A DNA stretch of 64,000 nt from an uncultured OM43 clade bacterium (GCA_902558495.1 CACEEB010000004.1:1-64000); one strand, 5' to 3'; shown: positions 1 through 64,000, counted from the first letter of the stretch. The notes: a model not told the origin generated them from the letters alone. Numbers and translations: made by a program.

Positions 1-170
1 ACTGCATCAGCTTCTTCTCCTGATGGGTTAAATCCACCATTACCACCGATAAGTAATGCATCAGTTGGGTGGAATTCTTCACCTTCAGCCAATGGCTCAG
101 GTGCTGGGGGAGCAGTAACACAACCGACTAGAAAAGCAGCGGCTAGTCCTGCAGTTAATAGATGTTTCAT
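1..170 (-). CDS. Putative small lipoprotein, C-terminus truncated by window edge
   Basis: Reverse-strand reading from ATG at 170: MKHLLTAGLAAAFLVGCVTAPPAPEPLAEGEEFHPTDALLIGGNGGFNPSGEEADAV...; signal peptide with lipobox LVGC; SD-like aggagg upstream. Confidence 0.6.
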   Translation of the reverse strand, partial: MKHLLTAGLAAAFLVGCVTAPPAPEPLAEGEEFHPTDALLIGGNGGFNPSGEEADA

Positions 171-322
171 TTAATTCCTCCTATTAAATTAAAAGTAACT
201 TCTTCTATTGCATGAGTAATTACCATTGAAAGTTACTATCATGGCTTCAGACAATAATTTATTATTTCTGCAATCTACCAATTTGTCAACATTATGACAA
301 CAATGAACTTGAAGAAATATAT

Positions 323-946
323 TTAGCTTTCTTTTATTTTTAAAAATAAATCAGCTAATTTAAATCCTAATTCACTGGATTTGGATATTAAGGACATCGC
401 TCTTTTCCTCTCTTCAGGGACAATGTATCCATAATAATATAAAAGACCAAGACTAAAGTTTGCCTCAGGATGGTTATTTCCGGCGGCCTGTTTAAGCCAA
501 GTCCAGGCTTCTGCCTTATTTACACCTTTGTTATTTACGTAAAACATCCACATTTTAAATTGGGCATTTATATCGCCACCATTACCCAGCTTTCTCATAG
601 CATTTAACTCCTTTTTTGGAATTTTATCTATGGGCCCATATTTTTGAAGAAAAGATAAGTCTTGTGTGTTTGCGGTGTTAATTGCATTTGCAATTATATT
701 TGTCTCTGTAGGTAATTTTCTTAAATAATGAGAAGCTTTTTTATGACCTTGCAAGGCAGATATTACCAGCCAATCTGATAAAAAATTGCTATTCGCTGCC
801 ATTTCTTTAAGTCCAAACTCATATTGTGCATTAGGGTTACCGTCCCTAGCCATTTTTTCTAGCTCATTACCAAAAACATAGCCTGAGATTACCAATAAAG
901 AAAAAAAGGTAAGTTTTTGAAACAAAGTGGTGCATTTTATGCTCAT
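323..946 (-). CDS. Sel1-like repeat (TPR-like) exported protein
   Basis: ORF with N-terminal signal; motifs GNPNAQYEFGL, AWTWLKQAAGNNHPEANFSLGLLYYYG typical of Sel1 repeats. Confidence 0.75.
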   Translation of the reverse strand: MSIKCTTLFQKLTFFSLLVISGYVFGNELEKMARDGNPNAQYEFGLKEMAANSNFLSDWLVISALQGHKKASHYLRKLPTETNIIANAINTANTQDLSFLQKYGPIDKIPKKELNAMRKLGNGGDINAQFKMWMFYVNNKGVNKAEAWTWLKQAAGNNHPEANFSLGLLYYYGYIVPEERKRAMSLISKSSELGFKLADLFLKIKES

Positions 947-1039
947 AAAGTGGACATTATCGTTAAACTATCTATAATTTATATTACAAGATTATGAAAA
1001 AAGGTAAATAATATTTTTAACTTACTAAAATTAATAGGC

Positions 1040-1771
1040 TTGATAACACTTTTATTAACATCGCTGCAATTAAGAGCGGATGCTAACCCGGAACTATGGC
1101 CTTATATAAAAGAGAGGTTATTTAGTGATAGGCCTATCGCTGAGGCAGAATTTTTAACCATATCTGGACCAAAAAGAGCGTCCAGCGGTGCTCAGGTCCC
1201 TGTGACTATCAAACTCGACTCTCCTGATGACACCGAAATGAAATACGTTTTTTTAATCATAGATGCTAACCCAACCCAGCATGCGGCAACCTATAAACTT
1301 ACTAACTTATCTCAAGAACTTGAACTTTCCACAAGAATAAGAATGGAAACAGATTCCTTTGTTCGTGTGGTTGCAGAAGATACTGCCGGTAAATTGTATA
1401 TGAGCGCTATCCCAATAAGAGCCTCTGGTGGATGCAGCGGGTATATGGATGTTTTCGATCCAGAACTAACAGCGAATCTTGGAAAAATTTTAGTGAAATC
1501 AAAAGATAAATTCCTCACTACAAGAATTAAACATCCGAATTTTACAGGTTTACAAAAAGACTTGGCTTCTGGAGGATATATACCGAGATGGATCGTAGAA
1601 GAAATTATCTATGTAAATAACGAGGAGATTGTTCTCGTAGCGCAAAACAAAATATCTATGAGTCAAGATCCTTACCTTAAATTTAAAGTAAATTCCGATA
1701 TTAAAGGAGCTTTAAACATCATGGTAAGAGACACCAAAGGTCAAGGATTCAGTAAAGATATTACCATCTAA
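1040..1771 (+). CDS. Quinoprotein dehydrogenase-associated SoxYZ-like carrier protein
   Basis: SoxY-like part ending in a Cys-containing GGCSG motif, followed by a SoxZ-like domain; resembles the fused SoxYZ-like carrier family of methylotrophs. Confidence 0.7.
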   Translation: MITLLLTSLQLRADANPELWPYIKERLFSDRPIAEAEFLTISGPKRASSGAQVPVTIKLDSPDDTEMKYVFLIIDANPTQHAATYKLTNLSQELELSTRIRMETDSFVRVVAEDTAGKLYMSAIPIRASGGCSGYMDVFDPELTANLGKILVKSKDKFLTTRIKHPNFTGLQKDLASGGYIPRWIVEEIIYVNNEEIVLVAQNKISMSQDPYLKFKVNSDIKGALNIMVRDTKGQGFSKDITI

Positions 1772-1799
1772 GCATTATCTTATCAGCTTAATCTTTGAT

Positions 1800-2144
1800 C
1801 TAATCTCTTGATAACCCCCCCCACAAAATTGGAAGTAATCCAATAATTACAAAGATAATAAAAATAATAAAAATTGTGGATAATGATTTGCCATAATTAT
1901 CAACCACCTCCTTAAGCTCTAAGATTCTTTTTTGATTATGATGGAGCTGCTCAGTACTCAAATTCATTAAAACTTCTACATTACATTCTCTTTCTGCGTC
2001 CAAGCATAATTCAATTTGGTGGTTTAATTCCTTACTAAAAAGCTGGTGTGAAAAAAATTCATTTGCTGACAAGAATAAGCATAAGAAAAAACCAATGATA
2101 AAAAAGAGCCAAAAAAATTGTTTAGATGAATTCTTAATTTGCAA
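1800..2144 (-). CDS. Hypothetical membrane protein with two TM segments
   Basis: ORF with N- and C-terminal hydrophobic helices; no family recognised. Confidence 0.5.
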   Translation of the reverse strand: MQIKNSSKQFFWLFFIIGFFLCLFLSANEFFSHQLFSKELNHQIELCLDAERECNVEVLMNLSTEQLHHNQKRILELKEVVDNYGKSLSTIFIIFIIFVIIGLLPILWGGLSRD

Positions 2145-2164
2145 GTAAATTTACCTTATGATAA

Positions 2165-2908
2165 TTATGTGAAAAGAAACTTTAATCCAGCAATTATAAG
2201 AACTGCGCCTAAAGCCTTTTGAATACCAGACACGTTTAGGTGCTTCAGCCCCAATTGAGTTCCAATTAAAACCCCTATAAGGACTGCTCCTGAAAATAAA
2301 AAAACAGTGGGGGGTAATGATTGCATAGAAGAAAGATTACCAGAGAGGCCTGAAATAGAATTGAAAAATATAAATGCAGCAGCCGTTCCTGATGCTTGCT
2401 TAACTGTTGTCCAACCTAAAAAAATAATTAGTGGTGACAGAAAAATACCTCCACCTGTTCCAGTTAAGCCAGAGAGTAAGCCGATTAAAGCCCCTCCAAA
2501 AAAGGCGACGATAAGATTAACTTCGACTATTGATTTTTTTGCATATTGATAGAAATTAAATAAAAATTGTGTCCCAGCAATTATTAAAATAAAACCTATT
2601 AAAGGCCTATAGAATTCCGGGGGTAATTCAATATAACCACCTATAAATGCTGCTGGTACTGAACCAATTGTTACTGGTAAAAAAACTTTAAAACTAAAAA
2701 AGTTACTTTTAATAAATCTAAATCCACCTATTGAGGAAACAATTATATTAAGAATTAAGCCAATAGGTTTAATTGTCCCTACAGGAGTCCCCATAAGAGA
2801 CATTATGGCAATATATGATGATGCACCACCATGACCTACAGATGAATATAAAATTGCCCCAAAGAGGATAAAGAATGCGGTAATGTAATCAGCTAAATAA
2901 AAATACAT
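2165..2908 (-). CDS. TauE/SafE family sulfite exporter-like permease
   Basis: Multi-TM ORF with GxVGHGGAS and GLTGTGGGIFLSPL motifs of TauE/SafE family. Confidence 0.85.
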   Translation of the reverse strand: MYFYLADYITAFFILFGAILYSSVGHGGASSYIAIMSLMGTPVGTIKPIGLILNIIVSSIGGFRFIKSNFFSFKVFLPVTIGSVPAAFIGGYIELPPEFYRPLIGFILIIAGTQFLFNFYQYAKKSIVEVNLIVAFFGGALIGLLSGLTGTGGGIFLSPLIIFLGWTTVKQASGTAAAFIFFNSISGLSGNLSSMQSLPPTVFLFSGAVLIGVLIGTQLGLKHLNVSGIQKALGAVLIIAGLKFLFT

Positions 2909-2914
2909 TAGTAT

Positions 2915-3430
2915 TTAATCAAAACAATTCTTTACCTCGGAGGGATTTGCAATGACAAAATGCCCCTTACTTTTTGAGTTATCCATGAGGTAGTGAAAGT
3001 AGATTGTAAGTTGACCATTTTCGACAATCTCCATAAACATCTCTTTTGATATTAGTTCATTTCTACGCATATTTTTTTGGTATGTGTTACTCATAAATTG
3101 ACGTGATTCTGTCTCAATTGCCACCTTATTAAACCAATTCCAGAAGGTGAATGAATAAAAAGGTCTTTTCAAATGTTTGTGACCTTTATGATGAGAACTG
3201 TAATGCTTATTAAGATCAAATATATGCTTGTCTTTATTGTATAAAATAACTTCAAATGCTTTCTTTTTACCATTATCATCAAAATTTTTTCTGCACTTTG
3301 CGTTTAATTTTAAATAGGATTCATCTATTGGAGCAAAAAAATTTGCACCGGTAAATTCATCAAACGTCAATTCATTTGCTTGTAAAAAACTAGAGAAAAT
3401 AATTATTGAAAAAAAATAAATTTTATACAT
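2915..3430 (-). CDS. Hypothetical exported protein
   Basis: ORF with signal peptide; no family recognised. Confidence 0.5.
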   Translation of the reverse strand: MYKIYFFSIIIFSSFLQANELTFDEFTGANFFAPIDESYLKLNAKCRKNFDDNGKKKAFEVILYNKDKHIFDLNKHYSSHHKGHKHLKRPFYSFTFWNWFNKVAIETESRQFMSNTYQKNMRRNELISKEMFMEIVENGQLTIYFHYLMDNSKSKGHFVIANPSEVKNCFD

Positions 3431-3448
3431 AATGTTTAATTTAAGAAC

Positions 3449-4180
3449 TCAGAAATTTTCATTAGAATCAATAAATCGCCAGCAACCAAGAGGTAAATTA
3501 CCTAAACTTACATTGCCAATTCGTACCCTTTTTAAGCCTTTTACCCTTAAACCCAAAAGCTGACACATCTTTCGTATTTGACGATTTCGTCCTTCAATTA
3601 ATGTAAAACTCAATTGATCTTTATTTTGCCAGAACACTTTAGCTGGCTTTAGAGCATACCCTTCAAGAGATAAACCGTGATTTAAAAGTTTTAAATTGTC
3701 ATCTGATAAATTACCCTCTACCCTGACTAAATATTCCTTCTCAACAACTACATTTTCTCCAATAATTTTTTTGGCAACTCGACCATCTTGTGTAAGCACA
3801 AGTAAACCAGAAGAGTCTATATCTAATCTTCCTGCCGGAGCCAAACCATCGGTTTTAAAAAATGACCTTTTATTATTATCGTTTTGTTTAAAATATTTAT
3901 CAGGGGTAATAAGGCTTGCAGCGGGGATAAATTCTTTGTCATCATCAAGGTGAGAAATATATCCAATTGGTTTATGCAGAATTATAGTAGCCTTTGACAG
4001 CTGGGTTTTTTTTGCTTTATCTTTTAACTCTATTTTTTGCGATCTAAAAGCTTTAGCCCCTAATTCTAAAACAGTCTTTCCATCTAGTAGAACTTGTCCA
4101 AGCTCAATAAATTTGTCTGCCTCTCTACGAGAACAAAGTCCTTTTTCGGATAAAATTTTAGATATACGTATTTTTTCCAT
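3449..4180 (-). CDS. rRNA pseudouridine synthase (RsuA/RluF type)
   Basis: S4 domain (RISKILSEKGLCSRREADKFIE) and GRLDIDSSGLLVLTQDG catalytic motif. Confidence 0.9.
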   Translation of the reverse strand: MEKIRISKILSEKGLCSRREADKFIELGQVLLDGKTVLELGAKAFRSQKIELKDKAKKTQLSKATIILHKPIGYISHLDDDKEFIPAASLITPDKYFKQNDNNKRSFFKTDGLAPAGRLDIDSSGLLVLTQDGRVAKKIIGENVVVEKEYLVRVEGNLSDDNLKLLNHGLSLEGYALKPAKVFWQNKDQLSFTLIEGRNRQIRKMCQLLGLRVKGLKRVRIGNVSLGNLPLGCWRFIDSNENF

Positions 4181-4184
4181 AATT

Positions 4185-4844
4185 TTAACTATTTAAAAGT
4201 GCATCCTTAAGATATGGATCAATATTATCTTGACTTAAAAGCCATTTTTTATAATCAATTGGAATATCTGTAATTAATGTACCTTTATGTTTTCCAAATG
4301 GCATTACAGTCGGCGTCCTTGCATCTTCACTTAATTCCCAAAGATGCTCAAAGGACGAAACATCCAACTCGATACATATTTTCTCTAAAATCGTAGCGCA
4401 TATCCTAACGTCCGTTTCAGCAGAATGAGCTTTTTTTAAAATGTCCCGAGCATTATCTCGATCAATAAAGTAAAGCAAAGCACTTTGAGAGTATGCGTCG
4501 ATACTATTCCAGACCTTTCTAGCTAATGCTAATGTACATATTCTTCTTATATTTGGCTGATCAATAACATTCCAATCATAATCAATATTATGACCAATAA
4601 TATACTCAACATCATTTGGGAGACTAAATGATTTAGCAGGTGGGCATTGAATTAACTCTTCATCATAAATATGATGGGTAGCCAAAGCTCCTAATTCAAT
4701 AGGTTTCCCAGGGTTATATCTTTGACAAAAACTTAATCCTAATTTAAAAGGATCCACGCTTTTTAGTTCAAGCCAAGCCCCTTCTATTATTATTGGGTCT
4801 TTCCTTCCAGTAGTTTCAGTATCAAAAATTACTGCTTTAGTCAT
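4185..4844 (-). CDS. Exodeoxyribonuclease X-like 3'-5' exonuclease with C-terminal DUF3820-like extension
   Basis: FDTETTG exonuclease motif; C-terminal MPFGKHKGTLITDIPIDYKKWLL. Confidence 0.85.
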   Translation of the reverse strand: MTKAVIFDTETTGRKDPIIIEGAWLELKSVDPFKLGLSFCQRYNPGKPIELGALATHHIYDEELIQCPPAKSFSLPNDVEYIIGHNIDYDWNVIDQPNIRRICTLALARKVWNSIDAYSQSALLYFIDRDNARDILKKAHSAETDVRICATILEKICIELDVSSFEHLWELSEDARTPTVMPFGKHKGTLITDIPIDYKKWLLSQDNIDPYLKDALLNS

Positions 4845-4868
4845 TATTTTTCCTAAATAAATATTGGT

Positions 4869-7595
4869 TTATTCCAATAATTTTTTCCATATTTTATGAA
4901 CATTAATTACGTGATCTGAGACAAGTGCCATATTAACCTTACCAGGATTTTTTGGGTTCAAACCTTGTTTATGTTGCATTCCTCTATATGCCCGATAAGC
5001 AAAGACTAATTTTTTTGCATCATTTTGATTTAAAAAACCTAGGCTTGCAATCTTTTCTAATAAAGCAATGTTGCCAATATTCTCAGTAAGCTCATTGTAT
5101 TTAAAGCTGTAAGCTAGAATATAAAATTGCGTTATAAATTCAATATCTACCAAGCCTCCACGACTATGCTTTAAATCAAACAAATCATTTGTGGGTTTTT
5201 TATTCCGATAAATTCTTTCACGCATACTACTAATATCATTCCTTAACTTTGCAATATCTCTATTTTTTCGTAATATTGTGTCCCTTAATTCTTTAAACTT
5301 GCTCTTTAAAGAGCTATCATCCGATAAAAATCTTGCTCTAGTTATGGCTTGATTTTCCCAAGTTTGGGATTTATGCATTTGATATTCGTCAAAAGCATCC
5401 CAGCTGGATACCAAAATTCCACTGCCACCATCTGGCCTGAGCCTAAAATCAATATCATACAGAACACCAGATGCTGTATGTGCGGTCATCCAACTATTAA
5501 ATCTTTGCGTTAACTTCACAAGTTTATCCCTCGAAACAACTTTATTGTCATCATAAACAAATACCATATCTAAATCAGACAAATAGCTCATCTCTTTTCC
5601 TCCAAATTTTCCATAGGCAATAATACCTAATTTTGGAAAAGCAATTTTTGGGTATAAAATTTTCCATACACATAAAAGGGCTTCTTGAACTATTAGGTCC
5701 GCAATATCTGCCAACGCATCAGATATTTTTTCTGTTGGATAAATTTGCATTTCCTCCTGAATAGCGAGCTTAAAAATCATGGATTGTTTAAAATTTCTCA
5801 TTAGATTCATCTGCTCTTCAATGTCACCTTTGTTTGAACTTAGTTGTTTCATTAAATTAACTTTAGGCTCCTTTAAATCAAATGGCGTAAAAAAGCGTGA
5901 TGAATCAATTAATTCATCAATCATCGCTGGATAATGAGTAATCTCTTCGATAATATCTTGATTAAAACTGGCTATTTTTACGAGCAAAGTTAGTGCAGAT
6001 TTATTTTCTACTAATAAAGATAAATAACTTGACCTTCTTGCAATAGTCTCAAGAGCATTTAAAACATCAACAATTGTTTTGTCTGGATTATCAACATTTG
6101 CTACTTCAGCTATAACCAGAGGGGTAAGTTGATCCATCCTTTCTTTTGAAATTGCGGGTAGCGACGGATAAAGACCCATATACTTTATATTCCTCAAGAA
6201 ATCATAGGTATCTTCTGATTTTTTATACCCATTTTTGGATAAGAAATTTACAGCTGAATCTTTTTGCATTTCAAAATTCCAAATCAATTCATATTCATCT
6301 GCAAATTCCGGGGTTTGATCATTTTCTCTATTAAATAAATCTCTGAAAATTAATTCAATTGCATTTTGATGTTGATGCATTTTTTTTTCTAGTATTTTCC
6401 ATTCTTTCACATTCATTGACCTGGCCAATAAATTTTTAACGTCTAAGTGATTTGGAATTTTATGTGTCTGTGTATCATTCATATATTGTAATCGGTGCTC
6501 TAAATTACGAAAAAAAGAATAAGCATCAGCTAATATATGCATTAATGATTTGTCTATTAATTTTTTCTCAAATAAAGAATTAAGTGCCAATGAAAAATTT
6601 TTACTTCTTAAAGATTTATCCTTTCCACCCCAAACCAACTGATATGATTGAATAATAAATTCAATAGTCCTTATCCCTCCTCTACCATATTTAACATCGC
6701 CATCATTTATTTTTTTTTGCATATCAGTATTTATTTTTCTCTTTAACTTTCTTAAAGAAGAAAATATATTAAAATCTAAATACTTTCGGTATACAAAAGG
6801 AATAATCAAAGAATTAACAATCCTCTCTGGGCCAATAATTACCCTTGCTTTTAACCAAGCATATCTCTCCCAATCCAGTCCTTGATTTAATAAATAACCC
6901 TCAAAAGCTGCGGTTGATAGGACAAGAAGTCCTTGAGAACCAAATGGTCGTAGCCTTGTGTCGACCCTAAAAACTATTCCATCCTCGGTAAAATCATTTA
7001 ATGTTGAAATTATACATTTAGATAATTTTGTAAAGAAATCTTGGTTGCTTATAAATTTTTTATTGGTTTGGCCTTGTTCATCATATAAAAATACAAGATC
7101 AATATCTGAAGAAGGATTTAATTCTTTGCCTCCAAGCTTGCCCATACCAATAATTATTAAATTTTGTTTTTTACCGTTTTCATTGAGTGGTTTTCCATAT
7201 TCCTTAGTGAGTTCTTTTAAGTGATATTTATAAGATATTTCTAGGGCGATCTCAGCTAAATTAGTATGAGTGTCGAAAACTTCAGATAAATCACATAAAT
7301 TATTTAAATCTCGAATTAGACTAATAGAAAAAAATTGTTCTCGCATTGCTCTTAAAGATTTCTTTAGATCATTAAGATTATCAATTGAACGATCTTTGAT
7401 GAAAGACTCAATATGAGATCGCTTTATTCTTTTTTTTAAGCTTTGCTTAAAGGATTTAATTAGTTCTGGTTTTGATTCGAGAAGCGTAGATAAAAATTTG
7501 GATTGTAGTTTTGCATTACTAATTGCAATATTGGCGTCTAATTTTTTATTGTCAAGAGTAATCAATGATATGTCGTCCTTTCTAAACTTTAACAT
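4869..7595 (-). CDS. glnE: Bifunctional glutamine synthetase adenylyltransferase/deadenylase
   Basis: 908 aa; two nucleotidyltransferase motifs (GMGKLGGKELNPSSDIDLVF, AYGKFGGKEMSYLSDLDMVF). Confidence 0.95.
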   Translation of the reverse strand: MLKFRKDDISLITLDNKKLDANIAISNAKLQSKFLSTLLESKPELIKSFKQSLKKRIKRSHIESFIKDRSIDNLNDLKKSLRAMREQFFSISLIRDLNNLCDLSEVFDTHTNLAEIALEISYKYHLKELTKEYGKPLNENGKKQNLIIIGMGKLGGKELNPSSDIDLVFLYDEQGQTNKKFISNQDFFTKLSKCIISTLNDFTEDGIVFRVDTRLRPFGSQGLLVLSTAAFEGYLLNQGLDWERYAWLKARVIIGPERIVNSLIIPFVYRKYLDFNIFSSLRKLKRKINTDMQKKINDGDVKYGRGGIRTIEFIIQSYQLVWGGKDKSLRSKNFSLALNSLFEKKLIDKSLMHILADAYSFFRNLEHRLQYMNDTQTHKIPNHLDVKNLLARSMNVKEWKILEKKMHQHQNAIELIFRDLFNRENDQTPEFADEYELIWNFEMQKDSAVNFLSKNGYKKSEDTYDFLRNIKYMGLYPSLPAISKERMDQLTPLVIAEVANVDNPDKTIVDVLNALETIARRSSYLSLLVENKSALTLLVKIASFNQDIIEEITHYPAMIDELIDSSRFFTPFDLKEPKVNLMKQLSSNKGDIEEQMNLMRNFKQSMIFKLAIQEEMQIYPTEKISDALADIADLIVQEALLCVWKILYPKIAFPKLGIIAYGKFGGKEMSYLSDLDMVFVYDDNKVVSRDKLVKLTQRFNSWMTAHTASGVLYDIDFRLRPDGGSGILVSSWDAFDEYQMHKSQTWENQAITRARFLSDDSSLKSKFKELRDTILRKNRDIAKLRNDISSMRERIYRNKKPTNDLFDLKHSRGGLVDIEFITQFYILAYSFKYNELTENIGNIALLEKIASLGFLNQNDAKKLVFAYRAYRGMQHKQGLNPKNPGKVNMALVSDHVINVHKIWKKLLE

Positions 7596-7614
7596 TCTCC
7601 AAAATTAAATAAAT

Positions 7615-7691
7615 TGGTCGGGACGGTGAGATTCGAACTCACGACCCCATGCACCCCATGCATGTACGCTACCAGGCTGCGCTACGCCCCG
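7615..7691 (-). tRNA. tRNA-Pro (GGG)
   Basis: Reverse complement CGGGGCGTAGCGCAGCCTGGTAGCG...CATGCATGGGGTGCATG...GAGTTCGAATCTCACCGTCCCGACCA; cloverleaf and encoded CCA. Confidence 0.95.
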
Positions 7692-7704
7692 AAATAAATG
7701 TTAT

Positions 7705-8127
7705 CTATTTTAAAGTTTTAAGAATATCGCTTAACTGAGCTTTGAAATTACCGAGATCACTAGAACTATTTGTAGTGCTTGATGAAATAATATCGCCGGC
7801 TAAAGGGAGTTCTGCTTGTGCCTTCTCAATAGCCTCCTTAGAAGTAGTATCTTTAATAAATTTACGATCAGAAAGCTTTCCTTTAGCCCCTTGTATAGTA
7901 AAGCCCTCGAAATATAATAACTCTCGAATCTTTCTTATAAGAAGAATATCTGCCTGTTGATAATATCTTCGGTTGCCCCTTCTTGTGGTAGGTTTAAGTT
8001 GGGTGAATTCTTGCTCCCAGTAGCGAAGAACATGTGGTTTTAAATCGCACAAAACGCTTACTTCCCCAATAGCAAAATATCTTTTATTTGGAACGGTTGG
8101 TAGGACTTTTTTAAGATTGTTTTCCAG
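7705..8127 (-). CDS. MerR family transcriptional regulator; proposed CTG start at 8127 (ORF track starts at TTG 8052)
   Basis: Frame open upstream of 8052 encodes [41 protein letters not shown], i.e. the N-terminal half of the MerR HTH; no ATG/GTG/TTG between the upstream stop and TTG 8052. Confidence 0.75.
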
Positions 8128-8413
8128 CAGTCTTCTCTTCTACACTATTTTTTAACTTTTGACTTGAGTGAAAGGTAACGACACGTCTTGCTTTTATAGG
8201 TATTTCTTCTCCCGTTTTTGGATTTCTTCCAGGTCTCTCAGACTTAGTTCTTAATTCAAAATTACCAAATCCCGAAAGCTTAACATTTTCACCTGCTTCG
8301 AGAGCAGCACGTATTTCCTCAAAAAAGGCTTCTACCATTTCCTTAGCCTCGCTTTTGTTAAGGCCTACTTGCTCGAATAAAACTTCAGATAACTCAGCTT
8401 TTGTTAGAGTCAT
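8111..8413 (-). CDS. ihfA: Integration host factor subunit alpha
   Basis: [34 protein letters not shown]...[21 protein letters not shown]. Confidence 0.97.
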
Positions 8414-8436
8414 AACTATTTTCTCTTAAAATTTAA

Positions 8437-10797
8437 TTAGCGTAATTTTGCACCAAATTTATTTTCTAAACATTTAATCACTTGATCGACTACTTTACTA
8501 ACCTCTTTATCCTCAAGTGTTTTATAAGTATCTTGTATAAGTATAAGAAATGCAATACTTTTTTTGTTATTTTCTATTCCATCACCTTGGTAGACATCGA
8601 AAGGTTCAAATTTGATTAGATTCTTAATTTTACTAGAATAGATATCTTTAACAAGATCTCCAACCACGATATCTTTATCGATTATTACAGAAATATCCCT
8701 TCGTACTGGAACAAATTTACTTGGTAAATCATAAGATAAATCTTTTAAATCACTAAATACAATAGTATTTAATTCAAATAGATAGGTATCACGAGGTAAT
8801 TCAAATTTCTGCTGCCATGATGGATGAAGACAACCTAACCAACCAACTTTTGTTTTTTCAAGTAATATTTCTGCAGTTTTTCCAGGGTGAAGACATGCAG
8901 GAGTATGATCAATTGCCTTCATAAAACTTAATGTTTTACATGAAATATTCTCTATATCTCCTTTAATATCATAAAAATTAATTTCTCTATTTTTTTCACC
9001 ACATTGTTCTGGAATCTGGTCACCGTAAGCTAACCCTGATAAAACTCTATCTTCTTTGAATGTTCCATTATTTAGCTTATATATTGAAGCAATCTCAAAC
9101 AAACGTACTATCTTTTGTCCACGATTTAAATTATAAAGCAAGGCTTCGATATGGCTGCTCCACATCTTAGACCTCATAACGCTGAGATTTGCGGCTATTG
9201 GGTTCTCAAGTTCGATTAAATTATTGTTATTATGAAGATTCTTTTCTCTATCGTTTGGGATAAAGCTATAGCTTATTACTTCATTGTAACCATGTGAAAC
9301 TAAGGTGTCTTTAATTAAATCAATTGGTTTTATTTCACTTTTAGTTTCCAACATCTTTGCAGGCATATTCGGAACTAAAGCTGGAATATTGTTATACCCA
9401 AACAATCTTATTACTTCCTCTACAAGATCTTCCTCAATGGTTATATCAAAACGGTATTGAGGGGGAGTGACTAGAAATTCATCTTTATCCTGTGCGAAAC
9501 TGAATTTTAACTTTTTTAGAATAGCAGCTACTTCCTCACTGGATATAGCTACTCCCATAATTTTTACAATCCTCTTGGTGTCAAGTCTAATAGGTTTTCT
9601 TTGCGGAAGCTGATCTGTTATGTCTATACTATTCGATATGCTTCCGCCACAATATTTTACTATTAGTGACGCTGCGTAATTAAGGGAAAGAAGTGTTGAA
9701 CTAAAATCAACGCCACGCTCAAAACGGTGGGATGATTCAGTGTTTAAACTAAACGATCTGGCCCTTCCTGCAATTTGAACAGTATCAAAGTAAGCACTTT
9801 CAAGAAAAATATCTTTTGATTCAGCCTTTATAGAAGAGAGCTCCCCTCCCATAATACCAGCTAACGCCAATGGTCCATTTGTATCAGAAATTATTAGTTC
9901 ACCACCCTGGAATTTAATTTCTTGTTCGTTTAAAAGAATTAATACCTCACCCTTTTTGGCGTTACGAACACTAATCTCACCATTCAACTTATTTTGATCA
10001 AAAGCATGCAAGGGCTGTCCTCGCTCCAACAAAACATAGTTGGTAATATCTACAACTGGATTTATAGATTTAATTCCCCCTCTTTCAAGGTAGTTAATCA
10101 TAAACTCTGGGAGTTTGATATTGTTATCTACATTACTGATTTGCAATCCACAATAGCGCGGGCATGCAATTGAATCTTCAACATTAATTTTTTGTGTATT
10201 ATTAATTGATGCTTTAATTTGTAAATACTCATCTTCCTTTAAAGATAAATCACTAAGCGCTGCTACTTCTCTCGCAATACCCTTAAGACTTAAACAATCT
10301 GCTCTATTTGGTGTGATGGATAAATGAAAAATTATATCGTTTAACTCCAGAGCGTCTGTTATTGGCTGACCTAGGGTAAGTTCGGAATTTAATTCATGCA
10401 AACCATCCGCATCATCACTAATACCTAATTCTTTCGCTGAGCATAACATCCCAAATGACTCGACTCCTCTGAGTTTAGCTTTTTTAATCTTAAATTCTGG
10501 TAATTCGGCACCGACCATCGCACATGGAACTTTAATCCCTTTGCGAGCATTGGAAGCCCCACAAACTATTTGAAGATAATCTTTTGTGCCAACATCAACA
10601 TGACACACATTTAATCGATCTGCATCAGGGTGTTTATTAATCTCGACAATCTCTCCCACCACAATCTGATTTGAAATTGACGATAAGTCCTTCACATCCT
10701 CAACTTCAACACCTGCTGAGGTCAAAAGTTCTTCTAAATCTAATTTATCAAGTGATTCATTAAAAAATTCTTGTAACCATTTTTTTGAGAATTGCAT
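8437..10797 (-). CDS. pheT: Phenylalanyl-tRNA synthetase beta subunit
   Basis: 786 aa, MQFSKKWLQEFF start, tRNA-binding and B3/B4/B5 domain signatures; adjacent to pheS. Confidence 0.97.
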   Translation of the reverse strand: MQFSKKWLQEFFNESLDKLDLEELLTSAGVEVEDVKDLSSISNQIVVGEIVEINKHPDADRLNVCHVDVGTKDYLQIVCGASNARKGIKVPCAMVGAELPEFKIKKAKLRGVESFGMLCSAKELGISDDADGLHELNSELTLGQPITDALELNDIIFHLSITPNRADCLSLKGIAREVAALSDLSLKEDEYLQIKASINNTQKINVEDSIACPRYCGLQISNVDNNIKLPEFMINYLERGGIKSINPVVDITNYVLLERGQPLHAFDQNKLNGEISVRNAKKGEVLILLNEQEIKFQGGELIISDTNGPLALAGIMGGELSSIKAESKDIFLESAYFDTVQIAGRARSFSLNTESSHRFERGVDFSSTLLSLNYAASLIVKYCGGSISNSIDITDQLPQRKPIRLDTKRIVKIMGVAISSEEVAAILKKLKFSFAQDKDEFLVTPPQYRFDITIEEDLVEEVIRLFGYNNIPALVPNMPAKMLETKSEIKPIDLIKDTLVSHGYNEVISYSFIPNDREKNLHNNNNLIELENPIAANLSVMRSKMWSSHIEALLYNLNRGQKIVRLFEIASIYKLNNGTFKEDRVLSGLAYGDQIPEQCGEKNREINFYDIKGDIENISCKTLSFMKAIDHTPACLHPGKTAEILLEKTKVGWLGCLHPSWQQKFELPRDTYLFELNTIVFSDLKDLSYDLPSKFVPVRRDISVIIDKDIVVGDLVKDIYSSKIKNLIKFEPFDVYQGDGIENNKKSIAFLILIQDTYKTLEDKEVSKVVDQVIKCLENKFGAKLR

Positions 10798-10799
10798 TT

Positions 10800-11786
10800 C
10801 TATACCTTAAATTGCTTGAGAAATCTTAAGTCATGAGTGAAAAACGGTCGTAAGTCATCAAGGCCGAATTTTAACATTGCTAACCTTTCAACACCGAGAC
10901 CAAATGCAAATCCTTGGAAGTCATTTTTATTGATATTGGTATGCTTAAGTACATTTGGATGGACCATGCCACAACCACCAATTTCTAACCATCCACCATT
11001 CCAGCTCATATCAATTTCTGCTGACGGCTCTGTGAAGGGAAAAAAAGATGGTCTAAATCTAATACTCAATGAACTGTCCTCGAAGAATTGCTGCAGAAAA
11101 TCTTGTACCACCCCTTTTAAATTTGCAAAATTAATATTTTCATCAATCCATAAACCTTCTACTTGATGAAACATTGGTGAGTGTGTAGCGTCTGAATCAA
11201 CCCGATAGACCCGTCCTGGTGAAATAATTCTTAAAGGTGGTTTGTTTTCTTTCATATATCGAACTTGCACTGGGGACGTATGCGTTCTTAAAACATAATT
11301 TTTATTAATATAAAAAGTGTCATGCATTGCTCTTGCAGGATGTGACTCTGGAATATTTAATGCAGTAAAATTGTGGTAATCGTCCTCAATTTCTGGGCCC
11401 CTAGCTAAATCAAAACCTACAGAATGAAAAATTCGCTCAATACGTCTCATAGTAAGGGTTATTGGATGTAAGCTTCCTGAATTACCCTTGATACCGGGCA
11501 ATGATACATCGATAGATTCATCACTTAATTGTTTAGTTAATATCGCCTTTTGGATAGATTCTTTGCAGTGGTTTAAAGCTAATTCAATGCCTTGTTTTAC
11601 CTCATTAATAAGAGCCCCTATCTTTGGCTTTTCCCCTTTAGAAAGCTTTGATAGCCCTTTCATCGCTTCAGTTATTGGTCCAGCTTTGCCTAAGTATTTA
11701 GATTTTGCATTATCTAGCTCAGTTAAAGACTTGCAGGCGGCAAAGTCTTTCTTTGCATCAGTAATTAATTTTTTTAAGTCTTCCAT
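10800..11786 (-). CDS. pheS: Phenylalanyl-tRNA synthetase alpha subunit
   Basis: Class II aaRS motifs ([33 protein letters not shown]). Confidence 0.97.
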
Positions 11787-11800
11787 AATCCTATTCTAAT

Positions 11801-11830
11801 AAAAAAGGAGGCCTTTAGCCTCCTTTTTTT
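11801..11830 (-). terminator. Rho-independent terminator between rplT and pheS (symmetric)
   Basis: AAAAAAGGAGGC-CTTTA-GCCTCCTTTTTTT perfect stem with A/T tracts on both sides. Confidence 0.85.
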
Positions 11831-11845
11831 AACAATATTTATTTA

Positions 11846-12208
11846 TTATGCATTTTTGAGGTTATTCTTTGCCAGATCCACAAATTTCTCAAAAGCTGGC
11901 TTGTCAAAAACAGCCAAGTCGGCGAGAACCTTTCGATCGACATCAACAGACGCTTTCTTTAAGCCATTCATAAATCTACTATAGGTTAGCCCGAACTCTC
12001 TTGCACCTGCATTGATACGTGCAATCCATAAAACTCTAAATACACGTTTTTTTTGTCTTCTATCACGGTAAGCATATTGCCCAGCCTTCATTACTGCTTG
12101 CTTAGCAATTCTGTATACATTCTTTCTTCGACCACGAAAGCCCTTCGCAGCTAATAATACTTTTTTATGTTTTGCTCTAGCGGTTACTCCGCGCTTAACT
12201 CTAGGCAT
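11846..12208 (-). CDS. rplT: 50S ribosomal protein L20
   Basis: [55 protein letters not shown]. Confidence 0.98.
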
Positions 12209-12218
12209 CTTTTACTCC

Positions 12219-12416
12219 TTATTGTGTTGGCATCATCGAGCGAACTCTTTTAGCATCGGATGATGAAATAATTTCTGTTCCACGAAGATTTCTTTTTTGC
12301 TTAGTGGTCTTCTTGGTTAGAATATGACGTAGATGAGAGTGTGTGCGCTTAATTGCACCACTTCCTAAGAATTTAAAGCGTTTTTTAGCCCCACTTTTAG
12401 TTTTCATTTTTGGCAT
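12219..12416 (-). CDS. rpmI: 50S ribosomal protein L35
   Basis: [46 protein letters not shown]. Confidence 0.98.
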
Positions 12417-12480
12417 TTTTTTCTCCTAATAATATTTTGAGTGCATCGGCATGCCTGTATGGCCTTATCACTCTAGTTAT

Positions 12481-13065
12481 TTATTCTACTTCTTCTTTTT
12501 TTTCCTCTTGTATTTCCTTTTGAGCAGTCGGTTTTAATTTTTTCTTTGTCTTTTTATTTGGTGACAAAACCATTACCATTTGACGACCTTCCATCTTTGG
12601 AAACTGCTCTACTACTCCATGTTCCTCCAGATCAGCCTCTACTCTTTTTAATAAAGCCATCCCTAACTCTTGATGGGCAATTTCTCTTCCTCTAAACCTA
12701 AGAGTTACTTTGGTTTTATCCCCATCACCCAAGAAACGTATTAAATTTCTGAGCTTAACATTGTAATCATTTTCATCAGTTCCAGGCCTAAATTTGACCT
12801 CTTTAACTTGCACATTTTTTTGCTTTGTCTTAGCTTCATGCAACTTTTTACTCTGTGCATATTTAAACTTTCCATAATCCATTAATCTACAAACGGGTGG
12901 ATTTGCTTTCGGTGCAATTTCTACTAAGTCGGTTTCTAATTCATCAGCTTGAGATATTGCTTCTGATAAAGATACAATTCCAAGAGGTTCTGCATCCATA
13001 CCGACCAGACGAATTTCTTGTGCTGTTATATCACTGTTAATTCGTACATTTTTATCTAAAGCTAT
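12481..13065 (-). CDS. infC: Translation initiation factor IF-3, probable ATA start at 13065
   Basis: ORF-track start at 12999 is internal; upstream in-frame (I)[21 protein letters not shown] is the conserved IF3 N-terminus; AGGGG 6 nt upstream of ATA at 13065. Confidence 0.93.
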
Positions 13066-13101
13066 AGTTATCCCCTGTTCATAAAATTTTTAAGCTACGC
13101 A

Positions 13102-15009
13102 TTAAATCTTATTATCAATATCTTTTTTAAGCTTATCTAAAAAACTATCAAAAGACATTAATCCAAGATCATCTCCATTGTGTGCTCGCACAGTAACTTG
13201 CTGTTCTTGCACCTCACGATCACCTATTACAACCAGATATGGAATACGCTGAATGCTGTGTTCGCGTATTTTATAGGTAATCTTCTCATTTCTCAAGTCT
13301 GATTCGCATCTTATGCCGTTTTCCTCAAATCTTGACTTTAGTTTCTCAGTGTAAGGTTTGTGTGCATCGGCTATATTTAGCAAAATAACTTGTATTGGAG
13401 CAAGCCAAAGAGGCATAAGTCCTGCATAATGTTCAATTAGAATGCCGATAAAACGCTCCATCGAACCCACTATGACTCTATGAAGCATAACGGGATGTTT
13501 TTTGCTATTATCCTCGTCGATATATTCTGCACCAAGTCTTTTTGGAAGGTTAAAATCTAATTGAATAGTTCCACATTGCCATATACGTCCCAAGCTATCT
13601 TTTAAAATATATTCAATTTTTGGTCCATAAAATGCTCCCTCACCTGGCTGAATTTTATATTCTTGACCCACCTCTTTTAGTGCACTTCCAAGTGCCTCCT
13701 CTGACTTATCCCATATTTCATCTGAGCCAATTCTTTTTTCTGGTCTCGTAGATAGGACTACTTCAACATCTTTAAACCCAAAATCTTGGTAAGCTTTGTA
13801 AAGCATGTCATTAAATGACTTAACTTCATCCTTAACTTGAGCTTCTGTACAGAATATATGCGCATCATCCTGAGTAAAACCTCTAACCCTCATTAGTCCG
13901 TGAAGCGCACCTGAAGGTTCATTTCTATGGCATGACCCAAGCTCAGCTAACCTTAAAGGTAAGTCTCTATAACTATGGAGTGTTTTTTTAAATACCTCGA
14001 CATGACCAGGGCAATTCATTGGCTTAACTGCGTAAACTCTATTCTCAGAGGCTGTAGTAAACATATGATCTTGATAATTTTCCCAATGGCCAGATTTTTC
14101 CCAAAGAGTCTTATCGAGTACGGTTGGAGTTCTGATTTCTTTATATCCATAATCCTTAAACATTTGTCTAATATATCCCTCCACAACGAGCCACAAAGCC
14201 CATCCTTTTGCATGCCAAAATACCATTCCTGGAGCATTATCTTGAATATGAAATAAATCAAGTTGCTTTCCAAGCTTCCTATGATCTCTTTTTTCTGCCT
14301 CTTCTAGACGATATAGATATTCTTTTAATTCATCCTTAGTTGCCCATGCAGTCCCATAAATACGTTGTAGCATTTCGTTATTTGAATCCCCGCGCCAATA
14401 TGCTCCTGCTACCTTCATAAGCTTAAAAACTTTTAACTTTCCTGTTGATGGAACATGGGGTCCTTTGCACAAATCTATAAAATCACCTTCTTTATATAGG
14501 GATACTTCTTCTGCATCTGGTATAGATTCAATAATTTCTGATTTATATTCTTCTTTAATACTCTTAAAGTGCTTTATTGCCTCTTTACGGTCCATAACAA
14601 TTCTTTCAACGGTAAAATCTTTTTTTGCAAGTTCCGCCATTTTTTTTTCGATTGTTGTCAAATCCTCTGGAGTAAATGGGCGTTTATATGAAAAATCATA
14701 GTAAAAACCATTATCTATAACAGGGCCGATGGTTACTTGAGCATCGGGAAAGAGCTCTTTTACTGCGTAAGCCAATAGATGTGCAGTTGAGTGCCTTATA
14801 ACATCAATACCCTCTTGATCTCTTGCAGTAATAATACTGAGATTACTATCAGATGAAATTTCATAAGATAGGTCAACTAATTGATCATCTACCTTACCTG
14901 CTAAAGCAGCCCGAGCTAATCCCTCACCAATATCTAGTGCTACATCAGCTACAGTAATATTTTTACTGTAGGATCTTGTTGACCCATCAGGAAGTCGAAT
15001 TTCTGGCAT
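13102..15009 (-). CDS. thrS: Threonyl-tRNA synthetase
   Basis: 635 aa; [19 protein letters not shown] and class II core motifs. Confidence 0.97.
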
Positions 15010-15070
15010 ATTTAATATCTGTCAATTTATATAAAATTATTATAGCAATATAAGTCTATAAACTCTCAAT

Positions 15071-15147
15071 TGGTAGGCGCGATTGGATTCGAACCAACGA
15101 CCCCCACAATGTCAATGTGGTGCTCTAACCAACTGAGCTACGCGCCT
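15071..15147 (-). tRNA. tRNA-Val (GAC)
   Basis: Reverse complement AGGCGCGTAGCTCAGTTGGTTAGAGCACCACATTGACATTGTGGGGGTCGTTGGTTCGAATCCAATCGCGCCTACCA. Confidence 0.95.
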
Positions 15148-15213
15148 ATATTACCTTGCAACGCGCCATTTTATATTACTGAACAACATCAATCAATGTC
15201 GCAATTAAATCTT

Positions 15214-16068
15214 TTATTTATTTAAATTTTCGATGATGAAATTGTATCCATCTTCATAAGTTGGATAGTTAAAAATAAATTCTGTTTTCGGTGTTATTAA
15301 AGATTTCAGTTGCTTGCCATCGTATGTGTCCTTGGGCTCAAAATGTATTAACTTTAATCCCATCAACCCTCGAATATGGTTGAGTACATCATACAATAGT
15401 GCTGGTGAATTGTCTGTTAGGAGATATAAAGGTTCTATGGCAATATTTTTTTGCAACTTATTCAAAAGGAATGCAATAAAATTAACCACATCTTGATCAT
15501 AAATACGATTTGTCCAACGATTTTCTTTAGGCCAAGATGAATGATTTTGTGCCATCTTGATAAGACGAATCCTATTCTCTCCATATATACCTGAAAGTCT
15601 TAAAATGCTTACCGATATATCTGACTCAAGTAAAGCCAACTCTCCCCTATACAAGGCCTCTCCACCAAAATCAGTGGGTTCAGGAGGAGTTCTCTCAGTC
15701 ATTATATTGTGATTATTTTGCCCATACACTCGTGTGCTTGAGATAAAAAATAAATGATTAAATTTAGGACAATTCTCTTTTATAGATTTAATACTAATTT
15801 TTAGTCCGTCAAAGTAGGCTTTTTGGTAGCTAGAGGGCGATTGATCATCAGCAGCAATAGAATAAATCACATATTCTGGATTAATTTTGGTTAAGGTTTT
15901 ATTGAATGCCGGGTCAAGTATATTAAGACAAACTATCTTAAAATCATGAAAGTTTGAAATAGCATTACGCTTAATACCTATGACATTATATTGTTGCCTT
16001 AGATCGGAACCAATTTTAATACCTAGCTTTCCACAACCAATAATTAATAATGTAGGGTTTACTTCCAA
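15214..16068 (-). CDS. NAD-dependent epimerase/dehydratase family protein (YeeZ-like)
   Basis: N-terminal Rossmann-like LLIIGCGKLGIKIGSDL; SSTRVYG motif. Confidence 0.8.
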   Translation of the reverse strand: MEVNPTLLIIGCGKLGIKIGSDLRQQYNVIGIKRNAISNFHDFKIVCLNILDPAFNKTLTKINPEYVIYSIAADDQSPSSYQKAYFDGLKISIKSIKENCPKFNHLFFISSTRVYGQNNHNIMTERTPPEPTDFGGEALYRGELALLESDISVSILRLSGIYGENRIRLIKMAQNHSSWPKENRWTNRIYDQDVVNFIAFLLNKLQKNIAIEPLYLLTDNSPALLYDVLNHIRGLMGLKLIHFEPKDTYDGKQLKSLITPKTEFIFNYPTYEDGYNFIIENLNK

Positions 16069-16343
16069 ACGACTTTATATATAAAACCAGGGGATGATAA
16101 AACTATAAATAAAAAGAATGTGACAACATAAAATTCCCAGCCTTGTGGGTGAACATTTCCAATTACCTGTTTTTCGAGGAAAATAACAAAAAAACCGACA
16201 ATAAAATAATTAACAACAATTTCCAAAAGAACCAATGCTATAGACTTAGTTTTATTTAAAGGGACAAAAATAAATAAATTTTTTGAAAACCAAGGTATAT
16301 TTGACAAAAAAAGGGCTATTAAAATTATTAAAAAAATCATCAC
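16059..16343 (-). CDS. DUF2818-like membrane protein
   Basis: Three hydrophobic segments, LSNIPWFSKNLF...EFYVVTFFLFIVLSSPGFIYKVVWK. Confidence 0.65.
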   Translation of the reverse strand: MMIFLIILIALFLSNIPWFSKNLFIFVPLNKTKSIALVLLEIVVNYFIVGFFVIFLEKQVIGNVHPQGWEFYVVTFFLFIVLSSPGFIYKVVWK

Positions 16344-16449
16344 AATATATTAGTAGGTTATTTTTAAAAAATCAAAAAAAATGATAGTTGAATAAAATGC
16401 TTAATGACATTAAGCTATAAAGAATAATTAAATAAAAAAATTAAAAATT

Positions 16450-16911
16450 ATGAAAAAAACAAAAAGACCTACAAGAACATTGTTGGACATAATCAAAACC
16501 AAGGACATTAACGAACTTATAACAGTTGACGCTAACAGCCCTGTTATGGAAGCACTCATGATTATGGCGAAATTTAAAATTGGTGCCTTGATAGTGATGC
16601 ATAAGGATAAAATGGCAGGAATAATTTCAGAGAGAGACTATGCTCGAGAAATGATTTTGGAAGGAAGATCTTCCAGAGACACCCTGGTAAAAGAAATAAT
16701 GACTAAAAAAGTGATAACCCTTTCTGCAAAAGATAATTTTGAAAAAGGTTTAGACATTATGACTAAAAATAGAATTAGACATATGCCAATCATAGATGGG
16801 AAAAAGCTGATCGGCATGGTCTCTCAAGGTGATTTAGTTAAAGAAATGATTGCTTATCAAAAAGACTTAATTGCAGAACTAGAGGTATTTGTATACGAAA
16901 GAGCGTGGTAA
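16450..16911 (+). CDS. CBS domain-containing protein
   Basis: Two CBS motifs (GIISERDYAREMI; MPIIDGKKLIGMVSQGDLVKEMI). Confidence 0.88.
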   Translation: MKKTKRPTRTLLDIIKTKDINELITVDANSPVMEALMIMAKFKIGALIVMHKDKMAGIISERDYAREMILEGRSSRDTLVKEIMTKKVITLSAKDNFEKGLDIMTKNRIRHMPIIDGKKLIGMVSQGDLVKEMIAYQKDLIAELEVFVYERAW

Positions 16912-16922
16912 ATAATTCTTAA

Positions 16923-18143
16923 TTAACCGCCAAAATCATCAAGCATAATATCTTCTCTATCAACTCCTAGATCTATTAACATATCAATTACTGATTGATT
17001 CATAATTGGGGGTCCACATAAATAATATTCACAATCTTCAGGCGCAGGATGATCTTTTAAATATTGTTCAAAAAGGATATTGTGAATAAATCCTTTGTGA
17101 CCTTTCCATTTATCCTCTGGAGGCGAATCAGATAAAGCAACATGCCAAGAAAAGTTCTCATTATCTTTATCTAATTTATTAAAATCATCGACATAAAACA
17201 TTTCTTTTTTCGATCTCGCTCCATACCAGAATGTTGCTTTTCTGTCAGATTTTATCCTTCTAAACTGATCAAAGATAAGGCTTCTCATTGGTGCCATACC
17301 AGCACCTCCACCCACAAAAATCATTTCTTTTTTGGTGTCTCGAGCAAAAAACTCTCCAAATGGGCCTGAAATTGTAACCTTATCGCCTTTTTTTAAATTA
17401 AATATATAAGAGGACATTTTTCCTGCAGGTATACCTGAAGATCCAGGTGGTGGGGTTGCGATACGAACATTAAGCATTACAATACCCTTCTCTTCGGGAT
17501 AATTAGCCATTGAGTATGCTCTTTCAATTGACTCATTTACCTCAGAGGATACATCCCAAATTTTAAATCTATCCCAATCTTCGTGATACTCTTTTGCAAT
17601 ATCAAAATCCTTATAAGAAAGTTTGTATGCAGGTGCTTCGATCTGAATATAGCCACCTGCCTTAAAATTTACCTCCTCACCCTTTGGAAGTTCTAAAATT
17701 AGCTCCTTAATAAATGTAGCTACATTATCATTACTACGCACATTACATACCCACTTTTTAACTCCAAATACTTCCTCAGGCACTTCGATTTCCATATCTT
17801 GTTTCACTGCAACCTGACAAGAGAGTCTGGATCCACAAGATGCATCTCTCTTACTAATAAGGCCTTCTTCTGTAGGTAAGATTGATCCTCCTCCTGAATG
17901 AATCTTAACTTTACATTGGGCACAAGTTCCACTGCCTCCACATGCTGATGGAACAAATAACTTTTCTGCAGCTAAGGCTTGAAGTAACTTTCCACCAGCA
18001 GGCACTTTTATATTTTTTTCTCCATTTATATTAATACTTACCTCACCAGAAGAAACAAATTTACTTCTTGCATAAATAATAATTGTCACAAGCGACAATA
18101 CAATTAATGTAAAAAGCGTAATACCTAGAAAAAAAGTATCCAT
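16923..18143 (-). CDS. nqrF: Na+-translocating NADH:quinone reductase subunit F
   Basis: 2Fe-2S ferredoxin motif [12 protein letters not shown] plus FAD/NADH reductase domain. Confidence 0.96.
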
Positions 18144-18153
18144 TATTTATTCC

Positions 18154-18762
18154 TTATAATTTAACACCAGAAAAACTCATAAATGCCATCGACATAAGCC
18201 CTGCAGTGATGAATGTTATGCCAAGACCTTGAAGACCCTCGGGAATATCACTGTACTTTAGTTTTTCTCTAACACCAGCCATAGCTGTAATAGCTAAAGC
18301 CCAACCAAAACCGGAAGATATACCATAGGTTAATGATTCGGAGAGATTATAGTCTCTTTCAACCATAAATAAAGAACCACCTAAAATAGCACAATTGACG
18401 GTAATGAGAGGAAGAAATATTCCAAGAGCATTGTATAAAGGAGGGAAATATTTATCCAAAACCATCTCTAATATTTGAACCAATGCAGCAATTACACCTA
18501 TATATGAAATTAAACCTAAAAAGGTTAAATCGACCTCTGAAAAACCAGCCCAAGCCAAAGCACCAGGCTTTAGCAAGTAAGTAAGAATAAGGTTATTGGC
18601 AGGCACTGTTATTGCTTGAACAATCATTACCGAAATACCCAACCCAATTGCAGTAGTTATCTTTTTTGATACTGCTATAAAGGTACACATTCCAAGGAAA
18701 AATGAAAGTGCAAGATTTTCAACAAAAATAGCTTTAACTGCCAAAGATATAAGATTTTCCAT
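18154..18762 (-). CDS. nqrE: Na+-NQR subunit E
   Basis: NqrE/RnfA-like multi-TM protein in nqr operon. Confidence 0.95.
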
Positions 18763-19415
18763 TAGTGGTCCTCGACAGTTTGGATTTTAAATTCTGGACT
18801 CTCAACTTGTGATTTTTTCCATGAACGAAGTCCCCATATTAAAAAACCAATTATGAAAAAAGCAGATGGAGGTAAGAGAAGCAATCCATTAGGAACATAC
18901 CAGCCACCCTCACTTAATGGTTGAAGTATTACAACTCCAAATAATGAACCTGCACCAAATAACTCTCTAAAAAAACCAACGCACATCAGCAATAGTCCAT
19001 AACCTAATCCATTACCAACTCCATCAAAGAATGAATCGACAGGTGAATTATTCATAGCAAAAGCTTCAGCTCTTCCCATAACAATGCAATTTGTAATAAT
19101 TAAACCAACAAAAACAGAAAGTGTTTTTGAAATCTCATATGCATAGGCCTTTAAAATTTGATCAACGACAATAACTAAAGAAGCGATAATTGTCATCTGT
19201 ACAATAATCCTAATGGAATTAGGGATATGATTACGTAAGATAGAAATAAATAATGATGAGAAAGCTGTTACCGCTATAACTGCTAAAGCCATCACCAAAG
19301 AAACCTTTAATGATGAGGTAACAGCTAAGGCTGAACAAATACCTAACACTTGTAATGCTATAGGATTGTTGTCTACCAAGGGATCTACAAGCAGTTTTTT
19401 TCTAGTCTGAGACAT
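18762..19415 (-). CDS. nqrD: Na+-NQR subunit D
   Basis: NqrD/RnfE-like multi-TM protein in nqr operon. Confidence 0.95.
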
Positions 19416-20212
19416 TATGTTGTTCCATTTTTAAAGTTTACAAGAAATTTATCGAATCCTGACTCACCTAACCAAAATCTTACTAAATTATGAACACCAT
19501 TTGAAGTTAAGGTCGCTCCTGCTAATGCGTCTATATGATGCTCTGAAACACCTGGTATCTTCGCAACTTGAATCATTATTTCTCCGTCTTGATTTTTTAC
19601 TTTTTTACCAGCCCACTGCGCTCTCCATTTTGGATTGTCTACCTCACCACCAAGTCCAGGAGTCTCAGCATGTTGATAAAATTGCAAACCATAAATTTCA
19701 TTGCCGTCTTCTTCCAGAGCTACAAATCCATATAATGTGGACCAGAGGCCATAACCATGAATTGGTAAAATAATTTTATCTACACTTTCATCCTTGTTTT
19801 TTAGTAGGTATACCGTCGCATAATTAGTCCTTCTTCCTATTGAAGCTGGATCATCAATAAGAGCTTCACTAAGCATGGGATCGTTAGCAGCGCTGAAGTC
19901 ATCAAATTCTTGTGGATTAAATTTATCTGAATATAACCCTTCATTTATATCCACAATCATTGGTTCGAAGGATGCAAAAGATTGCTCAATATTTATTCCT
20001 TCATAATAAAGCCCGGCAACTTGCAGAATATTTTTTTGTTTATCACGCACCTTATTGGCTAACTGAAAAGATTTAAGATTAACGGCTGCGAAGGAAACTA
20101 CCATAGAACAAAATAAGCAAAGCACAACAGCAACTAAAACGGTTTTGGGTATGCTATCAATAGGAAGATTTTTAAAGCTTTTAAAAATACCTTCTTTTTT
20201 TGGTTCAGACAT
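19415..20212 (-). CDS. nqrC: Na+-NQR subunit C (likely start MSEPKKEG at 20212)
   Basis: FMN attachment motif [15 protein letters not shown]-track start at 20263 overlaps nqrB more than expected. Confidence 0.95.
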
Positions 20213-21416
20213 TTTGCATAATCCTTCGTCTTTTAATGTTTGCCTGCACCACGAAATGATCAATTAAGGGGGAAAAGACATTACCGAAAAGTATGGCAAG
20301 CATCATACCCTCTGGGAAAGCAGGGTTTATAACACGAATCATTACCACCATAAAACCAATTAAGGCACCATATATATATCGGCCTAAATTTGTATGACTT
20401 GCAGAAACGGGTTCTGTAACCATAAAGACTAGACCAAAAGCATAACTTCCAATTACAAAATGCCAATACCAAGGCATACTAAACATTGGGTTTGTGTCAC
20501 TCCCTATCCAATTAAGAAATGATGAAAAAACTATCATTCCAGCTAAGCAACCAATAATTAAACGGTAGTTAGCAATTCGAGTTACAAGAAGAAAGGCTAG
20601 GCCAATTAAACATGCCAACGTTGACGTTTCGCCCAATGAACCTTGGATGGTGCCAAGAAATGCATCAGACCATGTTATTCCATAACTTATTAATGACTGA
20701 TAACCCTCAGCAGCAGATATACTTAAGGATGTTGCGGATGTAACTCCATCGACAGGAACCCAAACTGAGTCTCCTGACATGTAAGCAGGATATGCAAAAT
20801 ATAAAAATGCTCTTCCTGTTAAAGCGGGGTTTAAGAAATTCTTGCCTGTACCCCCAAAAACCTCTTTACCCACAATAACCCCGAATATTATACCCAAAGC
20901 AACCATCCATAACGGGGTTGTTGCTGGCAATGTCAGGGTGTACAGCATTGATGATACTAAAAATCCTTCATTGACTTCATGTCCTCTTTTGGTAGCAAAA
21001 AAAACTTCGCATACCCCACCTGCAACTAAAGTTGTTATGTATATGGGGAAAAAATATAAAGCGCCATGGGCCATATTTGCAAAAATACTATTTGGATTAA
21101 ATGGAATACCAAATAATTGTAAGAGCCATATTCTCCAGCCATTTAATTCAGAACTATTAATTTCAGAAAGGTAAATATTGGTTTGTAATCCCGTATTATA
21201 AAAAGCCCATAAAATACAAGGAATGGTAGATATAACAACGTAAGTCATAATCCTTTTCATATCCACAAAGCTTCGAGCATGTGGTGCAGCCTTTGTTACT
21301 GTGCTACTTGTATAGAATATAGTTTCAACCATTTCGTATATGGGGTAGAGCTTTTCATATTTGCCACCTGCTTTAAAGTCTGGCTCTATAGAATCAAAAA
21401 ATTTACGAAATGCCAT
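20205..21416 (-). CDS. nqrB: Na+-NQR subunit B
   Basis: Multi-TM; FMN-threonine motif DGVTSATSL. Confidence 0.95.
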   Translation of the reverse strand: MAFRKFFDSIEPDFKAGGKYEKLYPIYEMVETIFYTSSTVTKAAPHARSFVDMKRIMTYVVISTIPCILWAFYNTGLQTNIYLSEINSSELNGWRIWLLQLFGIPFNPNSIFANMAHGALYFFPIYITTLVAGGVCEVFFATKRGHEVNEGFLVSSMLYTLTLPATTPLWMVALGIIFGVIVGKEVFGGTGKNFLNPALTGRAFLYFAYPAYMSGDSVWVPVDGVTSATSLSISAAEGYQSLISYGITWSDAFLGTIQGSLGETSTLACLIGLAFLLVTRIANYRLIIGCLAGMIVFSSFLNWIGSDTNPMFSMPWYWHFVIGSYAFGLVFMVTEPVSASHTNLGRYIYGALIGFMVVMIRVINPAFPEGMMLAILFGNVFSPLIDHFVVQANIKRRRIMQNV

Positions 21417-21421
21417 AAAGA

Positions 21422-22765
21422 CTAACCTTCCTTCTCAATTTTGTGGAGACAGTCTCTGAGTGCAGACCCATACTCATATTTTGCAGGGCATGCAAATGTA
21501 GCTAATGCTAAATCTTCCTCTGCTAGCTCTAAAGCGCCTAATGATTGGGCTGTATCAGTATCCATCACAAGTAATGAACGAAGCAGTTGAGTAGGTAAAA
21601 AATCTTGCGGCATTAACGTTTCAAATACTCCTGTAGGTACCATAGCTCTCCTACCGCCGTTAAGATTGGAAGTTAAATTAAAGAGTTTGGAAGATCTTAG
21701 GGCAGAAATGAGAACTGGCATGACTGAGAATTTATTTGGTTGTGGTTTAATCCATCCAAAAGGTATTTTTTTTCTATCCTCATGAATAAGAGTTACTTGT
21801 CTGGAATATTTACCTAAAAAAGATAGTTCACCCTCTGCAACTTCGCCGGAGAGAATTGACCCTGAAATAACTCTACATGTATCGTCACTAATAAATTCAT
21901 TATGTAATAAATCCTTAAGTGAAGCACCCTCAAAGGTTCTAACTAATCTTGGATTTTTTGCAAGAGGTCCAGAAATAGAAATTACTTTTTCTGCTTGCAA
22001 ATATCCTGATAAAAATAGCTTACCTATAGATATGACGTCCTGGTAGCCAATAGTCCATACAGTTTTATTGCTATTAGGCGCATCTAAAAAATGTATATGG
22101 GTACCCACTAAACCTGCCGGATGAGGACCTTTGAAACCATGGACTTCACAGTCATCTAAATTAAGTTGGTTATCGTCCTTGCTACATACAAAAACTTTAC
22201 CATTAGTTAATTTTGCAACTTGTTTCACGCCTTCTATAAAGTTATCAAGACTATCTTTGATGATGATATCCGCATCTGGGCTTAAGGGTTCAGTGTCCAA
22301 AGCTGTTATAAAAATAGAGGATGGTTCAGAATCAGGATTTGGTATTTTTGAATAAGGCCTTGTTAAAAAGGAGGTCCATAAGCCACTATCTAGTAAGCAT
22401 TTTCTAATAAATTCTTTCTCAGATTTTATTGATTTATTTTGCTTTATAAAATTAGGACTTTTTGCTTCTAAATCTGCTACCTTTATAATTACACTAAGCA
22501 AGACTCTTTTTTCGCCCCTATTGATTGAATGCACATGCCCCTTACAAGGAGAAACAAAGATCACATCAGGATGATCTTTATTACAAAATAAAGGACTGCC
22601 TTTCTCGACTAAATCTCCTTCTGACACTAACATCTTGGGTTTTAATCCAATAAAGTCAGTTCCTTTTACTGCCATGAATTTAGGATGTTGGCCTTCAGAA
22701 ATTTCTTGCTTTGGAGAACCTGCTATAGGAATATCCAAACCACGTTTAAATGAAAAATTTGCCAT
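21422..22765 (-). CDS. nqrA: Na+-NQR subunit A
   Basis: 447 aa, RGLDIPIAGSP N-terminus, first gene of nqr operon. Confidence 0.95.
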   Translation of the reverse strand: MANFSFKRGLDIPIAGSPKQEISEGQHPKFMAVKGTDFIGLKPKMLVSEGDLVEKGSPLFCNKDHPDVIFVSPCKGHVHSINRGEKRVLLSVIIKVADLEAKSPNFIKQNKSIKSEKEFIRKCLLDSGLWTSFLTRPYSKIPNPDSEPSSIFITALDTEPLSPDADIIIKDSLDNFIEGVKQVAKLTNGKVFVCSKDDNQLNLDDCEVHGFKGPHPAGLVGTHIHFLDAPNSNKTVWTIGYQDVISIGKLFLSGYLQAEKVISISGPLAKNPRLVRTFEGASLKDLLHNEFISDDTCRVISGSILSGEVAEGELSFLGKYSRQVTLIHEDRKKIPFGWIKPQPNKFSVMPVLISALRSSKLFNLTSNLNGGRRAMVPTGVFETLMPQDFLPTQLLRSLLVMDTDTAQSLGALELAEEDLALATFACPAKYEYGSALRDCLHKIEKEG

Positions 22766-22980
22766 ATTTTATAATGATTCCTGATAAATCTATGCAACAA
22801 TAAGAATATTAAAATTATATTCTAGTTCTTACATCAAATGTTTCAAAAGTTATAATTTATGTTGTTTTGAGTGGTATATAAGTCCCTTAGTTCCATTTTA
22901 GTGCTTTTAAATGCAGCCAATCATCAAGACTAGTTTTACAGATATTTATAAAGATTTTTAAATTAAGATATAATGCTTTC

Positions 22981-23190
22981 ATGGACACATTTCTTTTAGT
23001 TTTTATTTTCTTAATAAGCATAGTCGTTCTTATGTCTCTTGGCGTCATTTTTATGGGTAAAAATATTAAAGGTAGTTGTGGTGGGCTTAATGCTATTCCT
23101 GGAACTGACAAATGTTCTGTTTGTAATAAGGATATAGATCCAAATAATCCTTTATTAAGCAAGCTTGATTGCAAGAAAAATAAAAAATAG
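22981..23190 (+). CDS. nqrM: NqrM-like Na+-NQR maturation protein
   Basis: 69 aa, N-terminal TM helix then KNIKGSCGGLNAIPGTDKCSVCNK Cys-rich motif as in NqrM; divergent to nqrA. Confidence 0.85.
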   Translation: MDTFLLVFIFLISIVVLMSLGVIFMGKNIKGSCGGLNAIPGTDKCSVCNKDIDPNNPLLSKLDCKKNKK

Positions 23191-23196
23191 ACTTTA

Positions 23197-23388
23197 CTAT
23201 CCCATATCAAATGGGATATATATTATTCCAAAAAAAGATACTGCTGAAAAAGCTCCGTAAATCCAAGATTTTAAAATCCAATTTTTTTCTTTTGCCTTCC
23301 AATTTTCCCTAAAAGCTCTCCCAAAAAATATCATTAGCAAAATTAAAAATAATCCGGCATATGATGGTAGGGAATTAATTGAAGTCAT
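23197..23388 (-). CDS. Small hypothetical membrane protein
   Basis: 63 aa ORF with two hydrophobic segments. Confidence 0.5.
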   Translation of the reverse strand: MTSINSLPSYAGLFLILLMIFFGRAFRENWKAKEKNWILKSWIYGAFSAVSFFGIIYIPFDMG

Positions 23389-23429
23389 AAGGAAAAAAAT
23401 CTGTTTTATTGATAATAAATTCGAATAAA

Positions 23430-23514
23430 TGGTGCCGTCGGAGAGACTCGAACTCTCACGACTTTCGTCACTACCCCCTCAAGGTAGCGTGTCTACCAAT
23501 TCCACCACGACGGC
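23430..23514 (-). tRNA. tRNA-Leu (GAG)
   Basis: Reverse complement GCCGTCGTGGTGGAATTGGTAGACACGCTACCTTGAGGGGGTAGTGACGAAAGTCGTGAGAGTTCGAGTCTCTCCGACGGCACCA. Confidence 0.95.
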
Positions 23515-23530
23515 ATATCCTTTGGTTATG

Positions 23531-23875
23531 CTAGTTTGGAATATCTTGAGCACCTAAAGGCTTTTCTAAATCTTGGTCAATATCTGATGTCACATTTGTT
23601 TCAATTTGTGTATTTTTTAAATCCACTACACTATTATCTCCATGCTTATTACTTGCTATCACTGCTAAAGCAATACTTGTACAAAAAAAGGTTGTTACAC
23701 AAATCGATGTAGCTCGACTTAAAAAATTTGCTGAACCTTGGACGCCAAAAACACTTCCAGAATTTCCGCCACCAAATGCTGCGCCAGCATCTGCCCCCTT
23801 TCCATGCTGCACAAGCACTAAGCCGATCACACCAAGACTGGCCAATATATGAACAATAAGAATTAAATTTTCCAT
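23531..23875 (-). CDS. secG: Preprotein translocase subunit SecG
   Basis: LVLVQHGKGADAGAAFGGGNSGSVFG signature. Confidence 0.96.
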   Translation of the reverse strand: MENLILIVHILASLGVIGLVLVQHGKGADAGAAFGGGNSGSVFGVQGSANFLSRATSICVTTFFCTSIALAVIASNKHGDNSVVDLKNTQIETNVTSDIDQDLEKPLGAQDIPN

Positions 23876-23900
23876 TTTTTTTCTTTTTATTAATTATTAA

Positions 23901-24677
23901 TTATTTTTTAGTGACTGAGGTTGCCGCTTTACATATCGATACAAACTCACTCACATCTAATGATGCTCGTCCGATTAAACCACCATCAACGCTTTCCAAG
24001 GCGAACAATTGTAACGCATTTTTAGTATTTACGCTTCCACCATATATAATTTTTAAGTTTTTTACCTCATTCGTTATATTTTTATTTATCTTATTTCTAA
24101 TGAACTTACACATTTTATTCGTTTGTGCTGGGGTGGCAGCCATATCGGAACCAATAGCCCATATGGGTTCGTATGCAATAATTGTGTCATCGAAAGTTTT
24201 AGCACCGTATCTTTCTATAATAGCTTTTAATTGGGACTCGACGACAGTTTCCATAATCCCTGCCTCCCTCTCAATCAATGTCTCTCCAACACACAGAATG
24301 GGCATCATCCCTTGATCTTTAATTATCTTAAATTTATCCGCAATATTTTCATCAGATTCACAATATGCGGTATTTCGTTCTGAGTGTCCTACAATTACAT
24401 ATAAGGATAGAAAGTCTTTTAACATTCCAGCACTGACTTCTCCAGTATAGGCACCTGATAAAAATTTAGCTACATTTTGGCTACCCCATCCGATATTTGA
24501 GTTTTTTAAAATTTCCTCAGCTTTGAAAAGATATGGATAAGGAACACATAATCCAATAAGAACATTATTAAGGTTTTTTAAATTTTCTTTCACATCATTA
24601 AAATATGATGAATAAAAATCTAGTGATCCATTCATCTTCAAATTACCAATAATAATTTTTTCTTTTCTTGTAGTCAT
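23901..24677 (-). CDS. tpiA: Triosephosphate isomerase
   Basis: NLKMNG, GHSERN, AYEPIWAIG, IYGGSV motifs. Confidence 0.97.
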   Translation of the reverse strand: MTTRKEKIIIGNLKMNGSLDFYSSYFNDVKENLKNLNNVLIGLCVPYPYLFKAEEILKNSNIGWGSQNVAKFLSGAYTGEVSAGMLKDFLSLYVIVGHSERNTAYCESDENIADKFKIIKDQGMMPILCVGETLIEREAGIMETVVESQLKAIIERYGAKTFDDTIIAYEPIWAIGSDMAATPAQTNKMCKFIRNKINKNITNEVKNLKIIYGGSVNTKNALQLFALESVDGGLIGRASLDVSEFVSICKAATSVTKK

Positions 24678-26359
24678 TAAATTAAATTTCTTAATATAAT
24701 TTGTATTTTCTTATTTTCTCGAAATTCATTAGTTTCAACTCTATAAACAGCCTCTATTCTATCAGGTAGACTTTCTGAATGATTGAAAAAAATTCCCTCG
24801 TACAGGGAACCATTGAAATTAAGCTTACATTTTTTATGCTTATCCATTAGGACAGATTGTTCAATTACCTCAAACTTATCAAGATATTGTGGCTGAATAA
24901 AACCTTGGCCCCATATACTCATATCAATTTTCTTAACAATGTCAAAATTCATAGAATTATTCAGAATAGACTCATCTACATTAATCACTGTGTTTAAATC
25001 ATCCTCAGTTAATAATTCAGTGCATGTCTGTTCAAATATTGTTACAAATAGATCAAAATTAGTCTCCTCAATTGTTAAGCCTGCAGCCATAGCATGACCT
25101 CCAAATGATTTTATAAGATTGCTATTTTTTTTAGAAATTAAGTCAAGGGTGTCTCTTAAATGAAGTCCAGATATTGATCTTCCTGATCCTTTCAACAAAC
25201 CACTTTCATCCAATGCAAAAATTATAGTTGGTCTGGAATATTTTTCTTTCATTCTTGAAGCTAAAATACCGATTACTCCTTGATGCCAACTCTTGTTATA
25301 TAAACATATCGAAAATGGAAGGGATAAATGATCTAAATTGATATCCTTTAAAGCTTCTGCATGCATTTTTGACTCTATCTCACGCCTTTCCTTATTTAGT
25401 GCTACCAATTTTTTTGCAAAAGATTCTGCTTCCTCATAACTATTAGAAAGTAAACATTTTATGCCAATTGATATATCATCAAGTCTGCCTGCGGCATTGA
25501 GTTTTGGCGCAATAGCAAAAGAGAGATCGGAAGTTTTGAGGTTTGGTAGAGACTTTTTACTTAGCTTCGCAATAGCCTGTATTCCAAAATTACAATTTTT
25601 GTTTCTTATTACTTTTAGACCATGTTCTACTAAAATTCGGTTGTTATAATCAAGTGTCACTAAATCAGCAATTGTACCCAAACAAACAAGATCTAGTAAG
25701 TCATGTAATTTTGGTTCCGTTTTTTTGGTATATTTTCCCTTCTCTCTAAAAATAACCCTTAGAGAAAGAAGAAAATAAAAGATCACTCCAACCCCACATA
25801 AATTCTTACTAAGAAAACTGCAATTAGATTGGTTGGGATTAATAATAAAATTCGCATTAGGTAAATTATCAGCAGGCAAGTGATGATCGGTGACTATTAC
25901 ATCAATATTATTTTCTCTTGCAAGTTTTACACCTTCTATACTTGCAATACCATTATCAACGGTAATAATCACATCGGGCTTTTTTAATAATGCATGCTCT
26001 ACTATTTCTGGAGTAAGACCGTATCCGAATTTAAATCTATTTGGCACCAAAAAATCTACATTGGCTGAAAACTTTCTTAAACCTAAGACCGCACATGCTG
26101 TTGCTGTTGCCCCATCAGCATCATAATCTCCGATAATCAAAATTTTTTTTTGAGCAATAATGCAGTCAAACAAAAAATTTGCAGCTTTATCTATATCTAA
26201 AAGAGTATGAGGTGATTGTAAATTTTTTAATTCGTAATTTATATCATCAAATGATTGAATATCCCTTGCCCCAAGTATGGAAGCTAACCTTTTGTCTACA
26301 CCATTATTTACTAATTTATTCTTTAAATCTTGGTTAATTATTCTTTTTTTAACTTGCAT
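24677..26359 (-). CDS. recJ: Single-stranded-DNA-specific exonuclease RecJ
   Basis: DHH motifs: IIGDYDADGATA, VTDHH, GGHAMAAG. Confidence 0.96.
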   Translation of the reverse strand: MQVKKRIINQDLKNKLVNNGVDKRLASILGARDIQSFDDINYELKNLQSPHTLLDIDKAANFLFDCIIAQKKILIIGDYDADGATATACAVLGLRKFSANVDFLVPNRFKFGYGLTPEIVEHALLKKPDVIITVDNGIASIEGVKLARENNIDVIVTDHHLPADNLPNANFIINPNQSNCSFLSKNLCGVGVIFYFLLSLRVIFREKGKYTKKTEPKLHDLLDLVCLGTIADLVTLDYNNRILVEHGLKVIRNKNCNFGIQAIAKLSKKSLPNLKTSDLSFAIAPKLNAAGRLDDISIGIKCLLSNSYEEAESFAKKLVALNKERREIESKMHAEALKDINLDHLSLPFSICLYNKSWHQGVIGILASRMKEKYSRPTIIFALDESGLLKGSGRSISGLHLRDTLDLISKKNSNLIKSFGGHAMAAGLTIEETNFDLFVTIFEQTCTELLTEDDLNTVINVDESILNNSMNFDIVKKIDMSIWGQGFIQPQYLDKFEVIEQSVLMDKHKKCKLNFNGSLYEGIFFNHSESLPDRIEAVYRVETNEFRENKKIQIILRNLI

Positions 26360-26479
26360 ATAAATAGCCTAACATTTTCTTCAAATCAAAGAATAGATTT
26401 GATATTTTTTTATCTTAAACAAAACCAAGGAAAAAAATTAACTAATATAAAAAATTGGTGAGGATTTTTTAATTGAACT

Positions 26480-26614
26480 TTATTGTAAAAATAAATAAAT
26501 TAATAACCCAAAATATAAAAAGGCAAAAAATCCAACGATTAGAAAAACATAAATTAATGTTTTATAAATCTTTTCTAAAAGCTCTTCAATCTTTGTGAAA
26601 TCTTGTTTATTCAT
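26480..26614 (-). CDS. Putative 44-aa small membrane protein
   Basis: Reverse-strand ATG at 26614: MNKQDFTKIEELLEKIYKTLIYVFLIVGFFAFLYFGLLIYLFLQ*; below the ORF-track length cutoff. Confidence 0.4.
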   Translation of the reverse strand: MNKQDFTKIEELLEKIYKTLIYVFLIVGFFAFLYFGLLIYLFLQ

Positions 26615-26624
26615 ATTTTTAAGA

Positions 26625-26711
26625 TGGTGCCCGGGGCCGGAATCGAACCGGCACGACCGTAAGGTCGAGGGATTTTAAGTCCCTTGCGTCTACCAATTTC
26701 GCCACCCGGGC
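26625..26711 (-). tRNA. tRNA-Leu (UAA)
   Basis: Reverse complement GCCCGGGTGGCGAAATTGGTAGACGCAAGGGACTTAAAATCCCTCGACCTTACGGTCGTGCCGGTTCGATTCCGGCCCCGGGCACCA. Confidence 0.95.
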
Positions 26712-26756
26712 AAACGCTCATTTTATCATTACTTTTTATTAAGCAATGAAAGTTAT

Positions 26757-26830
26757 TGGAGGCGCGTGCCGGAATCGAACCGGCGTCTAAGGCTTTGCAG
26801 GCCTCTGCATAACCACTTTGCTAACGCGCC
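26757..26830 (-). tRNA. tRNA-Cys (GCA)
   Basis: Reverse complement GGCGCGTTAGCAAAGTGGTTATGCAGAGGCCTGCAAAGCCTTAGACGCCGGTTCGATTCCGGCACGCGCCTCCA. Confidence 0.95.
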
Positions 26831-26844
26831 AAATAATTAAAGCT

Positions 26845-26876
26845 AAAAAAAAAGGGAGACAAATTTTAAGCTCCCT
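26845..26876 (-). terminator. Probable Rho-independent terminator between tRNA-Gly and tRNA-Cys
   Basis: Minus-strand AGGGAG-CTTAAAATTTGT-CTCCCTTTTTTTTTAGC: GGGAG/CTCCC stem followed by T tract. Confidence 0.6.
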
Positions 26877-26888
26877 ATTCTATAAATC

Positions 26889-26964
26889 TGGAGCGGGAAA
26901 CGAGGTTCGAACTCGCGACCTATACCTTGGCAAGGTATCGCTCTACCAGCTGAGCTATTCCCGC
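26889..26964 (-). tRNA. tRNA-Gly (GCC)
   Basis: Reverse complement GCGGGAATAGCTCAGCTGGTAGAGCGATACCTTGCCAAGGTATAGGTCGCGAGTTCGAACCTCGTTTCCCGCTCCA. Confidence 0.95.
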
Positions 26965-27032
26965 ATAACGAAGGCAGTATTTTAGCTTTTTTTTGAACCA
27001 TGTCAATTAAGAGTAATAAATACTAAATGCCC

Positions 27033-27587
27033 TTAAATTTTAATTGCAGCCTTCAAATAAACTACCATTGAAATAATCGTAAGAATTGCCGCTAAGTTAA
27101 TTAGAATATTACCAATGGTTGCAATTTGTATAAATCCAATACTTTCAAAATACAATAAACATATTATTGCCGCCATTTGAAAGCCTGTTTTTAATTTTCC
27201 AATATATGCCACTGCTACCCCACCTGGTTTTCCAATAGTTGCCATCCACTCTCTTAAAGCACTAATTGCAAATTCTCTTCCGATAATGATAAGCGCAATC
27301 ATGCTATGCACCCTTCCCAATTCTACAAGTAACAGTAATGCTGCGATAACTATTAATTTATCTGCTACTGGATCAATGAATGCCCCAAATTTCGATGACT
27401 GATTTAATTTTCTTGCTAGATAGCCATCTAACCAGTCTGATAATGCAGCTAAAATAAATATCGAAGTTGCCCAAATATTTTTTTGTTGAGAGTCCAAGTA
27501 TGATTCAGGTAAATAAAAAACTATCACTAAGCATGGAATTAATGCAATCCGAAAATAAGTAATAATATTCGGTATGTTATATGACAT
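27033..27587 (-). CDS. pgsA: CDP-diacylglycerol--glycerol-3-phosphate 3-phosphatidyltransferase
   Basis: SDWLDGYLARKLNQSSKFGAFIDPVADK CDP-alcohol phosphotransferase motif. Confidence 0.95.
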   Translation of the reverse strand: MSYNIPNIITYFRIALIPCLVIVFYLPESYLDSQQKNIWATSIFILAALSDWLDGYLARKLNQSSKFGAFIDPVADKLIVIAALLLLVELGRVHSMIALIIIGREFAISALREWMATIGKPGGVAVAYIGKLKTGFQMAAIICLLYFESIGFIQIATIGNILINLAAILTIISMVVYLKAAIKI

Positions 27588-27605
27588 AGATTTCCCTTTT
27601 TTTAA

Positions 27606-29408
27606 TTAGTGAAAATAACTATATATTTTTTCAGCAAGTTTATCGTTAATACCTTCAACTAAGATTAATTCCTCAATGGGTGCATTCTTTACGCCATCTA
27701 AACCGCCAAAATATACTAATAAATTCTTTCTTTTTTTTGTACCAACTCCTTCAATATCCTCCAGAGTTGATGTTAACCTAGCCTTAGCTCTTTTAGCCCT
27801 ATGTCCAGTAATAGCGAATCTATGGGACTCATCCCGAATATGCTGTATTAAATGAAATCCTAGATTTGTAGGATTTATATTTTCAAGGACTTGATCTTTG
27901 GCCATAATTAGTTTTTCTTTGCCTACTTTTCTATCGGCTCCTTTTGAAACACAGACTAAAAAGATATCATGCATTCCATTTTCTTCCATAATTTTTTTTG
28001 CGACACTATATTGTCCTTTTCCTCCGTCGATCAAAACAAGATCAGGCTTTATGGCATCCTCCAAAACAATTCTTTTAAATCTTCTTTCTAACACTTCTTT
28101 CATTGCTCCATAATCGTCGCCAGGTGTAATATTCTTAATATTATATTTTCTGTATTCTTTATTCTGCATTTCATATTTGTCATACACCACACAAGATCCA
28201 ACCGTTAACTCTCCAGAAGTATGGCTAATATCAAAACACTCGATACGATTTACATGATCTGGTAAATTTATTAATTTCCTCAAGGCTATTAAACGCTCAA
28301 TATGACTAGCTTGTTCATTATTTTTTTGTTCTAAGGATATCTGGGCGTTTTTTTTTGCCATTAAAAGCCAATTTTTCTTATCGCCGGTAACTCTTGAGAT
28401 TAATTTTACTTTTCCATATTTTTTAATTTCAAAAAAATCGTTGAGAAGATTTTTATTAATCTTTAATTCAGAAACTATCACTGGAGGAGGCCTTCGCAAG
28501 TCGTAATATTGAGTAATGAAAACTTCTGCAATATGTTCATCTAACTCACCACTATAGTTCTTAGGAAAAAAAGATTTATCTCCTAGATGCCTACCACCTC
28601 TTATCATGACAATATTTACACATAATCTCCCCATTGATACATAAAAAGCAATAATGTCTGCATCATTTTCACTAAAATCACTTACAAATTGTTTCAATCT
28701 CACTTGCCTTAGGCTTTGAATTCTATCTCTAAAAACAGCAGCTCTTTCATAATCAAATGAATCCGCATGTTCATTCATTTTTAAGGTGAGATTCGTAATT
28801 ACCTCGCTTTCTTTGCCATCAAGAAAAAGAATAGCTTGTCTAACATCACTATCATAATCATCTTTGTTTATGTGGCCAACACATGGTGCAGTACATCTTT
28901 TAATTTGGTATTCTAGGCATGGTCTCGTGCGATTGCTAAACACTGAATTTTCACAAGTCCGAAGCATGAAAACTTTTTGAAGTAATTGAATGCTTTGCCT
29001 TACTGCATGTGAGTTTGGGAATGGGCCAAAGTATCTTGTATCTTTTTTTTGCAGACCTCGATGAAATCTAAGTCTTGAAAATTTATCTCCTGTAAGTGCC
29101 AAATATGGATAAGATTTATCATCCCTAAAAATAACATTGTATCGAGGCATAAATGATCGGATCATGTTATTTTCTAAAATTAAGGCTTCAGCTTCTGTAT
29201 TGGTTACAGTAAATTCAATATTTGCTATATTACCAATCATCAGTCTCGTTCTAGCACTTACTTGATTTTTTGAGAAATAGGAAGTTACCCTTTTCTTTAA
29301 ATTTTTTGCTTTTCCAATATAAATAATATCTTTAGCTTCATTTATCATACGATAAACTCCTGGTAGACTTGGAAAAGTCTTAGCTAAATCTTTTACTTTT
29401 TGTTGCAC
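27606..29408 (-). CDS. uvrC: Excinuclease ABC subunit C
   Basis: GIY-YIG N-terminus (GVYRMINEAKDIIYIGKAKNLKKRV), C-terminal HhH; adjacent to pgsA as commonly seen. Confidence 0.97.
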   Translation of the reverse strand: MQQKVKDLAKTFPSLPGVYRMINEAKDIIYIGKAKNLKKRVTSYFSKNQVSARTRLMIGNIANIEFTVTNTEAEALILENNMIRSFMPRYNVIFRDDKSYPYLALTGDKFSRLRFHRGLQKKDTRYFGPFPNSHAVRQSIQLLQKVFMLRTCENSVFSNRTRPCLEYQIKRCTAPCVGHINKDDYDSDVRQAILFLDGKESEVITNLTLKMNEHADSFDYERAAVFRDRIQSLRQVRLKQFVSDFSENDADIIAFYVSMGRLCVNIVMIRGGRHLGDKSFFPKNYSGELDEHIAEVFITQYYDLRRPPPVIVSELKINKNLLNDFFEIKKYGKVKLISRVTGDKKNWLLMAKKNAQISLEQKNNEQASHIERLIALRKLINLPDHVNRIECFDISHTSGELTVGSCVVYDKYEMQNKEYRKYNIKNITPGDDYGAMKEVLERRFKRIVLEDAIKPDLVLIDGGKGQYSVAKKIMEENGMHDIFLVCVSKGADRKVGKEKLIMAKDQVLENINPTNLGFHLIQHIRDESHRFAITGHRAKRAKARLTSTLEDIEGVGTKKRKNLLVYFGGLDGVKNAPIEELILVEGINDKLAEKIYSYFH

Positions 29409-29410
29409 AC

Positions 29411-29590
29411 TTATCCCAATAAGTTTCCACCAATTGCCCAGTCCTCAGAGGCAACTTCATTGAAAACTATATAAGTATAAGATGGGGGTTTATTAGCAAC
29501 TCTTTGCATCACATCAGTTATTTCTTTTGCAATTTCCTGTTTTTGTTCTTTATTTAAATTACCAGCTAATTTCACATTGATATATGGCAT
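29411..29590 (-). CDS. 4-oxalocrotonate tautomerase family protein (59 aa)
   Basis: Reverse-strand ATG at 29590: MPYINVKLAGNLNKEQKQEIAKEITDVMQRVANKPPSYTYIVFNEVASEDWAIGGNLLG*; Pro-1 and tautomerase pattern; missed by ORF track because <60 aa. Confidence 0.85.
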   Translation of the reverse strand: MPYINVKLAGNLNKEQKQEIAKEITDVMQRVANKPPSYTYIVFNEVASEDWAIGGNLLG

Positions 29591-29591
29591 T

Positions 29592-30218
29592 TTATTTACC
29601 TCTCTCTTTAGTTATTGTTAAAAAAATATCAAAAAACATAGCTTCAGTCAGTCGTTTTGTTTGAGTATTGTATCGACTGCAATGATAACTATCATATAAA
29701 ATTAATCCATTTGGAAGAATATGTCGACTGCCATGAGAAAATTCATAGTTACTTCTCACCAAATGGAATGCCTTTAATATTGCATTATGAGCTATAGTCC
29801 CCAAAGCTAATATTATCGATCCAGCTTTCAGTTCACCTAGTTCATTTGCTAGGTATGTATTGCAATTATTTATTTCGCCGGTGGTTGGTTTATTTTCAGG
29901 TGGTAAACATTTCACAGCATTAGTGATTCGGCAATTAATCAGCTTCAAGTTATCTTTATGTATTGATTCGGGTTTATTTGAAAAGCCGTATTTATATAAT
30001 GCTTTGTAGAGCAGAATACCGGCATGATCGCCAGTAAAAGGTCTTCCTGTGTTATTGGCCCCATGCATACCGGGTGCAAGACCCACAATCAATAGAAATG
30101 GGGAGTTACTTCCAAAACTTGGGACAGGCTTGCAAAAATAGTGTGGATATTTTACCTTTGTTGAGGTTAGAAATTGCTCTAATCGGCTACATTTTTTACA
30201 ATTAGGATCATATCTCAT
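29592..30218 (-). CDS. Uracil-DNA glycosylase family protein (Fe-S type, UDG family 5-like)
   Basis: CxxC N-terminus, LIVGLAPGMHGANNTGRPFTGDHAG motif. Confidence 0.85.
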   Translation of the reverse strand: MRYDPNCKKCSRLEQFLTSTKVKYPHYFCKPVPSFGSNSPFLLIVGLAPGMHGANNTGRPFTGDHAGILLYKALYKYGFSNKPESIHKDNLKLINCRITNAVKCLPPENKPTTGEINNCNTYLANELGELKAGSIILALGTIAHNAILKAFHLVRSNYEFSHGSRHILPNGLILYDSYHCSRYNTQTKRLTEAMFFDIFLTITKERGK

Positions 30219-30226
30219 GATGTTAT

Positions 30227-32782
30227 TTAGCTAGCTGGATTAATTTCAATAACCTTCTTAGTTCTATAATCATCCATTAGATTAAAATTAAGATATTGAT
30301 ATATTTCCCCAGCATTTTGATTAATTTTGTCAGACATTAGGGATAAATATTCATCTTTGGTAGGGATATAACCTAATATGGAACAAAATGCAGCTAGCTC
30401 TGCTGATCCCAGGTACACTTGAGCATCTTTACCCATACGATTGTCAAAATTGCGTGTACTTGTCGAAAAAACATGCGCTTTATCTTTAACTCTAGCTTGA
30501 TTACCCATACATAAACTACATCCTGGTATTTCCGTTCTAGCGCCAGCTGATTCAAAAATTTTATAAACACCTTCTTTTTTTAATTGTGATTCATCCATTC
30601 TGGTTGGAGGTGCAATCCACAAAATAGATTCTGTTGATCCTAAACCTTCAATTACTTTTGCAGCAGCTCGATAATGACCAATATTAGTCATACAACTTCC
30701 AATGAAGACTTCGTCTATCTTATTCTTAGCAACCTCGGATAATGTTTTAATATTATCAGGATCATTGGGGCAAGCTATTAAAGGTTCAGTAATATTATCA
30801 AGATTAATATTGAGGGTATAAGCATATTGCGCATCAGCATCTGGCTCCAATAAAACAGGATCCTCAAGCCAATTCTTCATTTTATTTATTCTTCGCTCTA
30901 ATGTTCTAGTGTCTTTATAACCAGCCTCAATCATATGTTGAAGTAAAGTAATATTAGAATGCATAAATTCAATAATAGGGTCTTTATTTAATTTGATTGT
31001 GCACCCATTTGCGGATCTTTCTGCTGACGCATCTGAGAATTCAAATGCCTGCTCAACCTTAAGATCTGGAAGACCTTCGATCTCAAGTATCCGCCCGCTA
31101 AAAATATTTTTTTTCTTCTTACCGGTGGTTAATTCTCCTTCTTGAATAGCAAAATAAGGAATTGCATTTACTAAATCCCTTAAAGTAATCCCAGGTTGCA
31201 TAGTTCCCGAGAATTTAACTAGAACTGACTCGGGCATATCAAGAGGCATAATGCCAATTGCTGCTCCAAAAGCTACCAAACCTGATCCTGCAGGAAAAGA
31301 AATGCCTATTGGAAATCTAGTATGAGAATCCCCTCCTGTCCCAACTGTATCTGGAAGAATCATCCTGTTTAGCCATGAATGAATAACCCCATCCCCTGCC
31401 TTTAGGCTCACCCCACCTCTACTATTCATGAAGTCTGGAAGCGTGTGTTGAAGCTCAATATCTACCGGTTTTGGATATGCCGCTGTATGACAAAAGCTTT
31501 GCATAACAAGATCTGCATTAAAACCAAGACAAGCAAGTTCTTTTAATTCATCTCTAGTCATTGCTCCAGTAGTATCTTGAGAACCAACTGTAGTCATCTT
31601 AGGTTCGCAATAAACTCCAGGCTTTATTCCATCTACCCCACAAGCTTTACCGACAATTTTTTGAGCTAACGTATATCCCTTACCATCAAAATCATCTTGA
31701 TGGTTTGATGAAAGAAATATATCTGTTTGTTTCATACCCATTGTAGTTCGTGCTTTATCTGTAAGTCCTCGCCCAATTATAAGAGCAATTCTCCCCCCCG
31801 CTCTTAGTTCATCGAGTAACGTCGACGGACTGAGACTAAAATCACAAAGCTTACGATTATCTTTTAAAATGTTATGATTTTGTAAATCAATTCTTATCTG
31901 GTCGCCCATTATCAATTGAGATACGTCACATTCAATTGGAAGCGCTCCTGAATCTTCAGCTGTATTGAAAAAAATTGGTGCAATTTTATTACCTAAAACC
32001 ATACCACCAGAGTTTTTATTAGGGATAAAATTTATAGGATTTCCCATATGCCATTGCAATGAGTTTATTGCTGATTTTCTTGAGGATCCTGTTCCAACAA
32101 CATCTCCAACAAAAACTATTGGTAGTTTTTTTTCTTTTAATTTACTAATAATACTTAATGCTTCTGGCATTTTATTTTGCAACATGGATTTTGCATGCAA
32201 GGGTATATCTGCTCTTGACCAAGCTTCTTGAGCTGGAGAAAGATCATCTGTATTAACTTCACCTTCTACTCGAAATACGACAGCATCAATTACGTTAGGG
32301 ATATCATTCTTTTTGGTAAACCATTCTGCATCTGCCCATGCATTAATAAGTTGTGTAGCAAAAGTATTTCCAGCCTTATGTAACTCCTCAACATCATAAA
32401 ATGCATCAAATATTAAAGTGATTTTTGAAAGTGCTTTTACTGCCAAATCTGCATGTTTACCCTTTAAGAGCTCTACCAAGGCTTGCACGTTATAACCTCC
32501 CAGCATAGTTCCTAATAGTTCAATTGCTTGTTTAGGAGAAATGCTTGATAAAGCTAAATTTTCATTAGCAACATCATTCAAAAATGAAGCTTTTACAAAA
32601 GCTGCCTGATCTACCCCAGCAGGAACTCGTTCTGACAAAATAGTCAACAGTTCATGTTGATCATCGCGGTTTTGCTGCTTCAACAATTCAATCAGACTAG
32701 CAGTTTGCTCAGAATTTAATGGAAGAGGAGGTAAATCCTGTTTTTTTCTATCCATTACATGTTGTTTGTATTCTTCAAGCAT
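30227..32782 (-). CDS. acnB: Aconitate hydratase B
   Basis: 851 aa; MLEEYKQHVMDRKKQ..PPLPL start; SCMTNIGHYRAAAKVI; CSLCMGNQ. Confidence 0.96.
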   Translation of the reverse strand: MLEEYKQHVMDRKKQDLPPLPLNSEQTASLIELLKQQNRDDQHELLTILSERVPAGVDQAAFVKASFLNDVANENLALSSISPKQAIELLGTMLGGYNVQALVELLKGKHADLAVKALSKITLIFDAFYDVEELHKAGNTFATQLINAWADAEWFTKKNDIPNVIDAVVFRVEGEVNTDDLSPAQEAWSRADIPLHAKSMLQNKMPEALSIISKLKEKKLPIVFVGDVVGTGSSRKSAINSLQWHMGNPINFIPNKNSGGMVLGNKIAPIFFNTAEDSGALPIECDVSQLIMGDQIRIDLQNHNILKDNRKLCDFSLSPSTLLDELRAGGRIALIIGRGLTDKARTTMGMKQTDIFLSSNHQDDFDGKGYTLAQKIVGKACGVDGIKPGVYCEPKMTTVGSQDTTGAMTRDELKELACLGFNADLVMQSFCHTAAYPKPVDIELQHTLPDFMNSRGGVSLKAGDGVIHSWLNRMILPDTVGTGGDSHTRFPIGISFPAGSGLVAFGAAIGIMPLDMPESVLVKFSGTMQPGITLRDLVNAIPYFAIQEGELTTGKKKKNIFSGRILEIEGLPDLKVEQAFEFSDASAERSANGCTIKLNKDPIIEFMHSNITLLQHMIEAGYKDTRTLERRINKMKNWLEDPVLLEPDADAQYAYTLNINLDNITEPLIACPNDPDNIKTLSEVAKNKIDEVFIGSCMTNIGHYRAAAKVIEGLGSTESILWIAPPTRMDESQLKKEGVYKIFESAGARTEIPGCSLCMGNQARVKDKAHVFSTSTRNFDNRMGKDAQVYLGSAELAAFCSILGYIPTKDEYLSLMSDKINQNAGEIYQYLNFNLMDDYRTKKVIEINPAS

Positions 32783-32907
32783 TAAGATATCCTAATATTT
32801 TTGGAGTGGTTCAGGGTATGTGCGCTATTTTAAAGTAAAAAATATGTTTTCCCAAATTGAGTACCTACCTAATATTTTAATTAAGAGTTAAATTAGTTTT
32901 ATGTTTT

Positions 32908-32920
32908 TTAGGGTAAAATA
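32908..32920 (+). promoter_or_regulatory. Candidate promoter element TTAGGGTAAAATA upstream of purB
   Basis: TAAAAT -10-like box 28 nt before ATG; the identical 13-mer occurs upstream of dapD. Confidence 0.4.
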
Positions 32921-32947
32921 GACTCTTAAGAGGAAATAAAGCTAAAT

Positions 32948-34315
32948 ATGACATTTTCACTAAATGCAATCTCACCAATCGATGGCAGATACTCTGCAAA
33001 AGCTGACAAATTAAGACCTATATTCAGTGAATATGGGCTAATAAAACATCGAGTTACAATTGAAATTCTTTGGTTAATCGCGTTAAGCAAAAATAGTAAA
33101 ATAACAGAGGTTCCTCGCTTCTCTGAATCAACATTAAAGACTCTACATAATATTATTTTATCTTTTTCAGATAAAGACGCTCAAGCAATTAAAGATATAG
33201 AAAAAACTACTAATCATGACGTAAAAGCTGTCGAATACTGGCTTAAAAAGACGCTTGCAAATAATAAAGATGTGCATGCAGTTTCAGAATTTATTCACTT
33301 TGGGTGCACTTCTGAAGATATTAACAATCTCTCCTACGCTTTAATGCTAAAAGATGGGGTAAACAACGTTATATTGCCCGAAATTATTAAACTGCAAAAA
33401 AAGCTCAATGATTATGCTATTAAATATGCAGACATAACAATGATTGCTCGAACACATGGGCAAACAGCAAGTCCGACAACGCTTGGTAAAGAATTTGCGA
33501 ATGTTAGTCACAGGATGAATCGACAAATAGCTACTCTAAAAAATCAATCGTATCTTGGAAAAATGAATGGGGCTGTCGGAAACTTTAATGCTCATCTTTC
33601 TGCATACCCTCAAATAGATTGGAGTACATTCTCGAAATCTTTTGTTGAATCATTAGATCTGGAATATAATGAATTTACTACACAAATAGAACCCCATGAT
33701 TTCATTGCAGAAATTTTCCATAACCTTTTTCGAATACACAATATATTAATTGATTTCAATAGAGATATATGGAGTTATATATCACTAGGTTACTTCTCGC
33801 AAAATACGGTTAAAAATGAAGTAGGATCCTCCACCATGCCTCATAAAGTAAACCCGATAGATTTTGAAAATTCTGAAGGTAATTTGGGTTTGTCTAATGC
33901 TCTTTTAGATCACCTTGCATCAAAACTTCCAATATCAAGATGGCAAAGAGACCTCACCGATTCAACAGTACTTAGAAATATTGGTCTTGCCATGGCCTAT
34001 GGTTTCATTGCATACGAGTCTTGCTTAAAAGGCCTCAATAAAATAGTTGTTAATAAAGATAGGATCCATCAAGACCTGGATAATGCCTGGGAAGTTCTGG
34101 CAGAACCAATTCAAACAGTCATGAGAAAAAATGGTATTGAAAATCCATATGAAAAACTCAAAGAACTGACTCGAGGTAGCCAACATATAACAAAAGAAGC
34201 TTTACATGAGTTTATAACTAAATTAAATTTAAATGCCGAAGAAAAAACATATCTTTTAAATCTCTCTCCGCATAATTACATAGGGATTGCTTCTATCTTA
34301 GCTAAAAAGTCATAA
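32948..34315 (+). CDS. purB: Adenylosuccinate lyase
   Basis: SPIDGRYSAK start and GSSTMPHKVNPIDFENSEGN signature. Confidence 0.97.
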   Translation: MTFSLNAISPIDGRYSAKADKLRPIFSEYGLIKHRVTIEILWLIALSKNSKITEVPRFSESTLKTLHNIILSFSDKDAQAIKDIEKTTNHDVKAVEYWLKKTLANNKDVHAVSEFIHFGCTSEDINNLSYALMLKDGVNNVILPEIIKLQKKLNDYAIKYADITMIARTHGQTASPTTLGKEFANVSHRMNRQIATLKNQSYLGKMNGAVGNFNAHLSAYPQIDWSTFSKSFVESLDLEYNEFTTQIEPHDFIAEIFHNLFRIHNILIDFNRDIWSYISLGYFSQNTVKNEVGSSTMPHKVNPIDFENSEGNLGLSNALLDHLASKLPISRWQRDLTDSTVLRNIGLAMAYGFIAYESCLKGLNKIVVNKDRIHQDLDNAWEVLAEPIQTVMRKNGIENPYEKLKELTRGSQHITKEALHEFITKLNLNAEEKTYLLNLSPHNYIGIASILAKKS

Positions 34316-34911
34316 TGCAAGAAATTCTCGTTTTATATTATTCAAAAAATGGTTCGATAAAGGAAATGGCGAAGAATATTGCCCGCGGAGTTAACTCTAT
34401 AGATGGCGTAAATGCTAACCTTAGGACAGTCCCCAAGGTCTCGAAAAAAACTGAAGCGACAGAAAATACTATTCCGAACCAAGGGGATATATATGCTAAT
34501 TTATCGGATCTTGAAAATTGTGACGGATTGATTTTGGGAAGCCCTACACAATTTGGAAATATGTCAGCCTCATTAAAATTTTTTCTCGAATCTGCGTCAC
34601 CTTTGTGGTTGAACGGCTCATTAGAAAATAAGCCTGCTTCTGTTTTTACTGCATCCGGTTCAATGCATGGTGGTAATGAAGCAACATTACTTAGTATGCA
34701 GCTTCCTCTTTTACATCTTGGCATGATATTAGTGGGGGTACCCTATTCAGTGCCATCATTATCAAAAACCCTATCAGGCGGCACCCCTTATGGGGCCAGT
34801 CATGTTAGTGGAGAGAATCATCAAAATAGTATTACGGATGATGAAAAAAAAATATGTTTTGCGCAAGGTGAACGTATGGCTTTGATAGTAAAAAAACTAA
34901 GTGGTAGTTAA
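34315..34911 (+). CDS. NAD(P)H:quinone oxidoreductase, WrbA-type flavodoxin-like
   Basis: YYSKNGSIKEMAKNIARG; GSPTQFGNMSASLKFFLES. Confidence 0.9.
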   Translation: MQEILVLYYSKNGSIKEMAKNIARGVNSIDGVNANLRTVPKVSKKTEATENTIPNQGDIYANLSDLENCDGLILGSPTQFGNMSASLKFFLESASPLWLNGSLENKPASVFTASGSMHGGNEATLLSMQLPLLHLGMILVGVPYSVPSLSKTLSGGTPYGASHVSGENHQNSITDDEKKICFAQGERMALIVKKLSGS

Positions 34912-35233
34912 ACTTTTTTACATTTCTGCTATTAGTCTTATTGGACTCATCATGCTTAACTTAGTATGGGAAATTTTTTTCAATCCTTGGAGTCCCACTG
35001 GCTCATGGATGGTAATAAAGTCAATTATTCTTCTTATTCCGCTAGTAGGTATTCTTAAAAAAAATAGGAGAACTTTTCAATGGTCAAGTATGATAATTCT
35101 TTTATTTTTTGTCGAAGGTGTAGTAAGATTTTATACTGAATCAGGTTACTCCGAACAGTTTGCATTTGGTCAAATATTGCTCTCACTAACTTTTTTTCTA
35201 TCCTCAATTTATTATTGTAAATACACGCGTTAA
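34901..35233 (+). CDS. DUF2069-like membrane protein
   Basis: Four hydrophobic segments; position after wrbA-type gene; family call from general pattern. Confidence 0.65.
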   Translation: MVVKLFYISAISLIGLIMLNLVWEIFFNPWSPTGSWMVIKSIILLIPLVGILKKNRRTFQWSSMIILLFFVEGVVRFYTESGYSEQFAFGQILLSLTFFLSSIYYCKYTR

Positions 35234-35234
35234 T

Positions 35235-35975
35235 ATGAAAATTTTAGTCTCAAATGATGATGGTTATTTTGCACCTGGTCTTAAATTATTAGTTGAAAAT
35301 CTTAAAAAAAATTATCAAGTTACCGTAGTGGCGCCCGATAGGAATCGAAGTGGCTCAAGCAGCTCATTAACTTTAGATAAGCCACTTACCGTTGAAAAGA
35401 TTGATGAGGAAACTTATGTTGTAGACGGAACACCTGCTGATTCAGTTCATCTGGCATTAACTGGTCTATTAACATTTAAACCAGATATGGTAATCTCTGG
35501 AATAAATGATGGAGCTAATTTAGGTGATGACACCATATACTCTGGAACTGTTGCGGCCGCCATAGAGGGTTTTACTGTTGGTATCCCATCACTTGCTGTA
35601 TCAATTGCACATCATAACCCTCAAAACTTTCAAACTGCGGCAAATGTAGTTCTTGACTTAATCAAACGTGTAAGTGCTAAAAAAAATGATAAGGCACCAT
35701 TGTTAAATATTAATGTCCCAGATATTCCTTTCAATAAACTTCAAGGACTTTCAATAACAAGATTAGGTAAAAGAAAGCAAGCAGAACCAGTTATCAGTGA
35801 TTTTTCACCCAAAGGTCACAAAATTTATTGGGTTGGTGCCGCAGGTGATGCACATGATTGTGGGGAAGGAACTGATTTTTTTGCAGTTGATAAAAATTAT
35901 GTTTCAATAACACCTATTCAAATTGATTTAACTGATCACAAACAAATAAACCAAATGAATGAGTGGATTAAATGA
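35235..35975 (+). CDS. surE: 5'/3'-nucleotidase SurE
   Basis: MKILVSNDDGYFAPGL; VVAPDRNRSGSSSSLTL; SGINDGANLGDDTIYSGTVAAA. Confidence 0.97.
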   Translation: MKILVSNDDGYFAPGLKLLVENLKKNYQVTVVAPDRNRSGSSSSLTLDKPLTVEKIDEETYVVDGTPADSVHLALTGLLTFKPDMVISGINDGANLGDDTIYSGTVAAAIEGFTVGIPSLAVSIAHHNPQNFQTAANVVLDLIKRVSAKKNDKAPLLNINVPDIPFNKLQGLSITRLGKRKQAEPVISDFSPKGHKIYWVGAAGDAHDCGEGTDFFAVDKNYVSITPIQIDLTDHKQINQMNEWIK

Positions 35976-36865
35976 GAATATTTTTTATATCTTTCCTTGC
36001 CCTTTTTCTCTTCAGCTGTGCATCAAAAATGCCTGCTCCTGTTGAAGGAAAGGCATACGAAAACAAAAAAACTGAAAGCGTCAAAAAACCAAAAAAGAAA
36101 CAAAAATGTCCTGATGTATATAAATTAAAAAAAGGGGAAACACTTTTTAGTATCAGTATTAAATGTGGATATAACTACAAAGATGTTGCCAAGGCAAATG
36201 GCTTAAAGCGTCCTTATAAATTAAAAGCGGGAGATGAAATTAGATTTGATTTAATGAGACAAGAAAAAGTTAAAGAAGTAGAAGAAGTAATTTCTGAAAC
36301 AATTGAAACTATTCCTTTAAATCAAGAGACCGAGACTATTCCTCTTGAAGAGGACTTAACTAAAATTCAAACCGAAGAGTTCAAAGGTTATGGAACACCT
36401 ACTTTAATCAATGAGCCAAAAGTTTTTCGTGAAATTTATTCCAAAAAAACTTTAAAGGAAACCAATAAGATTGTAAAAGCAAAAACAAAAGCAGAAAAAA
36501 CCTGGTCATGGCCCACAGATGGTTCAATAGATAAACCTTTTGATAGCAATAGTACAACTAAAGGTATAAATATCTTGGGAAATTTTGGTCAGGAAATTAA
36601 AGCAGTTTCTAAAGGAAAGGTTATATATGTAGGAGAAGATTTACAGGGCTATGGAAAACTAATAATCATTAAACATGATCATGATCTACTAAGTGTTTAT
36701 GGGCATAATGAGGAAATATTTGTCAAAGAAGGGCAGTCAGTAGAGGCATTAGAAGCTATTAGCACTATGGGCAGTTCAGGAACGGATAACGTTAAACTTT
36801 ATTTTGAGATAAGGAAAGGAGGTCAATCCGTAAACCCCCTTTCTTACATTCAAAAAACTGATTAA
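35972..36865 (+). CDS. nlpD: LysM/M23 peptidase-domain lipoprotein (NlpD-like murein hydrolase activator)
   Basis: Lipobox LFSC, LysM (YKLKKGETLFSISIKCGYNYKDVAKANGL) and LytM domain. Confidence 0.88.
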   Translation: MRIFFISFLALFLFSCASKMPAPVEGKAYENKKTESVKKPKKKQKCPDVYKLKKGETLFSISIKCGYNYKDVAKANGLKRPYKLKAGDEIRFDLMRQEKVKEVEEVISETIETIPLNQETETIPLEEDLTKIQTEEFKGYGTPTLINEPKVFREIYSKKTLKETNKIVKAKTKAEKTWSWPTDGSIDKPFDSNSTTKGINILGNFGQEIKAVSKGKVIYVGEDLQGYGKLIIIKHDHDLLSVYGHNEEIFVKEGQSVEALEAISTMGSSGTDNVKLYFEIRKGGQSVNPLSYIQKTD

Positions 36866-37239
36866 TGTAATTCGTTATTGTCTTCTTTCTTGTAATAATC
36901 ATGCACAGTAGACATATCGTAATCTCTCGCCCACTTGATTATTTCATCGAAAGCAGGTGCTCCAATTTCTCCAACTTGCGCATGGATACCAGCTTTTTCT
37001 CTAATAACCAATAATCCTGGGATTTTTTCTACTTGAAAATATTCACTAATTTCAGGGTCCTTTTCAGTATCAACCATACCGAAAATAATATCAGTATTTT
37101 TTTTCGCTGCAGCCTCAAAAACTGGTGTGAATGCAACACATGGATCGCACCATGGTGCCCAAAAATCAACAATCACAAATGGATTTTCTTCAATAGTTTT
37201 TTTAAAATTATCTTTTGTTAATGTAACTAGATTAGTCAT
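36862..37239 (-). CDS. Thioredoxin family protein (start MTNLVTLTKDNF at 37239)
   Basis: DFWAPWCDPC active site. Confidence 0.9.
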   Translation of the reverse strand: MTNLVTLTKDNFKKTIEENPFVIVDFWAPWCDPCVAFTPVFEAAAKKNTDIIFGMVDTEKDPEISEYFQVEKIPGLLVIREKAGIHAQVGEIGAPAFDEIIKWARDYDMSTVHDYYKKEDNNELH

Positions 37240-37247
37240 TTTTTTCC

Positions 37248-37835
37248 TTATTTTTTCCAAGTATTAATATTATAAACCTCTTCTAACGGTTTTCTATTTC
37301 TTACTGCTACTTCTCTTTCCTTTTGTGATTGATTCATCTTGGATTGATCCAATACACTTCCAACAGCAATAAAAGAAAGTATCTCAAATTCATCTGGTAT
37401 CTCCGCCAATTCTTTTGCTTTTTGTATGTCAAATCCACCCATCTGATGTGCGCTTAAATTCATACTGGAAGCCTGCAGACAAATATTTTCAGAGGCAGCG
37501 CCTGTATCATATTGATGAAATCGATTAGGCTCTCCATTATGATTAAAATTCTTATTAGCACATACTAAAATTAGTATCGAGGCATCCATAGCCCAATCCT
37601 GATTACCTACAGACAGGCAATTCAGAGCAGCTGAAAAAGCTGTAGCATCTTGTTTATTAAATAATATGTATTTCCATGGCTGGTCACCATAGCATGATGG
37701 AGCCCAACGTGCAGCTTCAAATAATGCTTTTATAATTTCATCATCTATTAAAAAATCGGGGTCAAACGCTCTAGGACTCCATCGACTAGCAATTAATTCA
37801 TCTATTTTAACTCCTGTAATTGCAGGTTTTTTCAT
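37248..37835 (-). CDS. Nitroreductase family protein
   Basis: SRWSPRAFDP, ARWAPSCYGDQPWKYI nitroreductase motifs. Confidence 0.9.
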   Translation of the reverse strand: MKKPAITGVKIDELIASRWSPRAFDPDFLIDDEIIKALFEAARWAPSCYGDQPWKYILFNKQDATAFSAALNCLSVGNQDWAMDASILILVCANKNFNHNGEPNRFHQYDTGAASENICLQASSMNLSAHQMGGFDIQKAKELAEIPDEFEILSFIAVGSVLDQSKMNQSQKEREVAVRNRKPLEEVYNINTWKK

Positions 37836-37954
37836 AAAACTCCCTTATGTATTTTTATAAAAAAAATAAATACGTATTTACTAGAGTGCTATTGTTACCC
37901 ATAATTCAATTTTTGCGTATTATTTATCAAAATTATTTATTTTTAAACACCATT

Positions 37955-38455
37955 ATGGATTCAGAAAAGATTAAATATTATATGCAGGTTGCATTAGCTT
38001 ATGCAAAAAAAGCTCATGCTATGGATGAGGTCCCAGTAGGTGCAATTATTATTAAGAATAATAAAATTATTGCAGGAGCGCATAATCAACTTATCAATAA
38101 TTCAGATCCTACTGGTCACGCTGAAATAATTGCAATAAGGGAGGCTGCAAGGATAATTGGCAATTACAGACTAGTGGGTTGTCACATGTTTGTAACATTG
38201 GAGCCATGCCTAATGTGTCTCGGGGCTATATTTAATGCAAGAATAAATAGCCTGTTTTTTGGAGCTTATGATAAAAAAACTGGTGCTTGTGAGAGCGTTT
38301 TACCCTTAGCAAGTAACAAACTTATAAATCACCATTGCGCTGTTCAAGGAGGAGTGTTGGAGAAAGAAACGAAAGCTTTATTACAAGAATTCTTTAAGGA
38401 AAAAAGACAAAAAAAACCGCTACCAGAAGATAGCGGTTTTTTGGAATGTAAATAA
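37955..38455 (+). CDS. tadA: tRNA adenosine(34) deaminase (likely start MDSEKIKYYMQVAL)
   Basis: GHAEIIAIREAA and EPCLMCLGAI zinc motifs; ORF-track start at 37847 adds an unlikely 36-aa extension. Confidence 0.93.
   Translation: MDSEKIKYYMQVALAYAKKAHAMDEVPVGAIIIKNNKIIAGAHNQLINNSDPTGHAEIIAIREAARIIGNYRLVGCHMFVTLEPCLMCLGAIFNARINSLFFGAYDKKTGACESVLPLASNKLINHHCAVQGGVLEKETKALLQEFFKEKRQKKPLPEDSGFLECK
38411..38442. terminator. Bidirectional Rho-independent terminator within 3' coding end of tadA
   Basis: aaaaaaccgcta-ccagaaga-tagcggtttttt, perfect 12-bp inverted repeat flanked by A/T tracts; between convergent tadA(+) and 38460-39155(-). Confidence 0.88.
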
Positions 38456-38459
38456 AACT

Positions 38460-39155
38460 TTAGTCCCTATTACCCATAAATGCCATCAATAAATGAAGCA
38501 AATTTACAAATAAATTGTAAATATTAAGGTATAGAGCAAGTGTTGCCATAATGTAATTTGTTTCTCCACCCCTCACAATTCTATTTACATCATACAAAAT
38601 AAAACCTGAAAAAATCATAACCGCAATAGCTGAAATCGCAAGTGATGCAGCAGGTACTTGAAATATCCAGTTAGCTAATGCAGCTAAAATTATCATAATG
38701 AGGCCAATCATAAGAAATTTACCCATGAAGGAAAAATCACGTTTTGCATTTGCTCCAATGCTTGCTAAGACTAGAAATATAGTTCCGGTACCGCCTGCAG
38801 CAAGACTTACAATTTGTCCACCATTACTAAAACTAAAAGCCATTTGGAGAATTGGTCCCAGTAAGAGACCCATTAGAAAGGTTAGTATCATAAGGAAGAC
38901 GACTCCAAGACTACTATTTCTATTTGCTCTAATTAAATAAAACATACCAAATAAGCTGGCAATCATAAGGATTGGAAACATAATCCCTAAACCAGCTGCC
39001 CAACCCCAATTCATTGCCATACCCATAACAGCACCAATTACAGTTGGAAACAGGGACACTCCGAGCAAAGCATATGTTTGACTGAGAACTTTATGTGTGG
39101 CTACGGATGTAGATTGTGTTTGAAAGCGTGAAACGTTATCAAAATTATTTTGCAT
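38460..39155 (-). CDS. Bax inhibitor-1/YccA family membrane protein
   Basis: Seven TM; C-terminal LYDVNRIVRGGETNYIMATLALYLNIYNLFVNLLHLL. Confidence 0.93.
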   Translation of the reverse strand: MQNNFDNVSRFQTQSTSVATHKVLSQTYALLGVSLFPTVIGAVMGMAMNWGWAAGLGIMFPILMIASLFGMFYLIRANRNSSLGVVFLMILTFLMGLLLGPILQMAFSFSNGGQIVSLAAGGTGTIFLVLASIGANAKRDFSFMGKFLMIGLIMIILAALANWIFQVPAASLAISAIAVMIFSGFILYDVNRIVRGGETNYIMATLALYLNIYNLFVNLLHLLMAFMGNRD

Positions 39156-39243
39156 AGGTCAAATAATCCTTAATTAAATTTATATACACTTATAGGATAA
39201 GGGTTGAAGCCGAAAGTTTCAAGTATTTACGTTGTAATATTCA

Positions 39244-40260
39244 TCAATTTGACATACTTTCAATCTTTTGTTGAATTTCTGCCACAGAATGGTGCTTATA
39301 AATATCAATTTTATTTTTAGTATTATCTAATTTCATAGCAGCTAAACGTGCTATTGAATTGGTATCAATATTCCATCGTATATTTGTAAGCGCATAATCT
39401 ACTTCTTTTGGTGAATTACACAACAAAACCATGTCACAGCCGGCATTAAGAGCCATTAATAATCTTTCGACAATATTTTCTTTTTCAAACGTTGCCGCCT
39501 TCATACTCATATCATCGCTGAATATAGCCCCTTTAAATCCTAACTTATCCCTTAATTGATCTTGAAGCCAAAATCGAGACAATCCTGCTGGTAGAGAATC
39601 ACAGGAGGAATAAATGATATGTGAGGGCATTATGCCTTTCATACCATTATTTATGAGAGATATAAAAACTTTTAAATCATTTTCTTTTATATCCAAAAAT
39701 TTTCTTTTATCCTCTCCCTTTTCTATGTGCGTGTCCTCTTTTATAAAACCATGTCCAGGAAAATGTTTTCCAATAGCCTGCATCCCTCCATCTTCCAATC
39801 CTTTTCTGAGGTTATTGGCTAATTTAATAACCGGTGATACTTGTTCATGAAATGCTCGATCACCAATGACTGAACTGGCACCATAATTTACATCCAACAC
39901 AGGGGTAAAGCTAAAATCAATATCGCAACCACCTAATTCCTTAGCGATAAACCATCCCACTAACGAAGCAAAATCCTGAGCCTTTTGTTTGTCTTGATCA
40001 TAGATTTTTCCCAACATAGCCATTGGAGGGAGCGAAGTAAAACCATCCTTAAATCGCTGCACTCTGCCACCCTCATGATCCACCCCAATAAGGATATCTT
40101 TTTTAACGTCCCTTATTTGACTAACTAGTTGTTTTAATTGATTTTTATTCTGATAATTTCGTGCAAATAAGATTACACCACCTACTAATGGATGCTTTAT
40201 TCTTTGCATATCCTTTTTATTTAAATGAAAAGACTCAACATCAATCATCAGGCAAGACAC
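39244..40260 (-). CDS. nagZ: Beta-N-acetylhexosaminidase (GTG start, SD AAGGAG)
   Basis: GH3: GVDHEGGRVQRF, GKHFPGHG, FSDDMSM. Confidence 0.95.
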   Translation of the reverse strand: MSCLMIDVESFHLNKKDMQRIKHPLVGGVILFARNYQNKNQLKQLVSQIRDVKKDILIGVDHEGGRVQRFKDGFTSLPPMAMLGKIYDQDKQKAQDFASLVGWFIAKELGGCDIDFSFTPVLDVNYGASSVIGDRAFHEQVSPVIKLANNLRKGLEDGGMQAIGKHFPGHGFIKEDTHIEKGEDKRKFLDIKENDLKVFISLINNGMKGIMPSHIIYSSCDSLPAGLSRFWLQDQLRDKLGFKGAIFSDDMSMKAATFEKENIVERLLMALNAGCDMVLLCNSPKEVDYALTNIRWNIDTNSIARLAAMKLDNTKNKIDIYKHHSVAEIQQKIESMSN

Positions 40261-40296
40261 ATTGCTTCTCCTTGCATAAAATTTTCTTTTTGACTT

Positions 40297-41100
40297 TTAG
40301 GATGATCTATTTTGGTCACTTTTAATATTCCAATATCCATGCAGATAATCTCCAGCAGCATTAATACAATAAACAATTGACATAATACTAATACCAACAA
40401 AAATTGCATAATGTGGGGATACTAAAAGGTACCGAACACTGTCTCGCATCATTGCCCCCCAAGAAGCTTCAGGTGCCTGTAAACCAAGACCCAAGAAAGA
40501 CAAACTTGCCTCTGCAATGATCAATCCAGCAAGTGCATAGGTTGCTTCAACTAATAAAGGGGTGGTTAAGGACGGTAGGATATGCCTTCCTATAACCCAC
40601 CAACCAGAGGCACCCATAGTTCTTGAAGCTTTAACAAAATCATAATTTTTTACTAATAGGGTTTGACCTCTTGATAGCCTTGCATAACCCACCCAACCCC
40701 CTATAGAAAGGGCTAAAATGAGGTTATATTTTCCAGGGCTGAGCATAGCAGCAAAGGCAATTGCCAATAAAATTCCTGGGAAAGACATAAATAAATTAAT
40801 AACGAATGAAACAGCTTGGTCAAATCTCCCCCCTAAGAAACCCGAGATTGTTCCAATGAGGACTCCAAAAGTACAGGAAATAATACTAACCACTATTATA
40901 ATTTCGGTAGAGTTTTTAAATCCCTCAATCAATCTTATTAAAATAGACCTTCCGTAATCATCACGGCCAAAAAAAGCATCTAGGCTTGGTCGCGATAAAA
41001 TGTCATCCAACTGCATGTAATTAGGATCTAAATTTAAAAGATATGAAATTATGAGTCCCAGTAACCAAAAAAGGATAATAATTAGGGGTAATCTATGCAA
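40297..41100 (-). CDS. Oligo/dipeptide ABC transporter permease (DppC-type)
   Basis: BPD_transp_1 domain; GRDDYGRSILIRLIEG; EASLSFLGLGLQAPEASWGAMM. Confidence 0.95.
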   Translation of the reverse strand: MHRLPLIIILFWLLGLIISYLLNLDPNYMQLDDILSRPSLDAFFGRDDYGRSILIRLIEGFKNSTEIIIVVSIISCTFGVLIGTISGFLGGRFDQAVSFVINLFMSFPGILLAIAFAAMLSPGKYNLILALSIGGWVGYARLSRGQTLLVKNYDFVKASRTMGASGWWVIGRHILPSLTTPLLVEATYALAGLIIAEASLSFLGLGLQAPEASWGAMMRDSVRYLLVSPHYAIFVGISIMSIVYCINAAGDYLHGYWNIKSDQNRSS

Positions 41101-42010
41101 ACTTTCCTACCTTTAATCTTGGATCTACCAATCTATAAATTAAATCTGTAATCATATTAATAAGAATATAAGAAATTGCGATCATAAAAATACATGCCTG
41201 CGTAATAGGATAATCACGGGTTTGAATAGATTCAACCAATAACATCCCCAAACCATTCCAGCTAAAAATGGTTTCTGTAATCACTGCCCCAGATAAAAGC
41301 GAGCCGAATTGCATACCAATAATTGAAATAATAGGAATAAGTACCAAACGAAATGTGTGTTGAATTAAAATAACCCATTCACCAAGCCCTTTAGCTCTAG
41401 CAGTTCTTACTACATCCGACTCGATTAGCTCTAGCATACAATTTCTTGTCAGTTTTGTTATAACGGCTATCATCCCAAGAGCTAACGTAAATGCAGGAAG
41501 AATAATGGCATGGAAGCTATCCATACCATTAACTGGAAACCATCCTAGCCATATGGAAAAAATTATAATTAATACAGGGCCCAAAAAGAAATGTGGTATG
41601 GAGATAAAAAAGATACTTGCACTCATAATTATTTTATCAATTAATAACATGTGATTTTTAGCTGCTATTATGCCCCCAGCTAAGCCAAAAATTAATGCGA
41701 TTAAAAGGGAGGTAACGGCTAATAGATAGGTGTTTTTAGCAGCAATTACTAGTGAATCCAATACCGGGGTTTGCCTAATAATTGAAGTTCCAAAGTCACC
41801 TTGAATAATCTTAATTAATGAGAATATTAATTGATCTAAGATGGGTTTGTCTAAACCTAATTGAGAACGAAGTTTATCTTGATCGGCAAGAGAAGCAGAA
41901 TCACCTAGCATTACCTGTACAGGATCACCAGGAATGAAATGGAGAAGCATAAAAGTGATCGCATAAATACCGAGTATCTGAAAAATTATAAATATAATTT
42001 TATTTAACAT
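41093..42010 (-). CDS. Oligo/dipeptide ABC transporter permease (DppB-type)
   Basis: FIPGDPVQVMLGDSA; RTARAKGLGEWVILIQHTFR; ETIFSWNGLGML. Confidence 0.95.
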   Translation of the reverse strand: MLNKIIFIIFQILGIYAITFMLLHFIPGDPVQVMLGDSASLADQDKLRSQLGLDKPILDQLIFSLIKIIQGDFGTSIIRQTPVLDSLVIAAKNTYLLAVTSLLIALIFGLAGGIIAAKNHMLLIDKIIMSASIFFISIPHFFLGPVLIIIFSIWLGWFPVNGMDSFHAIILPAFTLALGMIAVITKLTRNCMLELIESDVVRTARAKGLGEWVILIQHTFRLVLIPIISIIGMQFGSLLSGAVITETIFSWNGLGMLLVESIQTRDYPITQACIFMIAISYILINMITDLIYRLVDPRLKVGKFA

Positions 42011-42017
42011 TTATTAA

Positions 42018-42500
42018 TTACTCTGCAATCTCAACTTGATCTCCAACGCTAACATTATTAAATAACTCAATAATATCTTCGTTTGCGATTCTTACACACC
42101 CATGTGAAGAGGGTGTGCCCAATAAATGTTCCTCATTCGTTCCGTGAATATAAATAAACCGTTGCATGGAATCCACATCACCCAATCTATTTTTTCCTAA
42201 CTCAGTTCCCGAAAGCCATAAGATTCTTGTTAAAATCCAATCCACATTATCTGAAGCAGAATCTATTTCACGGCTCCAAATTTTATGTGTAAATCTCCTG
42301 CCTTTAAGCACAGCAAATTTAGGCAACTTATCCCCAATTTTTGCCCTGATAATATGGTTTCCAAGCGGGGTTTTGTTACTATCTTTTTTTTGTCCAACAC
42401 CTAAACTTGCAGTCGATATTTTATATTGCTTAATGGTCTTATCATTATGAAAAAGTTTTAGCATCTGCTCTGCAACTGAAATATATATTTTAGTAGTCAT
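42018..42500 (-). CDS. YkuD-family (L,D-transpeptidase fold) protein without signal peptide
   Basis: YkuD catalytic motif IHGTNEEHLLGTPSSHGCVRI; N-terminus MTTKIYISVAEQMLKLFHND is not a signal peptide. Confidence 0.92.
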   Translation of the reverse strand: MTTKIYISVAEQMLKLFHNDKTIKQYKISTASLGVGQKKDSNKTPLGNHIIRAKIGDKLPKFAVLKGRRFTHKIWSREIDSASDNVDWILTRILWLSGTELGKNRLGDVDSMQRFIYIHGTNEEHLLGTPSSHGCVRIANEDIIELFNNVSVGDQVEIAE

Positions 42501-43953
42501 TATGCTTCCTAATATTTTTCAAGCCATCCCAATTACCGTCATTATGAACCTTATAATTAGATATTTGTTTATTATGCGCTGCAATATTTCCTTCATACCA
42601 TAAAGGTAAAAATCCTACCTGATTTTGTATCTCTAGAATTACTGCAGACCAATCATTATTGGTCAAAGATGATTTTAATAAATTATCAATTTTTAATGAT
42701 TTGAAATGTCCTCTGTTAAGTCCTTTGGGTGGAGTAGATTTTGAATGAAAAATTTTATAATAAATATCTGGATTTTTAATACCGACCCAAGTTAAACCGT
42801 ACATTTGAAAGTTTCCATTTTGGATATCCTGAAAATAAGTACCCCAATCTAGAGTTTTAATTGTCAAATTAATGCCAACTTGTGCTAATTGATTCTGAAT
42901 AATTGTTGCAATTTTTAAACGAAATGGATCTGTAGATGTTTTGTAAGTTAAGCTAATCGGCGATAAAGGCGATATGGATTTTATAAGATTTCTAGCTTGC
43001 TCAGGATTAAAGCTGGTATTCACAAGGTTTGCACTAACCCAGTGTTCTGGAGCAAAGAGTTGTTCCGCAAGCCTAGTATTTTCATCCAAAAAATATTGTA
43101 CGAGTTCCTCTCGGTTTATTGCCATAGCAATAGCTTGTCTCAACCTTACATCCTTTAACAAACTATCATTAAAATTAAAGCCTATGTAAGAAATATTTGA
43201 ACCGATAGTGCTTGATATACTTATTGAAGATTGATTTTCTAGAAAATTTATTACCTCAACTGGAAGATCATTCTGCACAATGTCGATTTCTCTCTTTAAT
43301 AATTTTAATGCTCTTACAGTAGGGTCTTTTATTTCAATAAACTCTATAACTTGACCATCGTTAATTCTCTTTAGTCTTATTTTGTTTGATGTAGGGATAT
43401 ATCGAAACATTCCTGAACCCACTGGGTTCATGGAAAAATTATGATTGTTATTAATTAATGTTGAAGGAAGAATAGCTATATTTAATTTTTGGATAAAATT
43501 AATATCAGGCTCTTTTAAAAAAATACTAAATCTTTCATCTGATATTTTGACAAGATTATCAATGTTTTTAAGTTCGACTGCCAAAGGAGACGTTCGATCT
43601 GATATTACATTTTCAAGTGTTGCAATAATATCTTTGATGTTCAGTCTTGATCCATTATGAAAGTATGGTAAGTCCTCCTTAAGCTTAAAAACATATTCTT
43701 TAGGGGATATGATTTGATAGCTCACAATATCAGATTGCATTTTAAAATTACTGTCGTAATAAAATAGGGATGAATATATTAGACTATTCATTTTTTCGGA
43801 GGCAGCATCTGATGCAAATCGTGGGTCCAAGTTCTGAGGTTTTTGAGCAATGCCAAAATGGACTGCTTTATCATTTTGGTTATTTGGACTGCAGGCAGTT
43901 AAAGGAATAAGGAATAGAAATAGAGATAGTAATTTAACTTTCATTAATTTCAA
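42490..43953 (-). CDS. Peptide ABC transporter substrate-binding lipoprotein (SBP_bac_5/DppA-OppA type)
   Basis: Lipobox LTAC; FGIAQKPQNLDPRFASDAASEKMNSLIYSSLFYYD. Confidence 0.93.
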   Translation of the reverse strand: MKLMKVKLLSLFLFLIPLTACSPNNQNDKAVHFGIAQKPQNLDPRFASDAASEKMNSLIYSSLFYYDSNFKMQSDIVSYQIISPKEYVFKLKEDLPYFHNGSRLNIKDIIATLENVISDRTSPLAVELKNIDNLVKISDERFSIFLKEPDINFIQKLNIAILPSTLINNNHNFSMNPVGSGMFRYIPTSNKIRLKRINDGQVIEFIEIKDPTVRALKLLKREIDIVQNDLPVEVINFLENQSSISISSTIGSNISYIGFNFNDSLLKDVRLRQAIAMAINREELVQYFLDENTRLAEQLFAPEHWVSANLVNTSFNPEQARNLIKSISPLSPISLTYKTSTDPFRLKIATIIQNQLAQVGINLTIKTLDWGTYFQDIQNGNFQMYGLTWVGIKNPDIYYKIFHSKSTPPKGLNRGHFKSLKIDNLLKSSLTNNDWSAVILEIQNQVGFLPLWYEGNIAAHNKQISNYKVHNDGNWDGLKNIRKHNDY

Positions 43954-45259
43954 ATAATGCCATTGATTCTACATGAGAGGTATGTGGAAACATATTAAGT
44001 ATTCCAGCCTTTGCAAATCGATATCCTTTTTCGTTCGTTAAAATAGATGCATCACGAGCGAGTGAAGCAGGATTACAAGAAATGTAGCAAATTATGCTTG
44101 GTCTATTTGATTTATTAATTGCATTAATTAAATTAAGCGCCCCATCTCTTGGAGGGTCGATTACCCATTTGGATGCGTTTCCGAGTTTAGATAATTGATC
44201 TTCAGAAATCTTAAACAAATCCATTTCTTTGAATGTTGTTAAATGATCTAGTTTATTTTTTTTAGCGTTAATATTTGCTGACTTAACCAAAATAGCATCA
44301 CCTTCTATTCCAATCACCTTGGTACCGTAAGATGCAATTGGTAAAGTAAAATTACCAAGTCCACAAAAGAAATCTATTATTAATTCTTCTGGCTGCGGAT
44401 TGAGTAACTGGATAGCTTTTCGAATTAAAACCTGATTTACAAATGGATTAATCTGAGTGAAGCTGGTGGGATTAAATTCAAAATGTAAACCAAATTCTTC
44501 GTTTACGTATGTGATACTCTCATCTATTTCATCTGACAATGGCTTGACGGTATCGTATCCTTTCGATTGCGTCCAAAACTCGATATCATTTTTTTTCTCA
44601 AATATTTTGAGTAAATGTATGTCATGTTCTGATAATGTTTGAAGAATTCTTAATACTAAAATATGTCGAATTTGATTTGAGGCATATTCAATTTGAGGAA
44701 TTTGGTCACGAACAGAAAGTTTAGTAAACATGGCTTGTAAATTGGGTAATAAATCAGAAATTTTTTCTGGAATAACCTTGCAGCTCTGCATATCAGTTAA
44801 AAAATGTGATAGTTTTTCGTTAAAACCAATTAATACCTTTTGCTTCTTCTCAACAAACTTTACCCTCAACCTTGCCTTATGACGATATCCTAATATTGGT
44901 CCTGAAATTGGACTAAGTAATTGATTTGGATGTATTTTTCCAACATGTTTCATGGTTTGTTCAAAAGCTCTTTGTTTATGTGCGAGTTGAGAGGAGATTT
45001 CAAAGTGTTGCATAGAACACCCGCCGCACATACCAAAATAATCACATATTGGCTCTACTCTCTCTGTTGAAGGTTCTAAAATTTCTAATGATTTTGCGAA
45101 AAGTGCTTTTTTCTTTTTTTTAAAAATTTTAAATCTTACTGTCTCGCCCACAAGGGCGTTATCAATAAATAAAATTTTGTCATCAACGTAAGCAATACCT
45201 CTCCCCTCATGATCTAATGAGGTAATTACCGCTTCATCTTTACTTAAGACTTTGGTCAT
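43934..45259 (-). CDS. rlmD: 23S rRNA (uracil(1939)-C(5))-methyltransferase
   Basis: TRAM domain; CDYFGMCGGCSMQH Fe-S motif; DFFCGLGNFTLPIA; DPPRDGA; ISCNPASLARD. Confidence 0.94.
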   Translation of the reverse strand: MTKVLSKDEAVITSLDHEGRGIAYVDDKILFIDNALVGETVRFKIFKKKKKALFAKSLEILEPSTERVEPICDYFGMCGGCSMQHFEISSQLAHKQRAFEQTMKHVGKIHPNQLLSPISGPILGYRHKARLRVKFVEKKQKVLIGFNEKLSHFLTDMQSCKVIPEKISDLLPNLQAMFTKLSVRDQIPQIEYASNQIRHILVLRILQTLSEHDIHLLKIFEKKNDIEFWTQSKGYDTVKPLSDEIDESITYVNEEFGLHFEFNPTSFTQINPFVNQVLIRKAIQLLNPQPEELIIDFFCGLGNFTLPIASYGTKVIGIEGDAILVKSANINAKKNKLDHLTTFKEMDLFKISEDQLSKLGNASKWVIDPPRDGALNLINAINKSNRPSIICYISCNPASLARDASILTNEKGYRFAKAGILNMFPHTSHVESMALFEINES

Positions 45260-45270
45260 AAATTATGCGG

Positions 45271-46155
45271 TTATGCAGGAAATATTCCGGTAGAAAGGTA
45301 ACGGTCTCCCCTATCACAAGCAATTGATACAATTACTGCTAAGGGATTTTTTTTAGCGATTTCCATAGCAATAAATAATGCTCCTCCTGTGGAGGCTCCT
45401 GAAAAAACACCCTCTTTTTTAGCAAGCTCTCTAGCTGTATTCTCAGCATCAGCTTGACTCACATTGATAATTTTATCGATATTTTCATTAGAAAAAATCT
45501 TTGGTAAGTATTCGGTAGGCCATTTTCTAATGCCAGGTATTTGCGCACCTTCCTCTGGTTGAACACCAATAATTTGTATTGCAGGATTTTGTTTCTTTAA
45601 ATAACTTGATGTTCCAACAATTGTTCCAGTTGTACCCATGCTAGATACAAAGTGTGTTACTTTTTTTTTGGTATCCCTCCATATTTCAGGGCCTGTTCCC
45701 TCAAAATGTGCTTTTGGATTGTCTAAATTCCCAAATTGATCCAGAACAATACCTACCCCTTTTTTTTCCATACTAGATGCCGTATCCCTTGCAAGCTCCA
45801 TACTCCCCTCTTGTGAAGTAAGGACTAATTCTGCACCAAAGGCTTTCATGGTTTGTCTTCTTTCAATAGATTGATTTTCAGGCATAATCAAAATCATTTT
45901 ATAGCCTTTCATAGCTGCTACCATTGCCAATGCAATTCCAGTATTTCCAGAAGTAGCTTCAATCAGGGTGTCTCCAGGTTTGATATCACCTCTTAATTCT
46001 GCATGATGAATCATTGAATAAGCAGGTCTATCCTTTACCGATCCAGCTGGATTATTTCCTTCAAGCTTAAGGAAAATCTGACCGTCACCTTTACTAGTTA
46101 ATCTTTGAATTTTAGCTAATGGTGTATTGCCAATAGTTGATTCTAATGTATTCAA
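45271..46155 (-). CDS. cysM: Cysteine synthase B
   Basis: IGNTPLAKIQRL; KLEGNNPAGSVKDRPA; EATSGNTGIALAM. Confidence 0.95.
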   Translation of the reverse strand: MNTLESTIGNTPLAKIQRLTSKGDGQIFLKLEGNNPAGSVKDRPAYSMIHHAELRGDIKPGDTLIEATSGNTGIALAMVAAMKGYKMILIMPENQSIERRQTMKAFGAELVLTSQEGSMELARDTASSMEKKGVGIVLDQFGNLDNPKAHFEGTGPEIWRDTKKKVTHFVSSMGTTGTIVGTSSYLKKQNPAIQIIGVQPEEGAQIPGIRKWPTEYLPKIFSNENIDKIINVSQADAENTARELAKKEGVFSGASTGGALFIAMEIAKKNPLAVIVSIACDRGDRYLSTGIFPA

Positions 46156-46157
46156 TG

Positions 46158-46655
46158 TTATTTCACTTTAAGATAAATATATATTGTATAGGTTATAAAA
46201 AAAATGTAACCCAATAAAGCCATCTGAGGAAGTGTAATACCAAAAAAAGTCCAGTCAATCTCTGAGCAGTCTCCAGTTCCTTTAAATAACAGGTTAACTG
46301 CTTCAGTTAATGGAAAATTTTCAAACATATAATCCAAATCTATACCGCATTCAGCAGGAATCTCAATTATTTTTGCTTGAATCATGATATGTCGAATCGA
46401 AAATATCACTCCAACTAGACCAGCAGCAATAATTGAAATTAAATGAGATAATTTTATATATGCATTGTTAGAAGGTAGTAAAGCAAATAATATAAATAAA
46501 GCACCTATCACAATAAAAATAATGCGTTGAGTAATGCATAGCGGGCAAGGTTCCAAATTAAATGTCAATTGGATAGCAAGGGCAGAAATAATCATTACAA
46601 ATGCAATGATTGCTCCCAGAATATTTGCCTGCTTAAAGCTTGTTACATAATTCAT
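46158..46655 (-). CDS. dsbB: Disulfide bond formation protein B (start MNYVTSFKQ at 46655)
   Basis: LEPCPLCITQRIIF CxxC motif, four TM. Confidence 0.9.
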   Translation of the reverse strand: MNYVTSFKQANILGAIIAFVMIISALAIQLTFNLEPCPLCITQRIIFIVIGALFILFALLPSNNAYIKLSHLISIIAAGLVGVIFSIRHIMIQAKIIEIPAECGIDLDYMFENFPLTEAVNLLFKGTGDCSEIDWTFFGITLPQMALLGYIFFITYTIYIYLKVK

Positions 46656-46717
46656 TAAATATTTTCTCCTAAAACACTTATACTGCAAGTGTAACTATAA
46701 ATGACAATGACCAACAA

Positions 46718-48076
46718 TTGAATAATTCTAATATAAACAAAGACAATGAAGTGAATGAAAAAGTTTTCTCTGTATCCGAATTAAACCGTTTAGTAAAAGA
46801 CGTTCTTCATTCTAATTTTTCATTAATATGGATTAAAGGAGAAATTTCTGGTTTTTCATCTTACAGCTCTGGGCATTGGTATTTCAAACTTAAAGATAAA
46901 GAGGCACAGGTTGATTGTGTTATGTTTGCTGGCAAAAATCATAAGGTCAAATGGCAACCTCAAAATGGTGATCAAGTTGAAGTTCAATGCCAGGTAAGTA
47001 TTTATGAGGCAAATGGTAAATATCAACTTATTATTGACTCTCTTCAAAAAGCTGGGTTAGGTGAGTTATTTGAAAAATACCTACAGCTGAAAAATAAACT
47101 GAAACATGATGGGCTTTTTGATGATGCTTCCAAAAAAAACATTCCAAGAATCCCTAAAAGTATTGGTGTGGTTACTTCCCCAGATGGTGCAGTTCTAAAA
47201 GACATTATCACTACCCTCTCAAGAAGAAATAAGACAGTATCCATAGTTATTTATCCGACACTAGTTCAAGGAGAGAACGCTTCTGAAGGAATCAGTAATG
47301 CTATTAACATTGCGAATATAAGAAAAGAGGTCGATACCCTTATAATTTGTCGTGGAGGGGGTTCTATTGAGGATTTGTGGTCTTTTAATGATGAGATTGT
47401 GGCCAACGCTATTTTTAAATCCGAACTTCCTATTATTTCTGCTGTTGGGCATGAAACCGATTTTACTATCGCCGACTTTGTGGCAGATAAAAGAGCAGCT
47501 ACACCAACTGCCGCGGCAGAAATTGTTAGCGAAGGATTGCAAGAAATTAAAGAAACAATAAATTTTTATTATGACAAAATGACTCGCCTCCTGGAGGATA
47601 AACTTAATCAAGCAATTATTAAAATTGATTTTCTAGAAAAAAGACTTGTATCTCCATTACAAAAAATTACAAATCAAAAAGACTTATTATTATCGTTTCA
47701 GAGAAGAATGGATTTAAATATCAATGCAAATCTTACTATGTATGAACAAAAAATTAACTACTTAAAAATTCAATTGCTGTCACCTAATGACGTCATTCAA
47801 GATAATCTTGAAAAAATACAAAATTTTTCAAACAGGTTGAGGGTAAATATGGCATCACAGATAAAGATTTACGAGACTAAAATGGGAGCCTTAGAGCAGA
47901 ATTTGTATATCCTTAACCCTAAAACTGTCCTTGCACGAGGGTATTCTATAGTAACCAATATCAATAAAAAAATACTTAATGACAGTAAAAATATTAACGT
48001 TGATGATAATATACATATAACGTTTCATAATGGACATGCAAGAGCTAAAATCACAGATAAAAATTCGAAAAGTTGA
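46718..48076 (+). CDS. xseA: Exodeoxyribonuclease VII large subunit (TTG start)
   Basis: FSVSELNRLVKDVL; IWIKGEISGFSSYSSGHWYFKLKD; GGGSIEDLWSFNDE. Confidence 0.96.
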   Translation: MNNSNINKDNEVNEKVFSVSELNRLVKDVLHSNFSLIWIKGEISGFSSYSSGHWYFKLKDKEAQVDCVMFAGKNHKVKWQPQNGDQVEVQCQVSIYEANGKYQLIIDSLQKAGLGELFEKYLQLKNKLKHDGLFDDASKKNIPRIPKSIGVVTSPDGAVLKDIITTLSRRNKTVSIVIYPTLVQGENASEGISNAINIANIRKEVDTLIICRGGGSIEDLWSFNDEIVANAIFKSELPIISAVGHETDFTIADFVADKRAATPTAAAEIVSEGLQEIKETINFYYDKMTRLLEDKLNQAIIKIDFLEKRLVSPLQKITNQKDLLLSFQRRMDLNINANLTMYEQKINYLKIQLLSPNDVIQDNLEKIQNFSNRLRVNMASQIKIYETKMGALEQNLYILNPKTVLARGYSIVTNINKKILNDSKNINVDDNIHITFHNGHARAKITDKNSKS

Positions 48077-48099
48077 CTCTCTTTTAAAAAATTAAATAA

Positions 48100-49977
48100 A
48101 TGAAATTAAAAAAACATAATGCCGGAATGTTTGCTTTATCTCTAGGCGCACTGGGTGTAGTTTTTGGTGATATTGGAACTAGTCCCTTATATGCTATTCG
48201 AGAAATTTTTTCGATTGGTAATAATATCCTAGCCCTAAACGAGGCAAATATGCTGGGGATATTATCCTTAATATTTTGGTCGCTTCTTTCAATTGTCTCG
48301 TTTAAATATATCCACTACATTATGAAGGCCAATAATAACGGTGAAGGTGGAATAATGGCTTTATTGTCTCTTGCAAGTAGAAATGCAAAATCCAAAAGAA
48401 AAAAAATGCTTATAATGGCAATAGGTATGTTGGGTGCCTGCATGTTTTATGCTGACGGGATGATTACCCCAGCTATATCCGTTTTATCTGCAATTGAGGG
48501 AATTGCACTCATAACTCCAACTTTTCAAAGCTTTATCATACCAATCACTTTAATTATTATTTTTGGGCTCTTTTGGGCACAAAGTAAAGGGACTGCAACT
48601 GTTGGATTTATGTTTGGGCCTATCATGATGATATGGTTCTTAACACTAGGGGGCTTAGGCATCTACAACATAATTCAAGCTCCATTTGTTTTGCATGCCT
48701 TGAATCCAATATATGCAATAAATTTTTTCACTAATGAATTTTCGATTGCATTCATTACGCTTGGTGCCGTAGTGTTATGTGTTACTGGTGCTGAATCTCT
48801 CTATGCCGATATGGGACATTTTGGAAGAAGCCCTATTAAAATAACGTGGTTTAGTTTTGTCTTCCCAGCCCTTACTTTAAATTATTATGGTCAGGGGGCT
48901 TTAATAATGAATGATCCTGCTAATATAAAGAATCCTTTTTACATGATGGCCCCAGAATTTTTACTCTTACCTTTGGTTATATTGGCAACACTCGCAACCA
49001 TTATTGCTTCCCAAGCTTGTATTACAGGAGCTTTTTCCGTATCAAGACAAGCTCTTCAGCTTGGCTTCATACCACGCATGCGTATTGACCATACCTCTGA
49101 AAACCAAGAGGGACAAATATACCTCCCAAGAATTAATTGGATTTTAATGGCTGGGGTAATGTCGGTGGTTCTAATATTTCAAAATTCAAGCGCTCTAGCA
49201 GGTGCATACGGTGTTGCAATAACTATGGATATGGTTATTGCTACAATTCTCGCAGCCGTTGTTTTACCTGATGTCTTAAAATGGGGTCGTTTGAAAACTG
49301 GGCTTTTAATAACCTTCTTTCTAATAATTGACCTTACATTCTTTGGAGCAAATATTATTAAAGTATTTGATGGTGGATGGTTTCCTATTCTTATTGGATC
49401 AATTTTAATATTACTTATGTCAACATGGAAGAGAGGGCGCACACTACTTTATCGAAAATTAAAAATTGAGTCTATGGAGATAGGTAATTTTTTAAAATCC
49501 TTAGGTCCAAATCTAAAAAAACGTGTTGCGGGAACAGCCGTTTTCTTAACTCCAAATCCTGAAGGAGTTCCACATGCCCTTTTACATAACTTAAAGCACA
49601 ACAAAGTACTCCATGAAAAAGTAGTGCTGTTAACAATCAGATTTAAAGACTACCCACACTCCAAAAAAAGTAATTTGATTGAAGTAGAAAAGCTACCTCA
49701 TAATTTTTATAAGGTTATTATTAACTATGGCTTTAAAGATGAAACAAGGATACCAAATGATCTTGCTAAATGTAAAAATAAAGGCCTTGAGTTTGATCCT
49801 ATGAGTACATCGTATTTCATTGGCAAGGAGAGCTTGATTGCTCAACCAGGAAAAAATATGAACTATTTAAGGAAAAAAGTGTTCGTAACTTTATTCAGGA
49901 GTGCAGAAAATATTACCAATCAATTTCACCTTCCTGCAAACCGGGTTGTTGAGTTAGGCAGCCAGATTTTATTTTAA
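48100..49977 (+). CDS. kup: Kup-family potassium transporter
   Basis: LGALGVVFGDIGTSPLYAIREIF; GEGGIMALLSLA. Confidence 0.96.
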   Translation: MKLKKHNAGMFALSLGALGVVFGDIGTSPLYAIREIFSIGNNILALNEANMLGILSLIFWSLLSIVSFKYIHYIMKANNNGEGGIMALLSLASRNAKSKRKKMLIMAIGMLGACMFYADGMITPAISVLSAIEGIALITPTFQSFIIPITLIIIFGLFWAQSKGTATVGFMFGPIMMIWFLTLGGLGIYNIIQAPFVLHALNPIYAINFFTNEFSIAFITLGAVVLCVTGAESLYADMGHFGRSPIKITWFSFVFPALTLNYYGQGALIMNDPANIKNPFYMMAPEFLLLPLVILATLATIIASQACITGAFSVSRQALQLGFIPRMRIDHTSENQEGQIYLPRINWILMAGVMSVVLIFQNSSALAGAYGVAITMDMVIATILAAVVLPDVLKWGRLKTGLLITFFLIIDLTFFGANIIKVFDGGWFPILIGSILILLMSTWKRGRTLLYRKLKIESMEIGNFLKSLGPNLKKRVAGTAVFLTPNPEGVPHALLHNLKHNKVLHEKVVLLTIRFKDYPHSKKSNLIEVEKLPHNFYKVIINYGFKDETRIPNDLAKCKNKGLEFDPMSTSYFIGKESLIAQPGKNMNYLRKKVFVTLFRSAENITNQFHLPANRVVELGSQILF

Positions 49978-49987
49978 ATTTAAGATA

Positions 49988-50800
49988 ATGAAATATATAT
50001 TAATTTTTTTTCTCGTACTATACGGTTGCTCCTCAACCACAACGAAGACAGAGTCCGAAGTAGATCGTGCTCAATTTATTTTGTTACCAGAATTCTTAGC
50101 TATGAGTATGGCAGAGGATGGGTACAAACAAGAGTTAAAAAAAGCACGAGAAAATAAACAACTTAATCAAAATGATGAACATGTTAGGCGTGTTCGTGAG
50201 ATAGGTTTCAATATTATTGATCAAGTAATATTTCTTCGTGATGGAACTGAAGATTGGAATTGGGAGATTAATGTTCAGGAAAGTGAGGAAGTCAACGCCT
50301 ATTGTATGCCTGGTGGAAAAATCATGATGTACTCAGCATTAATTGAAAAAACAAATGCAACAGATGATGAAATTGCTGCTGTTATGGGTCATGAGATTGC
50401 ACACGCAATCCGAGAACATGGTAGGGAAAGGATGTCGACTGCACTTGTTCAACAAGTAGGATTAATTGGTTTTGCCGCTTATATTGCAAATCAAGCAGAA
50501 GATAGAAGAGCAGCAGATGTTGCGGTACAGGCTGCAGTTCTTGGGACCACTTTATTTTTTGCCCTTCCTCACAGCAGAGAACATGAAAGAGAGGCTGATA
50601 AATTAGGAATGGAACTAGCAGCAAGGGCTGGTTATAATCCGATAGCAGCAGTAAGCTTATGGAGAAAAATGGATGCACTATCAAACGCCAAAATTCCTGA
50701 ATTTTTTAGCACCCACCCATCCAATGAAAATCGTATCAAAGATTTGCAAGCTCACGCTAAGAAAATAAACCATCTCTATCTAGAAAACAAAAGAAAATAA
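49988..50800 (+). CDS. M48 family metallopeptidase lipoprotein
   Basis: Lipobox YGC; HEIAHAIREHGRERMS; HEREADKLGMELAARAGYNP. Confidence 0.93.
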   Translation: MKYILIFFLVLYGCSSTTTKTESEVDRAQFILLPEFLAMSMAEDGYKQELKKARENKQLNQNDEHVRRVREIGFNIIDQVIFLRDGTEDWNWEINVQESEEVNAYCMPGGKIMMYSALIEKTNATDDEIAAVMGHEIAHAIREHGRERMSTALVQQVGLIGFAAYIANQAEDRRAADVAVQAAVLGTTLFFALPHSREHEREADKLGMELAARAGYNPIAAVSLWRKMDALSNAKIPEFFSTHPSNENRIKDLQAHAKKINHLYLENKRK

Positions 50801-50825
50801 AAGACAAAGCTTAAAAAAAAGCTAA

Positions 50826-50838
50826 TTAGGGTAAAATA
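50826..50838 (+). promoter_or_regulatory. Candidate promoter element TTAGGGTAAAATA upstream of dapD
   Basis: Same 13-mer as upstream of purB, 31 nt before ATG. Confidence 0.4.
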
Positions 50839-50869
50839 ACGTCCTTTACTTACCAACCTAAAAAATATT

Positions 50870-51697
50870 ATGACAACATTGCAATCCATTATCGAAGATG
50901 CGTTTGAAAATCGATCAGAAATAACGCCAAGTACAGTCAGCTCAGAAATAAAAAATGCTGTTAATGAAACTATGGAAGGTCTTAATCATGGAGTACATCG
51001 AGTTGCGTCCCGCATTGGAAATTCTCAAGATTGGGAAACTCATCAATGGATAAAAAAAGCCGTACTTTTATCTTTCAGAATTGAAGATAATGAAAAAATT
51101 GATAGTGGGTATACAAATTTTTTTGATAAGGTTAAATCCAAGTTCCATAGCTATAGTAAAGAAGATTTTAAAAAAGGTGGTTTTAGAGTTGTGCCCAACG
51201 CGATGGTAAGACACGGGAGTTTTATTGGAAAAAATGCAGTACTTATGCCCTCTTATGTGAATATCGGTGCATTTGTAGATGAGGGGACCATGGTTGATAC
51301 TTGGGCAACCGTTGGCTCTTGTGCACAAATTGGTAAAAATGTTCATCTTTCTGGAGGTGTAGGTATAGGGGGTGTCCTTGAGCCTATTCAAGCTGGGCCA
51401 ACAATTATTGGTGATAACTGTTTTATTGGAGCACGTTCAGAAGTTGTAGAGGGAGTTGTTGTTGAAGATAATGTTGTGATTTCAATGGGTGTATATATTG
51501 GACAATCAACCAAAATATTTGATAGAGAAACTGGCGAAGTAACCTTCGGAAGAATACCTAAAGGTTCAGTTGTAGTTTCAGGGAATCTTCCATCAAAAGA
51601 TGGGTCATATAGTTTATATTGTGCAGTTATTGTTAAAAAAGTTGATGAAAAAACGTTAAGTAAAGTAGGTATTAACGAGCTTTTAAGGGGTATTTGA
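50870..51697 (+). CDS. dapD: 2,3,4,5-tetrahydropyridine-2,6-dicarboxylate N-succinyltransferase
   Basis: Left-handed beta-helix hexapeptide repeats; [30 protein letters not shown]. Confidence 0.97.
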
Positions 51698-51698
51698 A

Positions 51699-52061
51699 TT
51701 GCTTAAGTTGTTTGGAATAAAAAACTGTAATACTGTAAAAAAAGCGATTGATTGGATGAATATTTCAAATATATCATTTGAATTTATGGATGTTAAAAAA
51801 GATAGTTTAAATGTAGATATATTAAATGGCTGGGTACAAAATATGCCTGTCAACTACTCCTGGGAGTCTTTAGTAAATAAATCAGGAATGACATGGAGAA
51901 AGCTTGATGATGACCAAAAAAAAGGTGCAGACAACCTTGAAGGGGCACTAGCATTAATTCTTGAAAAACCAAGCGTCATGAAAAGACCAGTTATTGCTGA
52001 TGGAAAGAAAATTCTTACCATTGGCTTTAATGAAATAATATTTGAGGAAAAATTTTTATAG
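51699..52061 (+). CDS. ArsC/Spx-family reductase-like protein
   Basis: LFGIKNCNTVKKAIDWM; MKRPVIADGKKILTIGF; located between dapD and dapE. Confidence 0.9.
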   Translation: MLKLFGIKNCNTVKKAIDWMNISNISFEFMDVKKDSLNVDILNGWVQNMPVNYSWESLVNKSGMTWRKLDDDQKKGADNLEGALALILEKPSVMKRPVIADGKKILTIGFNEIIFEEKFL

Positions 52062-52065
52062 CACC

Positions 52066-53196
52066 ATGCCTAAAACATTAGAATTATCAAAAGAATTAAT
52101 TACAAAATCTTCAATTACTCCTGAGGACAGGGGTTGTCAGGATCTCATGATTGACCACCTTAAGCCTCTTGGGTTTGATGTGGAAAAATTAAATTTTGAC
52201 GATGTACAAAACTTTTATGCAAAAAAAGGTAATGCATCTCCATTAATTGTTTTTGCAGGGCATACAGACGTAGTCCCACCCGGACCAAAAGATGCATGGA
52301 AATTTGATCCTTTTTCACCTACTGAGGACAATGGCATTCTTTACGGTAGAGGGGCTGCTGATATGAAATCATCCTTAGCAGCCTTTATTATTGCAATTGA
52401 GGAGTTTGTAAATGAAAATCCTGATCATAATGGCTCAATCGGTTTATTAATAACATCCGATGAAGAAGGAATAGCAAAAAATGGGACAGTTAAGGTCGTA
52501 GAGGCTTTAAAAGAAAAAAAAGAGCAGATTGATTATTGTATTGTAGGCGAACCAACAAGTAGTTTAAAATTTGGTGACACTGTTAAAAATGGAAGAAGAG
52601 GATCTTTATCTGCTAATTTAGCTGTTAAAGGGATACAAGGACATATTGCTTATCCAGAACTAATTCGAAATCCTATTCATGAAATTGCTCCAGCAATAGA
52701 TGACCTTGTTAATACTGTTTGGGATGAGGGTAATGAATATTTCCCTAAAACTTCGTGGCAAATTTCCAACATTAATGGTGGAACTGGAGCAACTAATGTT
52801 GTGCCAGGTCAAGTAGAAGTATTATTTAATTTTAGATACTCAACAGAAAATACAGCTGAAGATCTCAAAAAAAGAGTAGTAGATATTCTTGATAAGCATA
52901 AGTTAGATTACACCATAACCTGGAATCACTCAGGTAAACCTTATCTTACAGAGAAGGGCGTGCTAGTGAATACTATTACTGAAGCTGTTAAAGATATTGC
53001 AAACATTACGCCATCCATCTCAACCACTGGTGGTACATCTGATGGTCGTTTTATTTCAACTATATGCGATCAAGTGATAGAGTTTGGTCCCATTAATGAA
53101 TCTATCCATAAAATCAATGAACATATCATCATCGATGATGTTGAACGACTCAAAGATATCTACAAGAAAACATTAGAAATACTTCTAACTAATTAA
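52066..53196 (+). CDS. dapE: Succinyl-diaminopimelate desuccinylase
   Basis: FAGHTDVVPPG; GRGAADMKSSLAA; STTGGTSDGRF. Confidence 0.97.
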   Translation: MPKTLELSKELITKSSITPEDRGCQDLMIDHLKPLGFDVEKLNFDDVQNFYAKKGNASPLIVFAGHTDVVPPGPKDAWKFDPFSPTEDNGILYGRGAADMKSSLAAFIIAIEEFVNENPDHNGSIGLLITSDEEGIAKNGTVKVVEALKEKKEQIDYCIVGEPTSSLKFGDTVKNGRRGSLSANLAVKGIQGHIAYPELIRNPIHEIAPAIDDLVNTVWDEGNEYFPKTSWQISNINGGTGATNVVPGQVEVLFNFRYSTENTAEDLKKRVVDILDKHKLDYTITWNHSGKPYLTEKGVLVNTITEAVKDIANITPSISTTGGTSDGRFISTICDQVIEFGPINESIHKINEHIIIDDVERLKDIYKKTLEILLTN

Positions 53197-53197
53197 A

Positions 53198-54040
53198 TTA
53201 CACACGTCTATTACGTTTTTTTTGGTTACTAAGCTGGGGTTTATTGAAATCATTAGGATTCATCCCATGTTTTTGGAGTAATCTGGACACTTCAGCCTGA
53301 GTCAACTCAGTATGCATGCCTCTTTTTACATGAGAGGGTAAAATGACAATGCCAAACCTAACTCTAATTAATCGACTTACAGTCAAATTAAAATATTCGA
53401 ACATCCTTCTCACCTCTCTATTCTTTCCCTCTTTGAGAACCACCCGATACCATTTGTTAGCCCCTTCACCTCCTTCAAAAGAAATAGATTCAAATTTTGC
53501 AGTTCCGTCATCTAAGTCTATGCCTTTTGTAAATTTTTTTATTTGTTCTTCAGATACTTCGCCTAAAATACGAACTGAATACTCTCTATCGACCTCATAT
53601 TTTGGATGCATCATTTTGTTCGCTAATTCTCCATTGGAAGTAAATATTAAAAGTCCAGAAGTATTAAAATCCAAACGGCCGATGGATATCCATTTTCCAT
53701 TTTTAATTCTTGGTAAATTTTGAAAGACATTAATCCGTCCCTCAGGATCATTTTCACTCACAATTTCACCCTCTGGCTTGTGATAGATTAAAACGCGGGG
53801 AAGGTAATTGGAATTACTTAAAAAAATTGGTTTGCCATTAAGGATAATTTTATCTGATGGTATTATTGATTGCCCAACTTTTGCTATTTTATTATTAACC
53901 AATACCCTTTTATCAACAATCGCTTTTTCAATTTCTCTTCTCGAACCAAAGCCAGATTGTGCTAGTACTTTCTGAATTCTTTCACCTGAACTATTTCGGA
54001 GTTTATTTTGTGTATTAAGATTAGGATTTTTATTGGTCAT
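53198..54040 (-). CDS. rluB: 23S rRNA pseudouridine synthase RluB (likely start MTNKNPNL at 54040)
   Basis: S4 domain RIQKVLAQSGFGSRREIEKAI; IGRLDFNTSGLLIFTSNGELANKMMHP; follows scpB. Confidence 0.92.
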   Translation of the reverse strand: MTNKNPNLNTQNKLRNSSGERIQKVLAQSGFGSRREIEKAIVDKRVLVNNKIAKVGQSIIPSDKIILNGKPIFLSNSNYLPRVLIYHKPEGEIVSENDPEGRINVFQNLPRIKNGKWISIGRLDFNTSGLLIFTSNGELANKMMHPKYEVDREYSVRILGEVSEEQIKKFTKGIDLDDGTAKFESISFEGGEGANKWYRVVLKEGKNREVRRMFEYFNLTVSRLIRVRFGIVILPSHVKRGMHTELTQAEVSRLLQKHGMNPNDFNKPQLSNQKKRNRRV

Positions 54041-54617
54041 TAATCTGTTCTGATGCATCTGCAGATAATAAATTTTCTTCAATACTATTTGAAATTTTAT
54101 CCTCTGAATTTGATATGTCTGGAAGTTGATTTAATGACTTTAATGCAAAATCATCTAAAAAAAATTTAGTTGTCGCATAAAGTGAAGGTCTTCCAGGAAC
54201 CTCTTTTTGCCCAATAATTTCGACCCATTCTCTTTCTAAAAGCTGCCTTAAAGTATTGGGATTTAGAGAGACACCGCGAATTTTCTCAATATCTCCGCGC
54301 GTTACTGGTTGCCGATAAGCAATAATAGCTAAAACCTCCATGACTGCCCTAGAATATTTGATTGCTCGATCTGGAGATAGTCGCATCAATGAATCAGTAA
54401 AAATTGGTTTTGCCTCAAAGCGATAGCCATTTGCTACCAGAACTAAATCTAATGTTTTTTCACTCCAATCATTTTTAATGTCATCTAATAACATTCTAAT
54501 AGTAGATCGTTCTAACTTTTCCTCAAATAATTTTTGGAGATCATCTATAGATAGCGGCCTACCACTTGTCAGCAAAGCAGTCTCAATAATATTCTTATAT
54601 TTAACTGATTGTTCCAC
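54030..54617 (-). CDS. scpB: Segregation and condensation protein B
   Basis: MEVLAIIAYRQPVTRGDIEKIRGV; GRPSLYATTKFFL. Confidence 0.95.
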   Translation of the reverse strand: MEQSVKYKNIIETALLTSGRPLSIDDLQKLFEEKLERSTIRMLLDDIKNDWSEKTLDLVLVANGYRFEAKPIFTDSLMRLSPDRAIKYSRAVMEVLAIIAYRQPVTRGDIEKIRGVSLNPNTLRQLLEREWVEIIGQKEVPGRPSLYATTKFFLDDFALKSLNQLPDISNSEDKISNSIEENLLSADASEQINDQ

Positions 54618-55418
54618 TTAGACCTGTGCCCTTTGAATGTAGATAGGAGAACAAGGCTCTTGTTGGTTAATTTTAATTAAGTTTTCCTTGGTAAGCTCTA
54701 AAATTGCCAAGAAACAAACTACCAGCTTTGGAATAGGATCTTTTTCTTCATTAAAAAATGAATCAAAAGAAATTAACTGATCATTTCTTAATTTTTTTAT
54801 TATTAATGACATATGTTCTCTTACTGAAAGTTCGGCACGATTTATTCTGTGGGTCTCAAACTGCTCAGCTCTTTTTATCACATTTTTCCAAGCATTAAAT
54901 AGCTCCTCAATAGAAACATCTGGTAAAGATTTTGGTTCAATGACCTTTTCAAAATATCCTTGTGCAATAAACCTATCTCTACCCACCTGAGAAATATCAT
55001 CTAATTCTTGAGAAGCTGTTTTCATAAGCTCATATTCAATTAATTTCTTTACAAGTTCTGCTCTAGGATCTAAATCATCGTCCTCATCATTACTTACTGG
55101 TGGTAACAGCATCCTTGACTTAATCTCTATCAACATTGCTGACATTAATAAATAATCAGCCGCTAATTCAAGCTTGATCTGTTTCATTTTTTCGACATAT
55201 ACCATATATTGTGTTGTCAAGGTCGCCATAGGAATATCAAGGATATCAATATTATTTTTTCTGATTAAATACAGTAATAAATCCAAAGGTCCCTGAAAGG
55301 AATCTAGGTAAACCTCTAATGCATCTGGAGGTATATATAAATCTTGTGGTAATTTTGAAAGTGACTCTCCATAAATTTTAGCGTCATTTAAAAGATCAGT
55401 TTGAAGTTCACTACTCAT
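54618..55418 (-). CDS. scpA: Segregation and condensation protein A
   Basis: FQGPLDLLLYLIRKNNIDILDIPMATLT; AADYLLMSAMLIEIKSRMLLP. Confidence 0.95.
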   Translation of the reverse strand: MSSELQTDLLNDAKIYGESLSKLPQDLYIPPDALEVYLDSFQGPLDLLLYLIRKNNIDILDIPMATLTTQYMVYVEKMKQIKLELAADYLLMSAMLIEIKSRMLLPPVSNDEDDDLDPRAELVKKLIEYELMKTASQELDDISQVGRDRFIAQGYFEKVIEPKSLPDVSIEELFNAWKNVIKRAEQFETHRINRAELSVREHMSLIIKKLRNDQLISFDSFFNEEKDPIPKLVVCFLAILELTKENLIKINQQEPCSPIYIQRAQV

Positions 55419-56617
55419 GAAAGATCAATTCCCATAACTTCACGAACATCTCTCATGGTATCTCTAGCTAATTTTCTTGCTTTTTCACAGCCCTCTGCGA
55501 CAACACTTTTTACTAAATCAGGACTCTCAATATAATCTTTTGCCCTTTCTTGAATTGGCTTTAATTCCTTAAGAACAGATTCAATAATTGGCTGCTTACA
55601 CTCAACACAACCTATACCAGCCTGAGTACAACCTTCCTTAGCCCACTTTTGTGTTTTCTCCGTTGAATACACTTGATGAAGTTGCCAAACTGGGCAATTA
55701 TTTGGATTGCCTGGATCATTTCTCCTAATTCTTGCTGGATCAGTTGGCATAGTTCTTATTTTCTTCTCTACTTCTTTAGGGTCCTCCCTGAGAGCTATTG
55801 TATTATTATAAGACTTTGACATTTTCTGACCATCAAGACCTACCATCTTCGATGCTGGGGTAAGTTTATATTCGGGTTCAATTAAAATCATCTTACCTCC
55901 ACCCTCCAAAAATCCTAATAGTCGCTCTTTATCGCCTAAGCTTAAACTTTGTTGCTCATCAATAAGAGCTTGTGCGGCCTCAAGAGCCTGATCATCGCCC
56001 TCCTCTTGATATGCAGTCTTTAGTTCGCGATACAGCTGACCTTTTTTGGATCCCAATTTCTTAATACCTTCCTCAGCTTTTTCCTCGTAACCAATCTCCT
56101 TTCCATATAGATGATTAAATCTTCTTGCGACTTCACGCGTAAATTCTATATGAGGTACTTGATCCTCACCGACAGGAACCTGCGTAGCTTTATAAATTAA
56201 GATATCTGCACTTTGGAGTAAAGGATAGCCAAGAAAACCGTATGTGGATAAATCTTTTGATGATAATTTTTCTTGTTGATCCTTATAAGTAGGAACTCTC
56301 TCAAGCCATCCTAAGGGTGTAATCATAGAAAGAAGTGTATGAAGCTCTGCATGTTCAGGAACTTTTGATTGGATAAATACAGTTGCTAAAGCTGGGTCTA
56401 TTCCAGCTGCTAGCCAGTCAATGACCATATCCCAAACATTTTTTTCAATAATTTCAGGGTCATCATAATGAGTAGTAAGAGCATGCCAATCAGCAACAAA
56501 AAATAAGGATTCTGCCTCATGCTGTAAATTTACCCAATTTTTAAGTACCCCATTGTAATGTCCCAAGTGCAAATGTCCTGTAGGTCTCATTCCCGAAACA
56601 ATTCTCTCAATTGCCAT
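55415..56617 (-). CDS. trpS: Tryptophanyl-tRNA synthetase
   Basis: SGMRPTGHLHLGHY; KMSKS; 400 aa with internal insertion. Confidence 0.95.
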   Translation of the reverse strand: MAIERIVSGMRPTGHLHLGHYNGVLKNWVNLQHEAESLFFVADWHALTTHYDDPEIIEKNVWDMVIDWLAAGIDPALATVFIQSKVPEHAELHTLLSMITPLGWLERVPTYKDQQEKLSSKDLSTYGFLGYPLLQSADILIYKATQVPVGEDQVPHIEFTREVARRFNHLYGKEIGYEEKAEEGIKKLGSKKGQLYRELKTAYQEEGDDQALEAAQALIDEQQSLSLGDKERLLGFLEGGGKMILIEPEYKLTPASKMVGLDGQKMSKSYNNTIALREDPKEVEKKIRTMPTDPARIRRNDPGNPNNCPVWQLHQVYSTEKTQKWAKEGCTQAGIGCVECKQPIIESVLKELKPIQERAKDYIESPDLVKSVVAEGCEKARKLARDTMRDVREVMGIDLS

Positions 56618-56644
56618 AAATACCCTTCAATTTATAAAATAAAA

Positions 56645-57283
56645 TTATCCAAATATACCGAAAATTATACTCTGACTAAGATTAACTAGTGGAAATAAAA
56701 TTTTGCCCAACACTCCAGAAAATAATAAAAAAATTAAGATGATTAAACCATATCTCTCTAATCCTGCTAAATAACCTGACCAAGGATATGGTAATAAACT
56801 TACCGCTACTCTACCGCCATCAAGCGGGGGTAATGGCAACATATTTAAAACCATAAGAATAATATTTATTTGAATTCCTGCTAAACACATAACTTGTAAA
56901 AATAATTCAGCTTGCTCAGGAAAAAAATTAATTCGTACCAAAATTATGGTCCAAAAAATTGCCATAATTAAATTGGAGGCTGGGCCAGCAAGTGCTACCC
57001 ACATCATATCTTTTTTTGGATTTCTAAGATTCGAGAAATTTACTGGAACTGGCTTTGCCCATCCAAAGAGAATTCCTCCCAACATGACAGTAAGTGCTGG
57101 CAATAAGATTGTTCCCATAGGATCAATATGTTTTAATGGATTAAGCGTGATTCTCTTAAGGTAATGAGCAGTCATATCTCCAAAGTATCTTGCTGCATAT
57201 CCGTGGGCTGCCTCATGAACTGTAATGGCAAAAATTATTGGGAGTGCATAAGCACAAATTTTTTGGATGATATTTAATTCCAT
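56645..57283 (-). CDS. Site-2 protease family membrane metalloprotease
   Basis: TVHEAAHGYAARYFGD HEXXH and LPLPPLDGGRV motifs. Confidence 0.93.
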   Translation of the reverse strand: MELNIIQKICAYALPIIFAITVHEAAHGYAARYFGDMTAHYLKRITLNPLKHIDPMGTILLPALTVMLGGILFGWAKPVPVNFSNLRNPKKDMMWVALAGPASNLIMAIFWTIILVRINFFPEQAELFLQVMCLAGIQINIILMVLNMLPLPPLDGGRVAVSLLPYPWSGYLAGLERYGLIILIFLLFSGVLGKILFPLVNLSQSIIFGIFG

Positions 57284-57307
57284 TATTGATTACGTTTAAA
57301 TACCATC

Positions 57308-58162
57308 TTAATTAACACCCTCTGTTAAGGGCCATTTATTCCAAATTGGGTCACAATTTGCAGGTAATGTTTGCATTTGTCCCATTTGTCTAAAAGATAT
57401 TCCTGGTCCATGGAAATCAGATCCGCATGACGCAGATAAACCAAATTCATTTGCAAGGCTTGCAAAATAAGATGATTGAGATGGATCCTGACTACCTGAA
57501 ACTACTTCAATACCAACACCGCCTAAGTCTTTAAAATCTTGCATTAATTTTGGGTATAACTTGTTGCCCATTTCATACCTGCCTGGATGGGCTATTACGG
57601 CATCACCTCCTGCTTTGGAAATCCAAGATACTGCCTCTTCTAAATCCGACCATACATGATTTACGTAGCCAGGCTTTCCTGGAGTAAGAAATTTTTTAAA
57701 AACACTCTTTACGTCTTTAGCATGACCTTTTTCAACTAGATATTGGGCAAAATGTATCCTTCCTACAGCACCATCTTTAGAATATGAGCTTGCCCCTTCA
57801 AGACTTCCCATAATGCCTGCCATTCCCAAACCATGTGCCATTTTTTCAGCCCTAGCATCCCTTCCATCCCTAATTTTTTTTAAACCATTAATAAGGTCTT
57901 TATCTTTGTTGTTGAAATTCAAACCAACAATATGTAAGGTTCTTTTTTGCCATGTTACTGAAATTTCAACACCATTGATAAAAAGTATGCCTAAAGATTT
58001 TGCAACCTTACTAGCCCTATCTAATCCATCTATATCGTCGTGATCTGTTAAAGCTAAAATATCAACATTCTTACTGTGAGCATATTTGACCAAATCTTCT
58101 GGCGAAAAAAGCCCATCAGATATAGTAGAATGGCAATGCAAGTCTATTATTGGAGTTTTCAT
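57308..58162 (-). CDS. PHP domain phosphoesterase (YciV/RnaAM-like)
   Basis: IDLHCHSTISDGLFSPEDLV; LTDHDD; HPGRY; GSDFHGPG. Confidence 0.9.
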   Translation of the reverse strand: MKTPIIDLHCHSTISDGLFSPEDLVKYAHSKNVDILALTDHDDIDGLDRASKVAKSLGILFINGVEISVTWQKRTLHIVGLNFNNKDKDLINGLKKIRDGRDARAEKMAHGLGMAGIMGSLEGASSYSKDGAVGRIHFAQYLVEKGHAKDVKSVFKKFLTPGKPGYVNHVWSDLEEAVSWISKAGGDAVIAHPGRYEMGNKLYPKLMQDFKDLGGVGIEVVSGSQDPSQSSYFASLANEFGLSASCGSDFHGPGISFRQMGQMQTLPANCDPIWNKWPLTEGVN

Positions 58163-58221
58163 AACTTTGAGTATTGATTATATTAGCTATTTCCAACAAA
58201 CGATAGGTTTAAAATTTATTT

Positions 58222-58752
58222 ATGCAAAAATTTTTATTTGATTTATTTCCAATTATCTTATTTTTTATTGCTTTTAAAATCTATGATATTTTTATTGCAA
58301 CTGCGGTAGCTATCATTGCGACCCTTCTCCAAATAATATATGTTTACTTGAAAGATAAAAAAGTTGAAAAGGTATTATTATTTAATGGAGTTATGATTAC
58401 TTTCTTAGGTGGTCTAACTATTTTGTTACAAGATAAAATGTTTATTATGTGGAAGCCATCGGTTCTTTATTGGTGTTTTGCTCTAATCTTGTTATTTTCT
58501 AATTTATTTTTAAAGAAAAATTTAGTGCAAATGGCTCTCGGTAAGCAGGTAGAACTGAAAAATAAGTTTTGGAATGTAATTAATTGGTATACCAGTATAT
58601 TCTTTGTCTTACTAGGTTTTATCAATTTATATGTTGCCTATAATTTTAGCGAGGATACATGGGTTAATTTTAAGCTTTTTGGAATTACAGGATTGCTATT
58701 TATATACATGATATTTCTAGGACTATATATTTCTAAAGTTGGTAAGGGATAA
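58222..58752 (+). CDS. Inner-membrane septation protein A (IspZ/YciB)
   Basis: MQKFLFDLFPIILFFIAFKIYDIFIATAVAI; KPSVLYWCFALILL. Confidence 0.93.
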   Translation: MQKFLFDLFPIILFFIAFKIYDIFIATAVAIIATLLQIIYVYLKDKKVEKVLLFNGVMITFLGGLTILLQDKMFIMWKPSVLYWCFALILLFSNLFLKKNLVQMALGKQVELKNKFWNVINWYTSIFFVLLGFINLYVAYNFSEDTWVNFKLFGITGLLFIYMIFLGLYISKVGKG

Positions 58753-59056
58753 ATTTATGTGGTACGTTTTTAATGCAACTGATACAGAAAATAGTCTAGC
58801 TAAAAGGCTGAAACATAGACCTGAACATATCGCTAGGCTTACTGAGCTTATTAATGAAGGGAGATTACTCGTCGCTGGAGCCTACCCAGCAATTGATAAT
58901 ATCGATCCAGGTAAGAATGGTTTTAAAGGAAGTCTTATCATTGCAGAATTTGACTGTATCGAAGATGCCCAAGATTGGGCAAAAAAAGAACCCTTTCTAT
59001 TGCATGGAGTTTATTCAGATATCGATATTAAACTATTAAAAAAGAGCCTACCTTAA
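58739..59056 (+). CDS. YciI family protein (likely start MWYVFNATD at 58757)
   Basis: RPEHIARLTELINEGRLLVAGAYPAIDN. Confidence 0.9.
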   Translation: MVRDKFMWYVFNATDTENSLAKRLKHRPEHIARLTELINEGRLLVAGAYPAIDNIDPGKNGFKGSLIIAEFDCIEDAQDWAKKEPFLLHGVYSDIDIKLLKKSLP

Positions 59057-59057
59057 T

Positions 59058-59312
59058 ATGATGGAGAAAATTATTACTGAACGACTAGCTTTTTTAAATC
59101 CCACCAGGCTTGAAATTATTAACGAAAGTCATCTCCATCAAGGTCATTCAGGAAATACTGGTGGGGGACATTTTAATGTTCTCATTGAGAGCTTAGCCTT
59201 TCAAAACAAAACGAGAATGGAAATGCATCGAATGGTTTACGGTGCTTTAGAAGATTTAATACCAAAAAAGATTCACGCTCTCAGCATAAAAGCTAAAAAT
59301 CCAAATGCTTAA
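59058..59312 (+). CDS. BolA family protein
   Basis: LNPTRLEIINESHLHQGHSGNTGGGHFNVLIES. Confidence 0.93.
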   Translation: MMEKIITERLAFLNPTRLEIINESHLHQGHSGNTGGGHFNVLIESLAFQNKTRMEMHRMVYGALEDLIPKKIHALSIKAKNPNA

Positions 59313-60093
59313 TACCTTATCCAAAAATTGCTTACTACTCCTTTTACTTATATTTTTTAATATTAGTCAGGCGGAAGTCGCTAGTGTAAATGGTAAAAAT
59401 ATTTCACAAGATCTAGTAGACTTCATTAAAAGTGAAGTAAAAAAACAAGGGAGGTCTGTTAATAATGAAATGGAAGAAAATATAATTGATCGACTGATTG
59501 ACCTTGAAGTGATAAACCAAGCTGCGAGTGAGTCAGGATTATTATCTGACCCAATGATTCTAGCCCAAGCTGAGCTATCCACAAAAGAGCTTATTTATAC
59601 GCTTTACCTGCAAAAATTTATTGTAAAAAATCCTATATATGATGATGAAGTAAGACTTAAGTATGATAAATTCAAAATTGGTTTTAATGAGCAGGAATAC
59701 AATGCAAGCCATATACTTGTTAAATCAAAAAATAAAGCCAAAAAAATAATCAAAAAACTTAAACGTGATGCCAATTTTGCAGAATTAGCATCTAAATACT
59801 CAATAGATGATGAGACTAAAGAAAATGGAGGAGATCTCGGATGGTTTTCAAAAGATCTTATGGTTAATTCTTTTTATGAGGGGGTAAAGAAATTGAAAGA
59901 AGGAGAATTTTCAAAAAAACCCATTCAAACTCAATTTGGGTGGCATATCATCGTCCTAAAAAAAATAAGACCATTAGCAGCCCCTAAATGGATTGATAAA
60001 AAAGATGACATTAAAACAGAATTACAAAAGGAAAAACTTAAGGCACATTTACAGAAATTACGTGCCGCAGCCAATATATCTTTGAAAGATTAA
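59305..60093 (+). CDS. Periplasmic parvulin-type peptidyl-prolyl isomerase
   Basis: Signal peptide; ASHILVKSKNKAKKIIKKL, NGGDLGWFSKDLMVNSF, QTQFGWHIIVLKKI. Confidence 0.93.
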   Translation: MLNTLSKNCLLLLLLIFFNISQAEVASVNGKNISQDLVDFIKSEVKKQGRSVNNEMEENIIDRLIDLEVINQAASESGLLSDPMILAQAELSTKELIYTLYLQKFIVKNPIYDDEVRLKYDKFKIGFNEQEYNASHILVKSKNKAKKIIKKLKRDANFAELASKYSIDDETKENGGDLGWFSKDLMVNSFYEGVKKLKEGEFSKKPIQTQFGWHIIVLKKIRPLAAPKWIDKKDDIKTELQKEKLKAHLQKLRAAANISLKD

Positions 60094-60094
60094 A

Positions 60095-60853
60095 TTATAT
60101 CGCTTTAATTTGTGTGACAGCATCTAAAATAGCTTGAGCATCGCCATCAACTTTTTTTGTAGGTACAAGATCGGGCCACAAGAAAGCAAGTGAATCTATC
60201 AATAAAAGTGTTTTGCTTATTTTTTCTTTATCTGCCTTATCATCCACCTGCATTTTATTCAGAATACCTTTAGCTATCATGGTAAAGCCAAGGGCATCTT
60301 GATACTCATATTTATTCTTTACATCACCATTCACAATACCGATAGCATATTCTTCAGCAGCAGTTTCTAGTAAAGATTGTACTAGTATTATTGTTTGATC
60401 AACCGTTTTACTCTCTTCACTGACAAATTGTGCATTTTTATCAATAGCGTCAAACAAATTTTGATAATTATCATTAATTACATTCAATGGCTCTTCATTT
60501 TCAACAGATAATGCTAGTTTTTCCAATTCAGAAGAAAATCCATCAGCACCTTTTGCCTCAAAAGTTGGAATAATATCTCCATATAACTCACTCTCTGGAT
60601 GCTTCATGTGGTGTTGGCCATTCTCAATGTAGTTAGCCTTGTATAATTCAACTCCTACCCATAGATGTCCTTTAATTAAATTAAGGTTAGTCAAATATTC
60701 AATATCTGATGAAAATACCTTAGGTGATGAGCTCTTCATATCTCCATGGTCGTGACCATGGTCATGACCATCGTGGTCATCATGATTGTGGTGGTCATCA
60801 TGACAACCTATAACAAAGATAGTCAATAATATTGTTAGGAAATATTTTTTCAT
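60095..60853 (-). CDS. His-rich lipoprotein, putative periplasmic metal-binding partner of FTR1 permease
   Basis: Lipobox VIGC followed by HDDHHNHDDHDGHDHGHDHGD; GHLWVGVELYK...HHMKHPESELY motif; immediately downstream of FTR1 gene. Confidence 0.7.
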   Translation of the reverse strand: MKKYFLTILLTIFVIGCHDDHHNHDDHDGHDHGHDHGDMKSSSPKVFSSDIEYLTNLNLIKGHLWVGVELYKANYIENGQHHMKHPESELYGDIIPTFEAKGADGFSSELEKLALSVENEEPLNVINDNYQNLFDAIDKNAQFVSEESKTVDQTIILVQSLLETAAEEYAIGIVNGDVKNKYEYQDALGFTMIAKGILNKMQVDDKADKEKISKTLLLIDSLAFLWPDLVPTKKVDGDAQAILDAVTQIKAI

Positions 60854-60870
60854 AATTTAAGCAGCCTTAT

Positions 60871-61767
60871 TTATTTTTTAAAGTAAAAGCTTTTCCACAT
60901 TCTAATACCAAATACTAGGGATAGCAGCCATAAAATAACCTCAGGCCAATTTGGATTACTGTTATAACCTAAAAAGCCGGTAAGAAATATACCTACCCTA
61001 CCCTTATCATGAAGTAAATGAGTGTATTTATCATTACCATTAATGTTGTATGAATATAGCGTTGTATTTTCTACCTCTTTTTGCGGCTCTAAGATGCTCC
61101 ATACTCTTGGAATTTCACTCTTATCATTTATCCCAAAGATTTCCAAATGATTTCCTTTTACAAAAAATTCTTCCATCTCATGTGTTCCATAAGCAACCAT
61201 ACCGGATGCAAAAATCACTAACATTAGCGTTGTTCCTTGAAAGAATGCTTTAAGATTTATCTTTCTCCCCTGAACTACAATTCCATATCCGATAAGGATT
61301 GCAATAATCATGCCGCTGAAAAACCCTAAATAGGAAAAACTGCCAGTCATATTAAAACTTCCCATCAAAAATAAAGCAGTCTCAAAACCTTCTCGTAAAA
61401 TTGCAAAAAACACTACCAAGAAAATTCCCCATCCTGCCGTCTGCATTGCCATTTTTGTTTTCTTTTCCATAGCCGCTCTTTCACTTACGTGCTTTGATAG
61501 CCAGAAAACAACGTACCATAAGAGCATTGCAGTAACATACATACTAATGCCTTCAAACAGTGATTGAATCGAAGCATTTCCTATGGATTCCTTAATTACA
61601 TTTATTCCAACAGCCACTCCTGCACTTGCGAGAATAGCAGCCATGACTGCAAGCCAAAGCTGATTTATTTCTCTTTTAAGATTATTTTTTTCTAGAAGTG
61701 TATATATGATTCCAACTATAAGGCAAGCTTCAAGACACTCTCTAAAAGTTATTATAAATTCATTCAA
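60871..61767 (-). CDS. FTR1/EfeU-family iron permease
   Basis: Two REXXE motifs (FRECLEACL, LREGFETAL) in multi-TM protein. Confidence 0.9.
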   Translation of the reverse strand: MNEFIITFRECLEACLIVGIIYTLLEKNNLKREINQLWLAVMAAILASAGVAVGINVIKESIGNASIQSLFEGISMYVTAMLLWYVVFWLSKHVSERAAMEKKTKMAMQTAGWGIFLVVFFAILREGFETALFLMGSFNMTGSFSYLGFFSGMIIAILIGYGIVVQGRKINLKAFFQGTTLMLVIFASGMVAYGTHEMEEFFVKGNHLEIFGINDKSEIPRVWSILEPQKEVENTTLYSYNINGNDKYTHLLHDKGRVGIFLTGFLGYNSNPNWPEVILWLLSLVFGIRMWKSFYFKK

Positions 61768-61803
61768 AACTCAAGTTCCTCTTAAAATTGTTAATATTCT
61801 AGA

Positions 61804-61818
61804 TGAGAATCATTCTCA
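61804..61818 (-). promoter_or_regulatory. Fur-box-like operator upstream of FTR1 operon
   Basis: TGAGAAT-C-ATTCTCA perfect 7-1-7 palindrome, 37 nt upstream of the FTR1 start. Confidence 0.75.
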
Positions 61819-61994
61819 TTACAATCAATTATGAAATAATACTAAATTAAGATTATTTAATGACCTTATAGTTTAATAAAAAACTTAAAAAATTTATTTT
61901 TATAGCTATTATCGATTAATGCTTAGTATTTTTTGAATAAAGACTGTTAAAATCAGACCATATTTAAGTATTTTTAACTTAATCTAACATTACG

Positions 61995-64000
61995 ATGCAA
62001 AAAAATATCATAACCACAATTCTTGGTAATCAAGTTTATTCAAATTTTCGAAAAAATAATCTCTTAGAAAAGATTCAGTCTATTTGTCCCCAAATAAGAA
62101 ATCTATCCTCGGCATACCTCCATATTTGTGAGAGCGATGAGAATTTAACCACTGATGAAATTACCAGATTGAATCAATTATTGGATTATGGAACTCCATC
62201 AGAAATTAGTAGAAATTCAGACAATGTGATCTATATATCACCAAGATTAGGAACTATTTCACCATGGAGCTCTCGAGCAACAGATATTGCCCTTCATTGT
62301 GATATTCAATTAAATCGTATTGAAAGATGCTCGATGATATATCTTCATACTGAAGAAAAGTTATCGAAAGAAACAAAGCTTTCAATTGGAAATATACTTT
62401 TTGATCGAATGACTGAATCATTATTTTTTGATGAAAAATCAACTTATCAATTATTCACTCACCAAAACCCCAGAAAGTTAGAGCATATTGACTTTCTCAT
62501 AAACGGTATTCAGGCTATTACCGATTATAGCGAGCAATGTGGGCTTGCGTTATCTGAAGACGAAATTTCATATCTAGCTGATCACTACAACAAAACTAAA
62601 AGTAACCCAACCGATGCGGAATTAATGATGTTTGCCCAAGCTAATTCTGAGCATTGTCGCCATAAAATTTTTAATGCCTCTTGGATAATTGATCAAAAAG
62701 AACAAGAACATTCCTTATTTAAAATGATCAGGAATACCCATGAAGTATCTCCGCAAAAAACAATAGTAGCCTATTCAGATAACTCCTCAGTTATTGAAGG
62801 AAGGTCAATAAATCGATTTTATCCAGACACCCAAAATAATTATAGGCCTCATCAAGAAATTACTCATTTTTTAATGAAAGTTGAAACGCATAATCATCCT
62901 ACTGCTATATCACCATTTGCTGGGGCAGCAACTGGATCTGGTGGTGAAATAAGAGATGAAGGAGCGACTGGCAGAGGATCAAAACCAAAAGCTGGTTTGG
63001 CGGGATTTTCAGTATCTAATTTAAATATTCCTGAATTTAAACAAAATTGGGAAAATAGAAATCTTGGCAAACCTGATCGCATTGCTTCGGCCTTACAGAT
63101 AATGATTGATGGTCCTATAGGAGCTGCATCCTACAATAATGAATTTGGTAGGCCCAATATATTAGGATATTTTAGAACACTAGAAATTAATGTAGAAGGC
63201 AAATTTAAGGGTTATCACAAACCTATAATGTTAGCTGGTGGTCTTGGGAATATAAGTGACGGTCATACAACAAAAAAACAATTAAATGAAGGAAATTTAT
63301 TAGTACAACTTGGTGGGCCTGCAATGCTTATTGGTTTAGGAGGAGGTGCTGCTTCCAGTATGAAAACCGGCACGAATCAGGAGAATCTTGACTTTGATTC
63401 AGTGCAAAGAGGTAATCCAGAACTTCAAAGGAGAGCACAAGAAGTTATTGATAAATGTTGGCAAATGGGCCAACTAAATCCTATATTAAGCATTCATGAT
63501 GTAGGAGCTGGTGGTTTATCGAATGCCTTTCCTGAGTTAATACATGACGGGGGTGTTGGAGCAATATTTGATCTAAGGTCCATACATAACGAAGAGCTTG
63601 GAATGTCACCTAAAGAAATTTGGTCAAATGAAGCGCAAGAGAGATATGTGCTAGCAATTCATCCAAAAAATCTTGAAAATTTTACTGCAATTTGTAAAAG
63701 AGAAAGGTGTCCTTTTGCAGTAGTTGGAAAAGCCACTAAAGATCAAAAACTAGTTGTCATGGATAACTTGCTCAATGATCAGCCGGTCAATATGGATTTG
63801 AATGTATTATTAGGAAAGCCTCCTAAAACCTTAAAAAAAATTACTACAGAAATCCCCAATGTTATTGAAAAAAATATTGATCATACAAAATTCGATGAAA
63901 ACTTAAAAAAAGTTCTGCAATATCCTTCCGTTGCAAGTAAAAGCTTTTTGATAACTATTGGAGACAGATCAGTTACTGGATTGATCGCAAGAGATCAAAT
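61995..64000 (+). CDS. purL: Phosphoribosylformylglycinamidine synthase, 3' end beyond window
   Basis: ATG at 61995; LDYGTPSEIS, MMFAQANSEHCRHKIFNASW, KVETHNHPTAISPFAGAATGSGGEIRDEGATGRG; frame open to window end. Confidence 0.96.
   Translation, partial: MQKNIITTILGNQVYSNFRKNNLLEKIQSICPQIRNLSSAYLHICESDENLTTDEITRLNQLLDYGTPSEISRNSDNVIYISPRLGTISPWSSRATDIALHCDIQLNRIERCSMIYLHTEEKLSKETKLSIGNILFDRMTESLFFDEKSTYQLFTHQNPRKLEHIDFLINGIQAITDYSEQCGLALSEDEISYLADHYNKTKSNPTDAELMMFAQANSEHCRHKIFNASWIIDQKEQEHSLFKMIRNTHEVSPQKTIVAYSDNSSVIEGRSINRFYPDTQNNYRPHQEITHFLMKVETHNHPTAISPFAGAATGSGGEIRDEGATGRGSKPKAGLAGFSVSNLNIPEFKQNWENRNLGKPDRIASALQIMIDGPIGAASYNNEFGRPNILGYFRTLEINVEGKFKGYHKPIMLAGGLGNISDGHTTKKQLNEGNLLVQLGGPAMLIGLGGGAASSMKTGTNQENLDFDSVQRGNPELQRRAQEVIDKCWQMGQLNPILSIHDVGAGGLSNAFPELIHDGGVGAIFDLRSIHNEELGMSPKEIWSNEAQERYVLAIHPKNLENFTAICKRERCPFAVVGKATKDQKLVVMDNLLNDQPVNMDLNVLLGKPPKTLKKITTEIPNVIEKNIDHTKFDENLKKVLQYPSVASKSFLITIGDRSVTGLIARDQ

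Follow-up and report, generated by a model that had tools for sequence, protein, structure and literature searches.

Gram-negative bacteria are usually held to take in cell-wall fragments mainly through AmpG. Other routes and enzymes have been described that bear on the locus analyzed here, and the closest precedent is the Bacillus subtilis dpp-ykf region (dppB-E / ykfA-D), in which a peptide ABC importer lies beside the gene for a cytosolic L,D-carboxypeptidase, YkfA (PMC2954226, PMC3305447), and for which a murein tripeptide specificity of DppBCDE has been reported (PMC10924461). In that system YkfA is an S66 (LdcA-type) enzyme, and YkfB and YkfC break the tripeptide down. In Agrobacterium, the ABC peptide transporter YejBEF-YepA is tied to peptidoglycan recycling through muropeptide import and replaces AmpG (PMC9790009), and in Escherichia coli, MppA provides Opp with a dedicated murein-peptide binding protein, whose ATPases and permeases also work for another system (cited in PMC12136057). 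A further point of reference is ElsL (LdtK) of Acinetobacter baumannii, a signal-less YkuD protein of ~160 aa with a catalytic Cys, for which ElsL activity was described in a genome without LdcA and 101 betaproteobacterial orthologues were counted (PMC8649774).

The five genes considered here lie on the minus strand of contig C4 in a 0.9 Mb, 64% complete assembly of an uncultured OM43 clade bacterium, within a window (the whole stretch of DNA that was analyzed) of 64,000 nt. They encode a binding protein (SBP), a YkuD protein, two permeases and NagZ (Table 1). As in B. subtilis, a peptide importer adjoins a predicted cytosolic L,D-carboxypeptidase, but here the enzyme is a YkuD-type ElsL, the cluster includes NagZ, the genome encodes Mpl and the ATPase genes lie away from the locus; no S66 YkfA-type carboxypeptidase was found in the window's genome or in near-complete family relatives. 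Unlike the Agrobacterium transporter, this one coexists with AmpG and has Dpp/Opp2-like permeases. The SBP differs from E. coli MppA in having its own permeases and in being distant from it (77.6 bits vs ~157 for DppA). With respect to A. baumannii ElsL, the searched text of PMC8649774 mentions no linkage to a peptide importer, and a word search, which covered open-licence papers only and is weak evidence, found no published description of an SBP-YkuD-DppBC-NagZ cluster.

Table 1. Genes of the cluster, with positions counted from the first nucleotide of the window.
Feature	Position	Strand	Basis and remarks
SBP, family-5 lipoprotein	42490..43944	(-)	484 aa from ATG 43944, TTG start possible at 43953; SBP_bac_5 E 2.4e-49; lipobox LTAC; motifs KTSTDxxR, LDWGT, WVGI(K/R)xP
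ElsL-type cytosolic YkuD, predicted L,D-carboxypeptidase	42018..42500	(-)	YkuD E 1e-23; HGT...SSHGCVR, His119 + Cys135
First permease, DppB-like, inner-membrane Dpp/Opp-type	41093..42010	(-)	BPD_transp_1 E 4e-41; Opp2B 310 bits
Second permease, DppC-like, inner-membrane Dpp/Opp-type	40297..41100	(-)	BPD_transp_1 E 2e-25; Opp2C 216 bits
NagZ, cytosolic beta-N-acetylglucosaminidase of peptidoglycan recycling	39244..40260	(-)	NF003740 421.4 bits

Searches against Pfam and NCBIfam (SBP_bac_5, YkuD, BPD_transp_1 twice and Glyco_hydro_3/NagZ) bore out the gene identities given in an earlier, sequence-only reading of this DNA, and the spacings given there (-11, +7, -8 and +36 nt) are exact. NagZ scores above its curated NCBIfam cut-off (207 bits), and the top curated models for the permeases, Opp2B and Opp2C, are matched below theirs (350 and 300 bits), so the names 'DppB' and 'DppC' are loose. 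The near fusion of the genes, presented in that reading as a feature of the cluster, is real but not special to it, as 37 of the 49 same-strand neighbour pairs across the whole window are ≤40 nt apart (median gap 10 nt), and the tight same-strand run extends upstream of the cluster to rlmD, cysM and dsbB. Compactness was therefore rejected as evidence; the cluster stands above chance because its gene order is conserved in relatives, and on that ground the five genes are a real, conserved operon.

Save for a few generically labelled entries, the relatives of the SBP in a collection of named genomes belong to the Methylophilaceae, a family of methylotrophs, and include HTCC2181 (60% identity), Methylotenera, Methylovorus, Methylobacillus and Methylophilus. 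This identifies the window as OM43-like Methylophilaceae DNA, from a tiny marine bacterium that lives on methanol. DppB adjoins YkuD in all 29 of the relatives' YkuD loci in this family, with the SBP in nearly all of them, and the longer stretches have the order SBP-YkuD-DppB-DppC-(YhhQ)-NagZ-Bax1. Gene order is strongly conserved in these relatives. Viewed from the SBP, 80 loci of the named collection were sampled, 12 of them without YkuD; three of these 12 end within 0.8 kb, and YkuD is downstream on the same strand in 68 of the 77 informative loci. In the other nine, which have enough flank (L134, L137, L189 and six others), the SBP is apart from YkuD-DppBC. One genome (G033) has a separate SBP with YkuD-DppB-DppC-NagZ still together, and Candidatus Methylopumilus is among the members of the family whose SBP is beside rlmD yet apart from YkuD-DppBC.

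A class-wide sample of 60 loci, drawn from the best YkuD matches and not at random, ruled out that the cluster is an invention peculiar to the Methylophilaceae. YkuD-DppB-DppC was found in 26 of these loci, spread over 16 families besides Methylophilaceae; in 19, the complete set of SBP, DppB, DppC and NagZ is beside YkuD, and in seven, DppB-DppC is accompanied by SBP, NagZ or neither. Another 20 loci have NagZ alone downstream of YkuD, without permeases, and six have the SBP but no permeases. The linkage of importer and ElsL is thus common, not obligatory, and the recurrence of the set in many families suggests a second, little-noticed route for returning cell-wall fragments. In the other families examined from the same order, YkuD mostly adjoins tadA, outside the cluster. 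With regard to the history of the cluster, a tree of YkuD built from 87 rows and 158 columns leaves half of its forks unresolved and places the OM43 rows on long branches.

Several local arrangements were also seen in these loci. In four of them (L221, L234, L239, L242) the SBP directly precedes YkuD with no permeases nearby, as if it used the permeases of another system. An ElsL-type ykuD gene is directly beside tadA in six loci (L044, L045, L047, L051, L229, L253), which come from other families of the order and from a single family of the class outside that order. In addition, a CYTH-domain-like protein (named by eye from its MAxEIERKFL start; ~160 aa), absent in the window, is encoded directly upstream of the SBP in class-level clusters (L205, L207 and L214).

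The YkuD protein (160 aa used, from a whole open frame of 166 aa; a single YkuD domain) had been read as a signal-less, ElsL-like enzyme acting in place of LdcA, and the sequence analysis supports that proposal. The 166-aa frame leaves no room for a missed signal peptide, and the protein has the features that characterize the ElsL class, namely a YkuD domain with Cys and His, no signal peptide or transmembrane segment, a length within 105-200 aa and no peptidoglycan-binding domain (PMC8649774). It matches NF040925 (LD_carbox_ElsL) at 144.8 bits (E 1.9e-42), below the exception-level cut-off of 270 bits, so it is ElsL-type and not the Acinetobacter exception itself. The HGT and GC(V/I)R motifs and the catalytic residues are invariant among 20 relatives, and the structure model has the YkuD fold (pLDDT 90). 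By homology, then, this protein is a putative ElsL-type cytosolic L,D-carboxypeptidase.

LdcA (PF02016) was not found in the window's genome (64% complete) or in near-complete Methylophilaceae relatives. Among 24 relatives from the order, YkuD is present in none of the seven genomes with LdcA vs 14 of the 17 others (p 3e-4), and class-wide a strong ElsL-type match (E below 1e-30) is present in 2/27 LdcA genomes vs 204/249 others (p 7e-15, a value that overstates independence, as the genomes are related). This near-exclusion would fit functional replacement of one enzyme by the other. Both are encoded by two genomes (G103, G213) and neither by three relatives from the order (G040, G052, G057).

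The remainder of the recycling pathway was located in the same genome, G000, with AmpG at C5:14586 (486 bits vs a cut-off of 350), an AmpD-like amidase at C2:12587 and Mpl at C11:3769 (619 bits), so that of the genes sought there, ampG, an AmpD-like gene and Mpl were found and ldcA was not. With NagZ and ElsL, these make up a complete AmpG-NagZ-AmpD-ElsL-Mpl route with or without the importer. AmpG was present in 60 of the 61 relatives searched, which rules out the importer as a replacement for AmpG in Methylophilaceae and means that it adds to AmpG. The sequence-only reading named an intact ldcA plus ampG with no synteny as refuting; the genome has ampG without ldcA, and the synteny of the cluster is strong, so that this combination does not occur. 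The same reading had coupled uptake, L,D-carboxypeptidase and glucosaminidase in a single transcript. With intact AmpG, AmpD and Mpl, however, ElsL and NagZ also serve the ordinary AmpG route, and the cargo of the importer need not be their substrate.

No transporter ATPase is encoded at the five-gene locus, and the expectation that one is supplied from elsewhere was confirmed by a dppD-dppF pair on contig C9 of the same genome (G000:C9:37335-38977; L054:7336-8978), between hisS and yfgM-bamB-der. The pair occupies the same place (hisS/yfgM) in 11 genomes of the family and three more. The parts of a Dpp/Opp-type importer are therefore all at hand, with an SBP and two permeases at the locus and Opp-type ATPases in the genome, and the C9 pair is probably the one that the cluster uses. 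In complete genomes of the genus, dppD and dppF are the only oligo_HPY ATPases found, and each genome has two SBPs. The second set in Methylophilaceae, gloB-mltD-SBP2-DppB2-DppC2-fabI, is also without an ATPase (L106:4496-9285, L107:4647-9520, L108, L112), so the simplest reading is that one ATPase pair serves two membrane sets. The SBP2-DppB2-DppC2 set was not found in the window's incomplete genome.

The gene mltD in this second set encodes a lytic transglycosylase. Outside Methylophilaceae, a Yej-like operon (SBP-YejB-YejE-fused-ATPase) is often next to mltD or fabI (L110, L111, L299, L302); it adjoins both genes in L111 and mltD in L299, and is possibly another peptidoglycan-linked importer. 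Cluster-bearing genomes such as G276, G109 and G129 have no oligo_HPY ATPase gene besides the Yej-like one, and in another (G333) permeases are present with zero oligo_HPY matches, a search that would miss ATPases lacking the oligo_HPY tail.

The lipobox Cys of the SBP is kept in 103 of 107 homologues. By profile comparison the protein is nearest to 5u4o, AppA, DppA and GsiB (150-175 bits for the last three) and further from NikA (110 bits), DppE (8ay0) and MppA (3o9p). DppA holds the ends of a dipeptide through R383 and D436, and an R383D+D436R double mutant fails to bind (PMC12136057); in the alignment, Thr336 and Ile389 of this SBP take their places, the former present in 106/107 homologues and the latter position I, V or L in 107/107. 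The view of this SBP as a murein-peptide binder thus found no backing in its nearest relatives, which are DppA, AppA and GsiB more than MppA or DppE, nor in the DppA-type charged anchors, which are missing. The motifs around the anchor positions (KTSTDxxR, LDWGT and WVGI(K/R)xP) are near-invariant across the 107 homologues, from Methylophilaceae and 26 class-level sequences, and SBP2 has AppA-like residues at those ligand motif positions. Together with the missing anchors, this constancy suggests one narrow ligand that would be something other than a simple dipeptide, such as a stem peptide or a muropeptide with a blocked N terminus. An AlphaFold model of the SBP has a mean pLDDT of 70, with low-confidence stretches near the C-terminal motifs.

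Taken with the conserved neighbourhood, on which the identity of the cargo is based, we consider that the cluster is probably a conserved cell-wall-recycling operon whose importer carries a peptidoglycan fragment. In the periplasm, the lipoprotein SBP would capture a peptide derived from peptidoglycan and belonging to a narrow class, and the two Dpp/Opp-type permeases would carry it inward, driven by DppD-DppF, probably shared with the second importer. In the cytosol, the ElsL-type YkuD may trim the terminal D-Ala, converting tetra- to tripeptide, and NagZ may take GlcNAc off sugar-bearing fragments, here mainly those imported by AmpG, with Mpl returning the tripeptide to synthesis; the activities of both cluster enzymes are predicted from homology. 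A broader proposal, which we advance more tentatively, is that the SBP stands for a distinct family of binding proteins that is specific for peptidoglycan and widespread in Gammaproteobacteria (betas included). Together with the permeases encoded beside it and an ATPase that also serves the mltD-side importer, it would form an ABC route parallel to AmpG that feeds ElsL and NagZ directly. If true, this would point to a second door beside AmpG, affecting recycling and possibly beta-lactam tolerance.

Against a peptidoglycan cargo stand the presence of AmpG, as a second importer is then not required, the closer resemblance of the SBP to DppA, AppA and GsiB than to MppA or DppE, and the loci in which SBP, ElsL and permeases are not together. 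ElsL and NagZ might have a recycling role that serves AmpG only, with an importer for ordinary oligopeptides or some other nutrient that is their neighbour by history. The breadth of the SBP_bac_5 family would agree with this, as would the ElsL-NagZ pairs that occur without an importer and the position of ElsL beside tadA in other families. We regard this explanation as unlikely, however, given that the SBP-ElsL-DppBC order is kept in 16 families plus Methylophilaceae, that ElsL is inside the transporter genes and not beside them, that the SBP motifs are almost invariant, unlike those of a broad nutrient binder, and that Methylophilaceae with streamlined genomes of 1.3 Mb have kept the importer. 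An importer of nickel, metallophores or other non-peptide solutes is very improbable, since the matches that point this way (permeases scoring best against Opp2B/Opp2C and NikC, and Opp5A/NikA as the top NCBIfam match of an SBP devoid of DppA peptide-terminus anchors) are all under curated cut-offs, the SBP profile is closer to DppA, AppA and GsiB than to NikA, and no metal genes were seen in the conserved neighbourhood.

The peptidoglycan-fragment reading concerns a gene set that extends to organisms amenable to culture, as the same cluster is present in culturable Methylophilus methylotrophus and Methylobacillus (L187, L192).
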